32,524 bases of DNA from Bacteroidota bacterium (GTDB taxonomy: Bacteria; Bacteroidota; Bacteroidia; B-17B0; Aurantibacillaceae), in the NCBI GenBank assembly GCA_013297775.1, contig JAAFIL010000042.1:1-32524 (forward strand), read 5' to 3'. Within the stretch, counting starts at the first letter, position 1. Every line of letters starts with the position of its first letter. The translations under genes and the position numbers were made by a program. Positions 1 through 32,524 of this stretch are shown here, piece after piece. Under the pieces are notes generated by a model that was not told the DNA's origin, ran no database searches, and saw only the letters and a program-made list of their open reading frames with translations.

Positions 1-123
1 TGGCTTATCAATATCCCTGGCAAGTTGCTCTCCAGCAGAGCTCGCTTCCGTTTAATGATAGCACCACTAAATTATAAGCAATTATGTATATTTACAACCT
101 GTCCGATTTTTGGGGTGGTTACA
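1..123 (+). mobile_element. IS3-family insertion sequence, right end (partial)
   Basis: The segment ends in a terminal inverted repeat at 99-123 (CTGTCCGATTTTTGGGG then TGGTTACA). Its reverse complement matches the left terminus at 32399-32424 over about 25 bases, except that the left copy has one extra C. The element starts with 5'-TG as IS3-family ends do. Because the left copy at the other window edge is followed by an IS3-type orfA start, this is read as the right end of the same kind of element. The rest lies outside the window. The sequence right after the element (GTAG) does not match the one before the left copy (ATCG), so these are two separate insertions or contig-edge copies, not the two ends of one element. 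Confidence 0.72.
3..77 (+). CDS. Possible C-terminal tail of IS3-family transposase OrfB (partial)
   Basis: An open frame runs from the window edge to a TAA at 75-77 and gives about 24 residues, ending NDSTTKL. It stops 21 bases before the right inverted repeat, where an IS3 orfB usually ends, and has the same orientation as the orfA start at the far window edge. The fragment is too short to show the DDE catalytic residues. The assignment rests on position alone, and another frame or non-coding sequence remains possible. Confidence 0.33.
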   Translation, partial: AYQYPWQVALQQSSLPFNDSTTKL

Positions 124-221
124 GTAGGACTTTAAACCAAAGGTTATAACTTTCTTCCAAGCATTCAACTGATTTAAGTTTTCAGTAAGTTATCTAGAAT
201 AAATATTAAAACGATTAATTT

Positions 222-749
222 ATGGACTCAAGTATTGACTCATGTCTTTATGAGATAGCAAAAAAGAAGGGAAAACATTTTGATATTTATATATCTGGTT
301 TAAACATGGATAATAATGAGGTTTACTTACAAGATACCAATGTTGTTATTTATTGTGGTAATGATTTATTTGTTAATATATTTTCATTTGAGGGTAGTTA
401 TTTTGATTCACAATTATCGGTTAATGTACTTCACTTTATAAAAACATCAACGCCTTGCTTTTTTAATTCTATACCTCTTAGAAATATAATGGCAGGATTA
501 GATATGCCATCCATAAAAATTATAACAAGAAATTATGGTGTACTTGAAGAAGTTCAATTGTTAACTAGTGAAGAACACTATAAAAATGAAAAATTGGAAG
601 TGCCAAGATGTATTGCTTTAATTTTTACTAAAAAAATATTATGTTTCTCAGCCGATACTCATAATACTAACCAAACAAATTATTATAATCTTTTCAAAGA
701 AGAATTTGATAAGTTTATTAAAAATAATAATCTAAGAATAAGCTTATGA
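222..749 (+). CDS. Hypothetical protein, AT-rich orphan gene beside IS end
   Basis: This gene of 175 codons is not recognised. The product has no signal peptide and no membrane segment, so it is probably cytoplasmic. It mixes short hydrophobic strands (VVIYCGNDLFVNIF, RCIALIFTKKILCFS) with an acidic, Lys/Asn-rich C-terminus. The ATG at 222 is the first in frame, and upstream DNA is AT-rich with no clear ribosome-binding site. It lies about 100 bases from the IS right end. It is visibly richer in A and T than the housekeeping genes further on, which suggests recent acquisition. Small soluble proteins of this kind beside mobile elements are sometimes orphan immunity proteins, but no sequence feature shows that here. 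It is followed by a convergent lipoprotein gene. Confidence 0.6.
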   Translation: MDSSIDSCLYEIAKKKGKHFDIYISGLNMDNNEVYLQDTNVVIYCGNDLFVNIFSFEGSYFDSQLSVNVLHFIKTSTPCFFNSIPLRNIMAGLDMPSIKIITRNYGVLEEVQLLTSEEHYKNEKLEVPRCIALIFTKKILCFSADTHNTNQTNYYNLFKEEFDKFIKNNNLRISL

Positions 750-814
750 ACTCAACAAACACACCAGTAAAATAACGTTCGGTTCTTGTCCTTCCAACAA
801 TAGACCAGCCCAAT

Positions 815-1510
815 TTATTTTACATACAAGTTTTTATTTAAAGCACGGTATTTACCTCGTATTTTCCCGCCCGCACTAGTAGTATTAGTAGCCGCTTTTT
901 CTGTCGCTCTATCTAATTGACAGTAACTCATACCAATAGGCAATTGGTTCAATTGAGTAAGTGGTAATATAATGTTTTTAGAGGTAACCGTATTTTGTAA
1001 AAACACCTGAAAGTTGAGTGGATTAATCACATTGCCAATGGTTAAACCAATCAACTCGCCCGTAACTAAGCTATCACCTGTCCAAACGTAGGTATAGGCA
1101 CCGCTTGCACGGCGAATGGTATCAATAACCGGATTGGTAAGCATTTTAGCGATAGCAACGGTATTAGCGTAAGTTGTGCCATCTCCATCTTTAAAATTAA
1201 ATGTACCTGAAGTAATTTGTCCGGCATACTCTTTACGGTAGTACCCAAATAACTGATCGTAAGGAATGGCATCGTTATTGAATTTGATTTCGCTGGGCGC
1301 ACTTAACTGCAGCGGTGTACCCGAACCACTGTTAAACTTAAACCAAGCCGAGGCATAGGTTTTATCGGTATTTTTATCGTAAAAAAGTTCATACTCGCCA
1401 TAAATTTTATCTTGTTTCACATCTTTACTATCCGCTGGTTTTTCGCAGGCTGTAAATAACACAACCGAAGTAATAGTACTTAAAATTAAATGTTTTATCG
1501 TTTTTTTCAT
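815..1510 (-). CDS. Putative lipoprotein, function unknown
   Basis: The 231-residue product begins with a lipoprotein signal peptide: Lys-rich n-region, hydrophobic stretch, then lipobox FTAC with the acylated cysteine at residue 22. Mature sequence starts CEKPADSKD. It should therefore be anchored in the envelope, possibly on the surface, as is common for Bacteroidota lipoproteins. The body is rich in Thr, Asn, Tyr and aromatic residues in alternating patterns, suggesting a beta-rich fold. No enzyme motif was recognised. It appears monocistronic, transcribed leftward from the promoter at 1586-1613 and convergent with the orphan gene at 222-749. The start ATG is supported by the immediately following signal peptide. 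Confidence 0.72.
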   Translation of the reverse strand: MKKTIKHLILSTITSVVLFTACEKPADSKDVKQDKIYGEYELFYDKNTDKTYASAWFKFNSGSGTPLQLSAPSEIKFNNDAIPYDQLFGYYRKEYAGQITSGTFNFKDGDGTTYANTVAIAKMLTNPVIDTIRRASGAYTYVWTGDSLVTGELIGLTIGNVINPLNFQVFLQNTVTSKNIILPLTQLNQLPIGMSYCQLDRATEKAATNTTSAGGKIRGKYRALNKNLYVK

Positions 1511-1585
1511 TTTTAGTTTAGAATTAAATTTTTATTTCACAAACAACTTATTTTCCTCGATAAGCCAATCGTTTTAAATCTCAAA

Positions 1586-1613
1586 CAAATATAAGGGGGC
1601 ACTTTATACGCAA
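1586..1613 (-). promoter_or_regulatory. Bacteroidota-type promoter for lipoprotein gene
   Basis: Read on the minus strand, TTG (1611-1613) is followed after 17 bases by TATATTTG (1586-1593). This fits the Bacteroidota sigma-factor consensus TTG / TAnnTTTG. It lies about 75 bases upstream of the ATG at 1510. Confidence 0.55.
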
Positions 1614-1734
1614 CTTAAAAACTGAACCAAGCGTATTTTTTACTGAACGAAACAGATCTCAACTGTCTATTCCATCTAACTTAAATCATAGTATTTAATA
1701 AAGGCAATGATCTATTCTGAAATCCTTTTTCAAA

Positions 1735-1938
1735 ATTTAATTTCCGCCTTTGCGCCCTCTGCATCTTTGCGTGCTATTTTCTCGATATTCCTCCATTTGC
1801 GAACTCTACATCTTTGCGTGCTATCTTTAGTGCAATATTTAATTTCCGTCTTTGCTCCCTCTGCGCCTTTGCGTGCTATTTTCTCGATATTCCTTCCTTT
1901 GCCAACTCTGCGCCTTTGCGTGCTACTTTTAATGTAGT
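1735..1938. repeat. 102-bp tandem duplication composed of TTTGCG-type words
   Basis: Two copies of a unit lie head to tail, at about 1735-1836 and 1837-1938. The period of exactly 102 is seen by aligning TTTCCG (1741 and 1843) and CTCGATATTC (1781 and 1883). Each unit contains two sub-blocks of the form CTTTGCG..CTCTGCGCCTTTGCGTGC. Because 102 is a multiple of three, the block keeps a 76-codon frame open, but that frame is a repeat artefact. Related words recur at 5484-5670. Confidence 0.75.
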
Positions 1939-2158
1939 CTATTATTTAATCGAGTTATAAACTTTATTCTAAAGAACTTCTTTCTTAAAATTACGGTTTA
2001 AGTTGTACAAACCCTTTTAGTTATATAAATAAATAGTTATTTCTCCTTCATTTTATAGTACCCAAAACAACTTATAGTTAATAGACTGCTCAAATAAAAC
2101 CACTCACCGACGTTTAGTGCTATTCACCGACGGTTCCTTTCCAACAGCCTATTTACAC

Positions 2159-2189
2159 TTGCACACGCATTAGGCGCAAAGTATATTTG
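2159..2189 (+). promoter_or_regulatory. Bacteroidota-type promoter of LiaF-DUF4288-LytSR operon
   Basis: TTG at 2159-2161 and TATATTTG at 2182-2189 are separated by 20 bases. Transcription would begin around 2195, leaving a leader of about 25 bases before the ATG at 2219. No other match is seen between the four genes, so it probably serves the whole operon. Confidence 0.6.
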
Positions 2190-2218
2190 TACCCTAATCA
2201 AGTAATAAAATTAAAAGT

Positions 2219-3013
2219 ATGACAACGCTCAACGAACGCTATCAAAACGATAACCGTTTCCAAGAATGGGAACGCAATCACCGAAAAGGCCGCACAATAG
2301 GCGGTATCTTATTAATAACTGCCGGAATTTTATTTTGGTTCGATAAGGCCGGCGTACTCGATATACCGCGATGGTTGTTTTCGTGGCAAACTCTTTTAAT
2401 CGGTATTGGAATCATTAGCGGCATTAAACATAATTTTAAAAACGCGACCTGGTTGATTTTAATTAGTATTGGTACATTATTTTTATTGGCCGAGTTAATA
2501 CCAGGTCTTCATTTAAGATTTTATACCTTTCCAGCTATTTTAATTATTGTAGGGGCTGTATTAATTTTTAAACCTAAAAACCGCTACCACTACTACCAAC
2601 GCTATCAATACCGAAAAGGCGGCAAGTGGAATCAAGATACCAATCCCGACAACTCGGTTTTTAATACCACCGATGAATATTTAAACATTAACAATGTGTT
2701 CGGAGGTGTAAAAAAAAGAGTGGTTAGTAAAGATTTTAAAGGCGGCGATATAAATACCACTTTTGGTGGAACCGATGTTGACCTTATGCAAAGCGATATC
2801 CAAAGCGAAGCAATTATAGACTTGAATGTAACATTCGGTGGCGTAAAATTATTAGTACCCGCACACTGGCGCATAAAATCAGACATCACAACAGTAATGG
2901 GGGGGTTAGAAGATAAGCGACCAATACCCGCTAACACAGGACTTTTAAATGAAAAAGTAGTTGTGTTAAAAGGAAATGTATTTTTTGGTGGAGTAGAAAT
3001 TAAAAGTTATTAA
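2219..3013 (+). CDS. LiaF-like membrane protein (LiaF transmembrane and C-terminal domains)
   Basis: The 264-residue protein has an N-terminal membrane part with four hydrophobic segments, at about residues 27-43, 53-68, 75-92 and 101-118. A basic, Tyr-rich stretch (HYYQRYQYRKGG) follows. The soluble C-terminus (about 150-264) carries five FGG/MGG turns spaced roughly 20 residues apart (NVFGGVKK, TTFGGTDVDL, VTFGGVKLLV, TVMGGLED, VFFGGVEI), as in the beta-solenoid LiaF C-terminal domain. In Firmicutes LiaF inhibits the envelope-stress kinase LiaS. The gene shares an operon with a histidine kinase and response regulator, so a role in modulating that pair is a reasonable inference. It starts 30 bases downstream of a good promoter. 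It is followed after 22 bases by the DUF4288 gene. Confidence 0.82.
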   Translation: MTTLNERYQNDNRFQEWERNHRKGRTIGGILLITAGILFWFDKAGVLDIPRWLFSWQTLLIGIGIISGIKHNFKNATWLILISIGTLFLLAELIPGLHLRFYTFPAILIIVGAVLIFKPKNRYHYYQRYQYRKGGKWNQDTNPDNSVFNTTDEYLNINNVFGGVKKRVVSKDFKGGDINTTFGGTDVDLMQSDIQSEAIIDLNVTFGGVKLLVPAHWRIKSDITTVMGGLEDKRPIPANTGLLNEKVVVLKGNVFFGGVEIKSY

Positions 3014-3035
3014 TCGTTCTTCAAAAATTAAAAAA

Positions 3036-3383
3036 ATGAAATGGTATATCGCAAAATTAGTTTTTAGTATCGAAACAAATGCCGCTCATGCAAGTGCTCA
3101 GTTCGATGAACAAGTTCGCCTGGTTAAGGCCAATAACGACAACGAGGCTTATTTTAAAATACGACGCATCGGTAAAACAGAAGAAGTCAGTTTTAGTAAC
3201 ACCACCTCTAATAACCTGCAATGGCAATTTATTGATGTATCAGAAATGGTATGTATCGGAGACATTACCGATGGCATAGAAGTCTATTCAAACACAGTTG
3301 AAGTAGAAGAAAAAAATAACTACATTAATGCCGTACTTAAAAAAGGAATGGGTATTCAAACCAAGAATTTGGTGCTAGTTTAA
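3036..3383 (+). CDS. DUF4288 domain-containing protein
   Basis: This small protein of 115 residues resembles DUF4288. It has an N-terminal strand MKWYIAKLVFSIE, a central Q(F/E)xExVRLVKA block, an 'N..EAYFKIRRIG' helix, and the W-x-F-I-D-V-S strand near residue 68. It has no signal peptide or membrane segment, so it is probably cytoplasmic. The family has no established biochemical role. It sits between the LiaF-like gene (22 bases upstream) and the kinase gene (29 bases downstream), within one presumed transcript. It may be an accessory of the same signalling unit, but nothing in the sequence proves it. Confidence 0.7.
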   Translation: MKWYIAKLVFSIETNAAHASAQFDEQVRLVKANNDNEAYFKIRRIGKTEEVSFSNTTSNNLQWQFIDVSEMVCIGDITDGIEVYSNTVEVEEKNNYINAVLKKGMGIQTKNLVLV

Positions 3384-3412
3384 TTCCTTTACGGTAAATA
3401 TTAAGTTTATAA

Positions 3413-4489
3413 ATGAATACGCCGCTAATGAATAAATCTATATCGCGCCAACGTTTAATGATGGGCTTATCCTTAGCTTGGGGTATCTGTTTATTGGTGC
3501 AAGTATCTGTTTTAAGAGACTACGGCATTAGTTTTAGAGCCGCCTTTACCGATGCCAGTGTTTCGTGTGGTTTATTGTGTGCGTACTCGTTTTTAACTAT
3601 CCTTGTTTTTCGAGTGGTTAATGTCGGTTTAAAAAATGCGTACCAGCGTTTAACTTGGGTCTTGGCTTTAACAGCACTCATCGTCATTAAAGAAAAATGG
3701 CTTATTCATTTTATTCTCAACGATGCACCATACGATGTATTTTTTTTACAGCATTTATATTTACGAATTTGCATAACGCTGTTATTTTGTTTGTTAATTA
3801 CCTTGCTAACGTGGATGTGGTATTACTTTAAAGCCGAACAAGAAACCAACTTACAGCAAGAGAAAATGCAGCAAACTTTAAAAGAAAGCGAATTGAATAA
3901 ATTACGGCAACAATTGCAGCCACATTTTTTATTCAACAGCCTCAATTCGATTAGTGCCTTGGTAGTGAGCGAACCTAAATTAGCCCGCAACATGATACAA
4001 AACTTATCCGATTTTTTGAGAGGCACTATTAAAAAAGAAGATAACCAATTAACAACTTTAGGCGAAGAATTAAGTTTGCTAAACTTATACTTATCCATCG
4101 AAAAAATAAGGTTTGGACATCGCCTAAAAACCGACTTAATAATACCCAACGAACTCGCTCAAACAACATTACCCCCTTTACTTTTACAACCTTTGTTAGA
4201 GAATAGCATCAAGTTTGGCTTATACGATAGGATAGACGAGGTGCTCATAACTTTAAACGCAACACTCATTCAAAACGAGTTAATTTTAGAAATTAAAAAT
4301 CCGTACGACTCTAAAACAGCAACACAACGGCATGGCGAAGGTTTTGGATTAAGCGCGGTGGCTCGTCGTTTGGTTTTAATTTATGGTAGAACCGATTTAT
4401 TAAACGTCGAAAGTAACGCCGATACATTTACCTGCACCATTCGTATTCCACAACAATATAGTTTAGCCATTAACCCCCAATCAACATGA
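3413..4489 (+). CDS. LytS/YehU-type sensor histidine kinase
   Basis: The 358-residue protein belongs to the HisKA_7TM/His_kinase (LytS/YehU) type. About four hydrophobic segments span residues 15-145, and a coiled helix rich in Gln and Glu links them to the kinase. The phosphoacceptor is His171 in QLQPHFLFNSLNS. The ATP-binding domain shows the N-box LLLQPLLENSIKFG and a glycine box GEGFGLSAVARRL; the family more often has ENAIKHG and GxGIGL. It would phosphorylate the LytTR regulator encoded next, whose ATG overlaps this stop by four bases (ATGA), indicating translational coupling. There is no large extracellular sensing domain. The signal may be perceived in the membrane, possibly through the LiaF-like protein encoded upstream. 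Confidence 0.88.
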   Translation: MNTPLMNKSISRQRLMMGLSLAWGICLLVQVSVLRDYGISFRAAFTDASVSCGLLCAYSFLTILVFRVVNVGLKNAYQRLTWVLALTALIVIKEKWLIHFILNDAPYDVFFLQHLYLRICITLLFCLLITLLTWMWYYFKAEQETNLQQEKMQQTLKESELNKLRQQLQPHFLFNSLNSISALVVSEPKLARNMIQNLSDFLRGTIKKEDNQLTTLGEELSLLNLYLSIEKIRFGHRLKTDLIIPNELAQTTLPPLLLQPLLENSIKFGLYDRIDEVLITLNATLIQNELILEIKNPYDSKTATQRHGEGFGLSAVARRLVLIYGRTDLLNVESNADTFTCTIRIPQQYSLAINPQST

Positions 4490-5229
4490 TAAAAGTAATA
4501 CTTATAGATGATGAACCTTTGGCCCGCAGCTTGGTTAAAGAGTATTTAAAACCTTATACTAATTTTCAAGTGGTAGCCGAATGTAACGATGGCTTTGCAG
4601 GCATTAAAGCCATTCAAGAGCATAAACCCGATTTGATTTTTTTAGATATACAAATGCCCAAAATTAATGGCTTCGAACTATTAGAGTTGTTAGAGCAACG
4701 CCCCGCCGTTATTTTTGCAACTGCCTTTGATGAGTTTGCACTGAAAGCGTTTGAGCAACATGCCATTGATTATTTATTAAAGCCTTTTAGCGAAGAACGT
4801 TTCGAGCAAGCACTAAAAAAATGGATGCTTCAAAATCCAAGCGCACAAGCGCAAAAACGTCTAGATGAGTTAATGAATGCACCGAGTCCCAAACACCTCG
4901 ATGAACAACACCGTATTGTTGTAAAAGAAGGAAGTCAAGTGGTGATTTTACCAGTTCAAGAGGTGAGCCACATTGAGGCTTACGACGACTACGTGAAAAT
5001 ATTTAATTCGCAAACTTTTTTTCTGAAAAAACGAACCATGTCGTATTATGAAGATTTACTAAACCCTGCACAATTTATTAGAGTACACCGTTCCTTTATT
5101 TTAAACCTACAATACCTTACCCGCATCGAATCGCCCGATAAGGCCAATTACACCGCCATTTTAAAAAATGGGGCAAAAGTACCTTTAAGTCGAAGCGGAC
5201 ACGCTCGCCTCAAAGAGGTTTTAAAATAA
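4486..5229 (+). CDS. LytR/AlgR-family response regulator (REC-LytTR)
   Basis: The 247-residue protein has an N-terminal receiver domain (1-115): acidic pair Asp8/Asp9, phosphoacceptor Asp54 in LIFLDIQMP, Thr79 in FATAF and Lys99 in LLKPF. The C-terminal LytTR DNA-binding domain covers about residues 140-245, with typical blocks 'VSHIEAYDDYVKIF', 'FIRVHRSFILNL' and 'VPLSRSGHARLKEVL'. It binds direct repeats upstream of target genes as a dimer in characterised relatives. The cognate kinase is the overlapping upstream gene. No terminator hairpin was seen after the stop. Targets cannot be read from the window; autoregulation of the operon promoter is possible. Confidence 0.9.
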   Translation: MIKVILIDDEPLARSLVKEYLKPYTNFQVVAECNDGFAGIKAIQEHKPDLIFLDIQMPKINGFELLELLEQRPAVIFATAFDEFALKAFEQHAIDYLLKPFSEERFEQALKKWMLQNPSAQAQKRLDELMNAPSPKHLDEQHRIVVKEGSQVVILPVQEVSHIEAYDDYVKIFNSQTFFLKKRTMSYYEDLLNPAQFIRVHRSFILNLQYLTRIESPDKANYTAILKNGAKVPLSRSGHARLKEVLK

Positions 5230-5470
5230 ACAGACGACCCAACACCAAGTAGTATCTAATTCGATGGACTGCTATTAAATTCAAATATATTTCAGTCTAA
5301 TCTTTTGATAAAAATTGGTGCTGTTTTCGTTGCTAATTTTCGACAGGGTAAATATCTAGTGTGTGTTTAAGCCAGCTACGCCTTTAATTACCAGGCATTT
5401 TACACCAGTTTTTGAATACCTCATCCTGAAAAATAATAATTAAATGGGGCTAATGTCTTAAAATTTAGAC

Positions 5471-5712
5471 TAAGCATTCATTCACTTCTCCCTTTGCGAA
5501 TCTTTGCGCCTTGGCGTGCCATATTTTTTGCGTGCCATCCCTACTAATAGACAAATGTCCTAATCAATTTATCGCTTTTATCCTAAAAAATATATTCTTA
5601 AACCTAAGCATTATCAATCCAATTACTTCTTCCTTTGCGAGTCTTTGCGCCTTTGCGTGCCATACCTTTTTGCGAGTATTCCTTCTGATAAACAAGCGTT
5701 CTTTTCATCCTA
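5471..5712. repeat. Imperfect duplication with TTTGCG words
   Basis: Two diverged copies, about 5471-5565 and 5605-5712, share the order TAAGCATT, then CCTTTGCGA, TCTTTGCGCCTT.GCGTGCCAT, TTTTTGCG and a TA/GATA(G/A)ACAA tail. The offset varies from 134 to 141 bases because of small indels. The vocabulary is that of the tandem duplication at 1735-1938, but this block is more decayed. Confidence 0.6.
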
Positions 5713-5822
5713 AATCAAAATATTAACAAAGAAAAAAATAGAGATGTTTTAACATATATACCATGCAAAAACAAAAATAGCTCAACATTTCATTGCAAAA
5801 TTTATCAAAATGAGGTAAATAT

Positions 5823-5852
5823 TTGAGGTTTGCTAACTTATCGTTATATTTA
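5823..5852 (+). promoter_or_regulatory. Candidate promoter for the CotH-like/PorP pair
   Basis: TTG (5823-5825) and TATATTTA (5845-5852) are 19 bases apart, which fits the Bacteroidota consensus except for the last base of the downstream box. It lies about 40 bases before the ATG at 5891. Confidence 0.42.
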
Positions 5853-5890
5853 CCATTCATAAGAAATTAAACACGTTTGCTATAAAAGAT

Positions 5891-8638
5891 ATGCGAAAAA
5901 TGAAGTTATTAGTTTGGATGATAGGGTGTCTCCTCTCATTGAACGACCTACACGCCCAAGCGTTGAGAATTAACGAGTATTCAGCCAGTAATCAAACCGC
6001 ACAAAACGATAACTATGGGCAAACCCCCGATTGGGTAGAAATTTATTGTCCGTTTACCTCTAGTTTAAACTTGAGCAATTATTACCTCTCGAATGATCCT
6101 AACAATCTTCTAAAATGGAAATTTCCAACAAATTTTACCATTGCCGTTAATGGCATCCGTACCATTTGGCTAAGCGGGCGCAACGAAGTTTCTAACGGCC
6201 AGATACACGCTAATTTTACATTGGATCAATGCAAGGGGCAATGGCTTATTTTAACGGATAATAATACTAGTGGAAGGGTTATCCGCGACTCTGTCAAAAT
6301 CCGTCAACATGCCGCCAATCACACTTGGGGGCGAAAAACCGATGGAGATATTATGTGGAACGTATTTACCAACCAAACCAGTTTTGGTTTATCGAATAAT
6401 ACATTGCCAGCAGCCAATAAATTTGATTTGTATGCGCCAACCCCCACCTTTTCGCAAACGCCAGGTTGGTATCCAGGTAATTTGGTACAAATAGATATTA
6501 TTTTAACAGCCACCAACACCATTGGCGATTATGGCGATTACAATAATTACGAAGTTTGGTACACCACCAACGGCGATGTGCCCTTGCAAAGTGGCCCAAC
6601 TTCTACCTTGTTTACAGCCACCAATTCGGCTGTACCTATCGTTATATATCCATCGGGCAACAATGGCACAGGTACCGAAATTTGGCGAGCAAGAACGTTT
6701 CCAAAGGCCACCAGCACCATTAACGCCCTGCCCAGTTTTATCGAAACCAATACCTATTTTAGTGAACCCGACGATCAACTCCTCTCCGACCGCTTTGGCG
6801 TTTTATCTATTGCCATTGATACCAACTTTTTTCAAGTTCCTTTAGCCAACACCATTGGTCATGCCGAATATTTTGAGAATAAAAAATTAATAACAGAAGG
6901 CTACTCTGCCTACGGGAAGCAAGATTTTGAAACGTGGATACGAAAACAAAAAGGTTTTACCGTTAACTTAGATGATGAACGCGGTTTTGGATGTGCCATT
7001 GAATACCCCTTGTTTAACGATGTAGGCTTAGGTGCATCTACCCGAACCTTCTTTCCAACCATACAAGTAAAAGCGGGCGATTTTGAAAGCTACTCGCGAA
7101 TAGAAGCCGCACCAGCCAACACACTTGAACCTAATGGAACAGGTATTCGTGATTTGTTTGCCCAAACCTACGCCATTAAAAATAACATTGATGTTAATGG
7201 CTTACACGCTAAACCCATTATTCTTTTTGTTAACGGCCGTTACCGAGGCATCCATTACATCATGGAAAACTACGATGTGTATTATAACAATTCCTACAAA
7301 AAACAACCCATAGATAAGCAAGATTTATTGTTGCACCATTTTATCGGCGGTTTTGCAGCAGGGTCTATCAGTTCTACTTGGACAAACGATGTTTATAATT
7401 TTATAACTACACGTCCCATGAGCAATCCGGCTAACTACGCCACAGCCATGAGTCGTTTAGATAAAAGTAGTTTCATGGATTATATGATTTACAATAGCTT
7501 TTTGTTAAACAGCGATTTATTTGATTACAACGTAGCCTTTGCCAAAGGATATGATAACACTAAACCCGGCAATAAATGGCATTATTTTATGGCCAATGCG
7601 CCCAATATTTTGGGTCAAAACAGTGCCCTTACTAAGCTAACCAATCCTGCCCTCACAACGTACGACTTCCCCAATTTTATGTTCACCAGTCCTTGTATTT
7701 ATGTGCAACAAACCACAACATTGGCAGCCTCTAGCTTTACAAACTTTAGCACAAAAGGACATGCCAAACTTTTAGAGCATTTATTGGGTTCGCCAACATT
7801 TTCTGTTACGTTTAACCCAGGTTTTAGAACAGAATACCTTAACCGATATCAAGATTTGATTAATGGACCTTTCCGCTGCGAAAAAATGTACGAACACCTC
7901 AATTACATTAAAACACTTTATGCCCCCGAAATACCACGCCACGAACTCAAGTACAACATTGCACAAGTTCACCCAAGTGGGGTTAATACCTTTGATTTTA
8001 ATACAGATACTCTTTTACGAGAAAACATACGTGTACGTTGTAGTCTTATTTTAGATCAATTTAAAAAGCCCGGGTGCTATGGTTTAATAGGGCCCTACCA
8101 ACTTATTGTAAAGGTTGAACCTGTAGGCGCAGGCGATGTGCGTATCAACACAATTATTCCCGAAAAATACGATCACTTTGCAGAATATTACAAAGGGCCG
8201 TTAAGTTTTAAAGCCATTCCTAAAGATACACAATACGTTTTCGACCATTGGGAATTAAAAGTACATAGTCCATTAAACAACCGTCCATTAAGTCTTGATT
8301 CCATCAGCATTGGTTTTCAAACGGGCGATGAGGTAGTGGCTGTGTTTACCGATAAAAAAACCGATATTTCGATGCCAACGGGCTTTACTCCCAATGGCGA
8401 TGGCGTTAATGACTCGTTCTCGCCTCTTGGGCCAGCCATTTATAGTAAAGAGTTTGAGTTTCGTGTTTGGAACCGCTGGGGTCAAGAAGTTTACCGAAGC
8501 ACCGATCCGCGTAACGGCTGGGATGGCACCTTTCAAAGTAGTCCTTCGCAAACGGGCGTGTATGCTTATTTAATTACTTATAAAAATGCTTATAACGAAA
8601 GCAAAGTCTTAAAAGGAAACGTTACACTTATTCGCTAA
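5891..8638 (+). CDS. Secreted lamin-tail/CotH-like protein with gliding-type C-terminal domain
   Basis: The 915-residue exoprotein has these parts in order. A signal peptide ends near LHAQA (about residue 24). A lamin-tail-like beta domain follows (25-150; RINEYSASN..., PDWVEIYC...LSNYYLSN). A chitobiase C-terminal-like module (about 180-290) includes VWYTTNGDVP. A CotH-like domain (about 300-640) has 'GIRDLFAQTYAIKN' and 'PIILFVNGRYRGIHYIMENYDVYY'. A divergent beta-repeat segment covers about 730-815. A CHU_C/gliding-motility C-terminal domain (about 825-915) has FTPNGDGVNDSFSPLG, VWNRWGQEVYRS, GWDGTF and GVYAYLITY. The last domain directs export by T9SS. The expected CotH metal-binding D-x-D after the K-W strand is replaced by MANAPN (567-572). 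The PorP/SprF gene follows after 21 bases, a standard cargo-partner pairing. Function is probably surface binding or adhesion. Confidence 0.85.
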   Translation: MRKMKLLVWMIGCLLSLNDLHAQALRINEYSASNQTAQNDNYGQTPDWVEIYCPFTSSLNLSNYYLSNDPNNLLKWKFPTNFTIAVNGIRTIWLSGRNEVSNGQIHANFTLDQCKGQWLILTDNNTSGRVIRDSVKIRQHAANHTWGRKTDGDIMWNVFTNQTSFGLSNNTLPAANKFDLYAPTPTFSQTPGWYPGNLVQIDIILTATNTIGDYGDYNNYEVWYTTNGDVPLQSGPTSTLFTATNSAVPIVIYPSGNNGTGTEIWRARTFPKATSTINALPSFIETNTYFSEPDDQLLSDRFGVLSIAIDTNFFQVPLANTIGHAEYFENKKLITEGYSAYGKQDFETWIRKQKGFTVNLDDERGFGCAIEYPLFNDVGLGASTRTFFPTIQVKAGDFESYSRIEAAPANTLEPNGTGIRDLFAQTYAIKNNIDVNGLHAKPIILFVNGRYRGIHYIMENYDVYYNNSYKKQPIDKQDLLLHHFIGGFAAGSISSTWTNDVYNFITTRPMSNPANYATAMSRLDKSSFMDYMIYNSFLLNSDLFDYNVAFAKGYDNTKPGNKWHYFMANAPNILGQNSALTKLTNPALTTYDFPNFMFTSPCIYVQQTTTLAASSFTNFSTKGHAKLLEHLLGSPTFSVTFNPGFRTEYLNRYQDLINGPFRCEKMYEHLNYIKTLYAPEIPRHELKYNIAQVHPSGVNTFDFNTDTLLRENIRVRCSLILDQFKKPGCYGLIGPYQLIVKVEPVGAGDVRINTIIPEKYDHFAEYYKGPLSFKAIPKDTQYVFDHWELKVHSPLNNRPLSLDSISIGFQTGDEVVAVFTDKKTDISMPTGFTPNGDGVNDSFSPLGPAIYSKEFEFRVWNRWGQEVYRSTDPRNGWDGTFQSSPSQTGVYAYLITYKNAYNESKVLKGNVTLIR

Positions 8639-8659
8639 AGGCTTTTACGAAACACACGT

Positions 8660-9724
8660 ATGAAAACTAAATTTTTAATTTCCTGCATAAGTTTATTGAT
8701 AGTTGCAAAATCGGCAAAGGCGCAAGATATGCACTTCTCTCAAATTTATGAAACCCCTGTGGCTCTTAACCCAGCCAATACAGGATTTTATAATGGTTAT
8801 TTTAGAGCCATTGCCAATTATCGCCAACAATGGGCCAGCATGGGCAATGCCTTTAATACCATTGCCATTTCTTTAGACGGTGGACTTTATAAATCTAAAA
8901 AACGCAAGGGTTTTGTGGGCTTAGGCTTAACGCTGTTTAACGACCGTGCGGGTGCCGCTAATTTAAACAATACCATTGCTTTGATAAACGTATCGGGCAT
9001 TATTAGAACCAGTAAACGCAGTGCCATGAGTTTAGGTTTATATGGTGGTCCTAACATCACTAGTGCCAATTTTAACCGCTTAACTTATGCCTCTCAGTAC
9101 GATGGCAATAAAATAGACCCTCAACAATCGAGTTTAGAAAATGTAGCCTTTCGTAATTACACAACTACCGATTTAGGTGCAGGGTTTGCTTACGAATATC
9201 AAAAAGTAAAAACCGATCAAGACCACGACGATGTTAGTTCCTTTCGCCTAGGAATGGCCGTACACCATATAAACCGTCCTCTCCAAGAGTTTGGACCAGG
9301 TTCTAATTACAAATTACCCGTGCGCTATGTAGGTATGTTTACGTCTCATTTCGATTTTGAAGACACCAAATTTAGCATTACGCCAGCGTTTGTGCTTCAA
9401 AGTCAAGGAAAAGCGTATCAATACGTTACTGGAACTTTTGTGAAGTACCGCGTAAAAATGGGAACGAAGGTAACGGGGCAAAAAACCGAAAATGCTTTTG
9501 GTATTGGTATGTTTTACCGTTCGGAAGATGGATTAATTCCAAAATTAACTTACGAAATGGGAGACTTTGCAGTTGGTTTATCTTACGACCTCAATTTATC
9601 GTCTTACAAAGCTGCTAGCCGCTACCAAGGTGGATTTGAAATTGCTTTACGATACAATGTTTTAGCCAGTTCATTATTTGAAGCGCGCAGCGAGTTCAGA
9701 GCTCCAAGTTCTTCGAGTAATTGA
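8660..9724 (+). CDS. PorP/SprF-family type IX secretion outer-membrane protein
   Basis: The 354-residue product has a signal peptide ending near AKAQD. The family signature follows: DMHFSQIYETPVALNPANTG and AIANYRQQWASMG. Alternating strands with repeated glycine/aromatic pairs indicate a 14-strand-type beta-barrel, with periplasmic start and outer-membrane location. PorP/SprF proteins work with the T9SS to deliver or attach particular cargos; in Flavobacterium johnsoniae SprF is needed for secretion of the adhesin SprB, whose gene it follows. Here it likewise follows a gliding-C-terminal cargo gene by 21 bases, and is presumably its dedicated partner. The C-terminus is a polar tail (FRAPSSSSN) rather than an aromatic residue. 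Confidence 0.9.
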   Translation: MKTKFLISCISLLIVAKSAKAQDMHFSQIYETPVALNPANTGFYNGYFRAIANYRQQWASMGNAFNTIAISLDGGLYKSKKRKGFVGLGLTLFNDRAGAANLNNTIALINVSGIIRTSKRSAMSLGLYGGPNITSANFNRLTYASQYDGNKIDPQQSSLENVAFRNYTTTDLGAGFAYEYQKVKTDQDHDDVSSFRLGMAVHHINRPLQEFGPGSNYKLPVRYVGMFTSHFDFEDTKFSITPAFVLQSQGKAYQYVTGTFVKYRVKMGTKVTGQKTENAFGIGMFYRSEDGLIPKLTYEMGDFAVGLSYDLNLSSYKAASRYQGGFEIALRYNVLASSLFEARSEFRAPSSSSN

Positions 9725-9765
9725 TGCGGATAACTTATTAACCCGACTCTCCCACTTTTTTTAAC

Positions 9766-10809
9766 ATGAAGAATAAAAAATCTATTATCACTATCCTAGT
9801 GCTGTTGAGTCTATGTTTAATGGCTGTATTTGTATTTCGTAAAAAAGGCCAAAATGCGAGTATTGACAAAGAGGCTCAAAATTTTAAATTTGAAGACACT
9901 GCAAAAATTACGCATATTTTTATGGCCGATAAAAATGGTGGCAAAGTAAGCCTTACCCGAAAAGATAGAGAATGGTTGGTTAACGGAAAATATACCGCTC
10001 GAAAAGATGCCATTGGCATTTTATTAGAAACCATTAAACGTGTAGAAGTTAAAACCACTTTACCCAAATCGTTAAAACCTGGTACCTTAAAATTGATGAG
10101 TGCCAAGGCTGTAAAAATAGAAATTTATTGTGGCGAAGATTTGGTGAAGCAATATTATGTGGGCCACGAAAGTTACGACAACGAAGGGTCTTACATGATA
10201 TTAAGTAATTTACAAACAGGCGAAAATTATCCTGAACCTTATGTTACTCACATTCCAGGATTTGTCGGATTTTTAAATACGCGTTACTTTACTTCTGAAG
10301 AAGAGTGGCGCGACCGCTTGGTTATTAATTATGTTCCGGCGCAAATTCGGCAATTAAAAATGGAGCGGTTAGAGAGTCCTGACTCTTCATTTACCATTCA
10401 ACTTAAAACCATTAATGCCATTAGTTTATTAGATGCGAAAGGAAATACGCTTCCATTTGATAATGCTAAAATGCGGCAGTATTTATCTTACTTTCAAAAT
10501 GTATCTTACGAAACTTTGTTTACCAAAACGGTGCCACAATTGGCCGACTCTTTGGCTCGCTCTGCTAAACCTTTCATTCGTTTAACCATAACCGATAATT
10601 TCAACATCTCTAAAATTTATTCGTTCTATTATCGAAAGCCCGAGGCTGGTTCAACCAACGAAGAAAATATCCCGTATGTGCACGATCCCGAGCGGTGTTT
10701 CATGCGTTTTGCAAAAGATCAAGAATGGGCCATGATACAATATTACGTTTTCGGAAAATTACTCATTAACGTTAATTATTTCACTTCAAAAAGTACTGTT
10801 AAAAAATAA
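9766..10809 (+). CDS. DUF4340-like membrane-anchored protein
   Basis: The 347-residue protein begins with one uncleaved hydrophobic segment (residues 6-24) after a KNKK motif, then FRKKG. The rest should face the periplasm. A DUF4340-like block covers residues 45-180: ITHIFMADKNGGKVSLTRKD, EWLVNGKYTARKDAIGILLE and the YYVGHES stretch. In other bacteria such proteins sometimes accompany gliding-type ABC transporter genes, but no transporter gene lies nearby here. It starts 41 bases after the PorP/SprF stop and may be cotranscribed with it. dnaN follows after a 74-base gap that contains a promoter-like element, so the two are probably expressed separately. Confidence 0.65.
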   Translation: MKNKKSIITILVLLSLCLMAVFVFRKKGQNASIDKEAQNFKFEDTAKITHIFMADKNGGKVSLTRKDREWLVNGKYTARKDAIGILLETIKRVEVKTTLPKSLKPGTLKLMSAKAVKIEIYCGEDLVKQYYVGHESYDNEGSYMILSNLQTGENYPEPYVTHIPGFVGFLNTRYFTSEEEWRDRLVINYVPAQIRQLKMERLESPDSSFTIQLKTINAISLLDAKGNTLPFDNAKMRQYLSYFQNVSYETLFTKTVPQLADSLARSAKPFIRLTITDNFNISKIYSFYYRKPEAGSTNEENIPYVHDPERCFMRFAKDQEWAMIQYYVFGKLLINVNYFTSKSTVKK

Positions 10810-10815
10810 CTTATA

Positions 10816-10838
10816 ACTCTAATACATTCAGTTAGAGT
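10816..10838. repeat. Short perfect inverted repeat upstream of dnaN
   Basis: ACTCTAA (10816-10822) and TTAGAGT (10832-10838) flank a 9-base loop. There is no T run after it, so it is not a standard terminator. It overlaps the position where the upstream promoter box of dnaN should lie, 20-odd bases before TAATTTTG. Confidence 0.4.
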
Positions 10839-10855
10839 AGAGCCTATCATAAGCG

Positions 10856-10863
10856 TAATTTTG
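10856..10863 (+). promoter_or_regulatory. Candidate -7 box of dnaN promoter
   Basis: TAATTTTG fits TAnnTTTG and lies 20 bases before the dnaN ATG. No clean TTG is seen at the expected distance upstream; only TTAG at 10832 within the inverted repeat. Support is partial. Confidence 0.35.
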
Positions 10864-10883
10864 TTTACTTAATAATTACATTT

Positions 10884-12005
10884 ATGAATTTCGTTGTATC
10901 ATCGGGTGCTTTATTGAAACAGTTAAAATCTATCGGCGGCGTTTTAAACTCTAGTAATACCATTCCTATTTTAGATTGCTTTTTATTTGAAGTTGCTAAA
11001 GGCGAGTTAACCCTATCGGCCAGTGATATGGAAACAACCATAACAACCAGTTTAAAGGTAGAAGCTACAGAAGGTGGTTCGTTGGCCATTCCTGCCAAAA
11101 CCTTGCAAGAGGCTTTATCCAATTTGCCTGAGCAACCCATTTCGTTTATGGTCGAAAAATCGAAGTTAACTGTGAAATTAAAAACAGCTAATGGCGACTA
11201 TACGTTAACGGGGCACAATGGCGAAGAGTATCCTAAACTTCCCAAACTAGAACCGCTATCGTCTATCGTTATTAAAAGCGATGTTTTATTAGCGGCAATT
11301 AATAAAACCATTTTTGCAACTGGCAACGACGATTTACGTCCGGTAATGAGTGGCGTTTATTGTCAGTTTAATGAAGATAGCTCTATCTTTGTTGCCACGG
11401 ATGCTCATAAACTAGTGCGATACACGCGCACCGATGCCAAATCTACGGGTGCAACCGATTGCATTATGCCCAAAAAACCTTTAAATGTTTTAAAGAGTTT
11501 ATTGGCAGGCATTGATGATGCTGTTAAGATCGAGTTTAATAAAACCAATGCCTTGTATAGTTTTGGTAGCATCAATTTAGTGTGTCGCCGCATAGATGGT
11601 AAATACCCCAATTACGAAGCCGTTATCCCAAAAGTAAATCCAAATAAATTAACGGTTGACCGTAGCTTATTTTTAGGAGCTTTAAAACGGGTGAGTGTGT
11701 TTGCCAATAAAGCCACACATCAAATTCGCTTAAAAGTAGCAGGTAGTGCTTTAACCGTTAGTGCCGAAGATTTAGATTTTGCGAACGATGGAACTGAACA
11801 ATTGGTTTGCACTTATATTGGTGAAGATATGGAAATTGGGTTTAACTCAAAATTTTTAGTTGAAATGGTAAGTAACCTCGAAAGTGATGAAATTACCATT
11901 GAGATGAGTGCACCTAACCGCGCGGGTATTATTTTGCCTACTCAAAAATCAAATCCAGGTGAGGATGTGTTAATGTTGGTAATGCCTGTTATGCTAAATA
12001 ACTAG
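10884..12005 (+). CDS. dnaN: DNA polymerase III beta subunit (sliding clamp)
   Basis: The 373-residue product is the usual clamp length. It has three repeated clamp domains at about 1-120, 130-245 and 247-373. Recognisable blocks are MNFVVSSGALLKQLKSIGGV at the N-terminus, 'LTLSASDMETTI', 'GDYTLTGHNGEEYPKLP', 'LRPVMSGVYCQF', 'FVATDAHKLVRY' and 'IDGKYPNYEAVIP'. The dimeric ring encircles DNA and tethers the replicative polymerase. The C-terminus (LMLVMPVMLNN) matches the conserved end that normally contributes to the binding pocket for clamp-binding peptides. It is not next to dnaA, as is common in this phylum. A strong terminator follows at 12121-12153. Confidence 0.96.
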   Translation: MNFVVSSGALLKQLKSIGGVLNSSNTIPILDCFLFEVAKGELTLSASDMETTITTSLKVEATEGGSLAIPAKTLQEALSNLPEQPISFMVEKSKLTVKLKTANGDYTLTGHNGEEYPKLPKLEPLSSIVIKSDVLLAAINKTIFATGNDDLRPVMSGVYCQFNEDSSIFVATDAHKLVRYTRTDAKSTGATDCIMPKKPLNVLKSLLAGIDDAVKIEFNKTNALYSFGSINLVCRRIDGKYPNYEAVIPKVNPNKLTVDRSLFLGALKRVSVFANKATHQIRLKVAGSALTVSAEDLDFANDGTEQLVCTYIGEDMEIGFNSKFLVEMVSNLESDEITIEMSAPNRAGIILPTQKSNPGEDVLMLVMPVMLNN

Positions 12006-12120
12006 TACTGTTAGTTTTTATAGGTTTTCCAATTCTAAATCATTCAATTACACCTGCTAAATAGTCCAAAAATTTCGGCAGAGATTAGGCTGTTTTAAAT
12101 GTATAACTGGTATTAAAATC

Positions 12121-12153
12121 AAAAACCCGAATGTCAATCATTCGGGTTTTTTT
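12121..12153 (+). terminator. Rho-independent terminator after dnaN
   Basis: A perfect 8-bp stem CCCGAATG / CATTCGGG (12126-12133 and 12139-12146) closes a 5-base loop. It is flanked by an A run upstream and seven Ts downstream (12147-12153). Confidence 0.85.
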
Positions 12154-12334
12154 ACTTTTTACTGAACGGCATTTTTATGAAATACGTTGTTGTAACGGAA
12201 ATAATATTTTTCATTACTTTTTCTCCTTCACCATAGAAGCACTATGCCTCAGTCGAAAAAGTACCTGTTTTATTGGGCTTTCGCCTCTCACTACGATTCC
12301 TATTGCATAATCTCGGATAATAAATTGCGCACTT

Positions 12335-12496
12335 ATACCAACATCATTTCTAAAAGATACGTTGACCCAGTTTCTTTTTCTCTAATACTTCCTCAAAAAT
12401 TATACCCGTAGGCCTTGCTACGCCTATAATTTTTTCGTCGTCTAAAAGAAAAATAATTCTGGTTCAACTTGTATCTTTTAGAACCGATATTGGTGT
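12335..12496. repeat. Long palindromic repeat, copy 1 (MITE-like)
   Basis: The roughly 162-base element starts ATACCAACATCATTTCTAAA and ends AGAACCGATATTGGTGTT; the ends are imperfect inverted repeats of about 38 bases. Its centre is a second palindrome, AAAAATTATA...TATAATTTTTT around GTAG...CTAC (12394-12435). Nearly the whole element can fold into one long hairpin. Copies 2 and 3 are at 21253-21412 and 23627-23792. No protein is encoded. This copy lies between two convergent genes. Confidence 0.8.
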
Positions 12497-12600
12497 TAGT
12501 TCAATAAAATCAACCAATACAGAACACCATTTTAAAAAGTTCGGAAAAAAGCAAAGAAAGTCTTTTGATTAAAGGTTAAATACGTTATTGATATTATGTG

Positions 12601-12634
12601 AAAAACCCCATCAGTAAAAGTACTGATAGGGTTT
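12601..12634 (-). terminator. Rho-independent terminator of glutamine synthetase gene
   Basis: On the minus strand the stem AAACCCTATCAGTA / TACTGATGGGGTTT closes a CTTT loop and ends in a run of five Ts (12605-12601). It lies 24 bases beyond the stop codon. Confidence 0.8.
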
Positions 12635-12657
12635 CATAAATTGTACTCTTATCCTCA

Positions 12658-14853
12658 TTATCTTAAATAAAGCATTTCGCGATACTTTGGCAATGGCCAC
12701 ATGGTATCATCTACTATATTTTCGAGTTTATCAACGTTGTAGCGTATTATATCAAAGTATGGTTTTACCTTATCGCAATAGGCGTGTGCTTGTTTTTTTG
12801 CAGAGTCGAGGGTATTCGCTTTTTTACGTTCTTCTGTCATATCGTCGGCAGCTTTCTTAATAATAGTTACCCTCTCGCTAATTTCTTGAATTAAGGTTAG
12901 TTGGGTATTGGCTACTTTTTTAAACTCGGTTGCCCCAAATAACTGTTTCAATCCGACCACATTATCGGTAAGTATTTTTTGGTAACTTAAAGAAACTGGA
13001 ATGATTTGATTATCTACAATATCGGCAATAATGCGGCTTTCGATTTGGATTTTTTTTGTGTAGGTTTCTAAATAGATTTCGTAACGAGCCTCTTGTTCGC
13101 GGTGATTGAGGATGTTTAAACTCTCGAATAGGTGGATTGATTTTTTATCTAAATAGGCGTCGAGTGCGCTAGGTGTGGTTGGCATATTATTTAAGCCCCG
13201 CTTTTTAGCTTCGTTTTTCCAAGCATCGCCATACCCATTTCCTTCGAAGCGAATTTTTTTACTTTCGCCGATGTAGCGTTTTAAGATCTGAAAAATAGCA
13301 TCATCTTTTTCGAGCTTTTTAGTATTCATTAAAGCATCTACATCCTTTTTAAAAGTTATTAATTGTTGAGCCATAATTGCATTTAAAACCGTCATGGCAC
13401 CGGCACAATTGGCCGAAGAACCAACCGCTCGGAACTCGAATTTATTGCCAGTAAATGCAAAGGGAGAGGTTCGATTGCGATCGGTATTGTCAATTAATAT
13501 TTCGGGTATTTTACCGATGTTAAGTTTTAGAGCTGTTTTTTCTTCTGGACTCAATTTTTTATCTCCTACACTTTTTTCTAAATCGTCGAGAACTTTGTTT
13601 AATTGTTCGCCTAAGAACACACTCATAATGGCAGGAGGTGCCTCGTTAGCTCCTAAGCGGTGATCGTTATTAGCACTCGCTATTGATGCGCGTAAGAGGT
13701 CGGCGTGTTCGTAAACGGCTTTAACGCTGTTGATAAAGAAAGTTAGGAACTGTAAATTAGTTTTTGGTGTTTTTCCAGGGGATAATAAATTTTTACCTGT
13801 GTTGGTTGCTAAACTCCAATTGTTGTGCTTTCCACTTCCGTTAACGCCTGCATAAGGTTTTTCGTGCATTAACACGCGAAAGTTATGGCGGATAGCCACT
13901 TTTTCCATTACATCCATTAGTAATTGGTTGTGATCAACAGCAATATTAATTTCTTCAAACACTGGTGCGCATTCGAATTGAGCGGGAGCTACTTCGTTGT
14001 GTCTTGTACGAACTGGGATACCTAAAAGATGCGCTTCGAATTCAAAATCTTTCATGTAGGCAAGAACTCGCTCAGGAATTGAACCCCAGTAATGATCTTC
14101 TAATTGTTGACCTTTGGCAGAAGCGTGTCCAAAAAGTGTTCGACCTGTTTGTTGTAAATCGTAACGAATGTTGTAAAGTGCTGCATCTATTAAAAAATAC
14201 TCTTGTTCCCAACCTAAGGTGCCTATTACTTTGGTTACATTTTTATCGAAATAAGATTGGCAAACCTCGGTTGCGGCTTTATCAAGGGCAGAAAGCGATT
14301 TGATTAATGGCGTTTTAAAATCGAGAGATTCGCCTGTGTAAGAAATAAAAATTGTTGGGACGCAGAGTGTATTTCCCCAAATGAAAGCTGGAGAAGTTGG
14401 ATCCCAAGCCGTATAACCACGTGCCTCAAATGTACTGCGAACTCCTCCATTCGGAAACGAAGAAGCGTCGGGTTCTTGTTGTACCAGTTGAGAACCACTG
14501 AACCGTTCGATAGCTCTTCCACCGCCAATAGGCTCGAAGAAGCCATCGTGTTTTTCGGCTGTGGTACCTGTTAAGGGTTGAAACCAATGCGTATAATGCG
14601 TAACTCCTTTGCTTTGAGCCCAAGCTTTCATGCAAGCCGCAACTTGGTCAGCCATTTTACGATCTATTGTTGAACCTTGTTCCATGGCTTCTTTTACGCC
14701 ATTAAAGGCTTCTTCACTTAAAAAAGTGCGCATGGCATCAATTCCAAATACGTTAGCCCCGTAATATTCGCTAACTTGTTTTTTAGGTTGGGTGGATTCT
14801 ACAGGAGTACGTTTTATGACTTCCTGCATGGCTAAAATACGCTTTGTACTCAT
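12658..14853 (-). CDS. glnN: Glutamine synthetase type III
   Basis: The 731-residue enzyme condenses ammonia and glutamate with ATP to glutamine. Length and motifs are those of the large type III class (about 700-730 residues), not the 440-470-residue type I. Visible blocks are VSEYYGANVFG near the N-terminus, THYTHWFQPLTG..EKHDGF, PDASSFPNGG, the catalytic NGSGKHNNWSL region, EAPPAIMSVFLG, and 'DRNRTSPFAFTGNKFEFRAVGSS'. The C-terminal helical extension (about 600-731) and the ending PLPKYREMLYLR are typical of the class. It is monocistronic, with its own terminator. The A/T-rich upstream region includes a near-consensus TATATTTT box. Regulation by nitrogen supply is usual in the phylum but cannot be read here. 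Confidence 0.95.
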   Translation of the reverse strand: MSTKRILAMQEVIKRTPVESTQPKKQVSEYYGANVFGIDAMRTFLSEEAFNGVKEAMEQGSTIDRKMADQVAACMKAWAQSKGVTHYTHWFQPLTGTTAEKHDGFFEPIGGGRAIERFSGSQLVQQEPDASSFPNGGVRSTFEARGYTAWDPTSPAFIWGNTLCVPTIFISYTGESLDFKTPLIKSLSALDKAATEVCQSYFDKNVTKVIGTLGWEQEYFLIDAALYNIRYDLQQTGRTLFGHASAKGQQLEDHYWGSIPERVLAYMKDFEFEAHLLGIPVRTRHNEVAPAQFECAPVFEEINIAVDHNQLLMDVMEKVAIRHNFRVLMHEKPYAGVNGSGKHNNWSLATNTGKNLLSPGKTPKTNLQFLTFFINSVKAVYEHADLLRASIASANNDHRLGANEAPPAIMSVFLGEQLNKVLDDLEKSVGDKKLSPEEKTALKLNIGKIPEILIDNTDRNRTSPFAFTGNKFEFRAVGSSANCAGAMTVLNAIMAQQLITFKKDVDALMNTKKLEKDDAIFQILKRYIGESKKIRFEGNGYGDAWKNEAKKRGLNNMPTTPSALDAYLDKKSIHLFESLNILNHREQEARYEIYLETYTKKIQIESRIIADIVDNQIIPVSLSYQKILTDNVVGLKQLFGATEFKKVANTQLTLIQEISERVTIIKKAADDMTEERKKANTLDSAKKQAHAYCDKVKPYFDIIRYNVDKLENIVDDTMWPLPKYREMLYLR

Positions 14854-14987
14854 TTTTTTATTTTTTTTATAAAATTAGTGAAAAATATAGGGGTACTACT
14901 TTATAAAAAGTACTTTTTTTATATAAATATTAACTTTTTTAGGGGGTGTAATGTAAATTTTACTAAAAATTAGAAATCAGGAAATTA

Positions 14988-15017
14988 TTGAAGTTGTATT
15001 TTTAAATGTTAAATTTG
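14988..15017 (+). promoter_or_regulatory. Promoter of the HigBA-like operon
   Basis: TTG (14988-14990) and TAAATTTG (15010-15017) are 19 bases apart, matching the Bacteroidota consensus. The ATG of the toxin-like gene follows 47 bases later. The antitoxin's HTH domain would be expected to repress here. Confidence 0.5.
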
Positions 15018-15064
15018 GTGATAAATTGAAAAGTTGGAAAAAAAATTAACTTATAGCTTAAAAA

Positions 15065-15463
15065 ATGAAAAGAAAAGCCGTATATTTGGAGGGGAATAAA
15101 AACTTAGCAATATATGTAGATAAAAAAAACATAGATGCCATTGTTAACTACATTCAACAAGACCAACGCCACCAAAAAAAATGGAATTATATTAAAACTA
15201 TTATTTTGGAAAACCTGCGAGTACCCGATGTGTTTGACAAAGAAGACATCAATGATGAGTGTAAAGATGTTTATGCCATGAAGTTTTTTAAAGGTCAAGA
15301 AAATGATCGGATCTACTGTAAAAGAGTGAAACATGCTACTCAAAACTATATAGTAATTGTGGCCTCTGAATTACACCTAAAAAAGAAAACCCAAAAGAAC
15401 AGTTCAAAAGAATTAACACTAATAAAAAATATTGCAAGCTATGAATACGACTTTGAAGAATAA
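15065..15463 (+). CDS. HigB/RelE-like type II toxin
   Basis: The 132-residue basic protein resembles the HigB/Gp49-like branch of RelE toxins. Its C-terminal half has the typical order: short strands 'DVYAMKFFKGQENDRIYCKRVK', then YIVIVASELHLKKKTQKNSS with the signature K-K-T-Q-K, and a final helix. Such proteins cleave mRNA at the ribosome. It is followed by a helix-turn-helix gene that overlaps it by 23 bases, giving the toxin-first order seen in higBA systems. The N-terminal 60 residues are less familiar (IDAIVNYIQQDQRHQKKWNYIK), so the subfamily assignment is tentative. A promoter-like element sits at 14988-15017. Confidence 0.68.
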   Translation: MKRKAVYLEGNKNLAIYVDKKNIDAIVNYIQQDQRHQKKWNYIKTIILENLRVPDVFDKEDINDECKDVYAMKFFKGQENDRIYCKRVKHATQNYIVIVASELHLKKKTQKNSSKELTLIKNIASYEYDFEE

Positions 15464-15878
15464 ATTAGCCATTTTGGTTTCTGGGCCAAAAAAGAAAACG
15501 GATAAAATTGAGTTAGAGCGCGACGTTTTATCGGCTCGTTTTTTAAGTGAAATTCAAATCTACTTAGATGCCCATCAATTAACCCGCAGAGAACTCGCTA
15601 AACGCACAGGCGTTTCTGCCAGTTTTATTAGTCAATTATTTACAGCCGATAAAACCATTAGTTTAGAGTTCATAGCTAAAGTTCAACTTGCTTTTGGTAT
15701 TCAGTTTTCTATTTCACTTGCCCAAAACTCGCCCAAAACAAGCCATCAATCTCCCATTTACAAGTTAACTGATGTTAAAGTATCTCCTTACGAATTAGAA
15801 GAAGATTCTCTACTTCAAGTAGCAGAAGCTGAACCTACATATAAACGTTTGCCCAAAGGTCGAAAAAAGAAAAAATGA
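15441..15878 (+). CDS. HigA-like XRE-family antitoxin/transcriptional regulator
   Basis: The product has 145 residues from the ATG at 15441; a TTG nine bases earlier is possible but less likely. An XRE helix-turn-helix covers about residues 45-90: LTRRELAKRTGVSASFISQL, then TISLEFIAKVQLAFGIQFSI. A basic N-terminal segment (GPKKKTDK) and a basic tail (KGRKKKK) flank it. The tail may help bind DNA or the toxin. The gene overlaps the toxin-like gene by 23 bases, so translation is probably coupled. By analogy with higBA, it should neutralise the toxin and repress the shared promoter. It could instead be a plain regulator. It ends 57 bases before the DegT gene, which has its own promoter element. 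Confidence 0.75.
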   Translation: MNTTLKNKLAILVSGPKKKTDKIELERDVLSARFLSEIQIYLDAHQLTRRELAKRTGVSASFISQLFTADKTISLEFIAKVQLAFGIQFSISLAQNSPKTSHQSPIYKLTDVKVSPYELEEDSLLQVAEAEPTYKRLPKGRKKKK

Positions 15879-15919
15879 TCTTTGAGAATATAAAATCTTA
15901 ATTAGGACTAAATTCTCTA

Positions 15920-15927
15920 TATCTTTG
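15920..15927 (+). promoter_or_regulatory. -7 promoter box placing the DegT start at or near +1
   Basis: TATCTTTG fits TAnnTTTG exactly and ends only 7 bases before the ATG at 15935. Initiation in this family of promoters falls about 4-8 bases after the box, so the transcript would have almost no leader. No clear TTG is seen at the usual upstream distance. Confidence 0.45.
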
Positions 15928-15934
15928 CAGCACC

Positions 15935-17146
15935 ATGATACCTTTTTCGCCACCGCGCATTGACGATACCATTTGTAATGAAGTGATTTTAGCACTCAAG
16001 AGCGGGTGGATAACTACTGGCCCTAGAACAAAATTGTTTGAGAAAAAGATAACTGCCTATTGCGGCAACAAAACTACTTTATGTTTAAATAGTGCTACTG
16101 CGGGTCTTGAGATAATGTTACGATGGTTTGGTGTTACAGAAGGTGATGAGGTTATTTTACCTGCCTATACTTACAGCGCAACAGCCAATGTTATCATACA
16201 TTGTGGGGCAGTGCCAGTATTTGTAGATGTTAATGCCAAAAATTTTAATATTGACCCCAAAGCTATCGAAGCAGCGATAACGCCTAAAACAAAAGTGATA
16301 ATGCCAGTTGATTTTGCTGGATTTCCTTGTGATTTTGAGGCTATAAATGCTTTAGCAGTAAAATACAAACATCTGTTTCGAGCAACAAGTGAACGGCAAG
16401 ATCAACTTGGGCGAATATTGGTTTTGAGCGATGCCGCACATAGTTTTGGGGCTTCGGTTAATGAAAAAAAAACAGGTAGTTTATGCGATGTTAGTGTTTT
16501 TTCGTTTCATGCAGTAAAAAATTTAACCACAGCCGAAGGAGGCGCAGTTGCTCTAAATTTTGAAGAACCTCTTTTTGACAATGCAGCTATTTATAGTGAA
16601 TTGTGTATAAAAACTCTTCATGGACAAAATAAAGATGCTTTAGCTAAAACACAAAAAGGAAATTGGCGTTACGATATTGTTGAGGCAGGTTATAAATGTA
16701 ATATGACCGACTTAAGTGCAGCTATTGGATTAGTTGAGTTAGAACGCTACGATTCAGATACACTTGTTAAACGTCAATACATTTGTAATCGGTATTCAGA
16801 ATTACTGAAGACTGATGTACGCTTACAGTTACCCATTTTTCACGAACAAGGTATTCAAAGCTGTTATCACCTTTATCCACTTAGGGTTAATAACATAACA
16901 GAAGCACAACGCGATGCTATTATGCAAGAAATTTTTAACCAAGATGTAAGCGTTAATGTACATTTTATTCCTGTTCCAGGTATGAGTTTTTACAAGCGTT
17001 TGGGCTACGATGTAATGAATTATCCTATTACTTATACTAATTATAGCCGCGAAATAAGTTTACCTGTATTTTATGACTTAACGGATGAACAAATTGAATA
17101 CGTTGTAAATGCAGTTAAAATTGCTCTCGATAAAGTGTTGTGCTAA
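15935..17146 (+). CDS. DegT/DnrJ/EryC1-family sugar aminotransferase
   Basis: The 403-residue PLP enzyme transfers an amino group, usually from glutamate, to a nucleotide-linked keto-sugar. Its start MIPFSPPRIDDTICNEV and 'SGWITTGPRTKLFE' match the family N-terminus, which supports the ATG at 15935. The Schiff-base lysine is Lys195 in FHAVKNLTTAEGG. DAAHSFGA holds the aspartate that contacts the PLP ring, and YKCNMTDLSAAIG is also typical. An insert (about 140-162) before the DAAHS motif is seen in some relatives. The GTG of the next gene overlaps its stop by 7 bases, so the aminotransferase and the phosphoglycosyl transferase are coupled. They would make and load an amino sugar on a lipid carrier for a surface glycan. 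Confidence 0.9.
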   Translation: MIPFSPPRIDDTICNEVILALKSGWITTGPRTKLFEKKITAYCGNKTTLCLNSATAGLEIMLRWFGVTEGDEVILPAYTYSATANVIIHCGAVPVFVDVNAKNFNIDPKAIEAAITPKTKVIMPVDFAGFPCDFEAINALAVKYKHLFRATSERQDQLGRILVLSDAAHSFGASVNEKKTGSLCDVSVFSFHAVKNLTTAEGGAVALNFEEPLFDNAAIYSELCIKTLHGQNKDALAKTQKGNWRYDIVEAGYKCNMTDLSAAIGLVELERYDSDTLVKRQYICNRYSELLKTDVRLQLPIFHEQGIQSCYHLYPLRVNNITEAQRDAIMQEIFNQDVSVNVHFIPVPGMSFYKRLGYDVMNYPITYTNYSREISLPVFYDLTDEQIEYVVNAVKIALDKVLC

Positions 17147-17730
17147 AACGCTTATTTGATATTGTTCTGTCATTCCTTGGGTTAATATTACTTTTGCCTT
17201 TACTCATTGTTATAGGTGTTTGCGTATCTGTTAGCTCCAAAGGCGGTGTATTTTACCGACAAGAACGCGTGGGTTTAAATGGAAAACTCTTTAAACTTTA
17301 TAAATACAGATCCATGCGTATTGATGCCGATAAAAGTGGTTTACTAACAGTAGGAAGCCGCGATGTGCGTATAACCAAGATTGGGTATTTTTTACGAAAA
17401 TATAAATTGGATGAATTACCTCAACTACTGAATGTTTTGCTTGGCGACATGAGTTTAGTTGGTCCTCGACCTGAGGTAAAAAAGTATGTTGATTTATACA
17501 CCTTACAACAACAAAAAGTTTTACAAGTTCGCCCCGGTATAACCGACTATGCGTCTTTAGCTTATTTTGAAGAAAACGAATTGCTTGCCAAATCCAACAA
17601 TCCCGAAAAAACTTATATTGAAGAAGTGATGCCTACTAAACTAAAATTAAACGAACGCTACATTGGTGAGGCAGGTTTAATAACCGATGTTAAGATAATC
17701 TTAAAAACTTTAAGGCGAATTTTAAGTTAA
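17140..17730 (+). CDS. PglC-like phosphoglycosyl transferase (initiating sugar transferase)
   Basis: At 196 residues it is a small monotopic enzyme, not a polytopic WbaP/WcaJ type. It transfers a sugar phosphate from a UDP-sugar to undecaprenyl phosphate, the first step of a surface glycan. One hydrophobic re-entrant segment covers about residues 5-30. It is followed by YRQERVGLNGKLFKLYKYRS, the catalytic Asp91-Glu92 in KLDELPQLLNVLLGDMSLVG, GPRPEVKKYV, and VRPGITDYASL. The start is GTG at 17140, overlapping the aminotransferase gene by 7 bases. No other glycan genes are adjacent; the next gene is guaB with its own promoter. The gene pair resembles the PglE-PglC order in bacillosamine-type pathways, but the sugar is unknown. 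Confidence 0.9.
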   Translation: MLKRLFDIVLSFLGLILLLPLLIVIGVCVSVSSKGGVFYRQERVGLNGKLFKLYKYRSMRIDADKSGLLTVGSRDVRITKIGYFLRKYKLDELPQLLNVLLGDMSLVGPRPEVKKYVDLYTLQQQKVLQVRPGITDYASLAYFEENELLAKSNNPEKTYIEEVMPTKLKLNERYIGEAGLITDVKIILKTLRRILS

Positions 17731-17755
17731 TCTCTATTAAACCTAATTTTGGTAG

Positions 17756-17786
17756 TTGCGTTTATTCAGATTATTTGTTAATTTTG
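17756..17786 (+). promoter_or_regulatory. Promoter of guaB-def operon
   Basis: TTG (17756-17758) and TAATTTTG (17779-17786) are 20 bases apart, a good match to the Bacteroidota consensus. The ATG of guaB is 31 bases downstream. Confidence 0.58.
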
Positions 17787-17804
17787 CACGAATTTTAAAT
17801 CTAA

Positions 17805-19295
<1,491 letters not shown>

Positions 19296-19299
19296 AAAC

Positions 19300-19902
19300 A
19301 TGATACTTCCAATTGTTGCTTATGGCGATCCTATTTTACGAAAAATAGCCGCTCCAATAGATAAAACGTATCCCAACTTAGAGGCGTTAATAGAGAATAT
19401 GTTCGAAACCATGTACGAAGCCTCAGGCGTTGGTTTGGCTGCACCGCAAGTTGGAAAATCCATACGCTTATTTATCATAGATGCTGAACCGTTTTCGGAA
19501 GATGAAGCAGAAGAAGGCGACCCTGAGTTCACAGCCGAACAATTAGCCGAAATGAAAAATTTCAAAAAAGTGTTTATTAATCCCCGAGTTATTAGCGAGA
19601 GCGGCGAAGAATGGGGATTTAAAGAAGGGTGTTTAAGCATACCTAATATTCGTGAAAATGTGGATAGGCAGGCGAAAATAGAATTAGAGTACTACGACCA
19701 CGAATTTATCAAACATACCGAAACATTTGATGGAATGATTGCCCGCGTTATTCAACATGAATACGACCATTTAGAAGGTAAGTTATTTACTGATAAAATT
19801 AGTCCTTTTAAACGAAAAATGTTATCTGGTAAATTAGCCGACATTAGCAATGGAAAAGCATCTGCCGATTATAAACTCCGTTATTATAAACCCAAACGCT
19901 AA
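19300..19902 (+). CDS. def: Peptide deformylase
   Basis: The 200-residue metalloenzyme removes the formyl group from the N-terminal methionine of new proteins. All three motifs are present: GVGLAAPQVG, EGCLSIP and QHEYDH (metal ligands Cys and two His, catalytic Glu). An acidic insertion (FSEDEAEEGDPEF) between the first and second motifs is common in Bacteroidota enzymes. The start is taken as ATG 19300, giving MILPIVAYGDPILRK, the family N-terminus. An upstream in-frame GTG at 19255 would add 15 unrelated residues and overlap guaB. It is 4 bases after guaB and 6 bases before the next gene. Confidence 0.95.
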   Translation: MILPIVAYGDPILRKIAAPIDKTYPNLEALIENMFETMYEASGVGLAAPQVGKSIRLFIIDAEPFSEDEAEEGDPEFTAEQLAEMKNFKKVFINPRVISESGEEWGFKEGCLSIPNIRENVDRQAKIELEYYDHEFIKHTETFDGMIARVIQHEYDHLEGKLFTDKISPFKRKMLSGKLADISNGKASADYKLRYYKPKR

Positions 19903-19908
19903 AAAATA

Positions 19909-20505
19909 ATGTTGAATAAATGGATATTAGCAATAGGCTCTATGTTGATGTTGAGTAATTGCTCAACCCACTCATCATCAGCAAATGCGAAAGAGGCTAC
20001 TGACTCATTAGTAAATGAAAAATATAAAGCTATTGAAAACCCAGTAAGTACCGATTGTTTGGTTTTAAAAACCAATGCTCGTAAAATGGATAGTACCCTG
20101 CTAAAACAAATGAACTTGGATAGAACGCTTGGAAATGCCGCCATTAAAGCCTTCTTAGATTTTGCGCAGTACTGTAAACAAGATTCTGCTTGCCCTATTT
20201 TTTTGATTAAAACCGCACAAGTGGCGCAATCTTTGCAAAACTACGAACAATCGAAAATAGCATTAGAAACTTGTATTGCCAACTACCCTAATTTTAAGAA
20301 TAAAGCAGCTGCTTTATTTTTACTAGGACAATTATACGATGAGACCGCTCAATTAAATGATGAAAATAAAGCCCGTAGCTATTACCTTCAAATTATAAAA
20401 GATTATCCTAAAACAGAATGGGCCAACAGTGCCGAAGGTGCTATGGCTTTACTTGGTAAAAGTGATGCAGAAATTTTAAATCAATTTGAGAAGAAGAAAA
20501 AATAA
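19909..20505 (+). CDS. Putative TPR-repeat lipoprotein
   Basis: The 198-residue product has a lipoprotein signal (lipobox LSNC, Cys18) followed by a Ser-rich linker. Helical repeats occupy about residues 70-185: FLIKTAQVAQSLQNYEQSKI, AAALFLLGQLYDETAQL, and YYLQIIKDYPKTEWANSAEG. They resemble the tetratricopeptide units of outer-membrane assembly or tol-pal-associated proteins such as YbgF and BamD. Two cysteine-containing stretches (DSACPIF, ALETCIA) may form a disulphide. It starts 6 bases after def and completes the guaB-def operon, but its role there is unknown. A basic tail (FEKKKK) ends the protein. Confidence 0.75.
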   Translation: MLNKWILAIGSMLMLSNCSTHSSSANAKEATDSLVNEKYKAIENPVSTDCLVLKTNARKMDSTLLKQMNLDRTLGNAAIKAFLDFAQYCKQDSACPIFLIKTAQVAQSLQNYEQSKIALETCIANYPNFKNKAAALFLLGQLYDETAQLNDENKARSYYLQIIKDYPKTEWANSAEGAMALLGKSDAEILNQFEKKKK

Positions 20506-20575
20506 ATAGCTTTTCGATTTATCGTCTTCTGTAGTTCCTATCAAAATTAAAATAAGATTTTTGTTTTATACTTTT

Positions 20576-21208
20576 TTAAAATGTATAACCCAAGCCATAA
20601 GACACCACCCAAATATTTTTATTAGCAATGTAATAACAAGGTGCAATGAGTGCTATTTTTTTATAATAGATACTTACCCCTGCGCCTAGTAAAGGTGTAA
20701 CTGAAATAACTGGTGTTTCAAAATTAGTGCGTAAACTAGGAAAAAAACTGCACTGAACTCCCATTTTTTTATAATTAAACTTTACTGAGGGACCACCAAA
20801 ATTTAAAAACGCATTTTTACGCCAGTAACTAACTCCTGCAATACCAATCATTTTAAAAGCTTTGGTTGGCGCAACGGTTTTAGTGGGTGCCGCAGCAACT
20901 GGCGCAACAGTAGCAGCAGCGGGCGCAACTAAAGGAGTTGGTTCTGTTTTATAACGACCATCTAACGAATACCCAAATAACCCTAATACATTTTTAAATC
21001 CACTTAATTCAACTTGCAAGGCCCCATCAAAGTAACGGGTTATCCCATCCTCTATTTCACTTTTCACTAATAAATTATCGGCATTACTATCTAATAATTT
21101 CATATCGCGATAGTTGTTTTCGATGTTCAACGTATCTAAAATTTTTTGCGAAAAAATTGCATTTGAGCCAAGCAAGAAGATTATAAAAAGAGGTAAACAG
21201 ATTTTCAT
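20576..21208 (-). CDS. Putative outer-membrane/secreted protein with Ala-Pro linker
   Basis: The 210-residue product is not recognised. It has a signal peptide (hydrophobic core PLFIIFLLGSNA, cleavage near IFSQK). The N-terminal part covers about 22-85. A low-complexity Ala/Pro/Thr/Val linker follows at about 88-115 (LVAPAAATVAPVAAAPTKTV). The C-terminal part shows glycine/aromatic strands and ends SYGLGYTF; the terminal Phe and alternating pattern fit an outer-membrane beta-barrel, though the barrel would be small. It converges with the TPR lipoprotein gene. A copy of the palindromic repeat begins only 44 bases upstream of its start, in the region where its promoter should be. Confidence 0.62.
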   Translation of the reverse strand: MKICLPLFIIFLLGSNAIFSQKILDTLNIENNYRDMKLLDSNADNLLVKSEIEDGITRYFDGALQVELSGFKNVLGLFGYSLDGRYKTEPTPLVAPAAATVAPVAAAPTKTVAPTKAFKMIGIAGVSYWRKNAFLNFGGPSVKFNYKKMGVQCSFFPSLRTNFETPVISVTPLLGAGVSIYYKKIALIAPCYYIANKNIWVVSYGLGYTF

Positions 21209-21252
21209 TTTTTTTGTTTTTAAAATCAGGAAATTACAAATTATTTAGTCTA

Positions 21253-21412
21253 ATACCAACATCATTTCTAAAAGATACGTTGACCCCGTTTCTTTTTCCT
21301 TTATACTTCCTCAAAAATTATCCCCGTAGCCCTTCTACGCAAATAATTTTTTCGTCGCCTAAAAGAAAAATAATTCTGGTTCAACTTGTATCTTTTAGAA
21401 CCGATATTGGTA
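21253..21412. repeat. Long palindromic repeat, copy 2 (diverged centre)
   Basis: The ends ATACCAACATCATTTCTAAA and AGAACCGATATTGGTAT match copies 1 and 3. The centre differs (ATTATCCCCGTAGCCCTTCT then ACGCAAATAAT) yet still pairs as AAAAATTAT/ATAATTTTT around GTAG/CTAC. It lies between divergent genes, unlike the other two copies. Confidence 0.8.
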
Positions 21413-21532
21413 TAAATCAGTATTTTCCTAAAGTTTTTTACTTGGCCAAGATGATTAAACTAATTTGTTATTCGTGGCTGAATGCCTTTTAATACTGCCA
21501 ATTTGCTTTTAATGTACATCTATTTTGTCAAC

Positions 21533-21564
21533 TTGGCATATTTAGCATATTGGTATTGTATTTG
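21533..21564 (+). promoter_or_regulatory. Candidate promoter of htpG
   Basis: TTG (21533-21535) and TGTATTTG (21557-21564) are 21 bases apart. The downstream box departs from TAnnTTTG at its second base. It lies 30 bases before the htpG ATG. Confidence 0.35.
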
Positions 21565-21593
21565 CACAGGAGACTTATCTAAGATAAATTAAC

Positions 21594-23492
21594 ATGAGTT
21601 CAACAGGAAAAATTAATGTTCAAACGGAAAACATCTTTCCAATTATTAAAAAGTTTCTTTATAGCGATAACGAAATCTTTTTACGAGAATTAGTGAGTAA
21701 CGCCGTAGATGCGACTCAAAAGTTAAAAGCCCTATCACGCATGGGCGAACCTACGGGCGATATTGAAAATGTTAGTATTGAAGTGGAGATTGACAAAGTA
21801 GGAAAAACCATTACCATAAAAGATAAAGGTATTGGTATGACCAAAGAAGAAATTGAAAAATATATTACACAAATTGCATTTAGCGGTGCCGAAGAGTTTG
21901 TTACCAAATACAAAGATAAAGTAGATAAAAATGTAGTAATTGGTCATTTTGGTTTAGGTTTTTATAGTGCCTTTATGGTAGCCAAAAAAGTTGAGATTTT
22001 TTCGCTTTCGTATAAAGAAGGCAGCCAAGCCGTGCGATGGGAATGCGATGGCAGCCCCGAATACACTATCGAAGAAAACCAAACGCACACGCAACGCGGC
22101 ACTCACATTGTACTTCACATTGCCGACGATTGCGAAGAATACCTCGAAAACCATAAAATAGAGGGCTTATTAAAAAAATATTGTAAATTCTTACCTGTCG
22201 AAATTAAATTTGGCACTAAAAAAGAGTGGACTGACCAAGGCGAAAAAGATGAAAAAGGCGAGCCTAAAAAAACCGAAATTGAAGTAGATAATATTATCAA
22301 TAACCCTTCGCCAGCTTGGACTAAAAAACCAGCCGATTTAAGCGACGAAGATTATAAAGCGTTTTATCGCGAGTTATATCCCATGCAATTCGATGAGCCG
22401 TTATTTCATATTCATTTGAATGTGGATTACCCGTTTAACCTCACAGGCATTCTCTACTTCCCGAAATTGAGCAATAAACTCGAAATGCCTAAAGACCGCA
22501 TTCAACTTTACTGCAACCAAGTATTTGTAACCGATAATGTTGAAAATATTGTACCCGATTTTTTAACGCTGTTACGTGGAGTAATTGATAGTCCAGATAT
22601 TCCGCTCAATGTAAGCCGAAGCTATTTGCAAGCCGATGGCAATGTGAAAAAAATAGCCTCGCACATTACAACTAAAGTTGCTTCAAAACTCGAAGATTTA
22701 TTTAAAAAAGACCGTGCCGATTTTGAAAAGAAATGGGATGACATTAAAATTTTTGTACAGTACGGCATGTTAAGCGATGAAAAGTTTTATGATAAAATAA
22801 ATAAAGTTGCGCTATTCAAAAACACCGATGGCAAATACTTTACAGCCGAAGAATACCAAAATTTAATTAATAGTAATCAAATTGATAAAGACAATAAAAC
22901 GGTTTATTTGTATAGCACCAATGCACTAGAGCAACATGCTTATATTGATGCCGCCAAAAATCGTGGGTATGATGTGTTAATTTTTGACACCATGTTAGAT
23001 GCCCATTACATCAATCACCTCGAAAGTAAATTAAAAGATGCGCAGTTTGTGCGAGTAGATAGCGATACTGTTGATAAACTTATTCGAAAAGAAGAAACAA
23101 CCGTTAGTAATTTAACCGAAGACCAGCAAAAACAATTGCAACCTATTATTGAAGGCACTATTAGTAAAGAGCAATTTACGGTTCAATTCGAAAGTTTAAC
23201 CGAAAAAGATGCGCCCATGCTAATTACGCGTCCTGAGTTTATGCGCCGTATGAAAGATATGAACCAAATGGGTGGCGGCGGTGCTATGGGCTTCTATGGT
23301 CAATTACCCGACATGTACAATTTAGTGGTGAATGCCAATCATCCGCTTATTGCTCGCATTTTAAATGAAACAGATGCTGATAAACAAAATGCTTTGGCCA
23401 AACAAGCCAGTGATTTAGCCTTACTAAGCCAAGGTTTATTAAAAGGAGAAGGTTTAACCAATTTTATTAAACGCAGCGTTGATCTCATCTAA
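21594..23492 (+). CDS. htpG: Molecular chaperone HtpG (bacterial Hsp90)
   Basis: The 632-residue ATP-dependent cytoplasmic chaperone folds and remodels client proteins as a dimer. The N-terminal GHKL ATPase domain has FLRELVSNAVDATQKL (Glu32 for water activation, Asn36 for magnesium), IKDKGIGMTKEE and VIGHFGLGFYSAFMVA. The middle domain includes a charged linker (KDEKGEPKKTEIE), PLNVSRSYLQAD and 'KNRGYDVLIFDTMLD'. The C-terminal dimerisation part shows MRRMKDMNQMGGGGAMG and NLVVNANHPLI. It is monocistronic, with a candidate promoter and a clear terminator. Heat regulation is expected for the family, but no operator such as CIRCE was seen upstream. Confidence 0.97.
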   Translation: MSSTGKINVQTENIFPIIKKFLYSDNEIFLRELVSNAVDATQKLKALSRMGEPTGDIENVSIEVEIDKVGKTITIKDKGIGMTKEEIEKYITQIAFSGAEEFVTKYKDKVDKNVVIGHFGLGFYSAFMVAKKVEIFSLSYKEGSQAVRWECDGSPEYTIEENQTHTQRGTHIVLHIADDCEEYLENHKIEGLLKKYCKFLPVEIKFGTKKEWTDQGEKDEKGEPKKTEIEVDNIINNPSPAWTKKPADLSDEDYKAFYRELYPMQFDEPLFHIHLNVDYPFNLTGILYFPKLSNKLEMPKDRIQLYCNQVFVTDNVENIVPDFLTLLRGVIDSPDIPLNVSRSYLQADGNVKKIASHITTKVASKLEDLFKKDRADFEKKWDDIKIFVQYGMLSDEKFYDKINKVALFKNTDGKYFTAEEYQNLINSNQIDKDNKTVYLYSTNALEQHAYIDAAKNRGYDVLIFDTMLDAHYINHLESKLKDAQFVRVDSDTVDKLIRKEETTVSNLTEDQQKQLQPIIEGTISKEQFTVQFESLTEKDAPMLITRPEFMRRMKDMNQMGGGGAMGFYGQLPDMYNLVVNANHPLIARILNETDADKQNALAKQASDLALLSQGLLKGEGLTNFIKRSVDLI

Positions 23493-23513
23493 TTCAAAAA
23501 TAAATTAAGAATT

Positions 23514-23546
23514 AAAAAAGCTGTCTTCATCAAAGGCAGCTTTTTT
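23514..23546 (+). terminator. Rho-independent terminator after htpG
   Basis: AAAAAAGCTG (23514-23523) pairs with CAGCTTTTTT (23537-23546), with one further mismatch before a 10-base loop. It lies about 20 bases after the stop. It could work in both directions because A and T runs flank it symmetrically. Confidence 0.85.
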
Positions 23547-23626
23547 AATTTATACCCATTTGAAGAGTGTAGTGCTTTAGAATTAATACCTCGACTCGTG
23601 ATAGATTTTTATTGCATAATTCCATC

Positions 23627-23792
23627 TAATACCAACATCATTTCTAAAAGATACGTTGACCCAGTTTCTTTTTCTCTTATACTTCCTCAAAAATTATACC
23701 CGTAGGCCTTGCTACGCCTATAATTTTTTCGTCGCCTAAAAGAAAAATAATGCTGGTTCAACTTGTATCTTTTAGAACCGATATTGGTATTA
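23627..23792. repeat. Long palindromic repeat, copy 3
   Basis: The roughly 166-base element starts TAATACCAACATC and ends GATATTGGTATTA, so the terminal 9 bases (TAATACCAA / TTGGTATTA) are a perfect inverted repeat. Its interior is nearly identical to copy 1, including the central GTAGGCCTTGCTAC hairpin; the visible changes are single bases (TCTTAT for TCTAAT, CGTCGCC for CGTCGTC, AATGCT for AATTCT). Confidence 0.82.
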
Positions 23793-23848
23793 CATTTAAA
23801 ACTAAGTTTTTAGAAAGATGAACTACGTTGTTTATACATCTTAAATTT

Positions 23849-24406
23849 CTACTTAAAACATTGTAAGGATTGATGAATGGTGGTTGGCGTATCTAACACC
23901 AGTTGACGCATCAATTTTTTACTTTTAAAAATAACTTGATTAGTTGTGTATTGCGTTATCGCAAAATCGTACTCGGTTGTTTCTTTTCCCAACTTTTCGG
24001 CAGCCGCAAACACCAACACATCGTGTTTATTTAAACCACATTGTTTTTCTAATTTGAATTGCCAGTATTTACGTTCTGTTTTTTTTAAACCCGAAAATTT
24101 TCGGTTAGGAAACACGGTTAAAGCCGTTGTGTAATAATTTAATGTATAGCCCTCTGCGTTTCGGGTAATCACATATTTTTCGGAGATGGTATAATTTTGC
24201 TTTTGCCCCTCTAGCACTTGTCCGCTTTGCGTTATTGTTGTTTGTGTGGCTTGCTCTACATGGCATTGGTAAACGGTTAACGAATCGTTAACGGGTAATA
24301 AAGCCATGGCAGTACTTCCATATTTAGTGTCAAACAAATCATTTTGCGAAAACAAAAGCGTGTTTAAACCCACAACAAAAAGGAGTATTAAAAATTTACG
24401 AACCAT
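23849..24406 (-). CDS. Hypothetical secreted protein downstream of purT
   Basis: The 185-residue product has a signal peptide (core [15 protein letters not shown], cleavage near FSQND). The mature part, about 160 residues, is rich in Thr, Tyr, Gln and Lys, with alternating strand patterns, and has no recognised domain. Two cysteines (VYQCHVEQ and KQCGLNK) may form a disulphide, and a third lies at the end (SLQCFK). Its ATG lies inside the end of purT, overlapping by 11 bases, so it is translated from the same message. A periplasmic or surface location is likely. The role is unknown, and the link with purine synthesis may only be one of transcription. Confidence 0.68.
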
Positions 24407-25577
24407 GGGTTTTAAGTTTAATTAGAGATGCCAGTTGTATGGCTTTTTGTTTAACAGTTTGTGCATTGCCACTCAATGCCTCGTAACACAAAACAACCGC
24501 CATGCGGCGATACGGGCGCATACTTGGTTTATTAAAAAGGCGTACATCGGTTTGTGATTCTTGCAATACTTGTTCTATACCCTCATAATCAGGTGTGCCG
24601 TTTGTTTCAATTGCTAAAACTACAGCCGATGCCCCGCAACGCTCTAGTGTAATTGCTGGAATGGGCAAGCCTAAAATAGCACGGGCATGCAATTCAAACT
24701 CGCTTAAATTTTGTGTGCCTGCTAACGTTACCATGCCTGTATCGTGCGGGCGTGGCGACAATTCAGAAAAGTAAACCCCTTCGTTAGTTAAAAAAAACTC
24801 CACGCCCCACAAGCCTGCTCCGCCTAAAGCGGTTGTTACTTTTTGGGCCATTACTTGTGCGGCTTCTAAATCCTTAGCATTTATGGCGCAGGGTTGCCAA
24901 CTTTCTTGGTAATCGCCTCGCTCTTGCCGATGCCCTATCGGCGGGCAAAACAAAGTAATGCCGTTTTTTTGTGTAACCGTTAACAAGGTAATTTCGGTGT
25001 GGAACTGGACAAATGCTTCTACTATCACTTCTTTATAATCGCCGCGCGACCCATCCATGGCGTATTGCCACACCGCTTCTATATCTCGTTCGTGCTTTAA
25101 TACACTTTGTCCTTTGCCACTGCTGCTCATTAAAGGCTTTACCACGCAAGGGATACCAATTACTTTTACGGCTTGTTCAAACGTTTCGCGTGTGGTGGCG
25201 TACTCATATTGAGCCGTTTTTAATCCTAGGTCTTTAGCTGCTAAATCGCGTATGGCTTTGCGGTTCATCGTAAAATTGGCTGCTTTAGCACTTGGCACTA
25301 CGGTTATGCCTTGTTGTTCGTAATCGTAAAACCGTTCGGTGCGTATGGCTTCTATTTCTGGGACAATTAAATGCGGTTGATGTTTGTTTATAAGAGCATC
25401 TAAAGCCGCTCCATCTAACATATTAATAACCTCATATTCGTGCGCTACTTGCATGGCGGGCGCACCCGCATAACTATCTACAGCAATTACATACTGGCCC
25501 AAACGTTGCAAAGCTATCACTAATTCTTTACCCAATTCGCCACTTCCTAACAACACTATTTTTTTCTGATACGCCAT
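24396..25577 (-). CDS. purT: Formate-dependent phosphoribosylglycinamide formyltransferase (GAR transformylase 2)
   Basis: The 393-residue ATP-grasp enzyme makes formyl-GAR from GAR, formate and ATP in purine synthesis, without tetrahydrofolate. The N-terminal nucleotide-binding fold begins [20 protein letters not shown], followed by [17 protein letters not shown]. The ATP-grasp core has [46 protein letters not shown] and [17 protein letters not shown]. The C-terminus [18 protein letters not shown] is also typical. It is the middle gene of a leftward operon, 5 bases after the membrane protein gene and overlapping the secreted protein gene by 11 bases. The opposite-strand gcvP, also of one-carbon metabolism, diverges from this operon. 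Confidence 0.96.
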
Positions 25578-25582
25578 TATTT

Positions 25583-26242
25583 TTATTTATTAAATCCTAC
25601 ATTAACGGTTTCGGGATAATATTGATGTAAAGCTGCATATAAAATATAGCCAACTACCAATCCAACGGTTCCTCCTAATAGCGATTGCGTGCGACGTTTT
25701 TGCCGCGCCACACGTTCGTACCCTAAAATGTAAGCGTCGTGTTCTAAGTAATTGGGATTACTAACCGTGTTATGCCTAATTCGAACTTTAGTTATGCCGC
25801 TCAATGCCATGTAACCATAAGGCGCAATGGGTGCAAAAAATGTACCTGTTAAGCCGCCAATTAAACCCGCTGCACCCGCACCTAAAAGTGCGCCGCGGGC
25901 CTTAAAACCTTTTTTAGCATCCTTCTCGCCTTTCATGTATAGCCACATTTCGTTGCGGGTAAACCAATTGCCGCGAAGGGTATCTTGCACATAATACTGT
26001 TGTTTTATTCCAGTATGGTAATGCACCGAAAACAATTGATCGTTTTCAAAATGCAGCCTTTTATTTAATTTAGATGGGTGATTAATGGTTACCGCCCCTA
26101 AACTGGTATCTAACACCATTTCTTCGATGACGTTTCCATTCATCAAATAGATAGTATCTTTTTTAACGGTTTGTGCATTCATACTCATGCTTAAACACAT
26201 CCCTAAAAAAACAACCTTAACCAGTGATACAAACTTTAACAT
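25583..26242 (-). CDS. Hypothetical membrane-associated protein with signal peptide
   Basis: The 219-residue product starts with a signal peptide ([16 protein letters not shown]). A beta-rich segment follows (about 27-90; [20 protein letters not shown]). A glycine-rich hydrophobic stretch [20 protein letters not shown] lies at about 117-140, and a second one near the C-terminus ([20 protein letters not shown], about 187-207). A basic loop with RQKRRT separates them. The two glycine-zipper-like segments suggest a hairpin in a membrane. The layout is seen in uncharacterised Bacteroidota envelope proteins. It is the first gene of the purT operon, 5 bases ahead of purT. No function is proposed. 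Confidence 0.66.
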
Positions 26243-26481
26243 ACTATTAATTCTAAATAACTGTTTACTATTTTATCCACCCCAACAAATAAATTATTGG
26301 AAGGATTTTAGGCTTGCGATGAACTCGTCCACTCCCGTTTTTTTGCGCCTATTTTAAGATTTACAATTATTAACGTTAAAGATAGTTTTTTGGTTCTTAA
26401 CAGGATGAATTTTTAATTAACAATTCGTTCGTTCATGTGTTTAATTATGTAACTTTATTAACTGAAATTTAATTTATTAGA

Positions 26482-29340
26482 ATGGCAACAGACAATTTTG
26501 TAAATCGCCACAACGGCCCTCGCGAGCACGAGGTTAAAGCCATGCTTAAAAAAATTAACGCCGATAGTTTAGAGGCTCTTATCTCGCAAACCGTGCCTGA
26601 TTCTATCCGTTTAAAGCAGCCTTTAGCTGTAGGAAAAGCATTAACTGAGTTTCAATACCATAAGCATTTAAGAGACTTAGGTAAAAAAAATAAAGTGTTT
26701 CGTTCTTACATTGGTTTAGGATACTATAACACCATTTTACCCGCAGTTATTCAACGTAATATACTCGAAAACCCAGGTTGGTACACCGCCTATACGCCCT
26801 ATCAAGCCGAAATTGCACAAGGGCGTTTAGAGGCCATCCTCAATTTCCAAACGATGGTAATGGACTTAACTGCCATGCCAATTGCGAATGCAAGTTTGTT
26901 AGATGAAGCCACTGCCGCAGCCGAAGCCGTGTTTATGTTTTATAATAACCGTAGTCGCGAAAAACAAAAGGCAAATGTACATAAGTTATTTGTAAGCGAA
27001 ACGTGTTTTCCGCAAGTGATAGATGTTATCAAAACCCGCACGGGGCCCATTGGCATAGAAGTGGTAATTGGTAAAGTTGCCAACACTAAATTAGATGAGT
27101 CTTATTTTGGTTCGGTTATTCAATATCCTGATATTAATGGCGAGGCTAACGATTACAAAGCCTACATTGAAACTTGTAAAGAAATGGGTATTCAAGTGGC
27201 TGTTGGTTCCGATTTAATGGCTTTGGCTTTATTAACGCCTCCAGGCGAATGGGGTGCCGATGTGGTGTATGGCAACTCGCAACGTTTTGGTGTGCCATTA
27301 GGATATGGCGGCCCTCACGCTGCGTTCTTTTGCTGCCGCGAAGACTACAAACGTTTAATTCCGGGGCGCATTATTGGTGTGAGCGTAGATGTTGAAGGCA
27401 ATCAAGCACTCCGCATGGCTTTGCAAACACGCGAGCAACACATTAAACGCGACAAAGCCACTTCTAATATTTGCACGGCACAAGCCTTATTAGCCATCAT
27501 GGCAAGCATGTATGCGGTTTATCACGGCCCTCAAGGCATTAAAGCCATTGCTCAACAAATTCACACAACGGCAACAACCGTGGCTAATGCCCTCAAAAAA
27601 TCGGGTTTAACCGTTAAAACAAACGTTTACTTCGACACCATCGTTGTAGCTTGCGATGCAAAAAAAATACTGGCAAACGCCGAAAACAAAGCCATCAATT
27701 TTCGTATCATTGACGATTTACACCTTGGTATTAGCATTGACCAAACCGTTGAAGAGGCTGATATTGCTGATATTTTAGCTGTATTTGGAATCACGCACTC
27801 TGGCGAAACCGAAAACCATTCCATTATTGCCAACAGTTCGGTTAATCGCCAATCGGCTTATTTAACGCACCCTACCTTTAATTCGTATCACAGCGAAAGC
27901 GAAATGATGCGTTACATTAAACGTTTAGAAAATAAAGATTTATCCTTGGTACATTCGATGATTTCGTTAGGCTCTTGCACAATGAAATTAAACGCGGCCT
28001 CGGAACTATTACCTTTAACTTGGCCCGAGTGGGCTACCATGCACCCTTTTGCACCCCTGAGTCAAGCGCAAGGCTATGCCGAAATGATTGCCACTTTAGA
28101 TAAAGACCTAAGCGATATAACAGGCTTTGCTAAAATGAGTTTTCAACCCAATTCGGGTGCGCAAGGCGAATACGCGGGCTTAATGGTGATACGTCAATAC
28201 CATTTAGCAAACGGAGGCGCGCATCGTAAAGTAGCCCTCATTCCTTCATCGGCGCATGGTACAAACCCTGCAAGTGCCGCCATGGCTGGTATGGATATTG
28301 TGGTGGTAAAATGCGACGATAAAGGCAACGTTGATTTAGCAGATTTAACTGCCAAAGCCGAGCAATACAAAGATACTTTGAGCTGTTTAATGGTTACATA
28401 CCCCAGCACACACGGGGTTTATGAAGAAGGCATCACTACTATAACTAAAATTATTCACGACAATGGTGGTTTAGTTTATATGGATGGTGCTAACATGAAT
28501 GCACAAGTGGGCTTAACCTCGCCGGGCAATATTGGTGCCGATGTGTGTCATTTAAACTTGCATAAAACATTTGCCATTCCGCATGGAGGCGGTGGCCCCG
28601 GTATGGGTCCTATTGGTGTAGTTGAAAAATTAGTACCTTATTTACCTTCGCACCCACTTATTAACACAGGCGGTGCTGCGGGTATTCATGCCGTTAGTTC
28701 GGCACCTTATGGAAGTGCTTTAATTTTATTGATTAGTTATGGTTACATTAAAATGTTAGGGAGCGAGGGTTTAAAAGCCGCTACCGAAATAGCTATTTTA
28801 AATGCTAACTACATGAAAGAAATTTTAAAAGACCATTATAAAATTTTATATACAGGCAGTAAAGGGCGTTGCGCTCACGAAATGATTTTAGATTGTAACG
28901 ATTTTAAAACGGCGAGTGGCATAGAAGTAGCAGACATTGCCAAACGTTTAATGGATTACGGCTTTCACGCGCCAACAGTAGCTTTCCCTGTAGTTAATAC
29001 ATTAATGGTAGAGCCTACCGAAAGCGAAAACAAAGCAGAGTTAGACCGCTTTTGCGATGCTATGATTGAAATTCGCAAAGAGATTCAAGAAATAATAGAT
29101 GGCAAAGCCGATAAAGCCAATAACGTTATTAAAAATGCCCCACACACCGTTAAACTAGTGATTGCTGATACTTTTGACAAGCCTTATAGCCGCGAGAAAG
29201 CAGCCTTTCCACTACCATGGGTTAAAGCCAATAAGTTTTGGCCAAGTGTAGCCCGCGTTGACAATGCTTATGGCGATAGAAATTTAGTATGCAGTTGTGC
29301 ACCTATCGAAAGCTATATTGAAGAAGCCATTCATGCGTAA
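26482..29340 (+). CDS. gcvP: Glycine dehydrogenase (decarboxylating), glycine cleavage P-protein
   Basis: The 952-residue enzyme is the full-length fused P-protein: N- and C-terminal halves each resemble aminotransferases. It decarboxylates glycine and passes the aminomethyl group to lipoyl-GcvH. The start FVNRHNGPREHEVKAMLKKI and the motif SYIGLGYYNTILPAVIQRNI belong to the N-terminal half. In the C-terminal half the PLP lysine is Lys695 in HLNLHKTFAIPHGGGGPGMG. 'YMDGANMNAQVGLTSPG' and SLGSCTMKLNAASELLPLTW are also present. gcvH and gcvT are not in the window. A terminator follows the gene. No glycine riboswitch was recognised in the 240-base upstream region. Confidence 0.97.
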   Translation: MATDNFVNRHNGPREHEVKAMLKKINADSLEALISQTVPDSIRLKQPLAVGKALTEFQYHKHLRDLGKKNKVFRSYIGLGYYNTILPAVIQRNILENPGWYTAYTPYQAEIAQGRLEAILNFQTMVMDLTAMPIANASLLDEATAAAEAVFMFYNNRSREKQKANVHKLFVSETCFPQVIDVIKTRTGPIGIEVVIGKVANTKLDESYFGSVIQYPDINGEANDYKAYIETCKEMGIQVAVGSDLMALALLTPPGEWGADVVYGNSQRFGVPLGYGGPHAAFFCCREDYKRLIPGRIIGVSVDVEGNQALRMALQTREQHIKRDKATSNICTAQALLAIMASMYAVYHGPQGIKAIAQQIHTTATTVANALKKSGLTVKTNVYFDTIVVACDAKKILANAENKAINFRIIDDLHLGISIDQTVEEADIADILAVFGITHSGETENHSIIANSSVNRQSAYLTHPTFNSYHSESEMMRYIKRLENKDLSLVHSMISLGSCTMKLNAASELLPLTWPEWATMHPFAPLSQAQGYAEMIATLDKDLSDITGFAKMSFQPNSGAQGEYAGLMVIRQYHLANGGAHRKVALIPSSAHGTNPASAAMAGMDIVVVKCDDKGNVDLADLTAKAEQYKDTLSCLMVTYPSTHGVYEEGITTITKIIHDNGGLVYMDGANMNAQVGLTSPGNIGADVCHLNLHKTFAIPHGGGGPGMGPIGVVEKLVPYLPSHPLINTGGAAGIHAVSSAPYGSALILLISYGYIKMLGSEGLKAATEIAILNANYMKEILKDHYKILYTGSKGRCAHEMILDCNDFKTASGIEVADIAKRLMDYGFHAPTVAFPVVNTLMVEPTESENKAELDRFCDAMIEIRKEIQEIIDGKADKANNVIKNAPHTVKLVIADTFDKPYSREKAAFPLPWVKANKFWPSVARVDNAYGDRNLVCSCAPIESYIEEAIHA

Positions 29341-29358
29341 TAAAACCTTAAACATTTT

Positions 29359-29393
29359 AAAAAGCACGTCTGAAAACAAAGGCGTGTTTTTTT
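29359..29393 (+). terminator. Rho-independent terminator after gcvP
   Basis: A hairpin pairs AAAAGCACGTCT with AGGCGTGTTTT, allowing two G-T pairs, around an 8-base loop. It ends in a run of seven Ts. It lies about 20 bases after the stop codon. Confidence 0.75.
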
Positions 29394-29567
29394 ATTTGAT
29401 ACCCAATACAACGGTACCAAAGTTTATTGGATGGAGACATTTCGTATTTATTTTTTCGCTAACTTAATTTTTCAAGCTACAAATTTGCCTACGCTAGTGT
29501 GTATGTTTAGTTGATGACAGAACTCACGTTGAATGAATGAACCGTATAAAATTAAAGAAGACTAAAG

Positions 29568-30776
29568 CTGATTAAAGTTTTACAAATATGCAACAAAGCA
29601 CCCTATCCAGCCAATGATGGAAGCAGCATTGCCATTTATAACATGGCATTGGGCTTAATGGAAAATGAAGTGGACTTAACGCTGTTAACACTAAATACTA
29701 AAAAACATTTTAAGCCCGATGAAGAGGTGCCACAACATTTTAAAAACGCTTGTAAGTATCAAAGTATAGAAGTAGATACCGACACCACCGCACTTGGTGC
29801 CTTCTTTAACTTATTCTCATCATCGTCTTATTTTGTTAGCCGTTTTTATAATTCTGAAGTAAACGCTCGGTTAATCCATTTACTTACAAATAATGCCTTT
29901 CAGATTATTCAGATTGAGGGCATATTTATGTGTGTTTATTTAGATACCATTAAAGCACATTCTAAAGCAAAAATGGTTGTACGTACACATAACGTAGAAC
30001 ATAAAATATGGCAAAGACATATTGCCACTGAAAAAAATCCGTTTAAAAAAATATATCTTAAAATTCAAAACAAACGTTTAAAAAAATTTGAACTAAATTC
30101 CCTTAATCAAATTCATGCGGCTGTTACGATATCGGCCGACGATTTGAATGCGTTTAAAGGCTTACATGTTACCTGTAAATTATTCACGAGCATAACGGGT
30201 CTCAATTTGCAAAACTATCAACTTGATTCGACGTTAACGCTTAACCAACGCTCCTTATTTTATTTTGCAAGTATGGATTGGATGCCTAATCAAGAAGCAG
30301 TTGATTGGTTTTTGCAACACTGTTGGCCTTTTATACAAGCTAAAGATGCGACCATTAATTTTATTATTGCGGGCAGAAATATACCTAGTAAATATTCAAC
30401 CTTAAAAGATAAAAATATTCAGGTTATTGAAAATGTATTAAATCCTATTGAATTTTACAGTAAACACAACGTGTTAATTGTTCCGTTGTTAAGTGGCAGC
30501 GGGGTGCGTATTAAAATTATAGAGGGAATGGCCTACGGTAAGCCAATTATAAGCACCAGCATTGGCGCAGAGGGTATTCAAGCTATTCATTCAGAAAATA
30601 TTATTATAGCTGATACGGCTCAGGCGTTTGCCTCGGCAGTTTTAGATTTAATGAACGATTTACCTAAGCAAAAACAACTCTCGAACAAGGCCAAACTTTT
30701 TGCGCAACAGCATTTTGAGAATAAAAAAATTACTTCAAACCTTCTAAGTTTTTACAGGCAATTATTACAAGATTAG
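29568..30776 (+). CDS. Family-4-type glycosyltransferase with non-standard start codon
   Basis: A GT-B-fold glycosyltransferase of about 402 residues if read from CTG 29568. The first ATG (29643) gives 377 residues. The in-frame sequence before that ATG reads IKVLQICNKAPYPANDGSSI, the expected first strand and glycine/acidic loop of the N-terminal Rossmann domain, so the real start is upstream. No ATG, GTG or TTG exists between the in-frame stop at 29553 and there; CTG 29568 or ATT 29571 must serve, or a base is wrong. The C-terminal domain shows FYFASMDWMPNQEAVDWF, VLIVPLLSGSGVRIKIIEGM and AYGKPIISTSIGAEGI, the nucleotide-sugar-binding loop of GT4 enzymes. It is probably cytoplasmic and works on surface glycans. 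It appears monocistronic. Confidence 0.85.
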   Translation: MIKVLQICNKAPYPANDGSSIAIYNMALGLMENEVDLTLLTLNTKKHFKPDEEVPQHFKNACKYQSIEVDTDTTALGAFFNLFSSSSYFVSRFYNSEVNARLIHLLTNNAFQIIQIEGIFMCVYLDTIKAHSKAKMVVRTHNVEHKIWQRHIATEKNPFKKIYLKIQNKRLKKFELNSLNQIHAAVTISADDLNAFKGLHVTCKLFTSITGLNLQNYQLDSTLTLNQRSLFYFASMDWMPNQEAVDWFLQHCWPFIQAKDATINFIIAGRNIPSKYSTLKDKNIQVIENVLNPIEFYSKHNVLIVPLLSGSGVRIKIIEGMAYGKPIISTSIGAEGIQAIHSENIIIADTAQAFASAVLDLMNDLPKQKQLSNKAKLFAQQHFENKKITSNLLSFYRQLLQD

Positions 30777-30836
30777 GATAGCTTTATTAAACGCTGGATG
30801 ATTTTTTATGGAGTGTTGCGTGTTTTATCTTGCGTA

Positions 30837-30872
30837 ATAAAAAGGGGCTAACTTTTTTAGATAGCCCCCCTT
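30837..30872 (-). terminator. Rho-independent terminator of T9SS cargo gene
   Basis: On the minus strand GGGGCTA (part of GGGGGGCTATCT) pairs with TAGCCCC and is followed by TTTTTATTA. It lies just beyond the stop at 30885 and may also stop transcripts arriving from the glycosyltransferase gene. Confidence 0.7.
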
Positions 30873-30884
30873 CTTAATAGTTAA

Positions 30885-32398
30885 TTATTGCTTAGTTATG
30901 ATGCCAGATCGACTTCCAGTTATCGAATTGATATTGTAGAAGTAAATTCCATTAGTCAACTCCGAAATATCAACGGTTTTAGAAAAATCACCTTTTTCTA
31001 AAGTAGTACTTTGCATAACAGTCTTAACTACTCTTCCTAAGGGATCTATAATTTCAATACGATAGTCCTCTTTTTGCTCAACGTCCATTTCAAACGTTAT
31101 ACTATTAGAACTAGGATTCGGGAATACTGCAAAATATTTATTTCCAAAATTAGTAGTAGAGTTGTTTTCCTCTGTTTGAGCGGCTGGAGACATGAAGCGA
31201 CTTGTTTGCGAATTGATATACAAAAAGCTAGAATTTGTACTTGAACTACATTGATTTCCTACCGTTACCGTTAACTTGAAGTAACGATTGAATGAAAGCT
31301 GTCCGTTAGTGTAACTAAAGTAGCCCGTGTACCCACCACTGCAAACTCCTAATCCAGTAACTGGACTCCATACGGAGGCGGGTATGCAATAGTTGTTTAA
31401 ATTTACATACGTTAATCCGCTAACACCATTAACGTTTGAAGTAACATTATAAATTAGTTTTACAGGAGCACCCGTAGTACTATTAACCTCTTCAATTTTT
31501 ACTGTTAGATTAGTTATATTACCGGTACTATTATTAATTCGGAAGCCTAAAGAAGCAGCACCTACATTAACTGGGTTTGCAATATTCTGAGAAGGATTCA
31601 AATAAGTTTGCGGGTTATTATAATCATATATTTGTAAAGCCAAACTTACAGGTACGGGTACAACTAAATTGATTATAGCTTGCTTCGAACTTACATTTCC
31701 ACATGCATCCCTAACAGAATAAATAATACTGATTTGTCCACTATTACAATTACTTAAATTTTTGCCATTAGCATCAGTTAATGTTCTTAAATCTAAATTG
31801 GCTGGTGCTATTCCCCTAATCCACGGACCAACATACCCAATTGAATTGGCTACTGTTGTTCGGCTACATTCAACATCTATGCTATAGATTTCGATTCTAT
31901 ACTGTGCTGGTACCCCTCCACTATAGGTTGCATTTAGGTTTATACTTTGATTTTGACACACATCCGATACTGGAAATCCTTCATCACAAATTGGTGCTTG
32001 AGCGGTATTGTTTATCGTAATATCTGCAACAGTTACATAAGGAAGTCCATTCAGGTAGTTATAGTTTTCGCCGTCTATTTGGTCGGGTAAAGTGTGTATA
32101 TCCGTTTGCAACGAACTCAATCCAATATTGTATCGTGAATCAACTCCAAGGTTAGTAGCCGATAATGCATTATTGGAAACTGCTATTCCTACCAATTCTG
32201 TACTGGTTAAAACGGGTTGCCCTCCACTATTATTTATGGTAGGTGAAATACCATAAATTCTATTGTTTTTCCCGTACTCTAAAAACGTACTCGTTAAATT
32301 ATAGATGCCAGTTGAAACTGATGATAGAGTTTGATTTGAAGTTAAAATTTGAGTCAATCCCGTTTGACTAGAAACGTATAGTTTTGGAGTAGTAATCG
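30885..32398 (-). CDS. T9SS C-terminal-signal surface protein, 5' end removed by IS insertion
   Basis: This is the C-terminal part, about 504 codons, of a large exported protein. The frame is open from the IS border at 32398 (YTITTPKLYVSSQTGL...) and no signal peptide remains. The only candidate start within it is TTG 32357 (490 residues), which is probably not real. The middle has Ser/Thr/Asn-rich beta modules with paired cysteines, including PICDEGFPVSDVCQNQS and IIYSVRDACGNVSSKQ, similar to Ig- or HYR-like repeats. The last 85 residues form a type A T9SS sorting domain: VFPNPSSNSITFEMD, DPLGRVVK, DISELTNGIYFYNI, and final SGIITKQ. The intact protein would be a cell-surface or released protein. 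A terminator follows. Confidence 0.85.
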
Positions 32399-32524
32399 TG
32401 TAACCACCCCCAAAAATCGGACAGTTTAGAACTAGAAAATTTTAACTTTAAACTGTAAAAACGATGAAAAAAGGTAAATTTAGCGAAACACAAATTTTAT
32501 CTGCCCTCAAGGAGCATGAGGGTG
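32399..32524 (+). mobile_element. IS3-family insertion sequence, left end (partial)
   Basis: The left inverted repeat at 32399-32424 starts TGTAACCACCCCC and continues AAAAATCGGACAG. It matches the reverse complement of 99-123 with one inserted C. An orfA start follows at 32464. The element interrupts the T9SS cargo gene, which reads on the opposite strand. The element continues beyond the window, so its length, its other end and any target duplication cannot be seen. Confidence 0.8.
32464..32523 (+). CDS. IS3-family transposase OrfA, N-terminus only
   Basis: The first 20 codons read MKKGKFSETQILSALKEHEG, which fits the beginning of the helix-turn-helix of IS3-family (IS51/IS3 group-like) OrfA proteins: a Lys-rich start, then F(S/T)E.QI...LKE.E.G. 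OrfA binds the element ends and is usually fused to OrfB by a -1 frameshift. The start ATG is 65 bases inside the element, a usual distance. The rest is cut off by the window edge. Confidence 0.75.
   Translation, partial: MKKGKFSETQILSALKEHEG

What the first reader, a model, noticed from the sequence alone, without database searches (positions are those of the whole stretch)
12335..12496. A ~160-bp long-hairpin repeat present three times in intergenic DNA
The sequence shows a ~160-base element at 12335-12496, 21253-21412 and 23627-23792. Its ends are inverted repeats of about 38 bases and its centre is a second palindrome. No protein is encoded. All three copies lie in the same orientation within 12 kb and only between genes. 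Long-hairpin repeats of this kind can be non-autonomous mobile elements (MITEs), REP-type elements moved by a RAYT transposase, or transcribed structured RNAs. I do not recognise this family. The perfect TAATACCAA/TTGGTATTA ends of copy 3 suggest a defined terminus.
Basis: partly seen in the sequence, partly recalled or inferred. Interest (0 to 1): 0.65.

Follow-up and report, generated by a model that had tools for sequence, protein, structure and literature searches.

The report
Mobile hairpin repeat across Bacteroidia
The three repeats are copies of a tiny gene-less jumping element, about 115 copies in this bacterium, whose relatives of almost fixed length (about 160 letters) are scattered over a whole bacterial class and seem to be kept able to fold on one strand only, which is not what one expects of an ordinary jumping hairpin.

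Summary
The window repeats are copies of a 160-bp non-coding element, TACCAA...TTGGTA. The genome has about 115 copies (233 ends). The 74 exact 160-mers read are 98.7% identical to their consensus on average. They carry a 3-bp TNA target duplication (81 of 95 loci; related empty sites). So it is a non-autonomous transposon of MITE type, not a segmental duplication and, by anatomy, not a REP. 50 of 52 tested copies lie outside ORFs, with enrichment between convergent genes. No partner transposase was found.

A covariance model finds relatives in 26 of 87 genomes of the order and, at a stricter cut-off, 20 of 295 of the class. Of 60 read, 57 are 158-162 bp; the core is conserved, the termini differ. 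In the outer arms, mismatches that read as G.U on the minus strand are tolerated (observed/expected 0.80; 0.76 in a second set), the others removed (0.13-0.18). So one strand probably folds as single-stranded RNA or DNA. Fresh copies show little such constraint, so folding may serve spread rather than the host. Helper and mechanism are inferred.

The parts
12336..12495 (+). Element copy 1 (160 bp, TACCAA...TTGGTG); the strand with the folding signature is the minus strand
12333..12335 (.). Left target duplication of copy 1 (TTA)
12496..12498 (.). Right target duplication of copy 1 (TTA)
21254..21412 (+). Element copy 2 (159 bp)
21251..21253 (.). Left target duplication of copy 2 (TAA)
21413..21415 (.). 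Right target duplication of copy 2 (TAA)
23630..23789 (+). Element copy 3 (160 bp, TACCAA...TTGGTA)
23627..23629 (.). Left flanking triplet of copy 3 (TAA)
23790..23792 (.). Right flanking triplet of copy 3 (TTA; does not match the left one)
23665..23751 (+). Core of copy 3 (element positions about 36-122), more conserved than the arms between families with different termini
   Evidence: limits approximate
23701..23716 (.). Central stem-loop CGTAG...CTACG of copy 3, terminator-like on both strands in a consensus scan

Best explanation
The repeat is one family (M1) of a class-wide group of non-autonomous, MITE-type transposable elements. Shown: ends TACCAA...TTGGTA, 160 bp, no gene, 3-bp TNA target duplication, about 115 near-identical copies, mostly between genes. 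Shown for the wider group: nearly constant length, a conserved inner core, different terminal arms, and outer-arm pairing kept with G.U tolerance on the minus strand only. Inferred: a DDE transposase with TNA target choice, possibly of the IS5/IS1031 kind (group and target rule recalled), acts in trans on the ends. Inferred: the minus strand, as RNA or as single-stranded DNA, folds into one long hairpin, and elements that cannot fold are not propagated. That would explain why pairing is strict between families but relaxed among fresh copies.
For: Copy number: 233 ends in the own genome, 0 for the reversed pattern. Duplication: 81 of 95 loci have identical triplets, against at most 14 at any other offset from -6 to +6; the middle base agrees in 85 of 95 against a shuffled mean of 35 and maximum of 49. 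Related empty sites carry a single triplet, e.g. the L036 copy against L013 (93% over 149 bp). In other genomes 31 of 60 further elements have TNA duplications at the model's ends, 34 of 60 allowing a 2-base shift; control 2 of 2040. Outside ORFs: 50 of 52; 26 of those 50 convergent against 22% of intergenic length. Family: 26 of 87 and 20 of 295 genomes. Length: 57 of 60 are 158-162 bp. Strand signature in the 24 outer pairs: A-C cells (G.U on the minus strand) observed/expected 0.80 against G-U 0.13 and other 0.17, 0 of 500 shuffles; second set 0.76, 0.15, 0.18, 0 of 300; A-C:G-U 158:36, 25:6 and 41:8 in three groups with sequence-only pairing. Minus strand folds better in 38 of 39 genomes and 60 of 60 elements. 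Fresh copies: A-C 38, G-U 22, other 41, compensated 1.
Against: No transposase with these ends was found: PF01609 gave 2 places in the own genome, and 0 of 28 genus loci had paired TACCAA ends; PF13359 1 broken place; PF13586 0 of 3 genomes. Carriers G008, G043 and G045 had no PF01609 match at E<=0.001, which weakens the IS5 idea. Fourteen of 95 loci lack a matching triplet, and 26 of 60 foreign elements. RNA expression was not testable. The signature is confined to the outer arms: in the middle pairs A-C is 0.44 against other 0.34, and in the inner stem it is reversed (G-U 25, A-C 11; one pair gives 14 of the G-U); in the second set the 35 remaining pairs give A-C 0.44, other 0.46. Part of the MFE gap between strands is base composition: shuffled minus strands also fold better, and against shuffles the minus strand leads in 30 of 39. 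No diverged MITE of another kind was run through the A-C/G-U test. Fresh copies lean weakly the same way (38:22), so part of the bias could be mutational. Orientation to tandem genes is not biased overall (21:15).
Confidence: 0.65

Rival explanations
1. An ordinary MITE: only the termini matter to a transposase, and the hairpin, core and strand bias are by-products of ancestry, template switching in imperfect palindromes and mutation bias.
For: The main MITE hallmarks are met. Template switching can make inverted repeats covary without selection (recalled). Fresh copies lean slightly towards A-C (38:22; distinct changes 24:16). The bias is absent or reversed in the inner stem.
Against: Neither template switching nor double-stranded recognition of termini predicts tolerance of A-C but not G-U mismatches in the outer arms (0.80 against 0.13). 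A-C cells occur at 20 of 24 positions, in 44 of 50 elements, and by both routes (67 from A-T, 33 from G-C), so one-strand deamination alone does not explain them. The core and length are kept while termini change.
Confidence: 0.24
2. A REP-like element moved as single-stranded DNA by a domesticated HuH enzyme (TnpA_REP/RAYT). [quoted passage not shown]
For: Strand-specific folding fits a single-stranded DNA substrate, since G.T pairs are tolerated in DNA too. Taxon fits. The element's + strand leans to negative GC skew, 58 of 96 entries (sign test p 0.05, Wilcoxon p 0.08), as a lagging-strand preference might give.
Against: A matched 3-bp duplication and related empty sites are not made by HuH transposition as I recall it. 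No GT[AG]G foot at the ends. A search for Y1 transposase genes was not run.
Confidence: 0.1
3. A host-serving structured RNA or bidirectional terminator that spread because it is useful at gene ends.
For: Enriched between convergent genes: 26 of 50 in the own genome, 13 of 37 elsewhere. Terminator-like hairpin with T-run on both strands of copy 3. Within M1 the minus strand is co-directional with tandem genes in 12 of 16 (p 0.08).
Against: Fresh copies break pairs freely (41 other, 38 A-C, 22 G-U, 1 compensated). Orientation to flanking tandem genes is unbiased when other genomes are added (21:15). 25 of 40 genus genomes gave no model match. Avoidance of genes and promoters alone gives the same location bias.
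Confidence: 0.12
4. Segmental duplication of one locus.
For: Three copies within 12 kb in one orientation.
Against: Copies sit in mostly unrelated flanks on dozens of contigs in both orientations, with sharp ends and duplications.
Confidence: 0.01

Closest known systems
Bacterial MITEs (Correia, ERIC, RUP, Chunjie, QMITE; review PMC10969869, sections 2, 3 and 4.1 read)
   Same: Short, non-coding, terminal inverted repeats, target duplication, high copy number, intergenic, transcripts that could form stem-loops, nested in other repeats; terminator-like members (SPRITE) are mentioned.
   Different: Length held near 160 bp and core kept across a class while termini change; strand-specific pairing. 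The sections read describe wide size variation within MITE families and mention no such constraint.
IS5 family, IS1031 group (TNA target recalled) and eukaryotic PIF/Harbinger with Tourist MITEs (3-bp duplication seen in the abstract of PMC2213677 in the listing)
   Same: 3-bp TNA duplication; some relatives have GAGCCTGTTTA-like ends if the boundary is moved out by one base (L327, L394), which I recall as IS5-like.
   Different: No such transposase with matching ends was found; TACCAA ends are not a family signature I can cite.
REP/REPIN with TnpA_REP (RAYT), Bacteroidetes subclass 2.6 (PMC6006769, section 25 and passages)
   Same: High-copy hairpin, possible strand-specific folding, Bacteroidetes.
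   Different: True target duplication; 160 bp; no GT[AG]G foot at the ends.
Integron attC sites (recalled)
   Same: Structure kept on one strand while sequence varies.
   Different: No cassette or integrase context seen; 3-bp duplication.

Membership tests
MITE | Short (<500 bp), no gene | tested here: met
   92 of 95 loci are 157-162 bp; only a mechanical 92-aa ORF overlaps one window copy
MITE | Terminal inverted repeats | tested here: met
MITE | Target-site duplication | tested here: met
   81 of 95 loci, TNA; related empty sites
MITE | Many copies, mostly intergenic | tested here: met
   about 115 copies; 50 of 52 outside ORFs (simple ORF caller)
MITE | Related autonomous IS with the same ends | tested here: inconclusive
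   None found among PF01609, PF13359, PF13586 matches; other transposase families were not searched, and the shortest contig length seen in this assembly is 2,559 bp, so a repeated IS may be missing. A usual companion rather than a requirement
IS5/IS1031-derived element | TNA 3-bp duplication (rule recalled) | tested here: met
IS5/IS1031-derived element | IS5-family transposase with matching ends in the genome | tested here: not met
   so not filed as a member
REP/REPIN with RAYT | No target duplication; GT[AG]G foot | tested here: not met
REP/REPIN with RAYT | TnpA_REP gene flanked by the element | not tested
Known structured RNA (Rfam 15) | Match to a curated family | tested here: not met
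   Window 0 matches; 20 loci at E<=0.1 gave 5 matches, among them a tRNA and a cobalamin riboswitch, none at the place of the element that brought the locus in
Structured RNA (new) | Covariation with G.U tolerance on the transcribed strand | tested here: met
   in the outer arms; RNA and single-stranded DNA not told apart
Structured RNA (new) | Discrete transcript | not testable with these tools
   no expression data

The most novel reading that the evidence does not exclude
A class-wide group of mobile elements that are nothing but a foldable strand: about 160 nt, length and core fixed, termini exchangeable, moved with a 3-bp duplication by an enzyme that needs the minus strand folded as RNA or single-stranded DNA. 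This would join duplication-making transposition with strand-specific hairpin recognition, which the systems I recall keep apart.
Probability: 0.28. Interest if true: 0.88.

Novelty: new variant of a known kind. Interest (0 to 1): 0.67.

Why it matters
MITEs are usually read as internally deleted IS elements with only their ends under constraint. Here the ends change while the inside, the length and one strand's fold stay. If that is required for movement, the mobilising enzyme must read a folded strand, and the many copies give a ready test by changing single pairs. If the strand is transcribed, the class carries a mobile RNA that Rfam 15 does not hold. Either way, about 115 copies of one 160-bp hairpin in a 4.3-Mb genome are a recent burst whose driver can be looked for.

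Tried and rejected
Partner transposase: own genome by PF01609 (2 places: an IS1380-like gene at a contig end, and a broken IS5/ISL2-like gene with AGACCTCTTTC ends), PF13359 (the same broken gene) and PF13586 (none); 28 PF01609 loci of the genus scanned for paired TACCAA ends (none); the end pattern in viral contigs and the whole element in plasmids and phages (no match); a genome contigs pattern made to skip the commonest ends of this genome (7 stretches, 4 of them from MAG JASGCO01, labelled Sediminibacterium sp., which is G045; the other 3 judged chance). Own-genome loci in hand were scanned for opposite TNATACCAA ends 600-3500 bp apart with the same triplet: 11 pairs, of which only two have similar ends, and both are two neighbouring M1 copies. 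The IS1380-like gene was briefly suspected because TACCAA lies upstream; that TACCAA belongs to a piece of the second family M2.

The ends TACCAARTGAACTTATA were first taken for an IS end, then shown to be a related element family, M2.

The energy difference between strands alone was not accepted as evidence, because shuffled minus strands also fold better; the A-C/G-U test against column shuffles was used instead. GC skew and gene orientation gave no firm result. ORF contexts come from a simple caller (80 aa or more), not a gene finder; 7 of 44 foreign loci were inside an ORF by it.

Rows and filters: one search counted 96 entries; a recheck showed one locus counted twice, so 95 loci, and the counts here were mended. 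One search gave 43 of 54 before this census. 50 of the 74 rows of A2 and 60 of the 109 of A3 were kept (best strand per locus); 39 of the A2 rows are one per genome; the A3 elements come from 22 genomes, most of them already in A2, some near-identical copies; 28 of 48 inspected loci had matching triplets at the model's ends. The 18 unpaired left ends: 4 at contig ends, 1 at a locus end, 3 with another repeat inside, 6 truncated, 1 chimera, 3 chance. One search counts all 73 distinct rows of A2, 24 of the 74 read on the opposite strand.

Papers: PMC10969869 (outline and sections 2, 3, 4.1), PMC6006769 (section 25 and passages), PMC3733652, PMC3196728, PMC12730594, PMC9723704 (passages only); the others only in listings. 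Nine library searches listed no paper that I could see to describe this element; only the top of each list was seen, and most subscription papers are not held.

Full report
Observation. The three repeats exist and are one element. Its limits are 12336-12495, 21254-21412 and 23630-23789, from TACCAA to TTGGTA (TTGGTG in copy 1). Each strand of copy 3 folds into one long hairpin far better than shuffled sequence (z -11.5 on +, -11.0 on -). Rfam has no match in the window at its gathering scores.

Copy number. The window is contig 66 of a 4.35-Mb draft genome. A 28-base end pattern with up to two mismatches has 117 forward and 116 reverse places, and none for the reversed pattern; as each element has two such ends this is about 115 copies. 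Of 95 loci read with both flanks, 92 hold an element of 157-162 bp; the 74 that are exactly 160 bp are 98.7% identical to their consensus on average, nine of them identical to it. This looks like a recent burst. Plain DNA similarity finds the element in 1 of 30 relatives besides the own genome.

Target duplication. 81 of 95 loci have the same triplet on both sides, and all 81 are TNA (42 TAA, 25 TTA, 10 TCA, 4 TGA); at the twelve other offsets from -6 to +6 at most 14 agree; the middle base agrees in 85 of 95 against 35 expected and at most 49 in 2000 shuffles. Several copies lie in other repeats whose empty relatives are in the same genome and hold the triplet once: the L036 copy against L013, the L009 copy against L011, L026 and L065, the L010 copy against L017 and L027. 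So the element inserts by staggered cuts and 3-bp repair. REP/IS200-type transposition, as I recall it, does not do this.

Surroundings. With a simple ORF caller, 50 of the 52 copies that had 1 kb on both sides lie outside ORFs, although 81% of TNA sites in 60 contig starts are inside ORFs. 26 of these 50 are between convergent genes, while convergent gaps make up 22% of intergenic length in the contig starts (p 2e-6). This fits removal of harmful insertions. Three copies have an IS1380-like palindromic repeat (CCGAG...CTCGG, 5-bp duplication by my reading) inside the core, and an M1 copy sits inside a third repeat: the intergenic space of this genome holds nested mobile repeats.

The wider family. 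The same genome has a second family, M2, with other arms but the same TACCAA tips, TNA duplication and a recognisably related core. Ten paired M2 copies were read: five of 159 bp, one of 183 and four of 218, so M2 length is less fixed. In the same genus two other genomes, G002 and G045, have M1-like termini; a single match in a third, G014, looks like chance. A covariance model from six sequences matched 26 of 87 genomes of the order, in 5 of 10 genera (15 of 40 in the genus), and, at E<=1e-6, 20 of 295 genomes of the class, 14 of them outside the order in eight other families. The 275 genomes without a match at that cut-off serve as specificity control. Counts per genome are lower bounds because only 10 to 34 candidates were scored. 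The foreign elements keep length (57 of 60 are 158-162 bp) and often TNA duplications (31 of 60 at the model's ends, 34 of 60 with small shifts; 2 of 2040 in the control; 28 of 48 loci). The model favours its own length, but the duplications fall at those ends independently. Termini range from TACCAA through TACCATTTCG to GGCTCTGTTA and, with the boundary moved out by one base, GAGCCTGTTTA. Information per column is lowest in the arms (0.6 bits) and higher in the core (0.9-1.2) and at the tips (1.2).

Strand-specific pairing. Between families the arms change in a compensating way: among six sequences 24 of 56 pairs have changes on both sides, against 9.7 in shuffles; in A2 56 of 59, against 44. 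The remaining mismatches are not random. In the 24 outer pairs, one element per genome for 39 genomes, G-U cells on the + strand are at 0.13 of expectation from shuffled columns and other mismatches at 0.17, but A-C cells, which are G.U on the minus strand, are at 0.80; none of 500 shuffles reached this ratio. Sixty further elements from 22 genomes gave 0.15, 0.18 and 0.76, none of 300 shuffles. The model itself credits G-U on + and so works against the result. Sequence-only pairing of the arms gives A-C:G-U 158:36 in 78 elements of the own order, 25:6 in 13 of a GC-rich family and 41:8 in 19 of other families. A-C cells are found at 20 of 24 positions and in 44 of 50 elements, reached from A-T (67) and from G-C (33). 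The minus strand folds better in 38 of 39 genomes and 60 of 60 elements; relative to shuffles in 30 of 39. The signal fades inward: in the 19 middle pairs A-C is at 0.44, other at 0.34 and G-U at 0.15; in the 16 inner pairs it is reversed (G-U 25, A-C 11), 14 of the G-U at one pair; in the second set the 35 pairs inside the outer 24 give A-C 0.44, other 0.46, G-U 0.29.

How it most likely works. Double-stranded recognition of the ends would not tell A-C from G-U mismatches. So the minus strand probably acts as a single strand, RNA or DNA. Among the recent M1 copies, changed pairs are mostly broken (41 other, 38 A-C, 22 G-U, 1 compensated), and orientation to neighbouring tandem genes is not biased overall (21:15; 12:4 within M1 alone). 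This speaks against a use for the host at each site and for a requirement on the elements that give rise to new copies. I therefore propose a MITE-type element moved in trans by a DDE transposase of TNA target choice, with folding of one strand needed for propagation. The duplication, copy burst, core, length and strand signature are shown; the transposase, the state of the strand and the need for folding are inferred.

What is missing. No helper was found. PF01609, PF13359 and PF13586 searches gave only an IS1380-like gene and a broken ISL2-like gene in the own genome, and no genus locus had paired ends. The shortest contig length I saw is 2,559 bp, so a repeated IS could be absent from the assembly. 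Carriers G008, G043 and G045 have no PF01609 match, so the helper may be of another kind; other transposase families were not searched. PMC6006769 describes Bacteroidetes TnpA_REP genes flanked by atypical structures with copies elsewhere; I did not test for these genes, and the duplication argues against them.

Verdict. The new part is the near-constant length, the conserved core and the one-strand folding signature under changing ends, over a whole class.

Noticed in passing
L100, L106, L108, L111, L113, L114, L115, L119, L123, L126: Second element family M2 in the same genome (159, 183, 218 bp; ends TACCAARTGAACTTATATTTTAGTCC; TNA duplications) with a core related to M1.
   Followed up: partly
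L152, L153, L154; window, ending at 12316: IS1380-like palindromic repeat (CCGAG...CTCGG, apparent 5-bp duplication) inserted in the core of three M1 copies; a piece of it lies just left of window copy 1.
   Followed up: partly
L065 (contig 112) and L067 (contig 78): An IS1380-like transposase gene next to a piece of M2, cut by what looks like the start of an IS5/ISL2-like IS (ends AGACCTCTTTC, duplication ACT by my reading); a broken copy of the latter on contig 78.
   Followed up: partly
L127:1501-1662: Element of 162 bp with M2-type ends but an unrelated interior (GGCGTAGCAGGCAGCTACGTCG), next to an M1 copy: a sign that ends and interiors are exchanged.
   Followed up: no
L179, reverse strand near 200-240: A 37-base piece with an M1 left end and an M2 right end, flanked by TTA on both sides.
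   Followed up: no
window 1659-1934: Another intergenic repeat with a 102-bp tandem duplication (1731-1832, 1833-1934, 86% alike); 1659-1798 is an 86% relative of the joined flanks of one M1 copy (L060).
   Followed up: no
window 5476-5670: Two 54-bp copies of a TTTGCGAATCTTTGCGCC-type repeat (85% alike); CGCAAAG-rich repeats also lie beside some M1 copies (e.g. L017, L060).
   Followed up: no
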